Of a stretch of DNA of 64,000 nt, positions 1 to 64,000 are shown one piece after another. Source of the stretch: Bacteroidales bacterium (GTDB lineage: Bacteria > Bacteroidota > Bacteroidia > Bacteroidales > TTA-H9); the NCBI GenBank assembly GCA_028689615.1, contig JAQVCV010000013.1:1-64000 (forward strand), written 5' to 3'. Both the position numbers and the translations under genes were made by a program. Position 1 is the first letter of the stretch, and each line of letters opens with the position of its first letter. Under the pieces are notes generated by a model that ran no database searches, was not told where the DNA came from, and saw nothing but the letters and a program-made list of their open reading frames with translations.

Positions 1-280
1 CCGTGGGGAGACTTCCTTCTGCTGAAGTTTTTCTGCCCTGACTGTGGGGAGACTTCCTTCGGCTGAAGTTTTTCTGCCCTGACTCTGGGGAGACTTCCTT
101 CGGCTGAAGTTTTTCTGCCCTGACTCTGGGGAGACTTCCTTCGGCTGAAGTTTTTCTGCCCTGACTCTGGGGAGACTTCCTTCGGCTGAAGTTTTTCTGC
201 CCTGACCGTGGGGAGACTTCCTTCGGCTGAAGTTTTTTCGCCCAGACTGTGGGGAGACTTCCTTCGGCTGAAGTTAATCG
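1..280. repeat. 41-bp tandem repeat array, about 6.8 copies, reaching the window edge
   Basis: Unit c(t/c)(g/c)tggggagacttccttcggctgaagtttttctgccctga begins at 1, 42, 83, 124, 165, 206 and 247; each unit holds the small inverted repeat CTTC-ggct-GAAG. Confidence 0.95.
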
Positions 281-387
281 TTAATGCTTATTATTTCTAA
301 AGGGGTTAGGGGGCAGAGGGATGAGGAAAGAAAGAATTTGCTGTGCCCTTGCACTTGTTAAAACCGAAGCCAAAGTCTCGCTCCTCA

Positions 388-2100
388 TCACTCATGCCTG
401 ATTGCTTTTGGATCGATCACAGGTGCCACGATTACTTCAATTTGGTCGTTGTCGGTACATCCGTTTGGGGCGGTGGCTGTTACGGCGTAGGTTCCGGAAG
501 TGGTAACCCAAAGGGTTGATTGGGTTGATCCGTCGTTCCACAGGTAGCTGAAACCTGCTCCGGCATCGAGCAGAAGGGTTCCTCCCTGGCACAACACGGT
601 GTCGTTGCCCAGGTTGACCAGCGGTCCGGTAAGGAGCGAAAGGGCGAGGTTGACGGTTGAATCGCAACCCAGTGCGGAGGTACCATTATAGGTATAATTG
701 CCCGGCCAATGGAGCCACTGGTTGTTGAACCACAGGCTGTCGGAGGGGCACATAACATCGGTTGTATTTCGGGTTTGCGATCGGCGGAGCATGTGATTTA
801 GTGTGGGCCATTCCACGGTAAAGGCATACCACCAGGTGTTGATGGTTCGGGTGTCGCCGGTAACCAAGCCCCAGGTGTGGCATCCGGGAGGGGCCAGACA
901 TCCGTCGAGTTGAACTGTTCCGGCAGTGAGCTGACGGTCGTCCCAGTAGAGGAGTGGCCGGTCGCCCGCAGGTCTGATCAGGTCAACCACGAATCCGCCG
1001 GCCTGTATCTCGATGTCGTAGAGGGGCAGGTTGGTCAGCCCGTTGATGTAGGTGATGTCGAAGGTTACCGGTGTTCCGTTTGGTACGGGCGTGCCCACAC
1101 CGTTGAGGCCATTCCAGGTTAGGGTGTTGGAGCCGGTTGTCACGGCCTGCACCAGGTTCACATCTTCGGGTTGGTAGCCTGGCAGGGGATTGATGCCCAC
1201 CATCACGCTCACAGTTCCACTCTGAGTTACTGCTACATTGAGGTTTACGCTTCCGTTGCAAGGGTTGTCGAGCGATACCTGGCTTATGCTCCCTGGGTTG
1301 CCTGTTGGGAAAAGGGCGGGGTCGGGGTTGTTGAAAAAGATTTTGTATTCGGGATAAACCGAATTCTCTGTACGCGACTTTCGGGCTTCGGTAAAAGGCT
1401 GGTAGTTGTTGCACCCGTTGTGGTTGCATCCAATTCTGAACAGGTGGGGCTGCATTCCGTTGAAACCAATGCGGGTCACTATCTGGTCGGTGCTATAAAC
1501 AAAGAGGCTGCCGTTGAAATGTGCGTAGTCGTCCATGGTGCTCAGGTACCAGTTTCTGGACCAGAGGCGCCCGCTGACGGGGTTGTTGGCGGCATCGGTC
1601 ACGGTTAGGTCGAAGTACAGGAGTACAGGATCGGGAGGGTTCGATCCAATAACCACCGTGTCCATAAATTCAAGGTAATAATCGCCTGCTGCCGGCGGAA
1701 AGAACACGAAAGGGGAGTAGCCACCTGCTGCCACCGGCGCGGGGCCTGCAGCAGCCTGGTTGTAGGTTTCAATAAAACCTGTGCCGGCAACCGGCACCGG
1801 AGTGGTGTCGTAAACCACCACTCCGGCCGTGTTGGTGATACGAAAACTGCCCAGCTTAAGGTATTGCCAGTTCATGCCAAACCACACCTTTTCTGAAGTG
1901 GATGCAACAGAAAAGCAGATGCGGTTGTCGGGTGTTGACTGGGTGAGGCCAAAGGTGCCGTAGCCACCCGGAGCCCCGTTGTGCGAGATAACCACCACGC
2001 CACTGTCGGCTGCCGTGGGGCGCAACTGTTTGGTCCCTTCGGCCAGAGCCGCCACAGGCACCAGCACCAGCAGCAACACAATACAGACGAAGGGAGGCAT
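388..2100 (-). CDS. Secreted protein with Ig/PKD-like C-terminal segment, no recognisable T9SS sorting domain; paralog of the next gene
   Basis: Signal peptide MPPFVCIVLLLVLVPVAALA; extensive similarity by eye to the 2105-3841 product; C-terminal YLWNDGSTQSTLWVTTSGTYAVTATAPNGC motif. Confidence 0.8.
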   Translation of the reverse strand: MPPFVCIVLLLVLVPVAALAEGTKQLRPTAADSGVVVISHNGAPGGYGTFGLTQSTPDNRICFSVASTSEKVWFGMNWQYLKLGSFRITNTAGVVVYDTTPVPVAGTGFIETYNQAAAGPAPVAAGGYSPFVFFPPAAGDYYLEFMDTVVIGSNPPDPVLLYFDLTVTDAANNPVSGRLWSRNWYLSTMDDYAHFNGSLFVYSTDQIVTRIGFNGMQPHLFRIGCNHNGCNNYQPFTEARKSRTENSVYPEYKIFFNNPDPALFPTGNPGSISQVSLDNPCNGSVNLNVAVTQSGTVSVMVGINPLPGYQPEDVNLVQAVTTGSNTLTWNGLNGVGTPVPNGTPVTFDITYINGLTNLPLYDIEIQAGGFVVDLIRPAGDRPLLYWDDRQLTAGTVQLDGCLAPPGCHTWGLVTGDTRTINTWWYAFTVEWPTLNHMLRRSQTRNTTDVMCPSDSLWFNNQWLHWPGNYTYNGTSALGCDSTVNLALSLLTGPLVNLGNDTVLCQGGTLLLDAGAGFSYLWNDGSTQSTLWVTTSGTYAVTATAPNGCTDNDQIEVIVAPVIDPKAIRHE

Positions 2101-2104
2101 GGGA

Positions 2105-3841
2105 TTAATTGTGCTTGATGGGCTTTGTTGGAATAACCGGTGCAGCAATTACGTATATCTCATCGCTACCGCTACAGCCATTGGGTGCAGTGGCATTTAA
2201 CGAATAAAGGCCAGTAGTGGACACTGTTATCGAAGATGAAGTAGCTCCGGTGCTCCATTGATAAACAAATCCAACTCCTGTAGTAGCTTGTAATGTTAGC
2301 GTCGCACCTTGACAAAGGGTAGTATCTGGCCCAAAGTCAACAGCCGGACCCGGTTTTACATTTAAGGTTAGTGAACGAGTAGAATCACAGCCCATAAAGT
2401 TAGTATAAACTTCATTATACACTCCGCTGGTAGTTTGTTGTGCACCGGCAAAGAAATAGCTTTCACCGTTACAAATTTCATGGTTCAAGGCAATGAAATG
2501 GGATCTTCTGTAAGTCAGGTTAATAGGAGCTAAAGTTGTACTAAGTGAGTACCACCATGTATTCATAGTGTTTACATCTCCGTTATCGTAGGGCCAGGAG
2601 TGACAGCCTGTGGTGCCTCCGCACCCCGTGAAGTTAAATCCTGTTGCCCATAAATTGGTATCATCCCAGTAAACTAAAGGCTGAGGCCCTGTAGGACGAA
2701 CAAGGTTAATGACAAATCCGCTTGGTGCGGCTTCAATGTCGTACATTGGAAGGTTTGTCAATCCATTGATGTAAGTCACTACAATATCAACTGACGTTCC
2801 ATTAGGTACTGGTTGTCCTAACCCGTTGTTTCCATTCCATGTAATGATGTTGGGCGTATTGGCAACTACGTCAGCACTCAAGAGTATATCTTCTGGCTGA
2901 TAGCCCGGTAAAGGATTGATGTCAACCAAAATGCTAACATTCCCTGATTTATTTACATTTACCTGGATATCCATTGTTCCATCACAATCGTTAATTGGAA
3001 CTACCGAAGTAACAGCCCCCATAATCCCCGTTGGGTAAACATTGGGGTCAGGGTTATTGAGAAAAATTTTGTATTGAGCATAGGTGCTGTTGCCAGTCCT
3101 TGATTTTCTGGCCTGATCAAATGGCTCGGTGTTGTTGCAGCCGTTCGGATTGCAGGCCACCCGGAAGAAATAGGGTCTGATGCCGTTAAAATTAATTTCT
3201 GTTACGATTTGATCGTCGGAATAAGAGTAGAGTTTACCTCTGAAAATGTCGCTGGCAGTACCACCCTGTGTGCTTAAAAACCAGTTTTTGGAATAAACCC
3301 GACCAGGGATAGCTACATTTCCGGATGTGGCAACAGTGAGGTCAAAATATCTTAATTCTGCGTCTTGTCCTCCCCAACCTCCAGCTGTGGTATACTCAAA
3401 CTCGATGTAATAATCTCCGGCAGAAGGCGGATTCCAGAGAATTGCAGTATATCCGCCTGTGGCAACGTTGGATGGGCCGGCAATGGCCTTGTAATAATTG
3501 TTAATAAATCCGGCTCCCGATGTAGGAACTGGAGCTGATGGTTTGGCAATAGTTCCATTGGCTCTTTTAATGACGTAATTGGCCGAATTTGTATAAATCC
3601 ATTTCATTCCTAGATAGACTTTTTCTGAAGTGCTGTTTATCTTGAACCAAATACGACTGTCTTCAGGTGCGGTTGAAACAGCGAAGTGTCCATATACACC
3701 ACCACTTGATATGCCCTTCGATACAATAATAACACCGCGTCCAACACTGTCGGAAGGGAAAGGCATTAGTTCTTTAGTGCCCTCGGCGAAAACTGAACAA
3801 ACAAAAAAGAAAGCGTAAAGAATGAGAATGGGTTTAATCAT
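2105..3841 (-). CDS. Secreted protein, tandem paralog of 388-2100
   Basis: Signal peptide MIKPILILYAFFFVCSVFA; shares ARKSRTxNSxYxxYKIFxNNPDP, INPLPGYQPED and TYINGLTNLPxYDIE blocks with the neighbour. Confidence 0.82.
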   Translation of the reverse strand: MIKPILILYAFFFVCSVFAEGTKELMPFPSDSVGRGVIIVSKGISSGGVYGHFAVSTAPEDSRIWFKINSTSEKVYLGMKWIYTNSANYVIKRANGTIAKPSAPVPTSGAGFINNYYKAIAGPSNVATGGYTAILWNPPSAGDYYIEFEYTTAGGWGGQDAELRYFDLTVATSGNVAIPGRVYSKNWFLSTQGGTASDIFRGKLYSYSDDQIVTEINFNGIRPYFFRVACNPNGCNNTEPFDQARKSRTGNSTYAQYKIFLNNPDPNVYPTGIMGAVTSVVPINDCDGTMDIQVNVNKSGNVSILVDINPLPGYQPEDILLSADVVANTPNIITWNGNNGLGQPVPNGTSVDIVVTYINGLTNLPMYDIEAAPSGFVINLVRPTGPQPLVYWDDTNLWATGFNFTGCGGTTGCHSWPYDNGDVNTMNTWWYSLSTTLAPINLTYRRSHFIALNHEICNGESYFFAGAQQTTSGVYNEVYTNFMGCDSTRSLTLNVKPGPAVDFGPDTTLCQGATLTLQATTGVGFVYQWSTGATSSSITVSTTGLYSLNATAPNGCSGSDEIYVIAAPVIPTKPIKHN

Positions 3842-3863
3842 ACTATGATTGTCAATTGATTAA

Positions 3864-4079
3864 TTATGTATTTTTAAATTCATTGATGAATACGGATTCT
3901 TTCGATCGGGATGGAATTGGCAAATTCCAACTCTCAAAACTGATCCCTTTGTCGCTCGAATTGCCAGCTTTAAAGGTAATTTCCGGTGCCGCAAACCAGA
4001 ATTCCGTGTCGTTTTGTGCCGCGGCCCCAACCGCAAGCACCATTGCCAGTGCAACGATCGCATATTTCAACAGTTTCAT
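3864..4079 (-). CDS. Short secreted protein, possibly a 5' remnant of a large Bacteroidetes adhesin
   Basis: 71 aa: signal peptide followed by NDTEFWFAAPEIT, resembling the mature N-terminus of large IgGFc-binding/gliding-motility-associated surface proteins. Confidence 0.5.
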   Translation of the reverse strand: MKLLKYAIVALAMVLAVGAAAQNDTEFWFAAPEITFKAGNSSDKGISFESWNLPIPSRSKESVFINEFKNT

Positions 4080-4290
4080 TTTCCTTTATTCATTTGGTTC
4101 AAACGGTAATCAGACATAAGCAACCCTCCGGGGGTTGTAGCATAGGTTTTTCTGGAAAACAAAGATAGGGAGTTTGTTGTATCGCTCCAAGTTGCAACGG
4201 GAAGCGGCTCAAGCGTTTTTCGTATTTTTGCAGGGCCATCGGTGGTTGAATCCCGGGGCATTGCATTGTAAAACTGTTAAATTGAATACT

Positions 4291-5037
4291 ATGAAACTTT
4301 TAGAAGGAAAAATTGCTCTGGTTACCGGAGCCTCTCGCGGCATCGGTCGCGCCATCGTGTTGAAGTTTGCTGCCGAAGGGGCCGATGTGGCCTTCACCGA
4401 TCTGGCAATCGACGAGAACACTGCCTCGCTTGAGGCCGAGATTGCAGCCCTGGGGCGCAAAGGGAAAGGGTATGCCGCCGATGCATCGGACCTGACAGCC
4501 AGCGAGAAACTGGTTGAAGAGGTGACCAAAGACTTTGGTACCATTGATATTCTGGTGAACAACGCCGGAATCACCCGCGACCAACTGCTCATGCGCATGA
4601 GTGAAACCGATTGGGATCTGGTGCTGAAAATAAACCTTAAATCGGTGTTCAACATGACCAAAGCGGTTCAGCGCGTGATGCTCAAAGCCCGCAAAGGTGC
4701 CATCATCAACATGAGTTCGGTGGTGGGTGTGAGTGGCAACGCCGGCCAGTCGAACTATTCGGCCTCCAAAGCCGGCATGATCGGATTCACCAAAAGCATT
4801 GCCCAGGAGCTCGGTTCGCGCAACATCCGCGTGAATGCCGTGGCCCCCGGTTTCATCGAAACGGCCATGACCGCCAAACTGCCCGAAGATGTCCGCAAAA
4901 ACTGGATCGAAGGAATTCCCCTCAAGCGCGGCGGCACCCCCGACGATGTTGCCAACGCCTGCACCTTCCTCGCCTCCGACCTCTCGGGCTACGTCACCGG
5001 CCAGGTGTTGCATGTGTGTGGCGGGATGCTGATGTAG
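4291..5037 (+). CDS. fabG: 3-oxoacyl-[acyl-carrier-protein] reductase
   Basis: TGASRGIGRAI, NNAGITRD, SYSASKAG-like active site (NYSASKAG), GYVTGQVLHVCGGM C-terminus. Start moved from ORF start 4174 to ATG 4291 because a TAnnTTTG-type element lies at 4223-4230. Confidence 0.95.
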   Translation: MKLLEGKIALVTGASRGIGRAIVLKFAAEGADVAFTDLAIDENTASLEAEIAALGRKGKGYAADASDLTASEKLVEEVTKDFGTIDILVNNAGITRDQLLMRMSETDWDLVLKINLKSVFNMTKAVQRVMLKARKGAIINMSSVVGVSGNAGQSNYSASKAGMIGFTKSIAQELGSRNIRVNAVAPGFIETAMTAKLPEDVRKNWIEGIPLKRGGTPDDVANACTFLASDLSGYVTGQVLHVCGGMLM

Positions 5038-5056
5038 GATTGTTTGTTTTGTTTGT

Positions 5057-5155
5057 TTTGTTTGTTTGAGTGTTTTGAATGGTTTTTTGGGTTTCAATAT
5101 GGCTAATCAATGTTTAAACCAGGAACCAGCCTATCAGATCACTCAAACAAACAAA
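5057..5155. repeat. 16-bp perfect inverted repeat (TTTGTTTGTTTGAGTG / CACTCAAACAAACAAA) separated by 67 bp
   Basis: Arms at 5057-5072 and 5140-5155, exact reverse complements. Confidence 0.85.
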
Positions 5156-5167
5156 TACCGGAAACCT

Positions 5168-5234
5168 CATTACTCACTGACGAATAAAAAATGAGACAGC
5201 GGATTATCGATTAGCTCGGGTCTTCTTTAAAAGA
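5168..5234 (+). repeat. Dispersed repeat copy 1 (GACGAATAAAAA..GAGACAGCGGATTATC)
   Basis: Related copies at 57777-57840 and 58276-58330 in this window. Confidence 0.75.
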
Positions 5235-5313
5235 GATTTTTTGAAGACTAAATGTAAATATTAACTTGTCATAACGATTTGTGATTGTGACAATCTAAAA
5301 TAGCATTCTAATT

Positions 5314-5700
5314 ATGACAATTACACGGTTTGAGGATTTGGAGATATGGCAATTGTCAAGGGAATTGAATCGTATAGTTAAAGGCTATACGCATAGGGAA
5401 GCCTTTTCGCGAGATTTTCGATTTATTGATCAGATTACCAGTTCTTGTGGTTCTGTAATGGATTGCATCGCTGAGGGATTTGAACGCGATGGAACCAAAG
5501 AGTTTATCCAGTTTCTTAGTATTGCAAAAGGTTCGTGTGGCGAAGCCAGGTCGCAATGCTATCGTGCCTTTGACTTTAGTTATATCTCATCAGAAGAATT
5601 AAACGATATACTCCTCAGAACAGATGTTCTGAGGAGTAAAATCAGCAATTTTATCTCTTATCTGAAATCTTGCGATTTGAAAGGAAAGAAGTATAAGTAA
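5314..5700 (+). CDS. Four-helix bundle protein (23S rRNA intervening-sequence protein family)
   Basis: FEDLEIWQLSREL..., DQITSSCGSVMDCIAEGFERDGTKEFIQFLSIAKGSCGEARSQ is the hallmark of this family. Confidence 0.88.
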   Translation: MTITRFEDLEIWQLSRELNRIVKGYTHREAFSRDFRFIDQITSSCGSVMDCIAEGFERDGTKEFIQFLSIAKGSCGEARSQCYRAFDFSYISSEELNDILLRTDVLRSKISNFISYLKSCDLKGKKYK

Positions 5701-5901
5701 TGATATAGTGAAGCAGGTGGTAATGATCTACCCAAGTTCACAAATACTTGAAGTAAAAAATGTCTTTTCTAAAATCAAAAAGAGTTATGGTTGGAAGCGG
5801 ACGAAAACAAAACCAACAAACTTATAAACAGGGTTGGTTATCTTGACCGGCGGGTGACGACCAACCGAACCAAAAAGACAAACGAAACCTAAAACAAATC
5901 A

Positions 5902-6024
5902 CTAGAACCTCTTCTTCGATTTCTTCTTTCCCCAAACTTCTTCAACGGCGTTGGCGTCAACCGATTGCCGTTTCTTTTTGTAGGGTTTTTCCCAGAAGGG
6001 TTCTTCTTTCTTTTCGGAGGGTTT
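5902..6024 (-). other. In-frame continuation of the helicase ORF after TAA (40 codons, basic tail)
   Basis: Minus-strand reading in the same frame after TAA (6025-6027): KPSEKKEEPFWEKPYKKKRQSVDANAVEEVWGKKKSKKRF followed by TAG (5902-5904). Confidence 0.75.
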
Positions 6025-7677
6025 TTAGTCGGTTGCGAAGCCGGCCTGAAGTTTCATGCCGTTGTAGCTGGCCTCGTTGAGTGCTCCTACCAGGCGGGAG
6101 GCAAAGCGGCTGTCGATCTCGAAGAAAGAGAACTTGCGGTCGAGGTCGATGCGGCCAATCTCGATGCTGCGGTCGCGGAGGGTTTCGTTGATGAGGCTGA
6201 TAAGGGCTTTGGGGTTGATGTTGTTTTTCAATCCCACGTTCAGGAAAATGCGGCTGAATGCCACACCCTGTCCACCGCGGTCGCGTTTCTTTTTGATCTC
6301 GAAAGTGCCTTTGGGCTGGTCTTTCCCTTTCGAGTCGTATTTGCGTGGTATCTGCGCGTTGATGTTGGAGGCATCGCGGTAGTAATCGAGGAAGCGGTTG
6401 AACTCCATCGAGATGAATTTCTTGATCAGTTCGTCGCGATCCATCCAGCTCAGTTTTTTCATGATCACGGGGAGGAAGCTCTCGATCTCCTCTTCGTTCA
6501 CCTGGGTGTTTTCCATCTTATCAACCAGGTTGAAGAGTTGTTTCTCGCAGATGGTGCGGCCATCAGGCACGGGCATGTAGGTGATGGTCCGTCCGGTGAG
6601 TTTTTCGAGGGTGCGGATGCGTTCCATCTCGCGGGAGTGGATGATGCTGATGGCTACCCCTGTCTTCCCGGCACGTCCGGTGCGACCTGTGCGGTGGATG
6701 TACACCTCGCGGTCGTCGGGAAGGTTGTAGTTGATGATGTGGGTGAGGTCGGTCACGTCGAGACCGCGTGCAGCCACGTCGGTTGCAACCAGAACCTGCA
6801 GATGCCGCAGCCTGAAGCGGTTCATCACATAATCGCGCTGTGCCTGCGACAGGTCGCCATGAAGCGCGTCGGCGTTGTAGCCCTCCTGCATCAGATGGTC
6901 GGCCACCTCTTTGGTCTCGGTGCGGGTGCGGCAAAACACGATGCTGTAGAGGTTGGGGTTGATGTCGATGATTCTTTTCAGGGCTTCGAAGCGGTCGGGG
7001 GCATGAACCATGCAGAAGAAGTGGTTCACGTTTTCGGTGCCTGAGTTCTTTTTGCCGGCGCTGATCTCTTCAGGGTCGTGCATGTAGTTTTTGGCAATAG
7101 CCAGCACTTCGCGGGGCATGGTAGCGCTGAGGAGCATGGTTCGGCGTTCGGCGGGTGCTGTTTCGAGAATGGAGTCGAGCTCTTCTTTGAAGCCCATGTT
7201 GAGCATCTCGTCGGCCTCGTCGAGCACCAGCCATTTAATTTTGGAGATGTCGAGGCGCGACCGGTTGATCAGGTCGAGGGTGCGTCCGGGAGTTCCTACC
7301 ACGAAAGTAGCGCCACGACGCAGGTGTACCATCTGCCGCTCGATGCTTTCGCCGCCATACACCGGCACGATGTGGATACCGGGGATGTTTTTGCTGTAGT
7401 TCGACAGGTCTTTGGCAATCTGGATGCAGAGTTCGCGGGTGGGGCATAAAACGAGCCCTTCGGGAATTTTGTTGCCGGGTTGTGCCTGTTGGAGCATGGG
7501 CAAGCCAAAGGCGGCTGTTTTGCCCGTCCCTGTCTGGGCAAAGGCCAGCAGATCGCGCGATTGCTCAAGAATGAATGGGATGGTGAGTGCCTGAATGGGA
7601 GTTGGGTTTTCGAAGCCCATCTCTTTGATGGCCTCGTGGATTTCCGGTTTGAGAGCGGAGAAATCGAATGATGACAT
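6025..7677 (-). CDS. DEAD/DEAH-box RNA helicase with DbpA-type RNA-binding C-terminal domain
   Basis: AQTGTGKTAAFGLP, VGTPGRTLDL, LDEADEML, LLSATMP, HRTGRTGRAG motifs. Confidence 0.96.
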   Translation of the reverse strand: MSSFDFSALKPEIHEAIKEMGFENPTPIQALTIPFILEQSRDLLAFAQTGTGKTAAFGLPMLQQAQPGNKIPEGLVLCPTRELCIQIAKDLSNYSKNIPGIHIVPVYGGESIERQMVHLRRGATFVVGTPGRTLDLINRSRLDISKIKWLVLDEADEMLNMGFKEELDSILETAPAERRTMLLSATMPREVLAIAKNYMHDPEEISAGKKNSGTENVNHFFCMVHAPDRFEALKRIIDINPNLYSIVFCRTRTETKEVADHLMQEGYNADALHGDLSQAQRDYVMNRFRLRHLQVLVATDVAARGLDVTDLTHIINYNLPDDREVYIHRTGRTGRAGKTGVAISIIHSREMERIRTLEKLTGRTITYMPVPDGRTICEKQLFNLVDKMENTQVNEEEIESFLPVIMKKLSWMDRDELIKKFISMEFNRFLDYYRDASNINAQIPRKYDSKGKDQPKGTFEIKKKRDRGGQGVAFSRIFLNVGLKNNINPKALISLINETLRDRSIEIGRIDLDRKFSFFEIDSRFASRLVGALNEASYNGMKLQAGFATD

Positions 7678-7939
7678 GTAAATTTTTCGTTAAAACATCC
7701 CAAACAATTGGCGTGGTGGCAATGCCCGGAACATCGTGAATAAAAGTAATTTATGCCAAGCTGTCGGCAGCTTTGCAAAAGGCTGCAAAGGTACGCTATT
7801 TTTTTGAAACAAAAGGGGGTGACCCTTTCTCTGTTTTTTTCTTTAGCGGGGTTTGAGTATGTTTGCACTCCGCAAAAGGGTGTCCAACGGGTGCTGTAGT
7901 GGCATTGAAGCTGGCAACACCCTGCTTGAACCCCGGCTT

Positions 7940-8317
7940 ATGATGTTGTTTTTTAAGAATCGGTTGCGCAGTTTTGGTTATGCCTTCAGGGGTGTGGCTG
8001 GTTTGTTTCGTGGTCAGATCAATATCTGGCTGCACGTGGTGGCTGCCCTGATGGTGGTGGTGGCGGGTTTTTGTTTCGGAATCAGCAAGTCCGAATGGCT
8101 GGCAGTGGTGTTGTCTGTTGCTATGGTGTTGGGCGCGGAAGCTTTCAACACCGCCCTAGAGCGGCTCACCGATATGGTTTCACCCGACTACGACCGTAGG
8201 GCCGGAGAGGTGAAGGATGTTGCTGCCGGTGCTGTGTTGCTGGTGAGCCTGGGTGCCCTGGTTGTGGGGCTGGTAGTGTTTGTACCTTATATTATTGACT
8301 TGTTTTCAAATGGCTGA
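7940..8317 (+). CDS. Diacylglycerol/undecaprenol kinase family protein
   Basis: FxNRLRSFGYAFRGV, NIWLHVVAAL, GAEAFNTALERLTDMVSPDYDRRAGEVKDVAAGAVLL signature; ATG at 7940 preferred. Confidence 0.92.
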   Translation: MMLFFKNRLRSFGYAFRGVAGLFRGQINIWLHVVAALMVVVAGFCFGISKSEWLAVVLSVAMVLGAEAFNTALERLTDMVSPDYDRRAGEVKDVAAGAVLLVSLGALVVGLVVFVPYIIDLFSNG

Positions 8318-9161
8318 CATTTTACTTGCCGACAGCGGTTCGTCGAAAACCGACTGGGTTCTGGTTCGTGACGGGGAAGAGAAGTTCCGGTTTCAATCGG
8401 TGGGACTCAATCCCTATTTTTTAAGCCCCGGGCGCATAACCGAGGAGATTGTTAAGGCTTTGCCCGAAGGTTTTGACGTGTCGTTGCCCGACGAAGTGTT
8501 GTTTTATGGTTCGGGATGCAGTGCCGCGGAGCGTATCGACGAGGTGGCGGGAGCCATCAAGGGGGCTTTCCCTTACGCGATGGTGAGCGTGGAGTCGGAT
8601 CTGGTGGGGGCGGCTCGCGCCCTGTTCGGGTCTGACCCCGGATTGGTGGCAATACTTGGAACCGGATCGAATGTATGCCTCTACAGCGGCACCACGATTA
8701 CCCATGGCATCCGCTCGCTGGGTTTTTTGTTTGGCGACTGGGGCAGTGGTGCGGTGATCGGGCGCGAACTGGTGACAAGCTACCTCCGGCGCCGGATGCC
8801 CACCGCGTTGAGCGGCATTTTTGAGGAGTGGCACCAATTGTCGTTCGAACAGATGCTGGAGGGGAGCTACCGGACCGACCGTCCCTCACGTTTCCTGGCG
8901 TCGTTTGTTCCGTTTTTAGCGCAACAGAAGCAGCATGAGTGGGTGCAGAGTCTGCTCCGGCGCAGTTTCGACGATTTTTTCAGCTTCATGGTTGCCGATC
9001 TGCCTCATCAGAACCGCTATCCCTTTGGAGCTGTGGGGTCGGTAGCGTTTTACTTCCGCGAATTTCTTGAAGCATCGGCAGCAAAAGCTGGTTTTTACCA
9101 TACCAGGGTATTGGCTGCACCTATGGAGGGGTTGGTGGAGTTGTATAAACATCATCAGTAG
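8310..9161 (+). CDS. BadF/BadG/BcrA/BcrD-type ATPase, N-acetylglucosamine kinase-like
   Basis: LADSGSSKTDWVL, ILGTGSNVCLYSG, GFLFGDWGSGAVIGRELV. Confidence 0.9.
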   Translation: MADILLADSGSSKTDWVLVRDGEEKFRFQSVGLNPYFLSPGRITEEIVKALPEGFDVSLPDEVLFYGSGCSAAERIDEVAGAIKGAFPYAMVSVESDLVGAARALFGSDPGLVAILGTGSNVCLYSGTTITHGIRSLGFLFGDWGSGAVIGRELVTSYLRRRMPTALSGIFEEWHQLSFEQMLEGSYRTDRPSRFLASFVPFLAQQKQHEWVQSLLRRSFDDFFSFMVADLPHQNRYPFGAVGSVAFYFREFLEASAAKAGFYHTRVLAAPMEGLVELYKHHQ

Positions 9162-9166
9162 GAGCC

Positions 9167-9841
9167 CTACTCTCCCATCCCCAAAAAATCGGATCCGTTC
9201 CATTCGTTCATGAAGCGTTGGAGAAACTCTTCAAGGCATTGGTGTCTGTTTTCTGCAATCCGGCGTGCAGTGGGGGTGTGCAGCCGGTCGCGGAGCAGCA
9301 GCAGTTTCTCGTGAAAATGGTTGATAGTGGGCGAAACGGTGTTTTTGTATTGCTCGAAATCGGTGTGCATTATGGGTTTTGTTTCGGGATCGAACATGGG
9401 GCGGTGGTGGTAGCCGCCGAAAGCAAAGGTGCGTGCAATGCCAATAGCACCGATAGCATCGAGGCGGTCGGCGTCCTGAACGCAACGGGCTTCAAGGGTT
9501 TCGGGCTGATCGGGGACTCCGGCTCCTTTGAAACTCAGGTGCCGGATGCATGTTATTACAGGGCGGGTGTATTTCTCGAGTTTGTTCACCACCAGCAGTC
9601 CTTTCACCTGCTCGAAGCCGGCACGCTCGTCGGGATTAAATTTCCAGTCGGCTACATCGTGAAGCAACGCGGCCAGTTCAACCACCAGCAGGTCGGCATT
9701 CTCCTTGGAGGCAATGTAGGTGGCCAGGTTGCGAACGCGCCAGGTGTGCCACCAGTCGTGACCGCTGTAATCGTTCATCTGAAGGCGGCGGATGGTGTTT
9801 TCGAGCCTCACCACGGCTTCGCGAAATACCGGTTCTTTCAT
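9167..9841 (-). CDS. HD-domain phosphohydrolase
   Basis: GHDWWHTWRVRNLA, ELAALLHDVADWKF, CVQDADRLDAIGAIGIART; start at ATG 9841 overlaps the upstream gene stop by ATGA. Confidence 0.9.
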   Translation of the reverse strand: MKEPVFREAVVRLENTIRRLQMNDYSGHDWWHTWRVRNLATYIASKENADLLVVELAALLHDVADWKFNPDERAGFEQVKGLLVVNKLEKYTRPVITCIRHLSFKGAGVPDQPETLEARCVQDADRLDAIGAIGIARTFAFGGYHHRPMFDPETKPIMHTDFEQYKNTVSPTINHFHEKLLLLRDRLHTPTARRIAENRHQCLEEFLQRFMNEWNGSDFLGMGE

Positions 9842-11091
9842 ACAAGAGAATAGATTAGTTGCACATACAACACTGCGAACGACACAATAAACGTCAGCAA
9901 GGTAACAATAATTCCCGGAACCAAAAAATCGCGGAAAGTTACCACCACGTCGTGTTGCCGCGCGCTCTCGATAACAATGAGGTTGGCCATGGCTCCCACG
10001 ATGGTGGCATTGCCCGCCAGTGTTGAGGCCGAGGCCAGGGCCAGCCAAAGCAGATCGCTCCCCGCGCTCTTCATCACCGGAAGCATCAGCACGGTGAAGG
10101 GGACGTTGCTCACTACCTGCGACATCAGCAGCGACAACACGTGAACAGTGCCCAGCCCTCCTGCTGTTTCATGAAGTGCTACGCGGTTTAGCACACGGGC
10201 TGTTGCTCCCGAAATTTCAAGCCCGTGAACCACCACGAACAGGGTGGAGAAAAACAACAGCAATACCCAGTCAACACGACCAATGATTACCGAGGGCTTC
10301 TGTTTGCCCAGCATCAGGATGAGGGCAGCACCGGCCAGGGCTGTAACAGGGATGGAGAGTCCAAGCGGTTTGCCAATAAAAAAAGCAACTACCACCATCA
10401 CGAACACTGCAACGGAATAACGCATGGTGCGAAGCGAGTAGGTTTCGGGCTGAAGGCGCGAGGCTATGGGTGGGTTGCCTTTAAATTCGCTACGGAACAG
10501 AAGTCTGATTACCAGACTGATGACGGCCAGCCCCGCCACCGAAACGGGGAGAAGGCGCAACATGAAGCCTCCGTAAGTGAGTCCCGAGTTGAGTCCTATG
10601 AGCATGTTTTGTGGGTTCCCGGTGATGGTCATGGCGCTTCCGATGTTCGATGCAAGGATTTCGGCAACCAGGTAGGGGATGGGGTTTAGGTTGGCTTTGC
10701 GGCAGATGGCGATTACCACTGGTGTGAAAAGAAGTACCACGGCGTCGTTTACCAAAAAGGCGCTGGCAATGCCGGTTATCCACACGATGAGGGTGAGCAG
10801 GCGGCGGCGGGTGGCCGACCATCCCAGGGTTTTGGCAGCCAGCAGCGCGAAGAAGCCATCGAGTTGCAGCGTGGTGATCACGATCATCATGCCCAGCAGC
10901 AGCGCGATGGTGTTGAAGTCGATGGCAGCAATGGCTTCACCAAAACTCATCACGCCGGCAACCACCATAGCCACGGCGCCGAAGAACGAGGCAGAGGGTC
11001 GGTCGATGTTCATTCCGGGCAGGCGGGTGAAGATGATGCCCACATAGGTGAAGGCAAAGATGACGAGGGCTGTGGTTGCCGTGGTGGTCAT
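9838..11091 (-). CDS. SLC13/ArsB-NhaD superfamily ion transporter
   Basis: Multi-TM; AFLVNDAVVLLFTPVV, ASNIGSAMTITGNPQNMLIG, MSQVVSNVPFTVLMLP; start at MTTTATTALV (11091). Confidence 0.88.
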   Translation of the reverse strand: MTTTATTALVIFAFTYVGIIFTRLPGMNIDRPSASFFGAVAMVVAGVMSFGEAIAAIDFNTIALLLGMMIVITTLQLDGFFALLAAKTLGWSATRRRLLTLIVWITGIASAFLVNDAVVLLFTPVVIAICRKANLNPIPYLVAEILASNIGSAMTITGNPQNMLIGLNSGLTYGGFMLRLLPVSVAGLAVISLVIRLLFRSEFKGNPPIASRLQPETYSLRTMRYSVAVFVMVVVAFFIGKPLGLSIPVTALAGAALILMLGKQKPSVIIGRVDWVLLLFFSTLFVVVHGLEISGATARVLNRVALHETAGGLGTVHVLSLLMSQVVSNVPFTVLMLPVMKSAGSDLLWLALASASTLAGNATIVGAMANLIVIESARQHDVVVTFRDFLVPGIIVTLLTFIVSFAVLYVQLIYSLV

Positions 11092-11095
11092 AGCA

Positions 11096-12253
11096 TCAGT
11101 GATGAAGGTGGTGGCTGAGAGCCGAAGCAAGCAGGTGCCACTGCTCCTTGGTGTTGTAGTTCTGCGCGGCAATGCGCAGCAACAGGTGGCGGGCATCGGG
11201 CCATTGGAAAACGGGTACCTCGATGGCATGGTTGGCCCACAAATCTTCCTGGAGCTGGTCGGTGGTGTTGTAGCCCAGCACAACAGGACGTGGTGCGAGG
11301 GGCAGGGGTACGGCGGCCATCGAGGCTATCATTTCAGGAGGGCAGGGCGATGGTATTTCAAGTGTTTGGCAGAGAATCTGGCGACCGAGGAGGGCGAGTT
11401 GGCGGTTGTGTTCCATCCATTCGTCCCAGCCACCGGGCATTTGGCTCCCTATAAGGTTTATGGCATGGGGGATGCAGAGGGCTGCCGACAGGTCGGAAGT
11501 GCCCTGCCAGTGAAACCTGCGCGCGAAGCTCACGTCGGGGCCCCACGCGTGGCTTATGGCCAGCGGCACCATCTGTTGTCGGTGGACAGCATCCACCCAC
11601 AGAAAGGCGCATTGTTTGGGCAGGCACATCCATTTGTGGCAGTTGCCGGTGTAATAAGTGGGCGCGATGGCGCCAATGTTGAGAGGTATGGAACCAGGCG
11701 CGTGGGCTCCGTCGATAAGCGATTCGATGCCGCGACGGTTCAGCTCGGCAACGATGGCTTCAACGGGGAAGCGCAAAGCGGTGGGGGAGGTGATGTGGTC
11801 GAGCATCACCAGGCGGGTAGCAGGGGTGATGGCCTCCACAACGGCATCGTAAACTGCTTCAGGTGTGGTGCCTGGAAAAGGAACCACCACTTCGCGAACG
11901 GTGATGGCGGCGCTTTGGCGAATGTGGAAGAGCGTGTTGCGGCAGGCATTGTAGATGTGGTTGGTGATCAACACCTCATCGCCAGGCTTGAAGGGAATGG
12001 ATTTGAGCACGGTGTTCACACCGTGGGTGGCATTGGGAACCAGCACCAGCCCGTCGGGCTCGGCACCGGTGAAGGCAGCCAGAGCGGCACGACTCTCGTC
12101 GATCAACGGGTCGAGTTCGCGCAGGATAAAACGCAAGGGCGACAATTCCAACCGGTTTTGCCATTCGCGGTAATGTTGCATGATCTCTTCGGGGCAGGCC
12201 CCGAAAGCACCGTGGTTGAGATAATGGATGGATGCATCAAGACTCCAGTTCAT
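11096..12253 (-). CDS. Aminotransferase class V-fold PLP enzyme, isopenicillin-N-epimerase-like
   Basis: YLNHGAFGACP, VPNATHGVNTVL, DGAHAPGSIPL, YYTGNCHKWMCLPK (PLP lysine). Confidence 0.9.
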   Translation of the reverse strand: MNWSLDASIHYLNHGAFGACPEEIMQHYREWQNRLELSPLRFILRELDPLIDESRAALAAFTGAEPDGLVLVPNATHGVNTVLKSIPFKPGDEVLITNHIYNACRNTLFHIRQSAAITVREVVVPFPGTTPEAVYDAVVEAITPATRLVMLDHITSPTALRFPVEAIVAELNRRGIESLIDGAHAPGSIPLNIGAIAPTYYTGNCHKWMCLPKQCAFLWVDAVHRQQMVPLAISHAWGPDVSFARRFHWQGTSDLSAALCIPHAINLIGSQMPGGWDEWMEHNRQLALLGRQILCQTLEIPSPCPPEMIASMAAVPLPLAPRPVVLGYNTTDQLQEDLWANHAIEVPVFQWPDARHLLLRIAAQNYNTKEQWHLLASALSHHLHH

Positions 12254-12318
12254 GGGATTGAATTTTGGGGCAAAGGTAGAGGTTTTTGGAGGAGCGCTTG
12301 AGGGGTTGTTTTTTTTTC

Positions 12319-12351
12319 AAACCTGCCAGGTTTTTGAAACCTGGCAGGTTT
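12319..12351. repeat. Perfect 15-bp inverted repeat AAACCTGCCAGGTTT-ttg-AAACCTGGCAGGTTT
   Basis: Arms 12319-12333 and 12337-12351. Confidence 0.92.
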
Positions 12352-12503
12352 AACGCCAATGTCAACCGTCAGTTTAAATGTAAGGGTTCTTGCTGGCAGC
12401 GCGATGGAACCTCTATACCTTGCAACGGCATCTGTGCAGCTGACTTCGACACTTTTTCGGTTCTTATTTTTTAATACGTAGTTTATCAATGATGTGTAAT
12501 TTT

Positions 12504-12703
12504 CGGGACACCCGTTTGGGTGTCCCGGCCTAAAAATGAGTACTTTTACGGGCATGTTTGTCCGCAAGAAAAGAAATCCAAGTGGCATCGTAAGTGTGCA
12601 GGTCATTGACAAGAGTAAAGGCCGGTACTGTGTTGTCAAAACGATTGGCAGCAGTTCCGACGCATCAACAATAGAATCCATGTACCTCGAAGGCAAGAAA
12701 TGA
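12504..12703 (+). pseudogene. 5' remnant of an IS1634-like transposase gene with upstream hairpin
   Basis: ORF 12536-12703 reads MSTFTGMFVRKKRNPSGIVSVQVIDKSKGRYCVVKTIGSSSDASTIESMYLEGKK*, resembling the N-terminus of IS1634-family transposases; 10-bp stem CGGGACACCC/GGGTGTCCCG precedes it; the rest of the transposase is absent. Confidence 0.75.
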
Positions 12704-12756
12704 ACCAGAAACCAGAACCCAGAACCCAGAAACCAGAAACCAGAAACCAGAAACAA
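12700..12756. repeat. Low-complexity tandem repeat (accagaaaccagaaccc...)
   Basis: About eight imperfect ACCAGAA/ACC units, starting where the IS remnant stops. Confidence 0.8.
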
Positions 12757-12767
12757 GACCCCCCTCC

Positions 12768-15700
12768 CTACCTAATCAGCATCACCGGATAGGTCTCTTC
12801 GGCCTTCTCGCCATACAATCCTCTGACAGAAATTTTCACGATGTAAACTGCTGACGGTGCCGGATCTCCATTTACCGAGCCATCCCAGAATCCATCGGGA
12901 TCGGTGGTTTCAAAAATCAGGGCGCCGTAGCGGTTAAACACCCCCATGTAGAATTCATTGATTCTGAAATAGCGACCAATCAGGCGCAGTTCTTCGTTGC
13001 GCCCGTCGCCGTTGGGTGAGAAGGCCGATGGGAGCCAATAAACCTTTTCGGGGAAGATGTAAGCAAGGGTTGAATCGGTTCCGGTGCAGCCAAACTGGTC
13101 GGTGGCATAAAGTCGCACCACGTAGTGTCCGGTGTCGTAATAGGGGTGGAAGTTCCCGTAGCCCTGCTTCTCTTTTCCGTCGCCAAAGGTCCATAGGTAT
13201 TGCTCTATGGAGGCTCCGTTGAGGGTGTAGGAGTTGATCCCGTTAAAGAAAATAGAATCCTGGAGATTCACCAAAATCCCGACGCTGTCGGGTATGGGTT
13301 CAATCACGGCACGAGGCAGCGGGCGTACCCAAAGGTGAGCGGTATCGGAGTTCACGCATCCTGCCGCGCTGGTAGCGGTGAGCACCGCTGTGTAATCGTT
13401 CCACGGGTAGGTGTACACCAGCGAGTCGGTGGTGCCGGTTGTCACCATGTTGCCATCACCGGGTTGCCATTCGTAGCGTTGGTAGGTGTTCACCGAGGTA
13501 TCGCGCAAGGTGATCACAGCGGTATCGGCACACACCACGCTGTCGCTCAGGGTGAGGTAGAGCTCGGGCAAGGGGTTGATAAAGATCTGTTTCAGGGTGT
13601 CGGCCACGCAACCGGAGTCGCTCACGGCCCGCAGCCCGATGTTGTAGTACCCGCTGTCGGCAAAGTAGTGGTTGAGCACCGGTGTGGTGTCGGCCGATCC
13701 GCCGTCGGGTGTCCAAATCCACCATTGGGTGATGGCTGTTGAGAGGGTGTCGATGGCGGTAAGTTGTATGGTCTCTTTCTCGCAGAAACGTGTCTGCGCG
13801 AAGTCGGGACGAGGTGTTGGATTCACATGGGCGGTGTGGTAAGCGGTGTCGGTTTTCAACTCGCCAAACACGGTCGAACTCACCACCAGGCGCACCTCGA
13901 AGTTTCCAGGGCGGGTGAAGGTGTGCCAGAGTGTATCCACGGGTGTGTTGTAGGTGGTGTCGGTGCCATCGCCCCATGTCCATTCCCATTGAGCTATGCT
14001 CACCGAAGGCGATCCGCTGAACGACTGATCTGCAAACCAGGCTGATTGCCGTTCGCAATACCGTTGCGCGGTGTCGAACTCGGCATACACGCAGGGGAAC
14101 CGTTTCACATCAAAGAAGGCGGTATCGGAGCAAAGGTTCGAGTTGATAACCACCAGCGAGGCGGAGTAGAGGCTGTCGTGCGGAGGATAAAGGAAAGCGG
14201 TGTCGGGGTTGCGGGGCGAAGTGATGATGGCGCTGGCGTTGTTGTAGCCGAAGAACCATTGCCAACTCACCATGCTGTCGGCCATAGGGAGGCTGGTTGT
14301 GGTGAAGTGGGTCGAGTCGTTGCATCCCGCCAGATCGTTGGCAGCTACAGCTACTGGTAGCGGGTGGATGGTCAGGAAATGGCTCCTTGTGAGGGTGCAA
14401 CCGTTGGTGTCGGTCACCGTGGCTGTAACCTGTTGCGGACCAGCTTCAGGGAATTTGTATTTAGGCGATTCAAGATTCGAGAATTGGTTCTGGTCGAATT
14501 GCCACACAACCGATTCAATCTTGTTGCCAGCAGGAGTTAGGGTTGTGATTTCAAACAGGGTGGAGTCGTTGAAGCAATACCCTTGTGAGGCTACCTCGAA
14601 GTCGAGGCCGGGGTTCACCTCCACTGCCTGAGGAAGCGTTGTGTCGGCGCAGCCATTTTGATCGGTTACAATAAGTTGCGCCTGATAAGAGCCTGCAAGC
14701 AGGTAGTTGTGGTTCACGGTGGCGCTGCCGGGGAGTCCCAGTTGAATCTGTTGGGGATTGGTGATGTCGAAAATCCACCGCCGTTCGGTTACAGACACGT
14801 TGTTGTAGAACGAAGTATCGGTAAAGAAAACCAGCCCGTTGATGCAAGAGGTGTCGGAGGAGGAGAATCCGGCCACAGGAAGGGGTTTGATGGTGATGGC
14901 ACGGCTGGTGGAATCGGTGCAGCCATGGTGGTCGGTCACCTTCATCCAGGTTATAAACTGACCCTGATTAAGGTAGCGGTGGGTTGTATCGCCGTTGCTG
15001 CCCGGTGCCTCAAGGGTAACCGAGTTGCCATCGGCAAAATTGTAGTCCCATTGGGCCAGGGTTGTGTCGGCCGAATTGCTGTGGTCGTCAAACAGCACCA
15101 AATCTTTGGCACAAGCCACCGAGGTGAGGGTGTACTGGGCTTCGGGCAGTTGATACACCTTCACTTGCATGATGGTGTCGGCCAGGCAGTCGTGCGAGTC
15201 GGTTGTTTGCAGTTGCACATCGAAGAGTCCGGGAGCGGAGAACAGGTGGGTGGGATTTTCGGCGGTGGAGAGGTTGTTGAGCCCCGACATGGGGTCGTCA
15301 AAGTTCCAGGCAAAAGAAGTGATTGAGCCGGCAGCCACAGTAGAAAGGTTGTTGAAGTGAGTCGAATCGCCGAAGCACACTTTGTCGAAGTCGAAAAAGG
15401 CTACAGCCTTTTCGAAGATGGCGATGGTGGTGTCGTGGGTGTTGGCGCAGCCGTTGCTGCCAGTCACGGTCAGCGATACGTTGTAGGTGCCAGGGGCTGA
15501 ATAGGTGTGGATGGCAGCCGGCAGCGTTGAGGTGGCTCCGTTTTCGCCAAAGTTCCAAAGCCATTGGTTGCCAAAGGGGGTTGAGAGGTTGGTGAAGCTG
15601 GTGGCCAGCCCTTCGCATTGCCCCTGTATGGCAAATTGCACGTCGGGACCTGCAAACACGGTGTAGAGTTGGTCTGAGCTGTCGGCGCAACTGTAGGCGC

Positions 15701-18700
15701 TGTAACTGATAAGTCGTACGGTATAAGTGAGGTCGGTGGCAGTAACGGGGAAAGTGAAAGAGGGGTTCTCATCGGTCGAGGTGAACACGGGATTGGGGTT
15801 TCCGGGTTCAAAAATTTTCCAGGTTCGTGCCACGATGGGGATCACCAGCGGTGGCATCACCGGCACGTAGGAATCGTCGAAGAAAGTGATCTCGGTGCCC
15901 GAGCAGGCCACTGGCGACGAGGGGTGAAAACTCACCACAGGTTGCGGCACCACCGTCACGAAATCGTATTGAGTAACCTGCGACTGGCAACCGTTTTGAT
16001 CGGTGGTGATGAGGGTGGGGGAGTAGGTTCCCACAGCGGTGTAGTGGTGGCTGATGGTGTTGCCGGTTGATGCATATCCGGCAAAAGGTATATCGCCAAA
16101 GTACCAAAGTCTGTTGATCACCGGGGAGTCGCCGGGGGTGGAGACATCGGTAAACAGAGCCGTGTCGGTGAGGCAAAGGGTGTCGTTGGGTGTCACGGTG
16201 AACGCCGTGGTTGGCGGAATCCACACGCGGTAGGTCTTGGTAGTGGCAAAGCCCGGACAGCCATTGTTGTCAACAATCTCCAGGGTTACGGCTTTGTCGC
16301 CGGGTGTGCTGAAGTTTACCGGAGGTGGGGTTACTCCCATAAAGGTCCCTTCGCCAGGGAAGGTCCACTTGTATTGATTCACGAGGGCGGGATTGGGTGT
16401 GGTGTTGGCAAACCACATTTGCTCTCCAAAGCAAACGTTGGCCGAATTGAAATCGGCCTGCCCCGTGGGTAGAATTTCAAGCAACATGGTGCTGGTATCG
16501 GTGCAACCGCTCAGTGTGGTCACAAGCAGCGTAACCGTGTAGTTGCCAGAAGTGGAGAATCCGGCAGAGAATATATAGTCGGGTGTAGCTCCGGTGTGGT
16601 TGAAGCCAGGCACTGCCGGATCGATGGTCCATTCATACTGGGCAATTGACCCGGGGGCTGGCACAGTGCTGGTGCTGTGAAAATGAATGGGACCCGACAT
16701 GCAGGCAGGGCCAACTGTATCGAAACCGGCAACGGGTGCAGGCGAAACAGTAATGTTGACTTCAGCCTCGGTTTCGCACACGGGTTCAGCCGTGTTGTAG
16801 GCTGTGAGTGTGATGGTACTGGTTCCGAAAGGGAACACAACGCCATTTGCGGGAACTGGCGCTGCGTGTGGGAAAAACGAAGTATAATCAGGGGGAGTTG
16901 CTCCTGCGCCGAAATCCCAATGATAGGCTACCTCGGGGTCGTTGACAGGTGCATTCAGAACCAGAAAAACGGTATCGTACTGGCAGGGATCGGGATCAAG
17001 CACATCGATGCTTACTGCATCAGGAACCCTGTGAATGTCGATTAATTGCGAGTAGGGTGCCGATTCGCACATGTTGTTGCTCCGCACAGTTAAATCGACT
17101 GTGTAACTGCCGCTCAGAGCGTACAGGTGGTTGGCCTGGGGCGGACCTGCACCAAAAATTTCGGGAACCCCTTCAAAAGTCCAGGTATATTGGTTGATGG
17201 AGGTATATCCTCCGGCAATATCAGCAGTGAATTGGGTTTCGCCGCATGGGAGGGTGGGGTTGAGGGGTGCCGTGGTGATGTTGTTGATAACGGGGGCTTC
17301 AATAACCACTGGTTTGGTGATGGTGTTGGCGCAGTGGGTGTTGTTGTTGGTTATAAGCAGGGTGGCGTTAAAGTTGCCCGTTCCGCCGAAGTCGTGATCA
17401 ACCACCTGTCCGAAATCGGTTGCCGGCAGCCCGTTGCTGAAAGCCCATTCGTAGCTTTGGAAACTCACCGGGTTGGTGGCACTGAGGGTCATTCGGCCAC
17501 ATGCGTACGATGGTGTGGCGACGAAATCAACCGCGGGCAACCCGTTGATGGTGATGTTCTGAGTGGTTACTCCCGGGCAGAGGCCGCTGCCATCCATCAC
17601 GGTGAGGGTAAATTTGTAGGTGTTGCCCTGGATCAGGGGCGTTGCAACCGAGTAGTCAGGCACGGTTAGCACGGGCGAACTTTCAATCACGATGTCGGCC
17701 ATATCTCTGATCTCCCATTGCCAACTTACAATTGATCCTGTAAAGGGTTGCGACAGGCTGCCGTCGAGCAGCACATGGTCGGCACAAAATTCTCCATCAA
17801 TGATGGCCACGGGGGCGTCATACACAGCCACCTCGATATCGGTATCGTCGTATTGGCAAATTCTGCCCGAAGTTTCCTGCCTGAAGAGGCTCACTTTTGC
17901 GTGGTAGGTTCCCGATGAGGTGTAGCCTGCGGTGTGAGTATAAACAAAGTCGGTCGGGGGTTCCTCGCTGACAAGTTGCGAACCGTCGCCTTTTAAATCC
18001 CAAATCAATTTGGTTACCTCGCCAATGCCGAAGGGTAGCGATGCAGCGTCAATGGTAAAGGTCACCGGCAGGTTCATACAGTTGGGAGTGGCTGTGGCCT
18101 CCACCACTATAGGGGCGGGAACCACGAACGATTTGATTACCGGCAGCGACTGGCACTGAAGGTTGTTGACCGGCGTTGTGTATGCCGTCTTGGCCGTGAT
18201 CACGTATTTGATGTCAACCGTTCCGGTGGTTACAGCGAACGAAGCTGTGGGGCCGGGAGTTGACTGGTTATTAGCTAAGTTGGTGTACCATCCGCCCACG
18301 TAGTTCGATGGTGGTGTAACTCCCGAAGCATCGGATAGTTCCAGAAGGTTGTGCTCGCAGTTCACCTCGCCGGTAAAGTCGGCAACTGGCAGCGGAGCCA
18401 CTTCCACGGTTTTGGTGATCTCGTTTTGGCACTGGTTGTTGTCGGTTACCACCAGTTTCACAGTGTTGTCGCCGGCGTTGGGAAGGGGGGTAACGTAAAC
18501 GATGTTGGAAGTCGAGAAGGGGGATCCCCCGTTCACAGTCCATTCGTGGTTAATGATATCGCTCCCGTTGCCTCCCGTCGAGATGTCGGTGAACTGGGTG
18601 GACTGTCCCAGGCAAACGATGGTGTATTCAAAGTCGGTTGTAGGTAAGGGGTTGACCACCAGTGGCTGTGTTGTGGTTCCCGGACATCCGTTGCCATCAG

Positions 18701-21700
18701 TCACGGTAAGATTCAGGGTGTAGCTTCCTACACTAAGCGGGCCGCAACTGTTGTATATGGGGTTGGTGGTAACTCCGGAATTGCAGTGGCCGGGAACCTC
18801 CCATTGCCAGGTGGCTATCGTTCCGCCAGCCGGCACCGATCCGCTGCCGTCAAACACCAGTGCAACACCGTCGCAATATCCCGAAGGTGAGCTGATGATG
18901 GCCGTGGGTGCCTGAAATACAGTAAATGGAATTTCCGAATCGGTGTAGGTGCACCCGTTGGTGAGTGTGAGACTTACCGATCCGTTTTTCAATCCCGGGA
19001 TGTTGAATCCAGCCGCAAAAACCTGTTTAAAACTGGTTGCGGGATTGGCTATTACCGGGGTTCCTCCAAAATTCCAGACAATCTGATCCACCTCGGCCAG
19101 CGTGAAGGGGAGTGCAGTGGAGTCGATCCACATCACTACAGCACTGTCGAGGCATACAGATGTGGCCTGACCTGAAATGGCAATGGCCGATGGTACCGTA
19201 ATGGACTTGGTGGTTGGCAACGACTGACATTGAAGTGAGTTGCCGGGGGTGGCTATTGTGGCTGCCTTGATGGTGTAGTCGTAGCTTACTGTCGAGCCCG
19301 GCGTGGCACTCACAGTTACTTCGAAAGGTGCCGTCAGGTCGGTGGTTGATGGACCTGAAGGATTGAGTTTCCAGGTTGCTTCGGTTATTGGGGGTATAAA
19401 ACTGGAAGTGGGCGAATTGTCGGTTAACGTCATCAGGTTGAAAGCGCAATTGAAAGCCGGTGGTGTGATGAAATCGGCCACCGGCAGCGGGGCAATTTCT
19501 ATGTTTTTAGTGAGGCTGGCCATGCAGCCCAGCCCGTTTTTCCCTGCCTGAGCATCGGTTACCGTAAGTTTCACCACGTGAGTCCCTGCCGGGGTGATCA
19601 CAGGGCTGAAGGTTCCTGATGCCGACGATTGGCTGGGACCAGGGATTGACGGGTCAACCTCCCAATGCCTCCACGTGATGGTGGTGAAGTTGCCACCGAC
19701 AGATTGATCGGTCAGCAGCGAAGGGTCGTTGAGGCATGTGGCAGGAGTGGTGAAGTCAACCGTGGGTGATGTGAGCAGGCTGATAGGCACCACGGCCGAA
19801 CTCGACTGACAGTTGTTAACATCGGTAACGGTAAGTTGAGCTGTGGGAGAGGCTGTTTCATCGAATACAACATCGAGGCTGGGAGAACCACCAACGGGCG
19901 TAGTGTTGCCAGTTAGTGTCCAGGAATAGAAAGGGTAAAGCGTGCTGTCGGCTGTAAGGGTAGTGGGTTGCCCCGGACAAACCACATCGAAAGTGAAGTG
20001 AGCCGATGGAGCCACAAAGGCAATTATTGTATGGGTAACTGTGTCGGCGCAGTTGTTGGCATCATAAACCACTATCCGGTAATCGCCCGGAGCCAGAGCT
20101 GTGAGTTGGGTGAGTGCAGCTCCCTGGTTAATCAGTTCCCAAATCGAGGTGGCAGGGTTTTGTTTCTCCCACCTGTAATTCTGATAAGGCGTTGTGCCGC
20201 CTGTTGCTTCCACTGTGATGATGCCGTTGTAGCCGCTCCCGGCTACAAAACAGATGGTGTCGCTGGTGGGGCTCACGGTGTCAATCAATAATGCAGCAGC
20301 AGGTTGGCCAATAAGGAAGAAATCTTCCTGTACACAATGCTTGGTTTTGTGTTTAACATGAGCCGTATAACTGCCTGCCGGCTTGTTGGCAAGGATGTTT
20401 CCGGTGCCAATCACCACCCCGTAATTGGAGGTAAGGTACCATTCAATATCGTAATCGCTTGTGGAGCTGGTGCCAGGGGTGTCGTTTACCTCAATGGCTA
20501 TCTGGCCGTTTGCCTGCCCATAACAGGCGTCCCTCGAATTGGCCATGTCTTGGGTTATCACCACATCATAGCCATTGGCAATGGTTATCACATCCGACCA
20601 AACGAAGTTATCTGTCGGCTGGCCGTCGGTCACTTTTATCTTGTATGAACCTGCTGTTACGCCATGGAAAGTATATTCCGAAGGTACCGATGGCGACGGG
20701 TTGGGCGCAATGCCTGGTGCCGGGGTAACTCCGTCTGACAGGAAGAGCTCGAAAACGTAGTTGGCCGATCCCCCCACGGCTTCTGCTGCTATGGTGGTAT
20801 CGCCGCCATAACAGTTGATTTGAGCAGGTGCTGTCACATTGGGTGTGGTCAGGGTCTGAAAGGCTTTACAGTCAGTAGCGTAGCATCCGTTTTTATCGGT
20901 TACGGTGCAGCAGAGTTGCCCGGTTCCGGAAATTCCGGTAATGGGTGGTGGTGAGGTGCTGAGGATGGTTCCGGCATCGGGAAAGGTCCATTTGTAGGTG
21001 TAGCCCCCGGGTGCGGGTCCATTGCCTCCCGTGATGGGTGTGAGGCTGGCGGTTCCCGAAGCGGGATTGGGAAGCACCGTAAAATCTATTTCATCGGGCT
21101 GGGTAATTTCAATATTTCTGGCAAAACGGCACCCGTTGGCATCAGTGATAGTGTCGGTGTAAACACCAGCTTGTTGCCCCGTCAGGATTGCGTCGGTGGA
21201 GAGGGTTGGGGCACCTGGTGAGGCCAGCGACCATTGGTGGTTGTAGAGTCCCCCTGCAAAGGGAGTCCCTCCGGTGTAATCCATGAAGGCTTCGCCGTTG
21301 GTGTAGCCAAAACAAGTGGCGGGGGTTGAATAGGGGTTTAGGGTGTCGAATGGGGGGGGAGCCGTTACCTGAATCAGATTGCTGTCAAGGCTGAAGAAGC
21401 TGATGCACTCCTGTCCCGAACCGTAATCGTATTTTGCGTAAGCATAGTAGGTGCCGGGAGCCAGGGTGTCGGCAGTATAAGGATTTGATTGTGAACCCGA
21501 CCAGGCATACTCAGGTGGCAGAGCATTATCTATCGAGAATTGGTAAGAGCCACCGCCGGGGGTCAGTACGCCATTCGATTGGTTGTAGGCCGTAAGCTCC
21601 ACGATGGCATCGGAGCTGTCGGGGCATTGGGTGATAGGGTTTGTTGGGTTTACAAACAACCGCAGGGTGTCAGGCCCATCGAGTTGCACCGGCGTTGTTT

Positions 21701-23429
21701 CGGTGATAAGCGCAGGCTGGTAGGGAGCAATGGCGTTGCACGGGGTCCCGTTCACCACTTCTTGGTATTGAACGGTATAAATACCTTGTTGTAAGCCGGC
21801 AAAAGTGCCGGAAGCCTGGGGTGTTCCGTATGATCCCCCGAGTGGCTTGATCTGATATTGCAGGTCGCTGCGGATGTTGTCAACGGTTATGGTCACCTCC
21901 CCGTCGTTGTTATCGTAGCAGCCTGTAGCCGGAAGGTTTGAAAAGGTGTAGGGCTGGCAGGCTGTGGTGAAATCCCAGTTTTGGTTGAGTCCCGAATCAA
22001 TGGAGAGGGTGGCTTGCCCTTTGGCTGGCAACAGCGTCGGGTCGTGAATGATTCCTTTCAGATTCACACTGTTTAAAACTAATGGATTGTCGGTTTTTAT
22101 CTCAGCCTGCGATCCGTCTTGCTGGCACCAGAACACGTTGTATTCGCATTCGGGATCGCCCTGCAAAACGATGCTTTTTATTTCATGAACACCAGCTGAA
22201 GCAACATCCCAAAAGAAGAACCGGTTGGCATAGGCCGCGGCACTAACCGGACCAGGAACCTTTTGTAAAGAGGGCCAACGGGTGGCGGTCAGCGTGTGGA
22301 TCACGTTGCCGCTGCCCGCGAAAAAGATGTTTCCCCGGCTGTTAAGGTTGATGATGGTGTTGTTCTCTCCGTAGATGTAGTTGTTTTTTACTCCAAAGTT
22401 TAGGTTATCGATGGTATTTCCCTTGAAGATAAAAGCCGGATTGGTAGAACCGCCCAACAGGTTTTGCATGTAAAAACTGCCTTGAACTGCGGGTTTCGAC
22501 CACCCGTTGTTAAGTCGGATTTGGCCTGAGGTAAGGGTTTTAAAATGGCAGTTTTCGGCATTCAAGCGGCCACTGAACATGAAAATCACGTTGTCGTAGT
22601 TGATGCCTGTGCCCATGTCGGCAGTTGCCATCAATTCGTTATCAGCGGCCTGAAGGCCGCTGCTGAAATAAATCCAGCTGGATCCGCCCGAAGTGTAGGT
22701 GAAGTTGTTGTTGTTTTTGTTTCTGATCTCGAAAGTTTTTTCAAAGGGCGATAAATCGGTGAATTTTAAGGTGAGGGAGGAGTTGCCGATATTGAGTTCT
22801 TTGGCATTGGTGTCGTCGGAAGTCTTGTAGGTGTTGGTGGTTATGGTACGGTTGTTAAAATCAAGTTCGCCACTGATGTGGGTAATGCTGCCCGTTTCAA
22901 GGTTGGTTAGCAGCTTCCATGTAGCCAGCGATGGACCGTATCCTACCAGCAGGTTTTCGATAACAACCCCAGTAGCCGACTTGATGGTGTAGGTAGCTGC
23001 ATCGGATGCACTGAGCTCCACGAAAGCATTTCGCCATGTGTAGGTCACCGTGTTGTTTAATTGTACATCGCCGTAAATATAAAGAAATGAGGCTGTAACC
23101 ATTTCGAACTGAACCCCTGCCACGTTGTTCAACCACATGAAATCGCGACATTCTCTGGCTTCTCCCGGCCCTGCCAGCGACACGGAGATCACTGTGCCGG
23201 CAGCCAGATTTTCAAAATATACATCGGTGTTTTCGTCCGGAATGCCTGCACCTCCAGCACCACCCGATGTTAACGACCAATGAGAAGGATCGTTCCAGTA
23301 GCCGCTGCCACCAACCCAATACAAATTGGCGGCAAAGGTCGATAGGGGCATTACCAGAAGCAGAAAAATTGAAATCTTAATGTAAAAGTGATTATAATTG
23401 GCTGATTTATATGTTTTTGCTGTATGCAT
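12768..23429 (-). CDS. Giant cell-surface protein: many PKD-type/SprB-like repeats and C-terminal gliding-motility-associated (T9SS type B) domain
   Basis: ORF about 3608 aa; repeated PVADF..CxxxxxxFTDxS.. PKD-like units; C-terminus VYWLPSAFSPNGDGRNEELRLIG...GFWDGSVNGDPAPSAVYIVKI; signal peptide IFLLLVMPLSTFAANLYWVGGSG. Start at ATG 23429 is a judgement call. Confidence 0.93.
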   Translation of the reverse strand: MHTAKTYKSANYNHFYIKISIFLLLVMPLSTFAANLYWVGGSGYWNDPSHWSLTSGGAGGAGIPDENTDVYFENLAAGTVISVSLAGPGEARECRDFMWLNNVAGVQFEMVTASFLYIYGDVQLNNTVTYTWRNAFVELSASDAATYTIKSATGVVIENLLVGYGPSLATWKLLTNLETGSITHISGELDFNNRTITTNTYKTSDDTNAKELNIGNSSLTLKFTDLSPFEKTFEIRNKNNNNFTYTSGGSSWIYFSSGLQAADNELMATADMGTGINYDNVIFMFSGRLNAENCHFKTLTSGQIRLNNGWSKPAVQGSFYMQNLLGGSTNPAFIFKGNTIDNLNFGVKNNYIYGENNTIINLNSRGNIFFAGSGNVIHTLTATRWPSLQKVPGPVSAAAYANRFFFWDVASAGVHEIKSIVLQGDPECEYNVFWCQQDGSQAEIKTDNPLVLNSVNLKGIIHDPTLLPAKGQATLSIDSGLNQNWDFTTACQPYTFSNLPATGCYDNNDGEVTITVDNIRSDLQYQIKPLGGSYGTPQASGTFAGLQQGIYTVQYQEVVNGTPCNAIAPYQPALITETTPVQLDGPDTLRLFVNPTNPITQCPDSSDAIVELTAYNQSNGVLTPGGGSYQFSIDNALPPEYAWSGSQSNPYTADTLAPGTYYAYAKYDYGSGQECISFFSLDSNLIQVTAPPPFDTLNPYSTPATCFGYTNGEAFMDYTGGTPFAGGLYNHQWSLASPGAPTLSTDAILTGQQAGVYTDTITDANGCRFARNIEITQPDEIDFTVLPNPASGTASLTPITGGNGPAPGGYTYKWTFPDAGTILSTSPPPITGISGTGQLCCTVTDKNGCYATDCKAFQTLTTPNVTAPAQINCYGGDTTIAAEAVGGSANYVFELFLSDGVTPAPGIAPNPSPSVPSEYTFHGVTAGSYKIKVTDGQPTDNFVWSDVITIANGYDVVITQDMANSRDACYGQANGQIAIEVNDTPGTSSTSDYDIEWYLTSNYGVVIGTGNILANKPAGSYTAHVKHKTKHCVQEDFFLIGQPAAALLIDTVSPTSDTICFVAGSGYNGIITVEATGGTTPYQNYRWEKQNPATSIWELINQGAALTQLTALAPGDYRIVVYDANNCADTVTHTIIAFVAPSAHFTFDVVCPGQPTTLTADSTLYPFYSWTLTGNTTPVGGSPSLDVVFDETASPTAQLTVTDVNNCQSSSAVVPISLLTSPTVDFTTPATCLNDPSLLTDQSVGGNFTTITWRHWEVDPSIPGPSQSSASGTFSPVITPAGTHVVKLTVTDAQAGKNGLGCMASLTKNIEIAPLPVADFITPPAFNCAFNLMTLTDNSPTSSFIPPITEATWKLNPSGPSTTDLTAPFEVTVSATPGSTVSYDYTIKAATIATPGNSLQCQSLPTTKSITVPSAIAISGQATSVCLDSAVVMWIDSTALPFTLAEVDQIVWNFGGTPVIANPATSFKQVFAAGFNIPGLKNGSVSLTLTNGCTYTDSEIPFTVFQAPTAIISSPSGYCDGVALVFDGSGSVPAGGTIATWQWEVPGHCNSGVTTNPIYNSCGPLSVGSYTLNLTVTDGNGCPGTTTQPLVVNPLPTTDFEYTIVCLGQSTQFTDISTGGNGSDIINHEWTVNGGSPFSTSNIVYVTPLPNAGDNTVKLVVTDNNQCQNEITKTVEVAPLPVADFTGEVNCEHNLLELSDASGVTPPSNYVGGWYTNLANNQSTPGPTASFAVTTGTVDIKYVITAKTAYTTPVNNLQCQSLPVIKSFVVPAPIVVEATATPNCMNLPVTFTIDAASLPFGIGEVTKLIWDLKGDGSQLVSEEPPTDFVYTHTAGYTSSGTYHAKVSLFRQETSGRICQYDDTDIEVAVYDAPVAIIDGEFCADHVLLDGSLSQPFTGSIVSWQWEIRDMADIVIESSPVLTVPDYSVATPLIQGNTYKFTLTVMDGSGLCPGVTTQNITINGLPAVDFVATPSYACGRMTLSATNPVSFQSYEWAFSNGLPATDFGQVVDHDFGGTGNFNATLLITNNNTHCANTITKPVVIEAPVINNITTAPLNPTLPCGETQFTADIAGGYTSINQYTWTFEGVPEIFGAGPPQANHLYALSGSYTVDLTVRSNNMCESAPYSQLIDIHRVPDAVSIDVLDPDPCQYDTVFLVLNAPVNDPEVAYHWDFGAGATPPDYTSFFPHAAPVPANGVVFPFGTSTITLTAYNTAEPVCETEAEVNITVSPAPVAGFDTVGPACMSGPIHFHSTSTVPAPGSIAQYEWTIDPAVPGFNHTGATPDYIFSAGFSTSGNYTVTLLVTTLSGCTDTSTMLLEILPTGQADFNSANVCFGEQMWFANTTPNPALVNQYKWTFPGEGTFMGVTPPPVNFSTPGDKAVTLEIVDNNGCPGFATTKTYRVWIPPTTAFTVTPNDTLCLTDTALFTDVSTPGDSPVINRLWYFGDIPFAGYASTGNTISHHYTAVGTYSPTLITTDQNGCQSQVTQYDFVTVVPQPVVSFHPSSPVACSGTEITFFDDSYVPVMPPLVIPIVARTWKIFEPGNPNPVFTSTDENPSFTFPVTATDLTYTVRLISYSAYSCADSSDQLYTVFAGPDVQFAIQGQCEGLATSFTNLSTPFGNQWLWNFGENGATSTLPAAIHTYSAPGTYNVSLTVTGSNGCANTHDTTIAIFEKAVAFFDFDKVCFGDSTHFNNLSTVAAGSITSFAWNFDDPMSGLNNLSTAENPTHLFSAPGLFDVQLQTTDSHDCLADTIMQVKVYQLPEAQYTLTSVACAKDLVLFDDHSNSADTTLAQWDYNFADGNSVTLEAPGSNGDTTHRYLNQGQFITWMKVTDHHGCTDSTSRAITIKPLPVAGFSSSDTSCINGLVFFTDTSFYNNVSVTERRWIFDITNPQQIQLGLPGSATVNHNYLLAGSYQAQLIVTDQNGCADTTLPQAVEVNPGLDFEVASQGYCFNDSTLFEITTLTPAGNKIESVVWQFDQNQFSNLESPKYKFPEAGPQQVTATVTDTNGCTLTRSHFLTIHPLPVAVAANDLAGCNDSTHFTTTSLPMADSMVSWQWFFGYNNASAIITSPRNPDTAFLYPPHDSLYSASLVVINSNLCSDTAFFDVKRFPCVYAEFDTAQRYCERQSAWFADQSFSGSPSVSIAQWEWTWGDGTDTTYNTPVDTLWHTFTRPGNFEVRLVVSSTVFGELKTDTAYHTAHVNPTPRPDFAQTRFCEKETIQLTAIDTLSTAITQWWIWTPDGGSADTTPVLNHYFADSGYYNIGLRAVSDSGCVADTLKQIFINPLPELYLTLSDSVVCADTAVITLRDTSVNTYQRYEWQPGDGNMVTTGTTDSLVYTYPWNDYTAVLTATSAAGCVNSDTAHLWVRPLPRAVIEPIPDSVGILVNLQDSIFFNGINSYTLNGASIEQYLWTFGDGKEKQGYGNFHPYYDTGHYVVRLYATDQFGCTGTDSTLAYIFPEKVYWLPSAFSPNGDGRNEELRLIGRYFRINEFYMGVFNRYGALIFETTDPDGFWDGSVNGDPAPSAVYIVKISVRGLYGEKAEETYPVMLIR

Positions 23430-23714
23430 TGTTGTGTTCTGCCTTGCAGTTTCTTTTTTGTTTGTAGATGTGTATGCTCCTGTTTTTAATTTCTTCATTA
23501 TACTATGCAAATAAGCCTTTTTCTGAAGCATGAGCTCTTGGTTCATCAGCTTCAGAGAAAACATTTGATGTATGTAGGTGGTTTGAATGAGCAAAATTAT
23601 AAAAAAAAGTTATACGGCTTGCAATCATTAAAGATTCATAATTAGCTGGTAAAGTTGTAATTTCGTCAAAATTTTTCCATTTTTAATAATCATTCTTAAT
23701 TATAGATTATTGGT

Positions 23715-24419
23715 ATGTCTAATATATTGATTACTGGCGCATCAACAGGTATTGGTTCGGAAGTTGTTAAAGCAATGGCGGCTGCTGGTGAAAATTGTGT
23801 GTTTGCTTTGGCTCGATCGGCTGAAAAATTGAGAGAATTAGCAGCAGTTTGCAGCAACAGTTCTGTTCAGTCTATGGTGATTCCACTGGTGGTTGATCTT
23901 TTAGATTTTGATTATCAGGATTTAAAGAATAGAATATTGCAGCACACTGATCGTATCGACCTGTTAATTCACAATGCAGGCTTTCTTGTCAACAAAGGGT
24001 TTGAAGAAACAACACCCGACGAGTTCGACAAAACTCTGGATGTCAACGTAAAGGTTCCATATTTTCTGACACAGGCTCTTCTTCCGTTGTTGGCTCCCGG
24101 AGCCCATGTTGTGATGGTATCAAGCATGGGCGGGTTTCAGGGAAGCGACAAATACGCGGGTCTCTCGGCCTACAGTGCCGCGAAAGGGGCTTTGTCGGTA
24201 CTAGGCGAATCGCTGGCAGTTGAATTGGCACCCCGTGGAGTTGCTGTTAACTCCGTAGCTCTTGGTGCGGTCAATACCGAAATGTTGCAGCAGGCATTCC
24301 CCGGTTACCAGGCTCCCGTTACATCAGAAACCATGGCAAAGTTCATCGTGTGGTTTGGGCTAAACGGGCATCAGGTGATGAACGGTAAAGTGATTCCGGT
24401 GGCTTTATCAAATCCATAA
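23715..24419 (+). CDS. SDR-family oxidoreductase
   Basis: ITGASTGIGSEV, LIHNAGFLVNKGF, YSAAKGALSVLGESLAVELAPRG. Confidence 0.92.
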   Translation: MSNILITGASTGIGSEVVKAMAAAGENCVFALARSAEKLRELAAVCSNSSVQSMVIPLVVDLLDFDYQDLKNRILQHTDRIDLLIHNAGFLVNKGFEETTPDEFDKTLDVNVKVPYFLTQALLPLLAPGAHVVMVSSMGGFQGSDKYAGLSAYSAAKGALSVLGESLAVELAPRGVAVNSVALGAVNTEMLQQAFPGYQAPVTSETMAKFIVWFGLNGHQVMNGKVIPVALSNP

Positions 24420-24421
24420 AA

Positions 24422-24446
24422 AAAACCGGGTGGTGAACCCGGTTTT
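24422..24446. terminator. Bidirectional hairpin between convergent genes
   Basis: AAAACCGGGT-ggtga-ACCCGGTTTT, perfect 10-bp stem between genes ending at 24419 (+) and 24451 (-). Confidence 0.9.
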
Positions 24447-24450
24447 CGAT

Positions 24451-27111
24451 CTAGAAGAATTTTTTAAGTTTCTTTTTTGCCTCCTGCTCCAGCTTTTTCT
24501 TCAACGAGTCGGCCTCTTTTTTTGCCTTCAGTTCCAACTCTTTTTTCTTCTTTTCAGCTTCCTGTTTCAGCTTTTCCTGTTCTTGCTTTAAGCGGGCTTC
24601 GGCGGCTGCCTTTTGCTTTTCAATTTCGGCTTTTGCCTGGGCTTCAACTTCTTGTTTTTTCTTGTTGAACTCCTCTTCGGCTTTGGCTTTGAGGTCGGAA
24701 GCAACGCTTCCACCCCCACTGCTTTTTCCCAGCTTCATGGTTACGTTGGGTTTTTTTGCATGACCGCCTATCAGCAAATCAACAGCTACATTTTTACCTG
24801 GCTCGTAGGCAATCCCTTTTTTGTTGATTTCGGCTACCAGACCGTCAACTACGGAATTGGCAGCAGCTCCAAAGGTCGATCGGGGGATCTGAAGGTTGAG
24901 TACATAGTCAAGCCCTTGTGTTTCCAAATCGGTTGTGCCTGCTAAAGTGCCGGTAAACTGGTCAACCTTAAGGTCGAAGGGCTTCACGAGTAATTTTCCA
25001 TCCTGAACCAGATACGAAAGGTTGGTGGGATTGATCTTGAGGGTCTTCAGGTTTTCCATCTTCAGAAGTTCCGATGCTTTGTTGAGCACTTCTATTCCGC
25101 TGGCTTTGAGCTGGCTTGTTTTCAAATTCCCCGACGACGTGATCGACTTGAGTTCGGGTGTCATATCGCCTTTTAAATTTGTTTTAAACGACATGGTCAT
25201 CGAAGTGAGTCCCTCAATTTTTTTAAGTACGGGTGCCAGCGAGTCAACTGTTGAAACAGCGTTTGCCAAAGCCTGAAGGCTGATGTTTTGCATGTCGGCA
25301 TCAAGTTTCATCTCCATGGGGTTGTTGGTAGGGGTGCTGAAGTAGCCATTTGTTTTCAGCGTACCGCCAAATGCAGCCATATTCAGGTTTTCGAGCGTGA
25401 GTCTTTGGTTGTTCAGGGTGAGCTTCCCTTGCAGATTGTCTATCTGCATCTTGTCGTAAACCACTTTTTTCAAAGCTGCCGATGCAGTGAAATGGATCCT
25501 CTCGGGGAGAACAGGAGGCTGTGATGCTGTGGTTGCAGTATCTGTAGCTTCTGAGGAAGCCGGCATGAGTTCATCAACCAGCAGGTAATCTGACTGAAGG
25601 TTGAGATTGCCTTCAAGTATGCCGTTTTTGAAAAGGTATTCAAGGTAGCTGGTTATTTTGCCCTGAGCCTTGAAATCTGACTTACCCAGAGAGGCGTCCA
25701 TTTGGCTTAATTCTAAAAATTCAGGGGCAAATTTGAAGATAAGATTGTTGATTTTGAAATCGTTATTGAGCTGGGAAACCGCAGTCTCCAGTTTTTCAAC
25801 CTGCAAGGTGCCATGGGCCTTGAAGGCATTGTAGTTTTTTTCCGACAATGCCGACATTTTTCCGCTCAGGCCCATGTCGGCGGTGATGATGCCATTAAGC
25901 TTTTGCTCGATGGGGTATATCTTTTCAATCGATGATAAATCAAGGCGTCCACTGGCTCTGGCCGTGAGGTCGGGATCGCTGACCGGAGTGCTGATTTTTA
26001 ATCCCAGATCGATGGGATTACCAACAATATCTATATGAAAGCGGCTGATATCCACAACAGTGTTGTCAGCACTTCCTCCTGGGTTAACCACAGTTGTTTT
26101 TATGGCAATGTTGTTTACAGGGGCAGGAAGGGCAGGGTATTGGAACGTGCCATCGGAAACTTCAAAATCAATTCCAAATTCCGGGAGATGGTTTTCGCGG
26201 TATTCTCCTTTTGCAAATCCCGTGAGTGAAAATTTTCCAGATGTCTTGATGTCGGCAAACTGTTTGGCATAGATGGCTGGTACCATGCTTAGAACCGATT
26301 TGAATTCGGTGTCAGGTGCCTCGAATTTCATGTCCATAGCAAATGCATCGGGCAGCATCTTAAGCCATCCTTCGAATTCCACGGCCAGTTGGTTCACGGT
26401 TAGCCTGTTGTTGGTAAAGGTGAAGAGGTTGTTGATCATGTCGGCTTCTATTCCTGCTTCAAAAGTGGCATTAGCCTTGTTCAGGTATCTGACTCCGCCA
26501 TAATCGGCAATCAGCGAGGCAATTGAGGTGCTGATGTTTAGTGTCGTTTTTTCTGAGGTAAGGTCGCCGTGCAGTTTGAAATTCAGATCGATGATTTCGG
26601 CGTAAGTTTTCGCTGACTTGTCGTCAAAAACGATTGTGGCTCCGTTGATAGAGAAGTCATTCAAAGCTACCTTGAATGAGGAAGCCGGGTCGCTCTCCTG
26701 TTTTGTGGCAGTGTCGGCTTTGGTGATATTCCAGTTTGCCGAACTGTCGGTCAGAACTTTCAGATGAACTTGTGGTTTGTCGATTGCAATTCTCCTAACA
26801 CTGTATTGTTCTCCTTTGATAACGCTCATCAAATCGAGTGTAAGTGCTATCTTTTCGACCTTGAGGAGGGTGTCGTTCTCAAATTTGCCTTTTCCGCTGA
26901 TCGTCAGGTCTTCCAGCGATAAGCTGAAATTGGGGAAATTGCGAATCAGTGAGACGCCGAAATCGCCAAAATCGATTTTGGCTTCCAACGATTTTCCAGC
27001 TTCTTCCTTCACGATGTCAGTTATCTTGTCTTTGAAGAGCCAGGGGAGGGTGATGAGCACACCAAGCAGCACAACAACAACAATCCCGATGATTTTTAAC
27101 GTTTTCTTCAT
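24451..27111 (-). CDS. AsmA family outer-membrane biogenesis-type protein with Lys/Glu-rich C-terminal coiled coil
   Basis: N-terminal TM, repeated AsmA-like beta regions, FKTNLKGDMTPELKSITSSGNLKTSQL; C-terminal KAEEEFNKKKQEVEAQAKAEIEKQ.... Confidence 0.9.
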   Translation of the reverse strand: MKKTLKIIGIVVVVLLGVLITLPWLFKDKITDIVKEEAGKSLEAKIDFGDFGVSLIRNFPNFSLSLEDLTISGKGKFENDTLLKVEKIALTLDLMSVIKGEQYSVRRIAIDKPQVHLKVLTDSSANWNITKADTATKQESDPASSFKVALNDFSINGATIVFDDKSAKTYAEIIDLNFKLHGDLTSEKTTLNISTSIASLIADYGGVRYLNKANATFEAGIEADMINNLFTFTNNRLTVNQLAVEFEGWLKMLPDAFAMDMKFEAPDTEFKSVLSMVPAIYAKQFADIKTSGKFSLTGFAKGEYRENHLPEFGIDFEVSDGTFQYPALPAPVNNIAIKTTVVNPGGSADNTVVDISRFHIDIVGNPIDLGLKISTPVSDPDLTARASGRLDLSSIEKIYPIEQKLNGIITADMGLSGKMSALSEKNYNAFKAHGTLQVEKLETAVSQLNNDFKINNLIFKFAPEFLELSQMDASLGKSDFKAQGKITSYLEYLFKNGILEGNLNLQSDYLLVDELMPASSEATDTATTASQPPVLPERIHFTASAALKKVVYDKMQIDNLQGKLTLNNQRLTLENLNMAAFGGTLKTNGYFSTPTNNPMEMKLDADMQNISLQALANAVSTVDSLAPVLKKIEGLTSMTMSFKTNLKGDMTPELKSITSSGNLKTSQLKASGIEVLNKASELLKMENLKTLKINPTNLSYLVQDGKLLVKPFDLKVDQFTGTLAGTTDLETQGLDYVLNLQIPRSTFGAAANSVVDGLVAEINKKGIAYEPGKNVAVDLLIGGHAKKPNVTMKLGKSSGGGSVASDLKAKAEEEFNKKKQEVEAQAKAEIEKQKAAAEARLKQEQEKLKQEAEKKKKELELKAKKEADSLKKKLEQEAKKKLKKFF

Positions 27112-27141
27112 GTTTCAATGTAATTTACAGTTTTTACGGTA

Positions 27142-28218
27142 TTAAAGTTTTGAATTTCGCGATAACAAAAGCATATCGGCCACAACCAGGGCTGCCATGG
27201 CTTCTGTAACAACGCGTGCGCGTGGAACCACACAAACGTCATGACGCCCCGATGGTTGCATAACGATGGTTTCTCCCATCTTGTTCACAGTGGCTTGGGG
27301 TTGCATAAGGGTGCTTACCGGTTTGAAAGCCACGGTGAACCATATGGTTTCGCCCGATGAGATGCCGCCCAATACCCCGCCTGCGTGGTTAGAAATTGGC
27401 CGGATTGCGTTTTTGTGCAGTCCATAAGGGTCGTTGTGCTGACTCCCGTTCATAACCGCCGATCTGAAGCCTTCGCCAATTTCAAATCCGCGAACGGCGT
27501 TGATGCTCAACATGGCATAAGCCAGGCGGGCGTGTAGCTTGTCATAAACAGGTTCTCCCAAACCTTGTGGTACGTTGCGAATGAGGCAGGTTATGGTGCC
27601 TCCTGCTGTATTGCCTTCTTCCTTAAGCTTGCGCAGCAGGGCGGTCATCCGCTGTGAAGCCTCTTTATCAGGACAACCAAGCGGATCGTGGTTGGCTTCG
27701 TCGGGGTTTATGGCAGCTATGTCGGCAATGGCTTCGCTGCCAATCGATCTGGTAAACGATTGCACGGTGATCCCACTCTGCTCGATGAGTTTGCGGGCAA
27801 AAGCTCCGGCCACAACCCGTGCCACTGTTTCTCGGGCACTTTGTCGTCCTCCCCCGCTTCCCAAGGGCATTCCGAATTTTTTTTCCCATGTGAAATCAGC
27901 GTGCGATGGGCGCCATCCCTCTTCATAGGGCTGATAGTCGCCAGGGCGCTTGTTTTTGTTTTGTATGAGAAAGGCGATAGGGCTGCCCAGTGTGGTGTGG
28001 TCTATCAATCCGCTGAGAAAGATGGGGTCGTCATCCTCATCACGTGTTGTGGCCCAAAACTCCCCTCCGGGACGTCGTCGGGTGAGCTCACTTGCTATAA
28101 AGTCTTGAGGGACAATAAGACCGGCGGGACACCCGTCAATTACTCCTCCCACGGCCTCCCCGTGCGACTCGCCAAAGGTGGTAAGGCTGAAGAGTTTTCC
28201 AAAGGTATTAGATGCCAT
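27142..28218 (-). CDS. aroC: Chorismate synthase
   Basis: GKLFSLTTFGESHGEAVGGVIDGCPAGL, RRRPGGEFWATTRDEDD, RPISNHAGGVLGGISSG. Confidence 0.98.
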   Translation of the reverse strand: MASNTFGKLFSLTTFGESHGEAVGGVIDGCPAGLIVPQDFIASELTRRRPGGEFWATTRDEDDDPIFLSGLIDHTTLGSPIAFLIQNKNKRPGDYQPYEEGWRPSHADFTWEKKFGMPLGSGGGRQSARETVARVVAGAFARKLIEQSGITVQSFTRSIGSEAIADIAAINPDEANHDPLGCPDKEASQRMTALLRKLKEEGNTAGGTITCLIRNVPQGLGEPVYDKLHARLAYAMLSINAVRGFEIGEGFRSAVMNGSQHNDPYGLHKNAIRPISNHAGGVLGGISSGETIWFTVAFKPVSTLMQPQATVNKMGETIVMQPSGRHDVCVVPRARVVTEAMAALVVADMLLLSRNSKL

Positions 28219-28229
28219 TTCGCTGATTT

Positions 28230-29903
28230 TTATCTGGTTAGTTCTCCGATGATGATGCCATGAGCTGAAAGGGTTACCTCAATCGACCAATCGCCCAGTT
28301 CTTCTTGCACCACCTCACACTCTTCATGGGTTGCCAGGTTGATCATTTTTTTCGCGTTCTGATAATCTACCTGCATGAATCTGATAGCATGGGCTGGTAT
28401 TTTAACCTTCAGTTTGCGGGTTTCAGCCGAAAAATTGGCAAGCACCACAACCACTTCTTCCCGATGGTAGCGCAAAAAGGCAAACACATGGTTATCGGGG
28501 AAGCCGTCGCCGTGATGGTTTACCCACATCAGGTCGTAGAAACCGCCTGTTTTCAGAGAATTTTTTGAGTTGATCAGGTTGAGGAGAAATTTGTAATGGT
28601 TGTGCAGTTCTTTTTCTGAGGACGAGAGCTTTTCCTGATTAAAGGCCCCGTTGTTTGTCCATCGATGGATGGTTGGCATGCAACCGTAATCGAAGATAGA
28701 GGTTCTGCCATCATCACCCGAGTAACCTTTGGGCTGGCTGCCATCTTCTCCCAACTCCTGCCCGTTGTACACCAAAACTGCACCCCTGTTGATAAAGGCC
28801 GCAACGGCCATTGCTGGAATTCCCGGAAGGGGCGAGCCGGCAAAGTGGAGAGAAGCAATGCGCTGCTCGTCGTGGTTTTCGATGAAATTCAGCATTTTAT
28901 CCGACAATCCCTCTAAACTTCGCCAGCAATTGCTAGCCAGGCTGGCTGGAGCCTGCCGGGTCATCACGGCTCGAAGGGTGTCGTACAAACCTACTTTATC
29001 GTACAAATAATCGAAGCCGGCTTCAAAGGCGTAAGCATGGTAGAGATGCGGTTCGTAGATTTCTGCAATAAATAATATATGGGGAAATTCGTTTTTTATC
29101 AGGCCGATGGCCTGCCTCCAGAAAGCCACAGGGACCATAGAGGCCATGTCACACCTGAACCCGTCAATTTTTTTATCGGCCCAAAAGCGAAGGATGTGAT
29201 TCATTTTCAGCCAGGTGTCAGGTTCTGGACAGAAATGTTCTTCGCTATTGTTTTGATAATCAATGCCGTAATTTAGTTTGACGGTTTCATACCAGTCGTT
29301 AACCGACGGGGTATTCGAGAAGCAGTCGTTCCCTGAAGCTTTGGCGGGTATTTCGGCAAATTGTTGGTTGTTGCATGGTAATACCAGTTGCTGGCCAGGG
29401 AGGTAGTAAAAATTGTTGGCTGGTGAAAACGGGTTTTCGGGCTCATCGGTTGTGCCAAAATCTAATGTTTCCGGTGGTTTGGCATCAGAGTGATAAGAGC
29501 GTGCAACATGATTTGGAACAAAGTCGATCAACACTTTAAGCCCGGCTTCGTGGGTTCTGTTGATAAGAGCTTCAAATTCGGCCATGCGGTTGCTCTGTTC
29601 GCAGGCCATTGTAGCATTTACATCGTAATAATCGCTTATGGCATAGGGCGATCCGGCTTTTCCTTTGACAATGCATTGAGGATCACCTTTTCTGTCATCT
29701 ACCTGAGTGGTGGTGCTGTGCTCAATGATGCCGGTGTACCAAATATGGGTAAACCCCAGCAACCTGATCTCTTCCAGAACTCTACTGCTGATATGGTTGA
29801 ACTTTCCGCATCCGTTGGCCTCCATCTCACCATCGAAATGGTTGGCTGGGTTGGGGTTGGCAAAAAGCCTGACGAACAACTGATAGATTACGGGACGGCT
29901 CAT
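28230..29903 (-). CDS. GH13 alpha-amylase family glycoside hydrolase
   Basis: GFTHIWYTG, VLIDFVPNHVAR, KIDGFRCDMASMVP, NFIENHDEQRI. Confidence 0.93.
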   Translation of the reverse strand: MSRPVIYQLFVRLFANPNPANHFDGEMEANGCGKFNHISSRVLEEIRLLGFTHIWYTGIIEHSTTTQVDDRKGDPQCIVKGKAGSPYAISDYYDVNATMACEQSNRMAEFEALINRTHEAGLKVLIDFVPNHVARSYHSDAKPPETLDFGTTDEPENPFSPANNFYYLPGQQLVLPCNNQQFAEIPAKASGNDCFSNTPSVNDWYETVKLNYGIDYQNNSEEHFCPEPDTWLKMNHILRFWADKKIDGFRCDMASMVPVAFWRQAIGLIKNEFPHILFIAEIYEPHLYHAYAFEAGFDYLYDKVGLYDTLRAVMTRQAPASLASNCWRSLEGLSDKMLNFIENHDEQRIASLHFAGSPLPGIPAMAVAAFINRGAVLVYNGQELGEDGSQPKGYSGDDGRTSIFDYGCMPTIHRWTNNGAFNQEKLSSSEKELHNHYKFLLNLINSKNSLKTGGFYDLMWVNHHGDGFPDNHVFAFLRYHREEVVVVLANFSAETRKLKVKIPAHAIRFMQVDYQNAKKMINLATHEECEVVQEELGDWSIEVTLSAHGIIIGELTR

Positions 29904-29991
29904 AAATAAAAATTTTATCAAAACTATTCATTTTCCCTAACATTGCTACCATACTGTATAAAACCGTTATTTTTGGGTAACCAATGCCCTC

Positions 29992-30891
29992 ATGTCAAAA
30001 ATCAGGACTCCTCTAATAATTAGTGCATCACGCATGACCGATATGCCTGCTTTTTACCCCTTTGAATTGATCGATGGGGTAAATCAACGACTGGCCAAGG
30101 GTCAACCCTTACACACAATCGTGTTGTGGACCAAACACGCGCGTTCGTTGTTTGCTGAACCCTTGGTATCGGCTCTTGAAGGGTGGAAAAAAGGCGGTAT
30201 TGTGGTTTCTGTTCAACTAACCGTTACAGGTTTTGGAGGCGAAGAATTTTTAAACAAAGCCGGACATCCTGTGCAGGTAGAGCCTGGTGTTCCTGCCTTG
30301 GCCGACAGTTTGAGTGTGTTGCCACGGCTTGTGGCTTTGGTTGGCCCCACCGATGCAATCACCATCCGGTTCGATCCGATTATGAGACTTTCGGGAGCTG
30401 GTGGTCGGTTTTTTTCAAACCTCGATCAACTCCCGAAGGTGCTGGCGGCCATGAAAGAAAACAAATTGAGGCGCATGGTTTTCAGCTTTCTTGAACCAGG
30501 AGTTTATCGGAAGACCGATCGGCACTTTAGTGAAGCTGGTCTTGATATTGTTCAGTTCAATCTTGATGAAAAGAGGCAAATTGCGCTTCATCTTGCCTGG
30601 CAATCAGCTCAATCAGAGGTTAAAGCTTTGTCGTGTTGTGTTGAAGGCCTCCCATCAATAGCCTGCATCGATGGTTCTTTTCTTTCTGGCTTGGCTCCCC
30701 ACCTGCCTCCTCCGTCGCTGAAACAACCGTATAGCCGCAGGTTGTGTGGTTGCACCACATCGGTTGATATAGGAGGGTGGCCGCCAAGGCTCTGTTATTC
30801 AGGTTGCCTCTACTGTTATGCACGCCCGCAGGTTGGTAAACCCGATCAAAGCCTGAAGGCTTCAGTTGACAGGTTAAAGTCAACGAAGTAG
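29992..30891 (+). CDS. DUF1848 family protein
   Basis: LIISASRMTDMPAFYPFELI...VLWTKHA; C-terminal CGCTTSVDIGGWPPRLCYSGCLYCYA cysteine motif. Confidence 0.88.
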   Translation: MSKIRTPLIISASRMTDMPAFYPFELIDGVNQRLAKGQPLHTIVLWTKHARSLFAEPLVSALEGWKKGGIVVSVQLTVTGFGGEEFLNKAGHPVQVEPGVPALADSLSVLPRLVALVGPTDAITIRFDPIMRLSGAGGRFFSNLDQLPKVLAAMKENKLRRMVFSFLEPGVYRKTDRHFSEAGLDIVQFNLDEKRQIALHLAWQSAQSEVKALSCCVEGLPSIACIDGSFLSGLAPHLPPPSLKQPYSRRLCGCTTSVDIGGWPPRLCYSGCLYCYARPQVGKPDQSLKASVDRLKSTK

Positions 30892-31484
30892 TTGGCACGA
30901 GATTTCAATGATCTTACTATGGCATGTTCGCGGTTATAGATCTGCCTCTTCCAGGCATCAGGAGTTTCTTCGGCAGGAAGAGGCTCCTCAGAGATCACCT
31001 CTTTGTAGGTGTTTTCAATAAAAACCCTGAGATCGGCGTGTTCAGTGCTTATAGCATAGAGTCCATCAACAATCAATACATCAATCCCGTTAAAGTTGGT
31101 TACCAACTTGTCGATGTGGTTGTTGATAGCGTCGCGCAGTGGCAGGGTGCTTTCAACCCCTTTTTTGAAATCGTTGATGTTTTGTTCCAGCAGTTTCCAG
31201 TCGATTTCCGACAACCCTACCGATTCAATCCCGTTCTTTTTTCTGATTTCGTCACGCCTGGCAGGAGGTTGAAAATAGTAGCTTGCAAGATGGATGATCT
31301 TCGATGAGAGTCCCTTCTTTTTTAATTTGACCCCCAGAGAATGGGCAACAGCCGATTTTCCGGTGCGGTTTTCGCCGCTAATGGCAATAACATATTTCGG
31401 GTGGTAATCTTCGGCAACTCTTTCTGCAAGCATCTTGGCCGCCCTGCGATGTTTCTTGCTGATCCTTAATTCAAATTCGTACAT
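30846..31484 (-). CDS. Uridine kinase-like P-loop protein
   Basis: VIAISGENRTGKSAVAHSLG P-loop, DVLIVDGLYAI; convergent 46-bp overlap with the DUF1848 gene. Confidence 0.8.
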   Translation of the reverse strand: MYEFELRISKKHRRAAKMLAERVAEDYHPKYVIAISGENRTGKSAVAHSLGVKLKKKGLSSKIIHLASYYFQPPARRDEIRKKNGIESVGLSEIDWKLLEQNINDFKKGVESTLPLRDAINNHIDKLVTNFNGIDVLIVDGLYAISTEHADLRVFIENTYKEVISEEPLPAEETPDAWKRQIYNREHAIVRSLKSRANYFVDFNLSTEAFRL

Positions 31485-31543
31485 ATCTGTTATTTGATAG
31501 AATGTGACCGCAAATATATGCAACTTCCGTTTCTTTGGTGGCG

Positions 31544-31551
31544 TATCTTTG
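31544..31551 (+). promoter_or_regulatory. Bacteroidetes-type -7 element TATCTTTG
   Basis: Matches TAnnTTTG; immediately upstream of the AlbA_2 gene and downstream of the ORF-track ATG, implying a later start (GTG 31567). Confidence 0.5.
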
Positions 31552-31566
31552 CACAAAATTGTTGTT

Positions 31567-32229
31567 GTGGAGAAAGGATTGAAGCATCCGGTTGTTGAAT
31601 TGATAGGGCAGGGTGAAGGGCAGAGGCTCGACTTCAAGTTCGCCGTGAACGATTCGTTGAAGATTGCCCGATCTCTTGTGGCTTTCGCCAATACCGATGG
31701 AGGAACGTTGCTTATCGGGGTGAAGGACAATGGCGTGATTGCCGGTGTACGAACGGCTGAAGAGTATTATATGGTGGAGGCTGCCGCATCGGTTTACTCT
31801 TCTCCCAGTATTGAATTTACCAGCAAAGAATGGAACATTGCAGGTAGAAAGGTTTTGGAAATTACGGTGAAAAAAGGGTTACACCCTCCTTACTTCGTGG
31901 TCGAAAGTGGTTCGGGAAAGCACCTCTATTTAAGGATTAACGACAGCAATGTGGAAACCGACCGGCTGATGACCAGGTTTATCAAACTACGACATGTTCA
32001 AAAGGGTGGTTTTCTGTCGGTTGGCGAATCAGAAAAGGCTATTTTTGACGCATTGAACCAGCAAAGTCCGCTCTCTTTTCCAGAGTTGTCGAACCGGATT
32101 GCTGTTCGTCGGAGGGTTGCTGCACAAATTGTAGTCAACATGTTGTTGATGAAATTGCTGGAATGGCGCTGGGATGGTCATCAATTTGTTTACCAGATCG
32201 CCGCACAAGAATACACGTCACCTGATTAA
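31567..32229 (+). CDS. AlbA_2-domain (Schlafen-like) putative DNA-binding protein
   Basis: GEGQRLDFKFAVNDSLKIARSLVAFANTDGGTLLIGVKDNGVIAG. Start at GTG 31567 inferred from the promoter position. Confidence 0.85.
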   Translation: MEKGLKHPVVELIGQGEGQRLDFKFAVNDSLKIARSLVAFANTDGGTLLIGVKDNGVIAGVRTAEEYYMVEAAASVYSSPSIEFTSKEWNIAGRKVLEITVKKGLHPPYFVVESGSGKHLYLRINDSNVETDRLMTRFIKLRHVQKGGFLSVGESEKAIFDALNQQSPLSFPELSNRIAVRRRVAAQIVVNMLLMKLLEWRWDGHQFVYQIAAQEYTSPD

Positions 32230-32460
32230 AGGCTTGATTTTCTCCTCAGCCGATCTGATGATAAATTCCATCTGGTTAAGTCCCTGATCTGAGAACTGGT
32301 ATTTATGGTCTTTTAAAAAATCAATGGCTTCGATAAGCAATGGCAGCTCTTCTTGGGTTGGATTCTTATCGTTGGCCAATAATGAGGTATTTATAAAGGC
32401 GATCTTTTCGCCTACCAGAGCATACAACTCTGATTTGTTGGTGTAATAACGAGCCGTCAT
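32218..32460 (-). CDS. Small conserved-looking hypothetical protein
   Basis: 80-aa ORF between two genes, plausible composition, convergent with the AlbA_2 gene. Confidence 0.6.
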   Translation of the reverse strand: MTARYYTNKSELYALVGEKIAFINTSLLANDKNPTQEELPLLIEAIDFLKDHKYQFSDQGLNQMEFIIRSAEEKIKPLIR

Positions 32461-32561
32461 AAAAGGTGCGATACAGTTTAGGTTGCAATGATACGGAAAA
32501 GAGATCGGAAAACAATACGTGCCTTAAGCGAACAGGCTTCCTGGTTCTGATCAAATGAAGT

Positions 32562-33836
32562 CTAAAAAACGGGCAATGCACCGGGCAGGGTGATTGTAAA
32601 TTCGGCCCATAGCTTCTCCTCACTGCGTGCTGCGATGGTTCCTCCGTGTTTTTCAACTATCCACCATGTAAGATACAGCCCCAGACCAGTCCCTTTTCGG
32701 TCTTCGCTGCCAACTTGCTGCAATCTGCTAAACCGCTTGAAAAGCTTCTTCGATTGTTCTGGCGAAAAGCCAAATCCTTCGTTTCGAACTGTAAAGATCA
32801 GGTTTCCACGATTGAATTCGAGGCTAACAACAACTTCGGTGGCTTCGTAACCATATTTGGCGGCGTTGTCGAGCAGGTTGATTATAGCCATGCGCAACAG
32901 CGCGGGATCGGCGGTGAGGGAGTAGTCGTTTTCGGGTCGGGCAAACCGAAGCAGGTTGCCCCTCTCCTTGTAGCGAGGCTCAACAGTGTCGCGGGCCACA
33001 TCGAACACATCAGCCAGAAAAGAAATTTCTTCTTCCGGGTTGAATTGCATTTCTCCTGTCTCCAGCCTCGATAAGCCGAGGTAGTTGTTTACCATATTCA
33101 CCAAATACCCCGATACTCTTACCATCTTTCCTACAGTATCGGAGGCCAGCGGATCAGTATCTCCCAGATATCCATCCAGATAGGTGTGTCCTAAAGTCAT
33201 AAGCGAGGCTAGTGGGCTTTTCATTTCATGAGCCACAAACCCCAACAATTGCATGTAATCGGTCCGGGCCTGCTGAAGTTTCGTAATGGTCCAGATTTTT
33301 TCAACTGCCTGAGCAATTCTGTCAACAACTGCCTGCATCAATGCCGCATGACTGTATTGATAGGCATCGGGCATTTTTGATGATATAAACAGGAATCCAA
33401 CCGCACGATCGTTCACCCTCAAGGGGAGGGTAAGACTTGATCGTAACCCTTCATTAATCAGTAGTTTGGTTGATTGCGACTGTGGGTTTTTGGCCAGATA
33501 ATCTTCAAATTGATCGATGATACGGGCTTTCCCTTCGTCGAGCAGAGGCTTCAGGGTTGAATTGCGCAGACTGGCAGTATAACCTTCTCCCAGCCAAAGG
33601 TCTGCATAGTCGGCTTTGCAAAGACGTGCTGTAACTCGTAACCCATCGTTTTCGACAAAACTGATACCGATGCGATTGCACGGAACCAACTCGCGCGAAT
33701 GGTTCCATAACATTTCCATTAAGCAATCGATGGTTTGGCATCCAAGCAGATGCTTGTCGATGTGTATCAATACGGCCTTCTCATTGTCTGTCAGGGCAAT
33801 TTTTACATCGTGAGGAGCTATGTATTTTATGGCCAT
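32562..33836 (-). CDS. GAF-domain sensor histidine kinase
   Basis: H-box FVAHEMKSPLASL, NLLDNAAKYG, GFGFSPEQSKKLF, GTGLGLYLTWWIVEKHGG. Confidence 0.93.
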   Translation of the reverse strand: MAIKYIAPHDVKIALTDNEKAVLIHIDKHLLGCQTIDCLMEMLWNHSRELVPCNRIGISFVENDGLRVTARLCKADYADLWLGEGYTASLRNSTLKPLLDEGKARIIDQFEDYLAKNPQSQSTKLLINEGLRSSLTLPLRVNDRAVGFLFISSKMPDAYQYSHAALMQAVVDRIAQAVEKIWTITKLQQARTDYMQLLGFVAHEMKSPLASLMTLGHTYLDGYLGDTDPLASDTVGKMVRVSGYLVNMVNNYLGLSRLETGEMQFNPEEEISFLADVFDVARDTVEPRYKERGNLLRFARPENDYSLTADPALLRMAIINLLDNAAKYGYEATEVVVSLEFNRGNLIFTVRNEGFGFSPEQSKKLFKRFSRLQQVGSEDRKGTGLGLYLTWWIVEKHGGTIAARSEEKLWAEFTITLPGALPVF

Positions 33837-33849
33837 CGGGTTTGATGAA

Positions 33850-35448
33850 TTAGAGTGGGATTGTCAATTTAATACGGCCCCATTTATGCCATCGGGCATT
33901 CTTAAATTCAGGGCTGGCAATGTTTTGAATAAACGAAGCAGTATAGCGCTTGTAGGATAGCGAAAGGCCAGCCTCTGCAGACCAAGTAAGGTGGTGTATT
34001 TCGTTAAATTGAAGCGTGTAAGGGCTCTCCTTATTAATCAGACCGCCTTGCAGTGTTGCATCGTAACCATTGGCATTCACTCTGCTAAGCAGGTGAAAAT
34101 CGTAGGCGAAATAGGTGTACCAGGGTTGTTTGGGTGAAAAGTGAAGCGGAAGGTTATAGAAATGCTTGAAATAGGAGGAGTTGCTTCCCCAGTGGTATTT
34201 TAATCCAACAGCACCCCGGGTGTACAGCGATCCGGCCATCAGATCGGTGATTAACATGATGTTGTGGTTGTTGCTGTTGTAGAAACCTTTTTCCAGACTC
34301 ATGTTGTAGTTCAGAAGAAAATCGTTGACTATTTGATTTTTCCATCCTTTGGGGCGTTTTTCTTCACCATGAAGGTAACTTTGGATGGATCCCCCTCCCG
34401 ATGCAGGACCGATCACCCCCAAAAAGAGTTCGGTTGTGAGCCGGAAACGGCTGGTAGCATTGTTGAAGATGCTGAAATTTCCGGCCAGTAAATAAGAGGC
34501 AAAAGGTCTGTCGCCATATTGAATATCTTCACGAACAGGATATTGAGGAGTGTACATGTTTTGAATCACAGAGAATCCGTAGTAGGTCTCCCCATGTTTT
34601 GAAGGGGAAATCAGGCATCTGGAGAGGGGGGAATACTGCCACAAGGGTGCCAGATGTTCAATGGCGACGCCGTTGGTATAGTAGATATCGGTGTTGGCGA
34701 AAATATCGTTATCGAATTTTATAAGCAGAATGGGATGCTGCCAAATTTTGTTAAGAACCACAGGAAGAGAACTCTCCGAAAAGTCGGGAATAGTCGAATC
34801 CGTTTTACCGGGTTCGGTGAGATAACCTGTGATGGTGCGCAGCCTGCCAAAATGCAGGTATTCACGCATTTTAATATTTTCCTCTGTTTCAACAGGAGGA
34901 GTCGAAGTTAAGCGCTGTTTTATCTTGTTAGTAACCTCAATTTCGACAGGCTTCTCTGGTGCTAGAACAAATCCTGGAATCACTGTACGCAAAAGCCTAA
35001 GACTCGATTGAAAATCAGGACTTAGAGTAAGTGTCGTCATCCCTTTTTCGAAATACAGCACTCCCCAGGGCGATGCAAGTTCCTTAACTTCAACCAATGT
35101 GGTTTTCCCGTTGATTTCCAGAAATTTGATTTGATCAGCCCGGGTGTATTGATAAGGAATCTGCAAACTGTCGAAAAGTCGTTTAAGACGGTCGTTGCTT
35201 CTTGTAAGGCTGTCGCGAAGCTGAAAGTAAGAGTCTCCTGCCACTTTCATCAACGAGTCGTTGTAACCATCGGGGGGATTGTAGAAGACTGCCCCGCTTT
35301 CGTTAACTATAAGTGTTTCAATATCAGAAGTCTTTTTAGTTGAGTCTCCTGTATTGCACGATGCAATCAGCAACAAAAGCCCTAGTAATAATGGTTGAGA
35401 AAGAGAAAGGTCTGTCAACCGGTTGTATTTATGCAAGCGTATAATCAC
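33850..35448 (-). CDS. Lipid A deacylase LpxR-like (DUF2219) protein with lipoprotein-type N-terminal extension
   Basis: LIKFDNDIFANTDIYYTNGVAIEHLAPLWQYSPL, YGDRPFASYLLAG, GVIGPASGGGSIQSYLHGEEKRPKGWKNQ; lipobox-like LLLLIASC. Confidence 0.82.
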   Translation of the reverse strand: MIIRLHKYNRLTDLSLSQPLLLGLLLLIASCNTGDSTKKTSDIETLIVNESGAVFYNPPDGYNDSLMKVAGDSYFQLRDSLTRSNDRLKRLFDSLQIPYQYTRADQIKFLEINGKTTLVEVKELASPWGVLYFEKGMTTLTLSPDFQSSLRLLRTVIPGFVLAPEKPVEIEVTNKIKQRLTSTPPVETEENIKMREYLHFGRLRTITGYLTEPGKTDSTIPDFSESSLPVVLNKIWQHPILLIKFDNDIFANTDIYYTNGVAIEHLAPLWQYSPLSRCLISPSKHGETYYGFSVIQNMYTPQYPVREDIQYGDRPFASYLLAGNFSIFNNATSRFRLTTELFLGVIGPASGGGSIQSYLHGEEKRPKGWKNQIVNDFLLNYNMSLEKGFYNSNNHNIMLITDLMAGSLYTRGAVGLKYHWGSNSSYFKHFYNLPLHFSPKQPWYTYFAYDFHLLSRVNANGYDATLQGGLINKESPYTLQFNEIHHLTWSAEAGLSLSYKRYTASFIQNIASPEFKNARWHKWGRIKLTIPL

Positions 35449-35712
35449 ACTAATTCAATAATCCTGCAAAAGTATTGAAAAGCCAGTTGTTGTCAAAAAG
35501 CAGATGTAACGTTTGCCTTGGGTTTACGTCGTAGAGATGTTGTATCATCAGGGGTGTTTGAAATCGAACACATACTGGATTAAACCGGACAATAAAAAGC
35601 TTGAAGTTAAGGACTATAAGCTACATTAGATTTATAATTAATTGATTGTTTAATAATTACACTGTTTGGCATGAATTCTGAAAGTTCCTCGCAGTGTTGA
35701 AAAATTCAAAAT

Positions 35713-36021
35713 ATGGTCGCCAAATTAAAGCCTAATGAAGTTGTTATCAAAGCTGGTGATTCTGTTCATCAGGCAGATAGTTTCTCAATTAAGGGAAAAC
35801 TGATTCTTACTAACCAGCGGTTGTATTTTAAAAGACACGAGAGCAGCAGTGATGAGTACTTACTCGAAGTGTTGCCTGCTGAAATTCAGGATGTTGTATG
35901 TTACAAATCTGGATGGTTTTCTGACAACGGTTTGCAAATCCAAACCAAAGATGGCCGTAAGCTGAGTTTCGTCATGAAGAACCGTTCCGACTGGGGCGAG
36001 ATGATAGCCCGAATGTGTTGA
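35713..36021 (+). CDS. PH/GRAM-like small protein
   Basis: SFSIKGKLILTNQRLYFKRHESS...QIQTKDGRKLSFVMKNRSDWGEMI. Confidence 0.65.
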   Translation: MVAKLKPNEVVIKAGDSVHQADSFSIKGKLILTNQRLYFKRHESSSDEYLLEVLPAEIQDVVCYKSGWFSDNGLQIQTKDGRKLSFVMKNRSDWGEMIARMC

Positions 36022-36091
36022 TTCAGAATATCTCATCATATTTTGTTTGTTGGTTTTTGGTTAATATCATTTGGTTACTTGTAAATGATTT

Positions 36092-36126
36092 AGAAGAAGG
36101 GTCTCCGGGAGGATCCCCTTCTTCTC
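36092..36126 (+). terminator. Hairpin terminator-like structure downstream of the PH-like gene
   Basis: AGAAGAAGGG..CCCTTCTTCT arms followed by ccattttt. Confidence 0.65.
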
Positions 36127-36614
36127 CATTTTTGCACTTTTGCTTCTGATGTAGTTGTGAAGTATCCATTGAAAAGGATAATCCTGGATTGTAAGTTGTC
36201 TGTTAGTTTTTAACTAATTCTGAATTGTCGATACCATTCATTAGCAGTGCATTGAAGTTGAAAGTCGCCATTTTTTGCAATTCAGCAAACCTTTTATAAG
36301 TTACTTTTCTCGAAATCCTGGTTATGTTTTAGTTGATTTCCCAACCTTTTTTTTCACAGTTGATTGGGTTGCTCCCGAGCAGTGGCTCAATTTATTAACC
36401 TCGCATCATTTGATGTTATTCAAAAAAGGTTGCCGTTAATTTGTTTGTAAGGTGTTTAATTTCATGTATATGCATATTGAACCACCCTTCTTGATGTTTT
36501 TTTTGCAAAAAATTTATCTTTTCCAGAAAAATTATTCTAATCAAAATTTATAATAATTCATGATGATTATATGTATTATCCGAAAACACAAATTCTATCC
36601 ACTTTGAATTTTGG

Positions 36615-36644
36615 CGTTAAGAGGTCGTTAAGTTATTGTTAAAC
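36615..36644 (+). promoter_or_regulatory. Candidate activator-binding iterons with 11-bp period
   Basis: CGTTAAG at 36615, CGTTAAG at 36626, TGTTAAA at 36637. Confidence 0.5.
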
Positions 36645-36768
36645 AGTAGAGTTTCGTTTTCGTGGCAGAGTGAATATGTTGCTTGAAATGATTGCGGATA
36701 GCATAGCACCCTTGAGAGTAAAGTGGATTAAAATACTATATAATTGTAAATCAGATTGTGGTATGTTT

Positions 36769-36784
36769 TGGCACGATGCTTGCA
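36769..36784 (+). promoter_or_regulatory. Sigma-54 (-24/-12) promoter TGGCACGATGCTTGCA
   Basis: GG (36770-36771), N10, GC (36782-36783); near-exact match to YTGGCACG-N4-TTGCW, in intergenic DNA. Confidence 0.75.
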
Positions 36785-36794
36785 CTTATATAAT

Positions 36795-36932
36795 CGCTGT
36801 TGCAGGTAAAACCTGGTAATACCAAACTAAACTCTCTTTACCTACTTTTCATTAGTTGTTTTTGTTGTTTTAGAAGTTACTTTTTAGTACTTGAGAAGCC
36901 GGTTCGCAGTAGATGCGCACCGGTTTTCTTTT
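36795..36932 (+). ncRNA. Candidate sigma-54-dependent small RNA (about 138 nt)
   Basis: Bounded by the sigma-54 promoter and an intrinsic terminator; no ATG-initiated ORF between; internal alternative pairings (CAGGT-aaa-ACCTG; AGGTAAA/TTTACCT). Confidence 0.5.
36896..36932 (+). terminator. Rho-independent terminator
   Basis: AAGCCGGTTCGCA-gtaga-TGCGCACCGGTTT with one internal mismatch, followed by TCTTTT on the + strand. Confidence 0.8.
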
Positions 36933-36986
36933 GTGCAAATTGGTAATCGTGTTTTGTTTAGTTTTTGTTGGTTGATTTATTGAAAT

Positions 36987-38153
36987 CTAATATGTTATGA
37001 ATTTTTTAATCGTTTTAAATATATTGTCAAAGGCCATGTCTACCTCCGATTGTATCGATGCGTCTTTTGAGATTGGAAACGGATTTTCGTGACAATAAGC
37101 AAATTTAAAGTCTGATTGAACTACTTCCACCATGGTTCCCCTGAAAAGTTTTTTTGTAGCACCCGAAGGAATCACCCGATCTTGTTTAAGCGTGATTACT
37201 TTAATCATCTTCCGGTAAGCGTTAAAGGCCTCTTTAATTAATCTGGAATTGCGCGTCGGAGCTGTCATGGCATCAAATGCCTGTCCAATGGTCTCCTTTT
37301 TAAGAAAATTACCAAGAGGTGATTGTGCTTTCATCTGACGTTGTGTTTCATACATGTAAAAATTGTAAATGGAATGAAATGCCTCTTTATTCATAATGTA
37401 CTTCGATATTCCGTTCATGGCTGAAAAAGGGGCGCCTCCGGCCAAAACAAATGTTTTCAAGGGTGGTGTGGAGGTTAGGAAATTGTTAAGCATCATGATT
37501 TGTGAAAGAAATGCTCCGATAGAGTAGGCCACTACTTCAACCTGGCGGAAGCCCTGCAGTTGGGCAATCTTGTCATTTTGAATTTGGTTGATCAACTGAT
37601 AAATATCGTTCACGCTTTGAAGACCTGATGTTAAAAATCGCAGTGGGTTGCTTGTTAATCGTTTGCTAATCATGTAATTCACGAAAGTAGTAGAACTGGA
37701 AGTTGTTCCAGTTTGCTCATGATTCATGATGTCGGAGACGGTTCGTGCATTGCTCCAAAATGCCGGAGATCGGTTCATGTGAAACGAGATCGGGAACAAT
37801 ATGACGGGTAGTTGCAACTCTTCTGCCAGCCAGGCTCCCCAACTCCAGTACTTATTCCACGATCGTTCGTTGAGGCCGTGCAGAAGCAGCAAGGCCTTAC
37901 TTCCTGAATGATAGTTAACAGGACTTATTATTGGATATTTAAATTGATAGTTTTCGGAAACCAGGTTGTCGTTGTTCTCTGGATGCAAATGGGTAGTTTT
38001 TAGATCGATAGTTTGTTGTTGCGATTTGTAATCGATCCATTGAACCATAAGGGTGGATGTGTTGGTAGAAACCAACCGGTTGGTACCGGTTGTTGTTTTG
38101 GCAAAGAGTTCATTAAGCTCGTGGTAGGTCATCGGTGTCAATATTTCTGACAA
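36987..38153 (-). CDS. Alpha/beta-hydrolase-like protein
   Basis: ALLLLHGLNERSWNKYWSWGAWLAEEL, VEVVAYSIGAFLSQI (nucleophile-elbow-like), KQDRVIPSGAT. Confidence 0.75.
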   Translation of the reverse strand: MSEILTPMTYHELNELFAKTTTGTNRLVSTNTSTLMVQWIDYKSQQQTIDLKTTHLHPENNDNLVSENYQFKYPIISPVNYHSGSKALLLLHGLNERSWNKYWSWGAWLAEELQLPVILFPISFHMNRSPAFWSNARTVSDIMNHEQTGTTSSSTTFVNYMISKRLTSNPLRFLTSGLQSVNDIYQLINQIQNDKIAQLQGFRQVEVVAYSIGAFLSQIMMLNNFLTSTPPLKTFVLAGGAPFSAMNGISKYIMNKEAFHSIYNFYMYETQRQMKAQSPLGNFLKKETIGQAFDAMTAPTRNSRLIKEAFNAYRKMIKVITLKQDRVIPSGATKKLFRGTMVEVVQSDFKFAYCHENPFPISKDASIQSEVDMAFDNIFKTIKKFITY

Positions 38154-38299
38154 AGGAAGTATTTCTGTTATAAAAGTTTTTCTTATTGTTTCATAAACAG
38201 CCTGATTGGGATAAAATTTGAATAGCAGGGCTGGTTTTTTATATTACGGGATAAAAATTAACGGATATTTGCACTGATTAAACCACCCAAAATTGTTCT

Positions 38300-39157
38300 A
38301 TGGTTAATTTAAACCAACCGCTTCCCGGGTATCTCACATCTAAGGCCAATATTATTCGTTTGGTTGGGTTTACCGCGCTTTTCGCGCTGGTTTTCATCAA
38401 TATTTATGCTCCGTTTGGTGTGGAAACATGGTACAATGTTACCCGTTTGGAGTTGTTTGTTTACAGCAGTCTGGTCATTCTCACAGGTGTTCTGGTGGTT
38501 GTGGTCAGCAGAATTATTCTTTATTTTGTTTCTAATCGGGTTCAACTAACTGTTTTCCAGTACCTGGTGTGGATTCTTGGTGAGGTTTTCTTGATGGCTC
38601 TATTCTATACGCTTTATGAAAAGCTCATTTTAAGCGATAACCGACCATTGGAAACCGTTTTTGGCAACTCGGTTCAAAATACTGCCCTGGTGCTCTTTCT
38701 ACCCTATTCAGTTTTATGGCTTTATTTTTCATATGTGGATAAAAAAGGACAAATCGAAGCTTTGCGGGAGAACACGGGATCGGCTTTCGATTTTAAATCG
38801 CCCATGGTTGGTTTCCCCGATGAGAAGGGTGTTTTGCAACTATCGCTTCTTAGTGCCGATATTCTCTTTATCGAAGCATCAAGCAACTATGTTGTAGTTG
38901 CCTATGTGAAAAAGGATAAGGTGAGCCGGTTTCTGCTGCGCAATACTATGAAAAAGTTGGAGCCTGAATTGGTCGATTATGGAATAATTCGGTGTCATCG
39001 TTCCTTTATGGTGAATGTGGATAGAGTGAGGCTGATGCGTAAGGATAAGACTGGTCTGGTACTGGAGTTGGATTCCCCTGAAAATCTTGAGATACCGGTT
39101 ACAAAAACTTATCTTGATGCTTTGCTGAAGATATTCGGCCAACACGTGGGATTATAA
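38300..39157 (+). CDS. Membrane-anchored LytTR-domain transcriptional regulator
   Basis: N-terminal TM helices; ILFIEASSNYVVVAYVKKDKVSRFLLRNTMKKLEPEL...IRCHRSFMVNVDRV LytTR motif. Confidence 0.9.
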   Translation: MVNLNQPLPGYLTSKANIIRLVGFTALFALVFINIYAPFGVETWYNVTRLELFVYSSLVILTGVLVVVVSRIILYFVSNRVQLTVFQYLVWILGEVFLMALFYTLYEKLILSDNRPLETVFGNSVQNTALVLFLPYSVLWLYFSYVDKKGQIEALRENTGSAFDFKSPMVGFPDEKGVLQLSLLSADILFIEASSNYVVVAYVKKDKVSRFLLRNTMKKLEPELVDYGIIRCHRSFMVNVDRVRLMRKDKTGLVLELDSPENLEIPVTKTYLDALLKIFGQHVGL

Positions 39158-39272
39158 AAACCTGATCGCTTTGAGCAATTGAAAAGTCTGGTTCGACTGC
39201 CCCAAATCCCCCTTCATCGGTAATTGGTTGTTTGTTATAGAAGGGTTGGTTTTTTTTGCAAGAAAAAAAACT

Positions 39273-41696
39273 ATGCGTAAATACATTTTTATTCTGGCTT
39301 TTTTAGCTTTTACTATTCCGACGCGTGTTGCATATGGTCAATCTCCCAAAGGTACAATCAGGGGCACGGTGATTGATAAAGTTACCCAAGTTACCCTGCC
39401 TGGAGCCAACGTGCTGTTATTAAATGTAAACCCGATAGTAGGGACTACGACCAACGAAGAGGGCGATTTTAGGTTGGATGGGGTGATCGCCGGCCGCGTA
39501 AGTCTCAAAATCAGTTTCCTTGGCTACAAGGAGGTTGTTTTAAACAACCTTATTCTGAATTCAGGAAAGGAGCTGGTCATTTCAGCGGAAATGGAAGAAA
39601 AGGTTATGACTGCAAAGGAGGTTGAGATCGTGGCCTCGATGAGCAAACAGACTCCAATTAATTCGATGACCAGTGTTAGTGCACGCGGTTTCACCATTGA
39701 TGAAACCCAGCGTTATGCCGGTAGCCGCAACGATGTTGCCCGGATGGCGACAAATTTTGCTGGTGTAACAGGTGCCAGTGATGCACGTAACGATATTGTA
39801 ATCAGAGGAAACAGCCCGCTTGGATTGCTTTGGCGGCTCGAGGGGGTTGATATTCCAAATCCAAACCACTATGGATCTTCAACTGCTACCGGTGGGCCTG
39901 TATGTATGTTGAACAACAACTTATTGGCACATTCTGATTTTCTTACCGGGGCTTTCCCTGCTGAATATGGCAATGCTGTTTCAGGCGTATTTGACCTTCG
40001 GATGAGAAATGGAAACAACGAGAAGCATGAGTTTTTGGGGCAGGTGGGCTTCAATGGGTTTGAACTGGGGGCAGAAGGTCCCTTGAACCATGAAAACGGA
40101 TCATCTTATCTGGTGAATGCCCGATACAGCACACTGGAGGTGATGGAAAAGATGGGAGCTGATTTTGGCACCGGCACTGGCATCCCGCAATACAAGGATG
40201 CTTCGCTTAAAATTAATTTTCCGAAGACTGCGGTCGGGAGTTTCTCTTTTTTCGCGCTGGGCGGCATCAGCGATATTAGAATATGGGATAGCAAGAAAGA
40301 CACTACCTCTGAGAAAGTTGATTTTTATGCCGGTGAAGGATTCGATCTCACTAATGGCAGCAGGATGGTTACAGCAGGTCTTGTGCATGTGGTACCTCTG
40401 TCAAGGTCATCTTATTTGAAATCAATAGTTTCTGGTGCATTTCATCAGTTTATTACTACAGTTGATTCACTTAATCCATCAGATGTGCGTGATAAATACC
40501 AGATTTATAATAACGATCTTCAGCAGAAGTATTTCACTTTTCAAACCCAATTCAACCACCGGTTTAGCTCCCGAAGTAATTTGAAGGCTGGTGCTATTAC
40601 CCGATTGATTTGGAATGATCTGACAGAAAATGTGTGGTTTAACGAAGATGACGGTTTGCGGATGACTTCTGACTACACCGGCCATTCAACCTTACTGCAA
40701 TCGTTTGTGCAATGGCAATACAAGTTCTCTGATAACCTAACTGCCAACACTGGGGTTCATTTTCTTTATTATGCACTCAATTCGACCTGGAGTGCAGAAC
40801 CACGTTTAGGTTTTAGGTGGAGCATATCCCCAAATAAGACCATCAGTCTGGGTTATGGATTTCATAGCCAGCTCAATCCTATAAATGTTTATTTCAGACA
40901 ATCGAGGATGGCCGACGGTAGCTTTGTTCGACTCAATGAGAGCCTTGGTCTGCTTCGTTCGCACCATCTTGTGGCTGGTTATGACTGGTCGGTAGCAGAA
41001 AACACGAGGGTAAAACTCGAAGCCTATGCTCAATTTCTTGATAAAGCGGGTGTTAATGGGAATAAGCCCTCCTATTTTTCACTTCTTAATGAAGGGGCAA
41101 ATTTCGGGTTTTGGTATCCCGACACTTTAAAAGCTCAAGGTACCGGGCGAAATCTAGGACTCGAGTTAACGCTTGAACGCTTTTTAAGTAAGGGACTATA
41201 CTACCTGGCTACTGTATCCCTTTATGATTCTAAATACAAAGGTAGCGACGGGAAGTTGCGTAGCTCAGCCTTTGATGGTGGATACGTGGTTAATGCATTG
41301 GTTGGTAAAGAGTTTGAGCTGTGGAAGAGCCGTGCCGACCTACGCAAATCTAAGAATACGCTGGGCTTCGATATCAAATACACCCGTTCGGGTGGTCAAC
41401 GTTACACCCCTGGTATAGTAGTTCCTGATCCGGCTACTGACGGTCAAACTTACAAGTTGGAATATGATTTCGACAAGGCATACACCCTTCAATACAAGGA
41501 CTACCAGCGCTTTGACCTGAAAATTACCTGGAGGCGAAATGGCAAAAGGATCACGCAGGAGTGGGCGATTGATATTCAAAACCTTTTTGATCAAAAAAAC
41601 ATATACAGTGAAAAGCTTAACAAGAAAACAGGCGAGCGATCCTTTACCTATCAAATGGGTTTATTGGTTATTCCTCAGTACCGAATAATTTTTTAA
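39273..41696 (+). CDS. TonB-dependent receptor with carboxypeptidase-regulatory-like plug domain
   Basis: GTIRGTVIDKVTQVTLPGANVLLLN...; RNDIVIRGNSPLGLLWRLEGVDIPNPNHYG; beta-barrel C-terminus. Confidence 0.92.
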   Translation: MRKYIFILAFLAFTIPTRVAYGQSPKGTIRGTVIDKVTQVTLPGANVLLLNVNPIVGTTTNEEGDFRLDGVIAGRVSLKISFLGYKEVVLNNLILNSGKELVISAEMEEKVMTAKEVEIVASMSKQTPINSMTSVSARGFTIDETQRYAGSRNDVARMATNFAGVTGASDARNDIVIRGNSPLGLLWRLEGVDIPNPNHYGSSTATGGPVCMLNNNLLAHSDFLTGAFPAEYGNAVSGVFDLRMRNGNNEKHEFLGQVGFNGFELGAEGPLNHENGSSYLVNARYSTLEVMEKMGADFGTGTGIPQYKDASLKINFPKTAVGSFSFFALGGISDIRIWDSKKDTTSEKVDFYAGEGFDLTNGSRMVTAGLVHVVPLSRSSYLKSIVSGAFHQFITTVDSLNPSDVRDKYQIYNNDLQQKYFTFQTQFNHRFSSRSNLKAGAITRLIWNDLTENVWFNEDDGLRMTSDYTGHSTLLQSFVQWQYKFSDNLTANTGVHFLYYALNSTWSAEPRLGFRWSISPNKTISLGYGFHSQLNPINVYFRQSRMADGSFVRLNESLGLLRSHHLVAGYDWSVAENTRVKLEAYAQFLDKAGVNGNKPSYFSLLNEGANFGFWYPDTLKAQGTGRNLGLELTLERFLSKGLYYLATVSLYDSKYKGSDGKLRSSAFDGGYVVNALVGKEFELWKSRADLRKSKNTLGFDIKYTRSGGQRYTPGIVVPDPATDGQTYKLEYDFDKAYTLQYKDYQRFDLKITWRRNGKRITQEWAIDIQNLFDQKNIYSEKLNKKTGERSFTYQMGLLVIPQYRIIF

Positions 41697-41706
41697 TCTT
41701 AGCAGC

Positions 41707-42756
41707 ATGAAATCTGTTTTAACTGTCCATCAATCTGCTGGCAAGCCGTTTTCAGATAAGTGGATTATGCGTATTGGGATTCCTTTGGTGGGCTTGGTTA
41801 TGCCTGTATTGGTCGGGCTGGCTGTTAATATGTCTTTAATCCCTTTTTTGTTTAACCTCCTTATCGGATTGGTCAATACTATGTTGTTGTGGCTTGGATG
41901 CCGGTATATCCTGATGAGGTTATGGCAATTAATCCCGTGGCAGCAGAAACCGTTTCAACATCTTTTAGTTGAGATATTGTCCCTTTCTTTATATACATTC
42001 GCGGTAACAGGGGTGATTTGGCTGGTTGTATGCCGCTATTTTCATCATCTTTATTATCGTGAAGTTGGATTTGCAGAGGTGCTGTTCCCATCGTTAGCTA
42101 TTTCGCTGGTGATTTCCTTTATTCACGAGGGACTGTATTTTTTCAATCAATGGAAAGTTAGCTTTATCCAATCGGAAAATCTGGCACGAGAGCATCTGGT
42201 ATCACAGCTGGAAACTCTGAAAAGCCAGGTAAATCCTCACTTTTTATTCAACAGTCTGAATACCCTTACCGGTTTGATTGAAGAGGATAAGGATTCTGCC
42301 ATTGAATATGTACAGCAATTGTCGGCCTTTTATCGGGCAATTATTCAAACACGAAACCAACAGTTGATTAAGGTTGAGGAAGAACTCGGGCTAATCAACC
42401 GTTATTTTGAAATTCAAAAGAAACGCTATGGCGACAACCTTCAAATGGATTTGGCTGTTGACTCTGCCACACTTCAGCATTGGCTGCCACCACTTTCGTT
42501 GCAGATGCTACTTGAAAATGCGGTGAAGCACAATGTTATAGCTACCGGAAGGCAGTTGAAAATAGAAGTAGAGGCTACTGGTAGCCGCTATTTGTTGATC
42601 AGGAACAATCTTCAGCCTCGTGAAAACGACGAACCTTCGGCCGGAATGGGTTTGCAGAATATCAAAACACGATTTGGCTTATTGACCGATCGCCCCGTGG
42701 AAGTCATCCGGTCGGCGACCCATTTTTCTGTTGCAGTACCAATTTTGGAAGTTTAA
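41707..42756 (+). CDS. LytS/YehU-type sensor histidine kinase
   Basis: LKSQVNPHFLFNSLNTLTGLIEED, LPPLSLQMLLENAVKHNVI, GMGLQNIKTRF. Confidence 0.95.
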   Translation: MKSVLTVHQSAGKPFSDKWIMRIGIPLVGLVMPVLVGLAVNMSLIPFLFNLLIGLVNTMLLWLGCRYILMRLWQLIPWQQKPFQHLLVEILSLSLYTFAVTGVIWLVVCRYFHHLYYREVGFAEVLFPSLAISLVISFIHEGLYFFNQWKVSFIQSENLAREHLVSQLETLKSQVNPHFLFNSLNTLTGLIEEDKDSAIEYVQQLSAFYRAIIQTRNQQLIKVEEELGLINRYFEIQKKRYGDNLQMDLAVDSATLQHWLPPLSLQMLLENAVKHNVIATGRQLKIEVEATGSRYLLIRNNLQPRENDEPSAGMGLQNIKTRFGLLTDRPVEVIRSATHFSVAVPILEV

Positions 42757-42769
42757 TATCGTATTCTAA

Positions 42770-43537
42770 ATGATTGCCCTAATAGTTGAAGATGAATCGG
42801 CTGCATCTCGTCGCCTTTTGCGAATGCTGAGCGAGATCGCGCCGCATATCAAGGTTAACGAAGTGTTGGAAACTGTCTCCGACACCGTGTCATGGCTTAT
42901 GGTGAATCATCATCCCGACCTGATGTTTTGCGACATTCATCTGGCCGATGGCTCTTGTTTTAATATATTCAGGCAGGTGGAAGTAAAATGTCCGGTGATC
43001 TTCATTACTGCCTACGATCAATATGCTATCGAAGCCTTTAAAGCCAATGGTATAGATTATATCCTGAAGCCTGTTAGGATTGAAGAAATAGAAAATGCTC
43101 TTAAAAAGTTAAAAAATTTAATTCAACCTGTTGACCTTCGGGTGTTGCTGGAGCAAATGCAAGTTACAAGGAGGGGAGGGCAACAACGAATTATCGTAAA
43201 GTCTGGTCAGTTGCTTAAAGCTGTTGAAGTGGCTCAAGTAGCTGTTTTCTATGCTGAAGATGGGGTGGTCTTCATTCAGACATTTGAAGGACAACGGTTT
43301 ATTCCAGACTTAACCCTCGACAGGATTATGCAAATAGTTGATCCTTTGATGTTTTTCAGGGTCAATCGTGGGCAGGTGATCAACCAGAAGGCTGTTGTCG
43401 AGATGCACCTTCACACCAAAGGGCGTCTGAAGTTGAAACTCCATCTGAAACATCCTCAGGAATGCATGGTAAGCGCTGATAAAGTGCCTGGTTTTAAGAC
43501 CTGGCTCACCGGAGCACAAAATTTTAACCAGCGTTGA
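42770..43537 (+). CDS. LytTR-family response regulator
   Basis: Receiver domain (VEDE, CDIHLADGSCF, FITAYDQYAIEAFKANGIDYILKPV) plus C-terminal LytTR domain. Confidence 0.95.
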   Translation: MIALIVEDESAASRRLLRMLSEIAPHIKVNEVLETVSDTVSWLMVNHHPDLMFCDIHLADGSCFNIFRQVEVKCPVIFITAYDQYAIEAFKANGIDYILKPVRIEEIENALKKLKNLIQPVDLRVLLEQMQVTRRGGQQRIIVKSGQLLKAVEVAQVAVFYAEDGVVFIQTFEGQRFIPDLTLDRIMQIVDPLMFFRVNRGQVINQKAVVEMHLHTKGRLKLKLHLKHPQECMVSADKVPGFKTWLTGAQNFNQR

Positions 43538-43604
43538 CCTCAGAAGTTTTTATCATTATCGTATATTGCGGTAGTTTTTTACCTAATGAGTAATTGATTT
43601 CTTT

Positions 43605-44531
43605 ATGAGCATGAGCAGTTTCAAACGTACCAGGCTATTTGTTGAACTTGACGAACGTGTTGAGTGGATTAAGGCTTTGTTCAGCCGGACACTTCCCGAT
43701 GAGATGACACCCGGGCAGCGATCCCTGATCGTTGGAGCAGATGGTATGCGGTACACCCTTTTTTCTACTGTCAGTTTTGTTGCTTCCTTTTACCTGGTTC
43801 ATGTATTAATCACCCTTTTTCAGGTGTTATACCTGAGAGCCAATGGTGTTAACCTAACAGGATCTTTTCAATGGATCAGGTTTTTACCTGGCGACCAGGG
43901 GATTTGGGACGAAACCATGATTTTTATAGCTTATGGTATGCCTTATCTGGTTAGCGTTGTTGCAGGTGGGCTCCTGTCTGGTTGGCTTTCGGGTGAAGGG
44001 CGCTTGGGTTGGCGCGTCAGGATTTTTTTCACCTGGCTGGCTATTCACGCTATCATGCAATTTGCCGGTGGTGCTGCTTATGCTACTATGTTTTACGATG
44101 GTTTTGGCATAGCTTATCTTTGGCTTTTTTCTATTCAGCCTGTCCGAATCGGGGTTACTTTTTTTGTGCTATTGGTTCTGTTTGCTACCGGAGGTCGTTG
44201 GATGAGGTTGTTTTTTAAAGGCAGCCCCTCGAGGGTTTTCTTTACTGAATTAAAATACCGACAAAAATTCTTCTGGTTTGCTGTTTTAATTCCTTGGTTA
44301 ACCGGAAGTACACTCATCATGCTTTATCTTTACCCTCCTGCCAACCGTGCCGTATTTATTCAACTTTTGTGTTACCTGTTGATTTTAGGACCTATGTTGA
44401 AAATCGTCCCTCTCGTGGAACCACCCCGACTTGTGAAATCGGAAAAAGCTGTTTTTCAGAAAACCTGGACGGTCGCGGTTGTAGTGGTTGTTTTGATTGC
44501 TTTTAGATTCCTGATACGCCTGGAGTTTTAG
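43605..44531 (+). CDS. Multi-pass membrane protein of unknown function
   Basis: Several hydrophobic helices; co-directional after the LytSR genes. Confidence 0.75.
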   Translation: MSMSSFKRTRLFVELDERVEWIKALFSRTLPDEMTPGQRSLIVGADGMRYTLFSTVSFVASFYLVHVLITLFQVLYLRANGVNLTGSFQWIRFLPGDQGIWDETMIFIAYGMPYLVSVVAGGLLSGWLSGEGRLGWRVRIFFTWLAIHAIMQFAGGAAYATMFYDGFGIAYLWLFSIQPVRIGVTFFVLLVLFATGGRWMRLFFKGSPSRVFFTELKYRQKFFWFAVLIPWLTGSTLIMLYLYPPANRAVFIQLLCYLLILGPMLKIVPLVEPPRLVKSEKAVFQKTWTVAVVVVVLIAFRFLIRLEF

Positions 44532-44559
44532 CATCAGGAAGTTGTTGATGAATACAAGA

Positions 44560-44589
44560 AGAGCCGTGCACAAAGTGCACGGCTCTTTT
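44560..44589. terminator. Intrinsic terminator hairpin
   Basis: AGAGCCGTGCAC-aaa-GTGCACGGCTCT followed by TTT, between convergent genes. Confidence 0.92.
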
Positions 44590-44609
44590 AACATCTTGCG
44601 CCGATACGA

Positions 44610-45611
44610 TTAAGCTCCCAGGGTTGCTACCATAACTGCTTTGATGGTATGAAGTCTGTTTTCAGCTTCATCGAAAACAATCGACATGGGCGATTCGAAA
44701 ACATCTTCGGTTACTTCCATAGCTTCTATGCCGAATTTCTGGTAGATATCCTCACCAACAGCGGTTTCGCGGTTATGGAAAGCAGGCAGACAATGCATGA
44801 ATTTTACACGGGGATTGCCAGTGGCTTTTACCACGTTCATGTTCACCTGGTAGGGAGTGAGGAGTTTGATTCTTTCTGCCCATACCTCGGCGGGTTCACC
44901 CATCGAAACCCAAACATCGGTATAAAGGAAATCGCAACCTTTGGCTCCTTCTTCAACGTTTTCAGTCAGGGTGATTTTGGCCCCTGTTTCTTTGGCTATT
45001 TCGCGGCATTGCGCCACAAGGTTCTCTTCCGGCCAAAGCGATTTTGGAGCTACAGCTCTGAAATCCATACCCATTTTTGCAGCGCCTACCATCAGCGAGT
45101 TGCCCATGTTGTTGCGGGCATCGCCAAAATATGCGAAAGCAACCTGGTGCAAAGGCTTGTCGGTGTGTTCCATCATGGTGAGGAAGTCGGCCAGAATCTG
45201 TGTCGGGTGAAATTCGGTGGTGAGACCATTCCACACGGGTACGCCGGCATAGGCGCCCAGAGTTTCCACAATTTCCTGAGAATAACCACGATATTCGATT
45301 CCGTCGTACATACGACCCAATACACGTGCAGTGTCTTTCATCGACTCTTTTTTTCCCATTTGCGAGCCGGCAGGTCCAAGATAGGTAACGTGTGCTCCCT
45401 GATCGAGGGCAGCCACTTCAAAGGCACAACGAGTTCTGGTGGAATCTTTCTCGAAAAGGAGTACGATGTTTTTCCCTTTTAAGCGTGGCTGCTCGGTTCC
45501 GGCATATTTTGCCTTTTTCAGGTCAGATGAGAGTTGGAGCAGGTGTTGGATTTCCTGTGAGGTGAAGTCAAGCAATTTCAGAAAATTGCGATTTCTAAGA
45601 TTGAAAGCCAT
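44610..45611 (-). CDS. argF: Ornithine carbamoyltransferase
   Basis: [49 protein letters not shown]. Confidence 0.96.
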
Positions 45612-45645
45612 TGAAATAATTTTTTAGTGTTTAAACAAGGTGATT

Positions 45646-46590
45646 TTATTCTGCAAAGATAACAGTTCCTGCGTCAGGTTTTCCAAGTTCGGTGGCGGTA
45701 GTAATCATAGCTTCTTTACCACCGTTTTCAACAAATTGGATGCATGCTGCTACTTTTGGAGCCATGCTGCCGGCAGCAAAGTGCCCTTCGGCCATGAGTT
45801 TACGCGCTTCGCTCACCGGTATTCTGTCGAGAGCCCTTTCGTCGGGTTTGCGGAAATTGATATATACCTTTGGAACATCGGTGAGGATGATGAACTCGTC
45901 GGCATGAATCTGCGTAGCCAGTTGGCTCGAAGCCAGATCCTTGTCGATAACAGCATCAATACCCTGAAGTTTTTTCTCTTCAACATAGAACACAGGGATG
46001 CCGCCACCACCAACGGTGATAATAATCTGCCCATCGCGAGCAAGGGTTTCGATTGATTTAACGTTGTTGATCGCAACGGGTTTTGGCGAGGCTACCACTT
46101 TACGCCATCCCCTTCCTCGTGGATCTTCAGCGAAAATGCTGCCATTGGATGCTGTAATTTTATCGGCTTCTTCTTTAGTGTAAAAAGGGCCTACCGGCTT
46201 CGTGGGTTTTTGGAAGGCAGGGTCGTTTTTATCAACAACCACCTCGGTAATGATCGTAAGAATGTCGCGTTCGAGTCCCTCTTTCAACAGCACGTTACGT
46301 AGTTGTTGCTCAATCATATATCCGATCGAGCCCTGTGTTTCTGCTACACAGAAGTCAATAGGTTGGGCTGGTATGCCATACATCTTTTCGCCTGCTTCGT
46401 GTTGAAGCAGCACGTTCCCAACCTGTGGGCCATTGCCGTGACCTACTACCACATCATATCCATTACGGATTAATTCGAGGAGGTGTGTGCAGGTTTCGTA
46501 AACATTGGCTTCCTGTTCATCAATGGTCCCTTTCTGATCGCCACGAAGAAGGGCATTGCCGCCAAAAGCGATAACTGCTAATTTTTTCAT
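45646..46590 (-). CDS. arcC: Carbamate kinase
   Basis: VIAFGGNALLRG, VVVGHGNGPQVGNVLLQHE, GGGGIPVF, DKDLASSQLA. Confidence 0.97.
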   Translation of the reverse strand: MKKLAVIAFGGNALLRGDQKGTIDEQEANVYETCTHLLELIRNGYDVVVGHGNGPQVGNVLLQHEAGEKMYGIPAQPIDFCVAETQGSIGYMIEQQLRNVLLKEGLERDILTIITEVVVDKNDPAFQKPTKPVGPFYTKEEADKITASNGSIFAEDPRGRGWRKVVASPKPVAINNVKSIETLARDGQIIITVGGGGIPVFYVEEKKLQGIDAVIDKDLASSQLATQIHADEFIILTDVPKVYINFRKPDERALDRIPVSEARKLMAEGHFAAGSMAPKVAACIQFVENGGKEAMITTATELGKPDAGTVIFAE

Positions 46591-46649
46591 GTTTTAATAA
46601 TTGGTTTCCAGGTGATTTAGTGGTTTATGAATCTTCTCAAAAACAAAAA

Positions 46650-46680
46650 AAGGGTAAGAGCATCTATTTGTCTTATCCTT
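46650..46680 (-). terminator. Terminator-like hairpin in the arcC leader (candidate attenuator)
   Basis: Minus strand AAGGATAAGA-caaatagatgc-TCTTACCCTT (9/10 pairs) followed by TTTTTTGTTTTTG. Confidence 0.55.
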
Positions 46681-46706
46681 AATAGGTCTTCTTCAGAAAC
46701 AGGCAG

Positions 46707-46736
46707 CAAAGCTACAAACTTTGTTTTAACTGGCAA
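46707..46736 (-). promoter_or_regulatory. Bacteroidetes-type promoter TTG-N19-TAGCTTTG upstream of arcC
   Basis: Minus strand TTG at 46736-46734 and TAGCTTTG at 46714-46707. Confidence 0.65.
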
Positions 46737-46775
46737 CACTTTTTACCTGGTTTAAGGTGTTTAGGTCGTTTTTTT

Positions 46776-46783
46776 TACATTTG
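46776..46783 (+). promoter_or_regulatory. TACATTTG -7 element upstream of the M19 dipeptidase
   Basis: Matches TAnnTTTG 24 bp before the ATG at 46807. Confidence 0.5.
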
Positions 46784-46806
46784 CCAAACCAATTACAAGT
46801 TTACAC

Positions 46807-48018
46807 ATGAAGAAATCTGCATTTTCTCTACTCTTTCTACTGGCTTTTTGCATTTCAGTTAATTCCCAATCTGTCTCGCGTGCCCTGGAATTGCACAAAA
46901 GGTTGTTAACGGTTGATTCGCATACCGATACACCAATGAGGCTGGTTGATGGTGCAATCAACTTTGGGACAAATAATTCTGAAACAAGGAGTTGTGTCGA
47001 TTTGCCACGCATGGATGCCGGTGGTTTGGATGCAGTTTTTTTTGCTGTCTTTTTAGGACAAGGTGCCCGAACGCCCGAAAAGCATGAACTTGCTTTTGTT
47101 CAGGCTAATAGAATTATTGATACGATCGAGGAGGTGGTTCGCAGGTATTCTGACCGTTGTGGTGTTGCTACTTCGCCTCTTCAGGCGCTGGAACTTGAAA
47201 AGCAGGGCAGGCATGCTGTTTTTCTAGGGATGGAAAACGGCTATCCAATCGGAAATTCTCTTGGTAACATCGAACATTTCTATGACAGGGGCGTCAGATA
47301 CATTACCTTATGTCATTCAAAAAACAATGATATTTGTGACTCATCAACTGATACAGTTGGCTTCAACGGGCTTTCGCGATTCGGAAGGGAAGTGGTTTCG
47401 GAGATGAATCGTGTGGGTATGATGATCGATGTTTCGCACATCAGCGATTCGAGCTTCTATCAAGTAGTCAGGTTGTCGAAAGTGCCTGTAGTGGCATCTC
47501 ACAGTTGCGCCCGGGCACTATGCGACAATCCCAGAAACCTAACTGACGATATGTTGCTAAAATTGAAGAACAATGGAGGAGTTGTTCAACTCTGTATCTT
47601 GAGTGATTATGTGAAAGCCCTGCCTCGGAATCCTGTTCGCGATAGTGCATTCAAAGCTTTAAGGGTGAAATATCGTAATTATGAGGGTCTGACCGACGAT
47701 GAGATGAAATCGGCCAGGAGGGAATATTATGAAAACGACAAGAAATTTCCGGCTCAGAAGGCTACCATTGCTGATGCTGTTGATCATATCGATTACATGG
47801 TGAAGCTGATTGGCATTGAACATGTGGGTATTGGAACCGATTTTGACGGTGGTGGTGGTTTGGCCGATTGTCCAGATGTTTCCTTTCTGTACGGTATTAC
47901 AGAAGAGTTGGTGAAGCGGGGATATTCTGATAGCGATGTTGCTCTGATTTGGGGTGGCAATCTGTTCAGAGTTATGGATCAGGTTGATGCTTATGCACAG
48001 GCAACTCAAACACGATAA
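46807..48018 (+). CDS. Membrane dipeptidase (peptidase M19)
   Basis: VDSHTDTPMRL, VFLGMENGYPIG, MIDVSHISDSSFY, VVASHSCARALCDNPRN, GIGTDFDGGG. Confidence 0.96.
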   Translation: MKKSAFSLLFLLAFCISVNSQSVSRALELHKRLLTVDSHTDTPMRLVDGAINFGTNNSETRSCVDLPRMDAGGLDAVFFAVFLGQGARTPEKHELAFVQANRIIDTIEEVVRRYSDRCGVATSPLQALELEKQGRHAVFLGMENGYPIGNSLGNIEHFYDRGVRYITLCHSKNNDICDSSTDTVGFNGLSRFGREVVSEMNRVGMMIDVSHISDSSFYQVVRLSKVPVVASHSCARALCDNPRNLTDDMLLKLKNNGGVVQLCILSDYVKALPRNPVRDSAFKALRVKYRNYEGLTDDEMKSARREYYENDKKFPAQKATIADAVDHIDYMVKLIGIEHVGIGTDFDGGGGLADCPDVSFLYGITEELVKRGYSDSDVALIWGGNLFRVMDQVDAYAQATQTR

Positions 48019-48033
48019 CCCCGACAGCCCTCA

Positions 48034-49080
48034 TCAGTAGAGAGGGAAAACTTCGTTGAGTTCGCCGGAGTAATAATATTCCCAGGCAATTCGACCAAAC
48101 GTGTACTTTCTGCCTCCAACGTCGATGGTGGCTCCACCAACCTGTGGATTTTTTTTAGGTTTGGAATTGGCAAATCCTATATTGAATAAGGTTGCCAGAA
48201 TTTCGGGGCGGTCTTCAATAGGGAATCCCGCTTTCTGCCACTGAGCAGAAACCTGTTTGATAAATAGTGCAGCATACAGGTAAGCATAGAAGTGGTTCCT
48301 GGAATCTGTAATTCGTTCAAACCGCTCCGATTCAATATTTTCAGAGTGAAATTGAAGCAACCCCTTGAATTGTTGACCAGCATAAAACACAGAGGTGGTG
48401 TCTGCCAGGTTTTTTTCAATGGCAATTGCTGTAAAATCTTTAATCCCTGTCACACCCCAGGAGAAAGAGGTTTCGGAGGTAAGCATTTTTAACGGAGCAA
48501 TCCACTTTTTGAAGGCTTCGCGTCTGGAATCGAACAGTCTGATTTGTTCCGCTATAAGCACTGCTGAGATCAGTCTTGGTGATACGCTGGTGAGTCGGGC
48601 AACACTGTCTATTACCTTCTTGTCTTTAGTTACAGCTTCTTTTAGCACAGGCCATTCTGGCAGGTTTATCCAGTAGAACGCGCTTCGGGTAACTGTTTTG
48701 GAGTCGATTTGGGTAGGGGTGTTCTCCTGACAGTTTAGCCTGAGTGCGGCCAACATCTTCGTGGCTGTCAGAAAACTCCTGTCTTGGGCAAGGTGAACTA
48801 AGATGCGGTGAGCATCGCTGGGATAGAGGGCATACAATTCGCCTGTTTGCTTCAGCAATTCAGATATTTCTGAACTTGTCGATAAAAATTTCGCGGAATC
48901 GGCAACTGTCTGAATGATAGTGCTGTCCAGATCAGTAAAATAGCGATCGTTGTTGTCAATTCCACCCGGATCGTTGGTTATCTGGAGTTTAACAGCCGAC
49001 CAGGCCAGTATCAATACCAAACCAAATATTGCGAAGCAATAAACTAATATGTTGAATATTAGTTTTTTAGAAGGTTTCAT
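48034..49080 (-). CDS. Hypothetical protein with N-terminal membrane anchor
   Basis: TM near N-terminus; ISAVLIAEQIRLF...SWGVTGIKDFTA segment is faintly reminiscent of lysozyme-like folds. Confidence 0.65.
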   Translation of the reverse strand: MKPSKKLIFNILVYCFAIFGLVLILAWSAVKLQITNDPGGIDNNDRYFTDLDSTIIQTVADSAKFLSTSSEISELLKQTGELYALYPSDAHRILVHLAQDRSFLTATKMLAALRLNCQENTPTQIDSKTVTRSAFYWINLPEWPVLKEAVTKDKKVIDSVARLTSVSPRLISAVLIAEQIRLFDSRREAFKKWIAPLKMLTSETSFSWGVTGIKDFTAIAIEKNLADTTSVFYAGQQFKGLLQFHSENIESERFERITDSRNHFYAYLYAALFIKQVSAQWQKAGFPIEDRPEILATLFNIGFANSKPKKNPQVGGATIDVGGRKYTFGRIAWEYYYSGELNEVFPLY

Positions 49081-49238
49081 TCTTGCATTTTAAAAAATTG
49101 CGCAAAGGTAGATTTTTTACACCATATTAATTACATTTTAAACCAATGCGCTTGAATATTTATTTCATATGAATGTTTTTTTCTGAATACCAACCCGGTC
49201 GGCCTTTGGTTGACCCTTTTCTGAGGCGGGGTAACGCC

Positions 49239-49259
49239 CTTCGGGCACTTTGCCCGAAG
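49239..49259. repeat. Perfect 9-bp hairpin CTTCGGGCA-ctt-TGCCCGAAG
   Basis: Intergenic palindrome upstream of ssb stop. Confidence 0.7.
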
Positions 49260-49313
49260 AGCATAACCTTTAAGTGTTGAAACGCAACGAACGGCTTCTG
49301 AATCAGGTGTTAA

Positions 49314-49673
49314 TTATTGCTTGTCGTGTTGGGTTGACTCAGCTTTTTGAAGCACGTGCATCTCGTTGGCCTGGACGTTGGCTTGCGGATACTTCTTCCC
49401 GTCGGTGTCGTTGTTTGAATACCATGTAAGTTTCCCAATCACCGCAACTTTTTTCCCTTTCTTGAGTTGGCTCTGACACATTTCGGCCAGTTTCCCCCAT
49501 GCGATTACCTGGTGCCACTCGGTTTGGGTAACTTTTTCTCCTTTGCGATCGGTATAGAAATCGTTGGTGGCAATGGAGAATCTGGCCATTATGCGGCCGT
49601 TATCGAATTTCTTAACTTCGGGATCTGCACCCAGAAAACCGATCAATTGAACATGATTGTTTGAGTTCATCAT
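49314..49673 (-). CDS. ssb: Single-stranded DNA-binding protein
   Basis: NNHVQLIGFLGADPEVKKFDNGRIMARFSIATND...TEWHQVIAWGKLAE. Confidence 0.95.
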   Translation of the reverse strand: MMNSNNHVQLIGFLGADPEVKKFDNGRIMARFSIATNDFYTDRKGEKVTQTEWHQVIAWGKLAEMCQSQLKKGKKVAVIGKLTWYSNNDTDGKKYPQANVQANEMHVLQKAESTQHDKQ

Positions 49674-49885
49674 AGCTTTAATTTTTTATCCCTTGCGGGG
49701 TGTGAATAATTTTAATAAATCAACCTGTCACTTTTGACAAGGAGCTCGTTATGAAAACGATGAAGCAAAACTACAGCCTCGTGGACCGGTTATTCGGTTA
49801 AAAAATAATTAGTGTCGAATAAAAACATTTGTAAACGACTAAAAACGTTTTTATATTTGATTCTCAATTTATCATCAAAAAAAGT

Positions 49886-50236
49886 ATGGAAGAAAAAAGA
49901 TGTCTCGATTGTGGTGAAATCCTCAGAGGCAGGGTTGATAAAAAGTTTTGCAGCGACCAGTGTCGCAACAACTACAACAACCGTATGCATCGTGATGATT
50001 TTGCTGTGGTTAGAAAAGTAAATGCTGTTCTGAAAAGTAATTATAAAATTTTGTGTGGGTTGAACCAGACTGGTAAAACCACCCTTCACCGCGACAGGTT
50101 GCTCGAAGCAGGTTTCAACTTTAAATACCTTACCAGCATCTACAAACCCAAAAGCAGCAGCAATACCTATTATTTCTGTTACGATCAGGGTTATATGGAA
50201 CTTGAAAATGGTATGTTCGTATTGGTGAAGAGGTAA
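49886..50236 (+). CDS. Small zinc-ribbon protein
   Basis: CLDCGEILRGRVDKKFCSDQCRNNYNNR treble-clef/zinc-ribbon motif. Confidence 0.8.
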   Translation: MEEKRCLDCGEILRGRVDKKFCSDQCRNNYNNRMHRDDFAVVRKVNAVLKSNYKILCGLNQTGKTTLHRDRLLEAGFNFKYLTSIYKPKSSSNTYYFCYDQGYMELENGMFVLVKR

Positions 50237-50458
50237 ATGTTGGTTGTGCAGTTTTATCAGGGGCTTTTCATCAACACTACTTCCGATGCTCGTTTTTTTT
50301 TGTATTTGCGCCTTTTGAGATTCATCACACCAGCGAAATGACGGGTAGGGCCAGAGTTGATTGTCAGAAGAATGAAAACGAAAATTTTTTGATTTCTCGG
50401 TGTTTGATGAAGCCAAATCCAATTTATTGTATATTCGTAATCACTAAAAATTGCCATT

Positions 50459-52555
50459 ATGAAAAGGAGAATATCATTAGTTGCTGTGTTAGCCTGTTGG
50501 CTTACAATGCTATTTGGTCAGCAATTGAACGAGTCTGATTACCATCAATCGCTGGTTGGTGAAAGTATTGAAATTGTCAACGACCAAATGAGTGTTGACA
50601 TGACCGGCGTAAAAAGCTCCATGATCAGATTCTCGGTGAAGCGAAATGTTGTGTTGGTAATCAGAACAAAGGAAGGGCTAAGGGATTTGAACCATATGTT
50701 GATTCCTGAATTTTTCGACCAGATTAATATAACCCATGCCCCTTCCAACATTCGACAAGAAAAAGTTTACGACAACGTTAAAGTTGATTCGGTAGCTGCC
50801 TGGAAATTCACCGGCGGTGTTGAAAATAAAATACAGGCCTCTAAACGGTTGTGCTCTTTTAAAACCATTACCGATATCGACAGGTATGGTCAGCTGAATT
50901 ACTACAGGCTATCGTTAACCGGAGCAGGTGTTGGCGACACGCTGCGACTTTATTACGCTGCCTCAATCCCTTTGGAGGAGAATTGGCACCATTTGTTCTC
51001 GATCAGGATGTTTCATCATTCCCGATGGCCTCGCAGAAACTACCACCTTACGTGGACCTACCCAACCAGAATCGATGTGGACACCCTGTTTTTCAAGAGT
51101 CGCCCTGTAGTTTCCAAAAGCAATGGTCAGACGGTTTTTGAATGGTCGATGACGAATCTGGCCGGATCGCTTGATGAAAACAATGGAAGACCTTATATGG
51201 AATTACCCTGGTTTGCATTCAATCCAAAACTTTCAGAATTCATGATGTTGCAATATTCCAATTTCGATCAGGAATACATCCCGTCATGGATTCTAATGAG
51301 TTACCATCGCGAAAGTGCAGTTACCCTGGCAAGAATCAATGTTCAGCAAGGGGTGAGAACCACCGATTTGCTGAAATTCAACAAGGTGGTTGATACCATC
51401 AAGCAGCGGTTTCCTGCCGATTCTTCTGGTTTTAAAACTTTGGGTTGGTTTCAGAAACTGATGGTGGAGAAAGCAAAATACGACATGGATGTGAAGTATT
51501 ACTCAAACGAAGCCAATTATCTGCTTAACAAGCCTGGCGGCGACATGGCATCATGCTTAATTCGCGACAGAAACAGGTTGACAGCTTACAGCAACATGTT
51601 GCTCAGATTTGACTTCAGCGTGTTGCTTGCCTATCCGATGGACAAAAGGGCCGGTACCATTTCATCCAAGTATTTCCCCAACATGGTTTTCGACGATTTG
51701 CTGTTTCTAACCGTTTTGCGCGACAGTTCATTGGTTTGGATTTACCCGATTTCTGATAAGGCTCGTTTTTATGCTGATGAATTGCCTTTCTATTTCGAAA
51801 ACACCGACGTAATGCTTACGGTGTTTACCCAGATGCGTGGATACAAACGCGATATGAGTAGCGATGCGATGTTTTTCCATACACCCGCCTCCAAAACATC
51901 TGACAACACCCGAAAAGTAAACGGGCTGGTGGAAATGGATCTTGTTAACGGTAAGGCCAAATTTTCGTCGCGCGTGAGTTTGTCGGGCCAGTATTCAACT
52001 ATTTGCAGAAACACTTACCGCGGATTGCCTGTCGATTCAACAGTTAACATGTTGTATCATAAAAGGGTAAGCGATATTTCGCCCGAAACAAAAATTTTAC
52101 GGACAAAGAATGGCGCTGTTGCCGATAAATTCCCGTTTCTGACGCAAACTACCACCGAATACGAAACCCCTTTGCCCGCGTGGGTTTCCGATACGCTAAC
52201 CGTTGATCTTTCAAAGTGGTTTCATCACGTGGTTGATCATGAAGTGGCCGTGGGCAAACGTTTTACCAGTTATTATCCCGATTTCACAGGTAGCGATAGC
52301 TGGTCGTTTATGATAAAACTGAATCAACCGGCAAGCTTATTGGCCGATTTGACACCGGTGAAAATATCCAACGATTTTGGACAATACTCTTTCGAGATCA
52401 AGCAACTAAGTCCAACGGAATTGTTGGTAACCAGCTATTATTTGGTGAAAGCTCCTGTGGTAGCTCCAGAGAAAATGGATCAGGTAAATCAAATCAACAA
52501 TGCCATCACTTCGGGCGAGGGACATCTGTTGAAACTGGTCAGAAAAGTTGAATAA
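50459..52555 (+). CDS. Secreted DUF3857/transglutaminase-like protein, possibly degenerate
   Basis: Signal peptide; LNYYRLSLTGAGVGDTLRLYYAASIP and GGDMASCLIRDRNRLTAYSNMLLRFDFSVLLAYPMD weakly recall DUF3857-transglutaminase architecture. Confidence 0.6.
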   Translation: MKRRISLVAVLACWLTMLFGQQLNESDYHQSLVGESIEIVNDQMSVDMTGVKSSMIRFSVKRNVVLVIRTKEGLRDLNHMLIPEFFDQINITHAPSNIRQEKVYDNVKVDSVAAWKFTGGVENKIQASKRLCSFKTITDIDRYGQLNYYRLSLTGAGVGDTLRLYYAASIPLEENWHHLFSIRMFHHSRWPRRNYHLTWTYPTRIDVDTLFFKSRPVVSKSNGQTVFEWSMTNLAGSLDENNGRPYMELPWFAFNPKLSEFMMLQYSNFDQEYIPSWILMSYHRESAVTLARINVQQGVRTTDLLKFNKVVDTIKQRFPADSSGFKTLGWFQKLMVEKAKYDMDVKYYSNEANYLLNKPGGDMASCLIRDRNRLTAYSNMLLRFDFSVLLAYPMDKRAGTISSKYFPNMVFDDLLFLTVLRDSSLVWIYPISDKARFYADELPFYFENTDVMLTVFTQMRGYKRDMSSDAMFFHTPASKTSDNTRKVNGLVEMDLVNGKAKFSSRVSLSGQYSTICRNTYRGLPVDSTVNMLYHKRVSDISPETKILRTKNGAVADKFPFLTQTTTEYETPLPAWVSDTLTVDLSKWFHHVVDHEVAVGKRFTSYYPDFTGSDSWSFMIKLNQPASLLADLTPVKISNDFGQYSFEIKQLSPTELLVTSYYLVKAPVVAPEKMDQVNQINNAITSGEGHLLKLVRKVE

Positions 52556-52563
52556 TCAATTGT

Positions 52564-53988
52564 TTATACATTAGTTTTGTCGCTGAAGACAACAGCTTCA
52601 TAAACGAACAATTCAGCTTGTTGCCAACCATCGGGGCCCAGTCCTGCTTTTTGTTGGCTGCAATGCGAGAGCATTTCCCACTTGTTCCATCCTGTAGATT
52701 GAGCTACTTGCGGAAGGAAGGTTCCGCAACGGTTCCCTTTCCTGATGTAGATACCGTGCCGAAGGGGGTCGTATTCTTCGGCATTTGCAATGGGGCGCAG
52801 AGGGGAGAGCACCGACAATTCAACCGACAATTGGTGGAGTTCGGATGGGGTCACTGGCTTGAAGCGCTTGTCGGTGGTGGCAGCGGCTGTTGCCAGTTGG
52901 GCAATGGTCTGCCAAAGAGGGGTCTCGGGGGCGAATTGCCCGATACATCCCCGCAGTTTTCCCGAAACATAAACACTCACGAAGGCTCCGCACCGACGAT
53001 TCAGGTTGGGGGTGATCTCCGTGTTGGTTTCCGCGAAAGATCCCATCAGGTGGTTTGACACGGACTGGCGAGCCAGATTGAGTAAAACGGCTTTTTCGTG
53101 TTCCGATAAGATTTGATCGGGTGCCTGTGTAACCACAAGCGATTGGTAACCTACCACGCGGTTGCTGTTTTCTCCGGCAGTCATCGCCGAATGGCTGTAA
53201 TGAACAGGGATAAGGCTCAGCGGGGCAGTCTGTTGAATCATTTCCAAAAGGGTGAGCACAGCTCCTTCGCCGCACATGCCGGTTAGCAGGTTTCTGTTGT
53301 TGCCATTTTTTATTTCCTGCAGGTGGTTGTGGAGTTTTCGGGCATCGCCCTGAATCAGAAACTCGACTGTTTGAGAGTCGGTTTCAATGGCTGTAGAGGC
53401 ATCGGGATAATGCGACAAATCGGTTGAAACCACGAAGAGGTTTCGTGGGGTAAACCACCTGACGAGGTGTTGCGCCACGGTGCGGCAAACATCCGGGTTG
53501 TTGGTGCCCAACAGTATAGGTACAATAGTGAATTTTTCGTGCAAATGGACCTGCATGAAAGGGAGAAGCACTTCAAGTGAATGTTCGGTTGCGTGCACTG
53601 CCTGGTCGGTCTCAAAACATCCGGTGTTGTTGAGCTGGCTGACGACTTGGGTGTTGATTTCAACGGTTCCCAGCGGTGTTTTAAACCCGGAGTAGTTGCA
53701 AAGGGCGGCCCCTTGAAAATGTTTCTGGTGGCTGTTTCCCAGCAGGAACACGGCATCGAAAAGGCTGTTGGGCGACAGGGCAGCAAAAGCTTTGGCGGCA
53801 GTTATTCCTGAATAGGCATAACCTGCATGAGGAACAACAAGAGCTCTGATGTTTTGGTAGTTGGTTGTATCACAAGTTGATTCGCGCTTCAACATGCCAG
53901 TAACCTCGTTGCATAAAGCTTGAGAATCGGCAGGATAGAAAAGCCCTGCAACAGCAGCTTCGCGTATGTTGGTAGCGTAGGTGTTCAT
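52564..53988 (-). CDS. AmmeMemoRadiSam system protein B-A fusion (Memo-like + AMMECR1)
   Basis: AGLFYPAD, VVPHAGYAYSG, LLGNSHQKHFQG, GMCGEGAV (Memo); SGKLRGCIGQF (AMMECR1). Confidence 0.95.
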   Translation of the reverse strand: MNTYATNIREAAVAGLFYPADSQALCNEVTGMLKRESTCDTTNYQNIRALVVPHAGYAYSGITAAKAFAALSPNSLFDAVFLLGNSHQKHFQGAALCNYSGFKTPLGTVEINTQVVSQLNNTGCFETDQAVHATEHSLEVLLPFMQVHLHEKFTIVPILLGTNNPDVCRTVAQHLVRWFTPRNLFVVSTDLSHYPDASTAIETDSQTVEFLIQGDARKLHNHLQEIKNGNNRNLLTGMCGEGAVLTLLEMIQQTAPLSLIPVHYSHSAMTAGENSNRVVGYQSLVVTQAPDQILSEHEKAVLLNLARQSVSNHLMGSFAETNTEITPNLNRRCGAFVSVYVSGKLRGCIGQFAPETPLWQTIAQLATAAATTDKRFKPVTPSELHQLSVELSVLSPLRPIANAEEYDPLRHGIYIRKGNRCGTFLPQVAQSTGWNKWEMLSHCSQQKAGLGPDGWQQAELFVYEAVVFSDKTNV

Positions 53989-54002
53989 GGCACTGATGAT
54001 TG

Positions 54003-56060
54003 TTAGCCAGGGTATTCAATGCGGATATGGTAAATGTGCATGAGTTGGTTTTTCAGGATGCGCTTGGCTTTGGTGATGTCTTTCATGGTAATGGAGGCGT
54101 TGTCGAACTGGCCGGCCTCCACTTGTCCGTTGATGATTTTTTCTACCAGTTGCGATATTTTTTCTTCATCGGGTTTGTTGATGCTTCTCGCCGCGGCTTC
54201 AACGGAGTCGGCCATCATCAGCACGCAGGTTTCACGGTTGTAGGGGATCGGGCCGCGATACGAGAACACCTTTTCATCAAACTCTTCGTCGGGGAAATCG
54301 CGTTTTTGCAACTGGTAAAAATATTCGGTTTTACGTGTGCCGTGGTGGGTTCTGATGAAATCGATGATTTGGTCGGGGATGTTTGTTTTGCGTGCTTTCT
54401 CGATCCCGCGTATGACATGGCTGGTGATGATCGACGCGCTCTCTTCGTAGGTGAGTTCTGAGTGGGGGTTGAAGCCTGTAACCTGGTTTTCGATAAAGTA
54501 GATGGGCATTTCCATTTTGCCAATATCGTGGTAAAGAGCACCAGCTCTCACCAGCAGCGGGTTTCCTCCGATTTCTCTGATCACCTCTTCGGCAAGGTTG
54601 GCCACCTGCAACGAGTGCTGGAAGGTTCCTGGTGCTTTTCGTGCCAGTTCGCGAAGCAAACCGGTGTTGGTGTCGGAGATTTCGAGCAGGGTTACATCGG
54701 TTACGTAACCAAATGCTTTTTCGAACAAATAGATCAGCGGGTAGGCCAGCAGCATCAGAAACGCGCTGCCACCAAACATGGCGAAGCGTATGGGTTCAAG
54801 CCCGTTGATGGATCCCTCCTGGATGAGAAAATTGCCTATGTAAACCAACGAATAGACCACGAAGACCATCAGGGCAGAGAAAACGAACTGCGACCTGCGC
54901 TGGAAGTTTACTACCGAGAAGATGGATATGATGCCCGCGATGAATTGAAGGAATACAAACTCGAAGCCGTTGGGTGCCATGAAACCAATGAGGATGATGG
55001 TAATGATGTGGACATAGAGCGCCAGCCGCGAGTCGAAGAATACCCGCATGATGATAGGAACCAGGCAAACGGGCATGATGTAGATAAGGTCGGGATTCGA
55101 CCGGAGGAGAAAGGCTGTGGAAGCCACCATGATAAGGATAAGCAACAGTATCTGGCTGGTTTTTTTAGAGTCGTCGAAGATATCGCGACGGAAAAAAAAG
55201 AGGAAGAACCCGAGCACCGTGAGGCTGATGGCTACCAACAAAACTTGTCCGGTAAGGATGAAGATGAACCTTGACGAGTCGCCAAGCTGAACCTCATAGT
55301 CGCGGCGAAGCGATTCGAGTACCAGGAAAGTTTCGTTGTTGACTACCTCTCCACGGCTGATCACTTTTTCGCCGGCCTGTACCATTCCGCGGGTTTTGCT
55401 TATGGCTTCCAGTTGCTCGTCGAGGTCGCGGTTCGAGAGGGTTTCGTCGTAGAACAGGTTGGGTTCGGGGAGGTTTTCAAGCAGGTGAAGAAGCTGTTGG
55501 TTTTCCGACAGCTTGTTTGTTTCCAGGGTTTTCTTGATGTATTGAAAGGCCGAAGAGAGGGTAAAGAGTTGTTGGGGTGATGTTTTTCGGGCGGTGTTTC
55601 GTTCCAGGATGAGGATGGAGCGTGGCTGAAACTGGTTGTTGTGTGTCAGAGCCATGATGCCTTTAGAGAAGAGGGTATCGGCGAGGGCCAGTGCCAGGTT
55701 GTGAACAAACTGGTGGTGTTTGAGGACGGCCGGTTTCATGTTTTCCAGGGGAAAGGCTTCGTTGAGGTGCACGGCCAGTTGTGCTGTTTTTTTCTGACGC
55801 ACGGTGGTATCCAGTCGGTAGTAGGGGAGGGCGTTCTGGCGAACTGCTTTGTACTCGGCTTCCAGTTCTTCGGGAGCCTTGAGGATGGCAAAATCGAGCG
55901 GGGCTACCAGGTTCTCGTGCATCCACGGTTTCCCTTTCCGGAATTCGTACCTGAATTTTCCTTCGCGGGGGAATACTGAAACTATCAGAACCATCATCGT
56001 GAGGTACATGATGGCCCTGGTGTAGAGCGAGAGTTGGTTGTTGGTGGTTTCCCGTGGCAT
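54003..56060 (-). CDS. 7TM-HD (PgpH/YqfF-like) membrane phosphodiesterase-type protein
   Basis: Large extracellular region, multiple TMs, PGTFQHSLQVANLAEEVIREIGGNPLLVRAGALYHDIGKM. Confidence 0.93.
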   Translation of the reverse strand: MPRETTNNQLSLYTRAIMYLTMMVLIVSVFPREGKFRYEFRKGKPWMHENLVAPLDFAILKAPEELEAEYKAVRQNALPYYRLDTTVRQKKTAQLAVHLNEAFPLENMKPAVLKHHQFVHNLALALADTLFSKGIMALTHNNQFQPRSILILERNTARKTSPQQLFTLSSAFQYIKKTLETNKLSENQQLLHLLENLPEPNLFYDETLSNRDLDEQLEAISKTRGMVQAGEKVISRGEVVNNETFLVLESLRRDYEVQLGDSSRFIFILTGQVLLVAISLTVLGFFLFFFRRDIFDDSKKTSQILLLILIMVASTAFLLRSNPDLIYIMPVCLVPIIMRVFFDSRLALYVHIITIILIGFMAPNGFEFVFLQFIAGIISIFSVVNFQRRSQFVFSALMVFVVYSLVYIGNFLIQEGSINGLEPIRFAMFGGSAFLMLLAYPLIYLFEKAFGYVTDVTLLEISDTNTGLLRELARKAPGTFQHSLQVANLAEEVIREIGGNPLLVRAGALYHDIGKMEMPIYFIENQVTGFNPHSELTYEESASIITSHVIRGIEKARKTNIPDQIIDFIRTHHGTRKTEYFYQLQKRDFPDEEFDEKVFSYRGPIPYNRETCVLMMADSVEAAARSINKPDEEKISQLVEKIINGQVEAGQFDNASITMKDITKAKRILKNQLMHIYHIRIEYPG

Positions 56061-56136
56061 GGCAGTTTCAAAAAATTTGGTGCTAATATAGGGTTTATTT
56101 TATATTGCAGCCACAGGACGACGGGCGAAGGTATGC

Positions 56137-57168
56137 TCAGCTTTCGGTTTCGTAGAGAAGCTGGTAGTAGCGCAACCCTGTCTCCTCGTCAACGCCTCTG
56201 CGCAAGCGGGCCCGATCGCCGTGGATGTAGATGTGGAAGTTTTTGTCGAGTTTAACCACGCTCTTCATCCCTTTGGCCTCTTTTTTAACGGCTTGTTCTG
56301 ACAGATCAAACTCTTCAGGTAGCTCCACATCGTATTCTTCAGCAAATTTGTTGCAGTAGTTGTTGAAGGTTTCCATCACTTCGGGTTGTTGCATCACCTT
56401 TTGGTTGAAATCGTCGAGCGAGAAGGTTTCTGCCTCCTTGAAATAACCCAGCGAACGGTTGAGCATGTCGGCCTGATCAGCTTTCGACACTTCAAAGGTG
56501 CCCGGAAGTTCTTCGTTGATAAACTTGCGGCACATGGTCATGGTTTGGGTGGTGTGGCTGAAGGCATCGCTGCGGAGCCTGAGCCCCAGGAAACTGTCGA
56601 TCCAGTAGAGCGCGTCGGCACCACGATTGGTGTTGTCAACTACCGATACCACGTAGCCCTTCTCCCTTTCGTGGTTGTAAATAAGGCACCCTTTGTCGAG
56701 TTTGTTGATGTTGAACCCGTCGTCGCTTTCTACTGCCATTTGGTTTCCGTTGGCATACACTTTCAGGTAGGTATCTTTGTTCTCTGATTTGAAAAGCCCT
56801 ACAGCATCAACCACTTCGCCCTCGATGTGGCATTCGCGGAACAGTGCCACGTAGAATTCACCGGATTTAATCTTGGGGTGGGTGGCTTGTTCGAAAAGCC
56901 ATTTGGCCAATTCCTTTGAACGGTCGATGAACACTTCCGGCTCGTCGAAGATGGCCGATACCATCTGGTAAACAGGGTTGTTTTTGAATCCCTCCTCGTG
57001 CCAGAGGTTGTAGTATTGCTGCGTTTTGAAGGGGGAAAGAAAGTAGGTTTGCAACAGCTCTTTGATGGCCTCGTTGGGGCGTATCATGGTGTTGGTCAGC
57101 AAAAGGCTTTCGTCAGCAGCTTTGTTGCCAACGTGGTGCACGGCTAAAAGATCGAGTAGGGCGTCCAT
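56137..57168 (-). CDS. Nucleoid-associated protein (NdpA-like)
   Basis: HHVGNKAADESLLLTNTMI, GLFKSENKDTYLKV, KGCLIYNHEREKGYVVSVVDN. Confidence 0.85.
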   Translation of the reverse strand: MDALLDLLAVHHVGNKAADESLLLTNTMIRPNEAIKELLQTYFLSPFKTQQYYNLWHEEGFKNNPVYQMVSAIFDEPEVFIDRSKELAKWLFEQATHPKIKSGEFYVALFRECHIEGEVVDAVGLFKSENKDTYLKVYANGNQMAVESDDGFNINKLDKGCLIYNHEREKGYVVSVVDNTNRGADALYWIDSFLGLRLRSDAFSHTTQTMTMCRKFINEELPGTFEVSKADQADMLNRSLGYFKEAETFSLDDFNQKVMQQPEVMETFNNYCNKFAEEYDVELPEEFDLSEQAVKKEAKGMKSVVKLDKNFHIYIHGDRARLRRGVDEETGLRYYQLLYETES

Positions 57169-57505
57169 TGTCTTTATTTTTTGCAAAAATAAATGAAAGT
57201 TGCGTAGGAATACCATCTCCCCCTCATTTGAGGAGCCAGCTTTGGCATTCCACTATGCGCCAACCCGTTTCAGGTTAGGCAACTATTTTCAGCCGGAATT
57301 GCCAACATACCGGAAATAGATTAAAACCGCTAAGAAACTGCATGCTAACTTGACGTTGCTTTGTTGCAGGGGGTGAACACAGGGGTGACCTGACATTGAT
57401 TTTGATCATGCCACGATAAGGGGAATCTGAATTAAATGCCGATGGATGCCTTTTTGAAACAGCCTGAGAAAAATGGGGAACACCCGGGCAGGGTTGGTGG
57501 GGATC

Positions 57506-57533
57506 GTAGAGACCTACGGCCGTACGTCTCTAC
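57506..57533. repeat. 28-bp near-perfect palindrome GTAGAGACCTACGGCCGTACGTCTCTAC
   Basis: Self-complementary except one mismatched pair. Confidence 0.8.
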
Positions 57534-57672
57534 CCGACCGAAACCACAACCCTGCGTTTGAATCTGTTCAAAAAAATCAGTGGATAGTGTGTCGTGAACA
57601 GTGAATGGAAGGCCTGAGGTTGCTTCAGTCGTCGTGCCTGCTCCCTCTCCGCCTTATTGAAGCATGCTGCCC

Positions 57673-57706
57673 CGTCATTGCGAGGACGCAGCCCGACGCA
57701 ACCTCC
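57673..57706. repeat. CGTCATTGCGAGGA-type dispersed repeat fragment
   Basis: CGTCATTGCGAGGACGCAGCCCGACGCAACCTCC resembles a widespread intergenic bacterial repeat. Confidence 0.55.
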
Positions 57707-57776
57707 CTATACACTACAATTGTACCCTCTAAAAATCAATTAAGGTTCTTTAATTCAAATATTCATGAAAAGGCCA

Positions 57777-57840
57777 TTACCCATAGACGAATAAAAATGG
57801 AGCCAGCGGATTATCGGTTTGTTCAGGTCTGTTTTAACAA
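57777..57840 (+). repeat. Dispersed repeat copy 2 (GACGAATAAAAA..GAGCCAGCGGATTATC)
   Basis: Aligns with 5168-5234 and 58276-58330. Confidence 0.75.
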
Positions 57841-58054
57841 GCATCAACAGGAGAAAGTTTTTGCTGGATGGGTATTCTTTTACCGCTAAGAACGCTAAGA
57901 TTTTCCGACGGGTATTTTTAAGACCGCGGAGATGCCTGCGTCATCTGCCGGACGATGATGCAGACGGGTATTGCACGTCCAGTCAGCACGAAGTGCCTTA
58001 GCGGCCTTTACCGCTTGTTGGTTAAAATGCGAAGCTTTTAACCTGGAAGCGGTT

Positions 58055-58175
58055 TCCCGAACTATTCTCACCGAAGGTAATCCCGAACTATTCTCAGCGA
58101 AGCTAATCCCGAATCGCTTCGCTCTCGGGACTATAGTCGCTTCGCTCTCGGGACGAACTATTCTCACCGAAGGTA
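58055..58175. repeat. Short nested repeats (gaactattctcaccgaaggtaa x3; tcgcttcgctctcggga x2)
   Basis: Direct inspection. Confidence 0.85.
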
Positions 58176-58240
58176 ACATCGTACCGAGAGGCATGACTTG
58201 TAGAAAAGTGGCAAGTTCAAGCCGATTCGGTATTGCGGGA

Positions 58241-58268
58241 AAAAAAACACCAGCGCGAAGCGCTGGTG
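58241..58268 (-). terminator. Minus-strand intrinsic terminator
   Basis: CACCAGCGC-gaa-GCGCTGGTG; on the minus strand followed by TTTTTTTT. Confidence 0.7.
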
Positions 58269-58275
58269 CACAAGG

Positions 58276-58330
58276 TCGAGGACAGGGAAATCGAGCCAGC
58301 GGATTATCCATAAGTTCAGTTTTGTTTTAA
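58276..58330 (+). repeat. Dispersed repeat copy 3 (GAGCCAGCGGATTATCCATAAGTTCAG)
   Basis: Aligns with 57777-57840. Confidence 0.75.
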
Positions 58331-58360
58331 TAAGGGTTTAACCTATAGGTCTTTATTAAA

Positions 58361-58906
58361 ATGAGACAGTCCGGTAAAAATCTGGCGCACCTAAAAAATG
58401 ATCTGACGCAGGTGGGAAGAAATCTGGCGCACCTAAAAAATGATCTGACGCAGGTGGGAAGAAATCTGGCGCACCTAAAAAATGATCTGACGCAGGTGGG
58501 AAGAAATCTGGCGCAGCTAAAAAATGATCTGACGCACCTAAAAAGAAATCTGGCGCACCTAAAAAATGATCTGACGCAGGTGGGAAGAAATCTGGCGCAG
58601 CTAAAAAATGATCTGACGCACCTAAAAAGAAATCTGGCGCAACTAAAAAATGATCTGACGCAGGTGGGAAGAAATCTGGCGCACCTAAAAAATGATCTGA
58701 CGCACCTAAAAAGAAATCTGGCGCAGCTAAAAAATGATCTGACGCACCTAAAAAGAAATTTGACGCAACTAAAAAATGATCTGACACAGGTGAAAAGAAA
58801 TCTGGCGCAGCTTTTTGTTGATGTTAATGTGTTGTATGGCACATTGCAGCTCCCTGAGAGACGGTTTTTTTTTCCAAAGAAAAGTGACTGCATAAATCGC
58901 AGATAA
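58361..58906 (+). CDS. Predicted coiled-coil repeat protein: ten 14-aa units NLAxLKNDLTxxxR
   Basis: 181-aa ORF; a/d heptad positions always L or V. Minus-strand ORFs are also open across the repeat because the period is a multiple of 3. Confidence 0.5.
   Translation: MRQSGKNLAHLKNDLTQVGRNLAHLKNDLTQVGRNLAHLKNDLTQVGRNLAQLKNDLTHLKRNLAHLKNDLTQVGRNLAQLKNDLTHLKRNLAQLKNDLTQVGRNLAHLKNDLTHLKRNLAQLKNDLTHLKRNLTQLKNDLTQVKRNLAQLFVDVNVLYGTLQLPERRFFFPKKSDCINRR
58380..58810. repeat. 42-bp tandem repeat (two 21-bp half units), about 10.5 copies
   Basis: aatctggcgcacctaaaaaatgatctgacgcaggtgggaaga and variants, repeated head to tail. Confidence 0.97.
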
Positions 58907-59097
58907 ACAGCCTTATAAGTGTGAATATTATTTAGACAAGTTCTAAATTTTAATTTTTTTCATAAAAATGGGGCAAAGGGGGGGTCACCTTTTGCTGTTT
59001 TTCGACATTAATATATAAGGCATGATTGAAAAGGTTTTGCAATGACCGCATTCTGACGTGCTTTCAAAAAATAAGTAAATTTTAATTTTTAAAATCT

Positions 59098-59574
59098 ATG
59101 AAAATAACAGGATCGATTCAGAGGGTTGTTCGTCAGGAATTGGTGCTAAGAGAAAGGGGGAGGCAGCAGAAGGTATGTTGGCATGACATAGCGTGGTTTT
59201 ATTCTTCAGGTTACCTTACCATCCTGTGTTTAAAGTGTGGTAAAAGCATCAGTGTTGGCTATCATTTAAAAGCAGTTGAAGAGGTGTTGAACGCCAGGTG
59301 CTTCTTTAGAATCAGCCGACAGGCCGTTGTAAACATGCAATTTGTAAAAGAGGTTGGGTGGTGCAACCAGGCCCTATTGGTGATGCTGGCAACCGGCGAG
59401 AGAATAACAGTATCGCGACGGCGTGCGAAAAGCTTTCTACAAGCATTCAACACATGGGAGAGAAATACAGAGTGGATAGCCAACTCGGTAGAAGGGGCAG
59501 CGTTGAACGATTCACCTCCAGGAGATTTGGAGGATAGGCTGTCGGTTGCGCGGATTGTTTTAGCAAATCAATGA
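59098..59574 (+). CDS. LytTR-domain-only DNA-binding protein
   Basis: KVCWHDIAWFYSSGYLTILCLKCGKSISVGYHLKAVEEVLNARCFFRISRQAVVNMQFV. Confidence 0.85.
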   Translation: MKITGSIQRVVRQELVLRERGRQQKVCWHDIAWFYSSGYLTILCLKCGKSISVGYHLKAVEEVLNARCFFRISRQAVVNMQFVKEVGWCNQALLVMLATGERITVSRRRAKSFLQAFNTWERNTEWIANSVEGAALNDSPPGDLEDRLSVARIVLANQ

Positions 59575-59811
59575 ATTGCCAAGTGCTAGGTGCCCGCGTA
59601 GCAGTATTCATTTCTTCAGGAGAGGCTCTTTTTGTGATTGAAGTCATAAAATAACTCAGGGTGGCTACCCCTCTCCCCGGCTATAAGTACTTCGCGACAG
59701 TTGTGTGAAGCCCTCCCGGTCTTTCTCGACAAAAATTCGCTCCTGTGCGTAACACCGCTTCACATTATTGAAGTAAGAGGAGTATTTTTTTAACATTTCA
59801 GGGCTTAAACG

Positions 59812-59844
59812 ACCACTCATTAGTTAAAATTAACCACTCATTAG
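59812..59844 (+). promoter_or_regulatory. Direct repeat ACCACTCATTAG x2 with 21-bp period
   Basis: 59812-59823 and 59833-59844; spacing matches typical LytTR-dimer operators. Confidence 0.55.
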
Positions 59845-59973
59845 ATTATATGTTAAATTTTAGAAATTTTTTGTTTTGTGTTGTACTTTTAGCCCCGGTT
59901 TCTTTCACCTCTTTTCCTGAAAAGTATTGAAAGAAGGAGCTAAACATATTATTCATTTGTAAATTAAGTGTTT

Positions 59974-61050
59974 ATGAAAATCAAAAGTATCAACATCGTT
60001 ATGTGTATGTTCGCAACAGCACTGATCATGATTAGCTGTAGCAAAGAGAAAACGGCTACGGAGCCGACAAATCATGAAGCTCAAATATCGGCAGCCGATA
60101 GGGCTGTGATGCAAAGGGTAATCCAATTCAGGCAAAAAGTGGCCTTCAAAAATGCAAATCCCAACTTCAAAAGCGGTGAAATTGTTGCCATCGACAGCGC
60201 CCGTTGGGATGTAGAGACCAATTTCAACGCCACCTATGCTTTTCCCGACGAGCATTACCTTGCCACTCGCCACGATTCAGCAGTGCTCTTCCTCCCTGTG
60301 CTTGACGACAGCACCACGCTGATGGACGATGTGCTGGCCTTCAACGACCAGGTGTTCAACCAGGTGCTGGCCCTTTACAACAGCAGTGCCTTTGTCAACC
60401 GTGAACTGTTGTTTGTGAGCCTGAGAAAAGGCCAAATGGCTAAAGGGGAACTGGAGATGAAGCTGAAAGTGGTGACAGGGGAGAAACAGGCCACTTTGTT
60501 CAGTTTTACCCCCTTTGGAGTGGGTGACGATTGGAAATATGGCGATTACTTAGGAAAGTGCGATGGTTCAAATGCCGGAACAGATGCTGCTGAACAACTT
60601 GAATTAATGTTGAATAACAATAAAACTACTTATTGCATTGATATGCCGGGTCCTCCATCGTTATATAGAAAAATCTATAGCGATGACCCGATGAGCCCGT
60701 ATGAGTTACAGGGATTTGAATACGAAAACACAAATGGCGAATATCTGATTTATTACATTTCCAAGACTACACCTTTAACAGAGGATGAACTTTGTCTTGA
60801 TTACAACGATATGAATTTCCACTACAACGGTGAATGGGAGGTTATTTACGACAGGTTACGTGTTGACTACAACAGGCCCTGCAATTGGGACTTCATGTTA
60901 TGCGAAATTGGAGGGAAAAGAGTAACGAGCAGTTGGCCATCATTATTAGATATGGTACGACACCATAATTATTTGTACTATAGCTACCACTATTGGGTAA
61001 GACGTGATTGCATTGAAGACCCGATTTCATTAGGTACCATATCAGAATAG
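59974..61050 (+). CDS. Lipoprotein of unknown function
   Basis: MKIKSINIVMCMFATALIMISCSKEK lipobox; no recognised domain. Confidence 0.8.
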   Translation: MKIKSINIVMCMFATALIMISCSKEKTATEPTNHEAQISAADRAVMQRVIQFRQKVAFKNANPNFKSGEIVAIDSARWDVETNFNATYAFPDEHYLATRHDSAVLFLPVLDDSTTLMDDVLAFNDQVFNQVLALYNSSAFVNRELLFVSLRKGQMAKGELEMKLKVVTGEKQATLFSFTPFGVGDDWKYGDYLGKCDGSNAGTDAAEQLELMLNNNKTTYCIDMPGPPSLYRKIYSDDPMSPYELQGFEYENTNGEYLIYYISKTTPLTEDELCLDYNDMNFHYNGEWEVIYDRLRVDYNRPCNWDFMLCEIGGKRVTSSWPSLLDMVRHHNYLYYSYHYWVRRDCIEDPISLGTISE

Positions 61051-61130
61051 CTTTTCTGGCAGAAGAGAGGTAAGTTGATCCCCCACTTTATTGACCCTTC
61101 CTCTCTTCTTTTCCTCAATTATTTTTAACC

Positions 61131-62630
61131 ATGAAACCAATCTGTCTCTTTTGTTTTTTAATCTTTGTTCAGAGTTTGTTTTTGCCTTGTCTGGGGCAAA
61201 ACTCATTTGAATTTAATATTAATACTCCACTTCATGATGGGCTCGCTAATGGCTTTTGTGATTCTGAGAATGCGGTTGTATTTCCAGCAACTTCCCAAGA
61301 TAATTTATCTACATCAAATTCTGGGTTTCTTTTAAAACTATACCCTGATGGGAGCGATCTGACTGTTACACTTGAGTCGGGCGATTCTACCTTGAGCTTT
61401 TGCACCGGAGTTGAACTAACAGCAGACAGTTATTTTTTCTTAGGGGTTAAATATCTTGCCGCCGAACCGCATTCAACATGGAAAATAGTTGTAGTAAAAA
61501 CCGATAAAGAGCTAAACATCCTTTGTATTAAATACTACGCTTTACCCGAAGGCTATACCGAAACGGGATATCGTTATGCGAGTATTGTTGACAATGCCGG
61601 AAACGTGGTGGTGGCGATGGGGCTTGGCAAAAACGAGAATGGATCTGTCAGGTACGATTTTGGGTTCTACAAATTCACGCCCGATGGCGATACCTTAATG
61701 ACAAAGTTATATGATACATGGTACTTCGCTGATCCATATTCGTTTAAAAGGATGAACAATTCAAATAACCTGATGCTCATAAGCCATGGATATTTGCCTG
61801 CTACCGAAGGAGAGTTGATGTTCTTAGACGAAAATCTAAATATCATTAAGGCAACTCGGACCAGACCTTTAGGCATAGATAGTTATTATAGTGAAGGCTG
61901 GCTGACCGACACATCATTTTTAATATCTGACAATTATATTGTTGATGGTTATCCTCACAGCGATTATATGTTTCGCATAGGGCGAATGGATACCTCCGCC
62001 CGCTACTACGAAAGCCTCTGCTTCGATCATCCAGATACGGTAGAATATATTGCCGACCACTGTGGCATGTCGTACCTTAACGATACCACCATTTACGTAT
62101 GCGGTTTTCAGGCTTACAACAGTTTTATATACGATAAGCCAATTAAAATATACCTTTACCTGATTGACAAAGATTTAAACATAAAGGGCAGCAAAGTGCT
62201 CGGCAACGACCATTACTATTGGGGTAACGGGGTGATAGCCACCAAAGACGGGGGCTGCATGGTCTGGTGCATGAAAGTTGAAATACCTTATAACAACCAG
62301 TTATATGATTCACATATATGGAAAGTAATGCCCGAGGATATGACCCTTTATACCAGAATAACCAATTTGCCCCAGGAAAAGCTGACCGCACGGGTATGGC
62401 CAAATCCGGCAACCGACAAGCTTTATGTGAGCCTCGATGGCCTGAGTACAGGCGACGCTTTCAGGTTTAGGATATTCGATGCCGGAGGCCGAAAATGTTA
62501 CGACACACGATTCACAGCCACAGGCAACTGCCTCGAAGCCGATTTGCACAACCTGCCTTCTGGCATCTATTTGTATGAAATAGCCCCGCTGAACGGGGAA
62601 AAAAGTAGTGGAAAATTTATAAAGAATTAA
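61131..62630 (+). CDS. Secreted protein with C-terminal T9SS type A sorting domain
   Basis: Signal peptide; C-terminus ARVWPNPATDKLYVSLDGL...LPSGIYLYEIAPLNGEKSSGKFIKN. Confidence 0.88.
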   Translation: MKPICLFCFLIFVQSLFLPCLGQNSFEFNINTPLHDGLANGFCDSENAVVFPATSQDNLSTSNSGFLLKLYPDGSDLTVTLESGDSTLSFCTGVELTADSYFFLGVKYLAAEPHSTWKIVVVKTDKELNILCIKYYALPEGYTETGYRYASIVDNAGNVVVAMGLGKNENGSVRYDFGFYKFTPDGDTLMTKLYDTWYFADPYSFKRMNNSNNLMLISHGYLPATEGELMFLDENLNIIKATRTRPLGIDSYYSEGWLTDTSFLISDNYIVDGYPHSDYMFRIGRMDTSARYYESLCFDHPDTVEYIADHCGMSYLNDTTIYVCGFQAYNSFIYDKPIKIYLYLIDKDLNIKGSKVLGNDHYYWGNGVIATKDGGCMVWCMKVEIPYNNQLYDSHIWKVMPEDMTLYTRITNLPQEKLTARVWPNPATDKLYVSLDGLSTGDAFRFRIFDAGGRKCYDTRFTATGNCLEADLHNLPSGIYLYEIAPLNGEKSSGKFIKN

Positions 62631-62648
62631 TTTAAAATTGTTTACTAT

Positions 62649-64000
62649 ATGAAATACTTTCGTTTATACCTATTATCGGCTTTGTTAAGCCTTGTATGCC
62701 TTTTTGCCAATGGCCAGGTAAATTACAACAGCAATACAAATATACTTACAACGCAACCGGGTTATTACCCGAGTGCACTGGGTTCTGGAAATACGGCCAA
62801 TGGTAAGTTTTCTCTCGTTGGAGGGACTAATTCGACCGCTAACGGTGAATGTTCGTTTAGTTTCGGATCCTCTGCTGTTGTTGGAGCAAATGGTTATGGA
62901 GCCATTGCTTTGGGTTTTTTTGTTGAGAGCACCACGCCATCATCTTTTACTCTCGGGCGGTTTCTAAAATCAAATGCCAGTTCGGCATTTGTTATTGGCT
63001 CTGGAAACGGTTCAAGTGGGTATTTGATAAATCAGGTTGCCGGTTCGCTAATGGTTGGATTCAACAGCCAATACCCAACCTTTTTTGTTAGCAATTCGCC
63101 GGGCGGGTCATTCACCGGCAAAATTGGCATAGGCAACATCACCAGCCCCACAGCCAAGCTTCACCTGTTATCAGATGCAGGCGAGGCCGCCGAACTGAAA
63201 CTTGAACACCGCACCACCGGCCTTCGTCAATATTCCCAGATATACCTCGGCACCCACACCATACGGGCCGGTAATGCAGAGAATATGGTGTTTACCACGC
63301 CTGCAGGGAAAAACTACGCCTTTCAAACCGGCAATGTTGGCATAGGCACTGAGGCCCCCACCCAAAAACTCGATGTGGACGGCAACATCCGCCTTCGTAG
63401 CAACGGCGCCATCGGTTCGTGGTCAAACAATGCGCTGAACTTCACGACCAATGGAACAACACGCGTGACGCTTCTAAGCAATGGCAATATGGGTGTAGCC
63501 ACCGCAAACCCGCGGCAGACGTTACAGGTAAACGGCAACATCCTCCTTACAAGCACAACCTCCTCCATGCTGTTTGCCGACGAAGAGCCACCTGCCTCCA
63601 ACACCAACCCTTTTTGGGGTAAGTGGGGCATAGAGTACCATGCCGGAGGCTTGAACTTCTGGACGCCATACCAATGGGATGGTTCTGATAGTAAAGTAAC
63701 AAACCCCAAAGAGGGTGACGATATCAATTTCAAGCTGTTCTTAGCCGACAATGGCAATGTTGGTATTGGAACTGGTACCCCCATGGCTAAGTTTCATGTG
63801 AATGGGTTGGCTTATGTGGAGGGCAAAATGCTCATAGGAAAATTTGATGGTGTTCCAAGCACAGGAACCTCCACTCACTCTTTGTTTGTTGCTGGTGGTA
63901 TCACCTCCGAAGAGGTTGTTATTAAACTCCAAGATGAATGGCCCGATTATGTTTTTAAGCCGGAGTATAAGCTACCCACCTTAGGCGAACTGCAACAATA
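62649..64000 (+). CDS. YadA-head-like / tail-fibre-like surface protein, truncated by window end
   Basis: Hand translation is open from ATG 62649 to 64000: GGTNSTANGECSFSFGSSAVVGANGYGAIALG (YadA-head-like), VGIGTGTPMAKFHVNG, and EEVVIKLQDEWPDYVFKPEYKLPTLGELQQ. Missing from the ORF track, probably because no stop is reached. Confidence 0.85.
   Translation, partial: MKYFRLYLLSALLSLVCLFANGQVNYNSNTNILTTQPGYYPSALGSGNTANGKFSLVGGTNSTANGECSFSFGSSAVVGANGYGAIALGFFVESTTPSSFTLGRFLKSNASSAFVIGSGNGSSGYLINQVAGSLMVGFNSQYPTFFVSNSPGGSFTGKIGIGNITSPTAKLHLLSDAGEAAELKLEHRTTGLRQYSQIYLGTHTIRAGNAENMVFTTPAGKNYAFQTGNVGIGTEAPTQKLDVDGNIRLRSNGAIGSWSNNALNFTTNGTTRVTLLSNGNMGVATANPRQTLQVNGNILLTSTTSSMLFADEEPPASNTNPFWGKWGIEYHAGGLNFWTPYQWDGSDSKVTNPKEGDDINFKLFLADNGNVGIGTGTPMAKFHVNGLAYVEGKMLIGKFDGVPSTGTSTHSLFVAGGITSEEVVIKLQDEWPDYVFKPEYKLPTLGELQQ

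Follow-up and report, generated by a model that had tools for sequence, protein, structure and literature searches.

A candidate family of sigma-54-dependent small RNAs in uncultured Bacteroidales

Results

A sigma-54-type promoter element precedes a predicted discrete intergenic RNA

The window (the whole 64,000-nucleotide stretch of DNA analysed here) contains a gap bounded by a plus-strand gene ending at position 36021 and by a convergent minus-strand gene (36987-38153). A strong GC-rich hairpin at 36092-36126, 3' of a 102-amino-acid GRAM-like gene, is probably the terminator of that gene. The original prediction placed a near-perfect -24/-12 element farther into the gap, and this element is present as TTGGCACGATGCTTGCA, with its GG at 36770-36771 and its GC at 36782-36783 (Table 1). 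TTGGCAYRNNNNTTGC matched once in the window against 0.06 matches expected; across the 4.5-Mb genome, this site alone matches TTGGCAYNNNNNTTGC perfectly, the only perfect TTGGCAYN5TTGC. TGGYA-N8/9-TTG stands upstream of the RNA at constant spacing in all 11 main copies described below, and the columns that flank it vary and are poorly conserved. Strong conservation begins at the predicted +1: a highly conserved block opens with GCTGTTGCAGG, 27-29 nt past the T of TGGCA, and identity just upstream is low. Sigma-54 initiation is expected at that distance from a -24/-12 element, where the conserved block begins.

The prediction hinged on the presence of rpoN, and the genome does encode one full-length RpoN with all three domains (activator-interacting, core-binding and DNA-binding), together with 10 strong Sigma54_activat (AAA+) enhancer-binding proteins, several of which carry receiver and Fis-type DNA-binding domains. 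The RNA is apparently switched on via the alternative sigma factor RpoN.

Table 1. Positions of the features assigned in the window and of metK-linked palindromes in related genomes
Feature	Position	Strand	Remark
-24/-12 sigma-54 promoter element TTGGCACGATGCTTGCA	36768..36784	+	TGG(C/T)A + TTG in 11/11 copies
Small RNA gene, ~137 nt	36796..36932	+	predicted +1 at 36795/36796
5' stem-loop	36799..36820	+	96.7% of cells paired, 10 sequences
Invariant 14-nt core TAAACTCTCTTTAC	36828..36841	+	largely single-stranded
Intrinsic terminator, stem 36899-36923 and T-rich tract	36899..36932	+	
Heptamers CGTTAAG, CGTTAAG, TGTTAAA, 11-bp spaced	36615..36643	+	starts 36615, 36626, 36637
TATCCG, left half of TATCCG-N4-CGGATA; probable distal activator site (putative)	36577..36582	+	position kept in most homologous promoters
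CGGATA half-site; probable proximal activator site (putative)	36695..36700	+	kept in position
metK-linked palindromes	L129 4990-5024, L130 4982-5016, L132 5003-5037, L133 587-621		
metK-linked palindromes, continued	L131 5046-5061, L136 4979-4994		

The RNA has a conserved anatomy

The covariance model matches the window at 36796-36930 with 141 bits. Over the whole structure, 95.3% of cells are paired, vs 91.5% in shuffles and at most 45.5% when the structure is slid. The predicted stem and U-tract correspond to a terminator stem followed by TTTTCTTTT, and two-sided (compensatory) changes occur in 4 of the 10 pairs of this stem; together with broken reading frames, these changes argue for a non-coding RNA. 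The 5' stem is mostly invariant and therefore carries little covariation information, so that it is not independently proven. Between the two lies a 14-nt core (UAAACUCUCUUUAC) that does not vary among the copies, not even in the divergent third one of a single genome (G006), and has a mean unpaired probability of 0.46-0.82; we presume it to be a pairing or protein-binding element. Since G005 and G008 have shorter copies of ~96 nt, from which the U-rich middle is absent, the parts common to the family are the 5' stem, the core and the terminator.

The assignment of promoter, RNA and terminator rests on comparative evidence, which also supports the predicted discrete, non-coding RNA with a terminator of its own. 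As had been claimed, the RNA contains no ATG-started ORF and is followed by a convergent gene. Against Rfam, no family reached the gathering score anywhere in the window, and none matched the RNA in a permissive scan (E<=10) of positions 36000-37000. The RNA family is previously uncatalogued.

The RNA is a multi-copy family in several genomic settings

The promoter had been taken for an orphan; it belongs instead to a multi-copy family. In a nucleotide search of 61 genomes, the segment 36741-36935 recurred in the same genome (C105) and, of the eight other genomes in the family-level group, in seven, with the -24/-12 element, RNA and terminator kept in close relatives as the prediction had required. 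The one genome of the group in which the RNA was not found is 76% complete and also does not have either of the two flanking marker genes searched for. When 395 genomes of the order were searched with a covariance model built from ten copies, convincing matches came from this family only; weak matches in two genomes (G081 and G262) were set aside, their similarity being terminator-like only. Searching the GTDB species collection for the exact core pattern retrieved MAGs labelled Bacteroidales or Bacteroidetes of this lineage. Core matches in Bernardetia, Vicingaceae and Flavobacteriales ALC-1 had no promoter or RNA context and are attributed to chance, and viral contigs gave no match. The core pattern also retrieved a MAG contig labelled Crocinitomicaceae SZUA-381 (QKAV01000099.1, L059), which shows synteny and close similarity to locus A of GWE2_42_24; it probably belongs to this lineage and was misbinned or mislabelled.

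In total, the family comprises 11 close (main) copies and one divergent copy, found in at least three genomic settings. At locus A (the window, G001 and SZUA-381), the RNA lies between the GRAM-like 102-amino-acid gene and a convergent DUF6051 gene. At locus B, it follows pyrB-pyrI in six genomes (G000, G003, G004, G005, G006 and G007); in G008, where the contig is broken, the copy has the downstream neighbours of locus B. No RNA follows pyrI in G001, whose second copy occupies a third setting. Locus A looks derived, because G004 carries the 102-amino-acid gene without the RNA. Promoter, RNA and terminator have moved together as a module, and two copies per genome are kept in this genus of uncultured Bacteroidales. 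The divergent third copy of G006 (L020, G006:C217, core at 1501-1514) shares the core, but its 5' hairpin is different and a good -24/-12 element is missing; just upstream of it, TACATTTG looks like a housekeeping -7 element.

Putative activator sites lie upstream of the promoter

The three heptamers described in the original prediction are real and unlikely to have arisen by chance: none of 500 shuffles contained three equally spaced GTTAA, and only 6 of the 500 contained any 5-mer repeated three times at an equal spacing of 9-12 bp. Their proposed role as a conserved enhancer did not hold up, since footprinting of the homologous promoters found no counterpart at that place in any relative; the array is window-specific.

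Another pair of sites is kept in position. The palindrome TATCCG-N4-CGGATA lies ~200 bp upstream of +1 (at -190 to -220 in most homologous promoters) and is complete in G001 and SZUA-381. It is incomplete in both copies of the window's genome, and the window copy retains only half-sites, the left half of the palindrome and a CGGATA. This second half-site, of the form CGGAWA, is conserved near -100: five of the 11 promoters have CGGATA at -100/-101, and most of the remaining ones have a CGG-like variant ~72 bp upstream of TGGCA. In a de novo scan of all 6-N4-6 palindromes, TATCCG ranked first with a score of 86, against a mean of 78.05 (sd 1.0, maximum 81) in 60 shuffles, a significance that is overstated because the promoter sequences are related, although the sequence around the palindrome has diverged. 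Its enrichment over the reversed control was uneven. We consider the TATCCG/CGGATA sites to be most likely the binding place of the activator.

Because the palindrome also occurs elsewhere, including in metK terminators, this enhancer role is put forward as a candidate, and the palindrome may instead be unrelated to sigma-54 (a terminator-like element or the site of another regulator), with activation taking place elsewhere, for instance at the 11-bp iterons of the window. Consistent with this, similar palindromes lie in metK terminators and upstream of a polysaccharide cluster where no -24/-12 element is evident, and the window has strong iterons in the absence of the right half of the palindrome. 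However, the distance from palindrome to -24/-12 element is near-constant across differing genomic settings, despite diverged surroundings, and we regard this alternative as less likely than not.

Outside the RNA promoters, TATCCG-N4-CGGATA was observed just after metK in six genomes, within the metK terminator hairpin in four and beyond a separate terminator in two. A further copy of the palindrome is conserved in G001 and G002 (L135 4997-5012 and L134 153-168); in G001 this copy is found upstream of a polysaccharide gene cluster (with a winged-helix regulator and a NusG-like gene), where no -24/-12 element was seen. As a marker of further sigma-54 promoters the palindrome was thus discarded, the other sites being metK terminators or having no -24/-12 element.

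Discussion

In Vibrio, the Qrr RNAs are quorum-sensing sRNAs controlled by LuxO and sigma-54, with luxR/hapR as targets, and GlmY/GlmZ and CrcZ/CrcY are sigma-54-linked sRNAs of Proteobacteria. Sigma-54-controlled sRNAs are known mainly from that phylum; no sigma-54-driven sRNA was found described for Bacteroidetes, within a partial coverage of the literature that is not proof of absence. The RNA described here resembles Vibrio Qrr in that small, terminator-ended RNAs are encoded by several separate genes that share an invariant core, every gene having a -24/-12 element of its own and upstream activator sites (here putative). The Qrr RNAs are multi-copy with an invariant core of 32 nt (PMC4211561), whereas we find two copies and a core of 14 nt. 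No match to Qrr was obtained at the Rfam gathering score in the window, nor in the permissive scan of 36000-37000. GlmY/GlmZ and CrcZ/CrcY differ from the present RNA in sequence, structure and phylum, and likeness to them in a decoy function enters here only as a rival reading. Closer in phylogeny, a study of Bacteroides (PMC11697453) describes FopS/GibS as RbpB-associated, paralogous multi-copy sRNAs that expose a seed and end in a 3' terminator, FopS having 14 gene copies with sigma-ABfr promoters. Our family shares the paralogous multi-copy organisation in Bacteroidales, an exposed seed-like core and the 3' terminator, but has sigma-54 promoters where FopS has sigma-ABfr ones and so uses the housekeeping sigma factor. 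FopS/GibS gave no Rfam match at the gathering score in the window or at E<=10 in 36000-37000.

In our reading, these regulatory RNAs form a small sigma-54-dependent family that resembles Qrr in its regulation and is unrelated to it in sequence. The locus is very probably a stand-alone sRNA gene, started by RpoN, activated from an enhancer, self-terminated and most likely trans-acting; by its anatomy, the product would be a signal-activated sRNA of Qrr type. RpoN-RNA polymerase would start transcription from the -24/-12 element, with one of the AAA+ enhancer-binding proteins of the genome activating from upstream, most likely at TATCCG/CGGATA. The ~137-nt transcript would end at its own intrinsic terminator and carry a hairpin at its 5' end. 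Its invariant core, exposed and rich in pyrimidines, would most likely act in trans, either by short pairing with translation initiation regions or through an RNA-binding protein. Against this explanation stand the occurrence of the palindrome outside the sRNA promoters, its incomplete form in both copies of this genome and its uneven enrichment, the third copy of G006 with its poor -24/-12 region, and the null complementarity search reported below. We give about even chances to the wider proposal of a Bacteroidota multi-copy sRNA circuit under sigma-54, with a dedicated enhancer-binding protein that recognises TATCCG-N4-CGGATA and a Qrr design that evolved independently. If true, an RpoN-promoted, paralogous Bacteroidales RNA family would mean that the Qrr-type design arose a second time. 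The locus yields a promoter, an RNA and a candidate enhancer that are open to testing, and it adds an Rfam-type family for annotation.

Complements of the core (exact, with one mismatch or with G-U pairs) were not in excess over the control in nine genomes beyond the RNA genes themselves, and duplex energies on 121 start regions were no better than those of shuffled cores. With no excess of long complementarity, short-seed pairing or protein binding are the candidate modes of action. The best duplex of the core (-24.2 kcal/mol) lies inside the metK coding sequence (L103, about 244-343); most of the metK genes of six relatives have the site at about this place, and it is a weak lead only, because it sits in a conserved coding motif.

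The RNA could be real and act mainly as a protein-binding decoy in the style of CrcZ or GlmY, sequestering for example an RRM protein rather than pairing with mRNAs. The null complementarity result would fit such a role, as would the U-rich tract after the core and the RRM_1 protein encoded by the genome, but G005 and G008, whose copies measure 96 nt, have no such tract, and a single 14-nt core is unlike a repeated protein-binding motif, which makes a decoy rather unlikely. That the RNA serves a downstream gene as its leader or attenuator is very improbable: a same-strand gene follows in G003, G004, G005 and G008 (in G004 a secreted S8 subtilase, homologous in the other three), but the next gene is convergent in five copies (both of G000, one of G001, and those of SZUA-381 and G006), the downstream genes vary by locus, and the terminator is strong and conserved. 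A small protein started at the TTG at 36800, which the original prediction had kept as an alternative, has a negligible chance, for although its frame is open over 48 codons in the window and also open in SZUA-381 and G004, it ends after 6-19 codons in the other 8 of the 11 copies, the indels are non-triplet and there is no ATG start, so that frame comparison already refutes it unless one lineage alone uses the frame.
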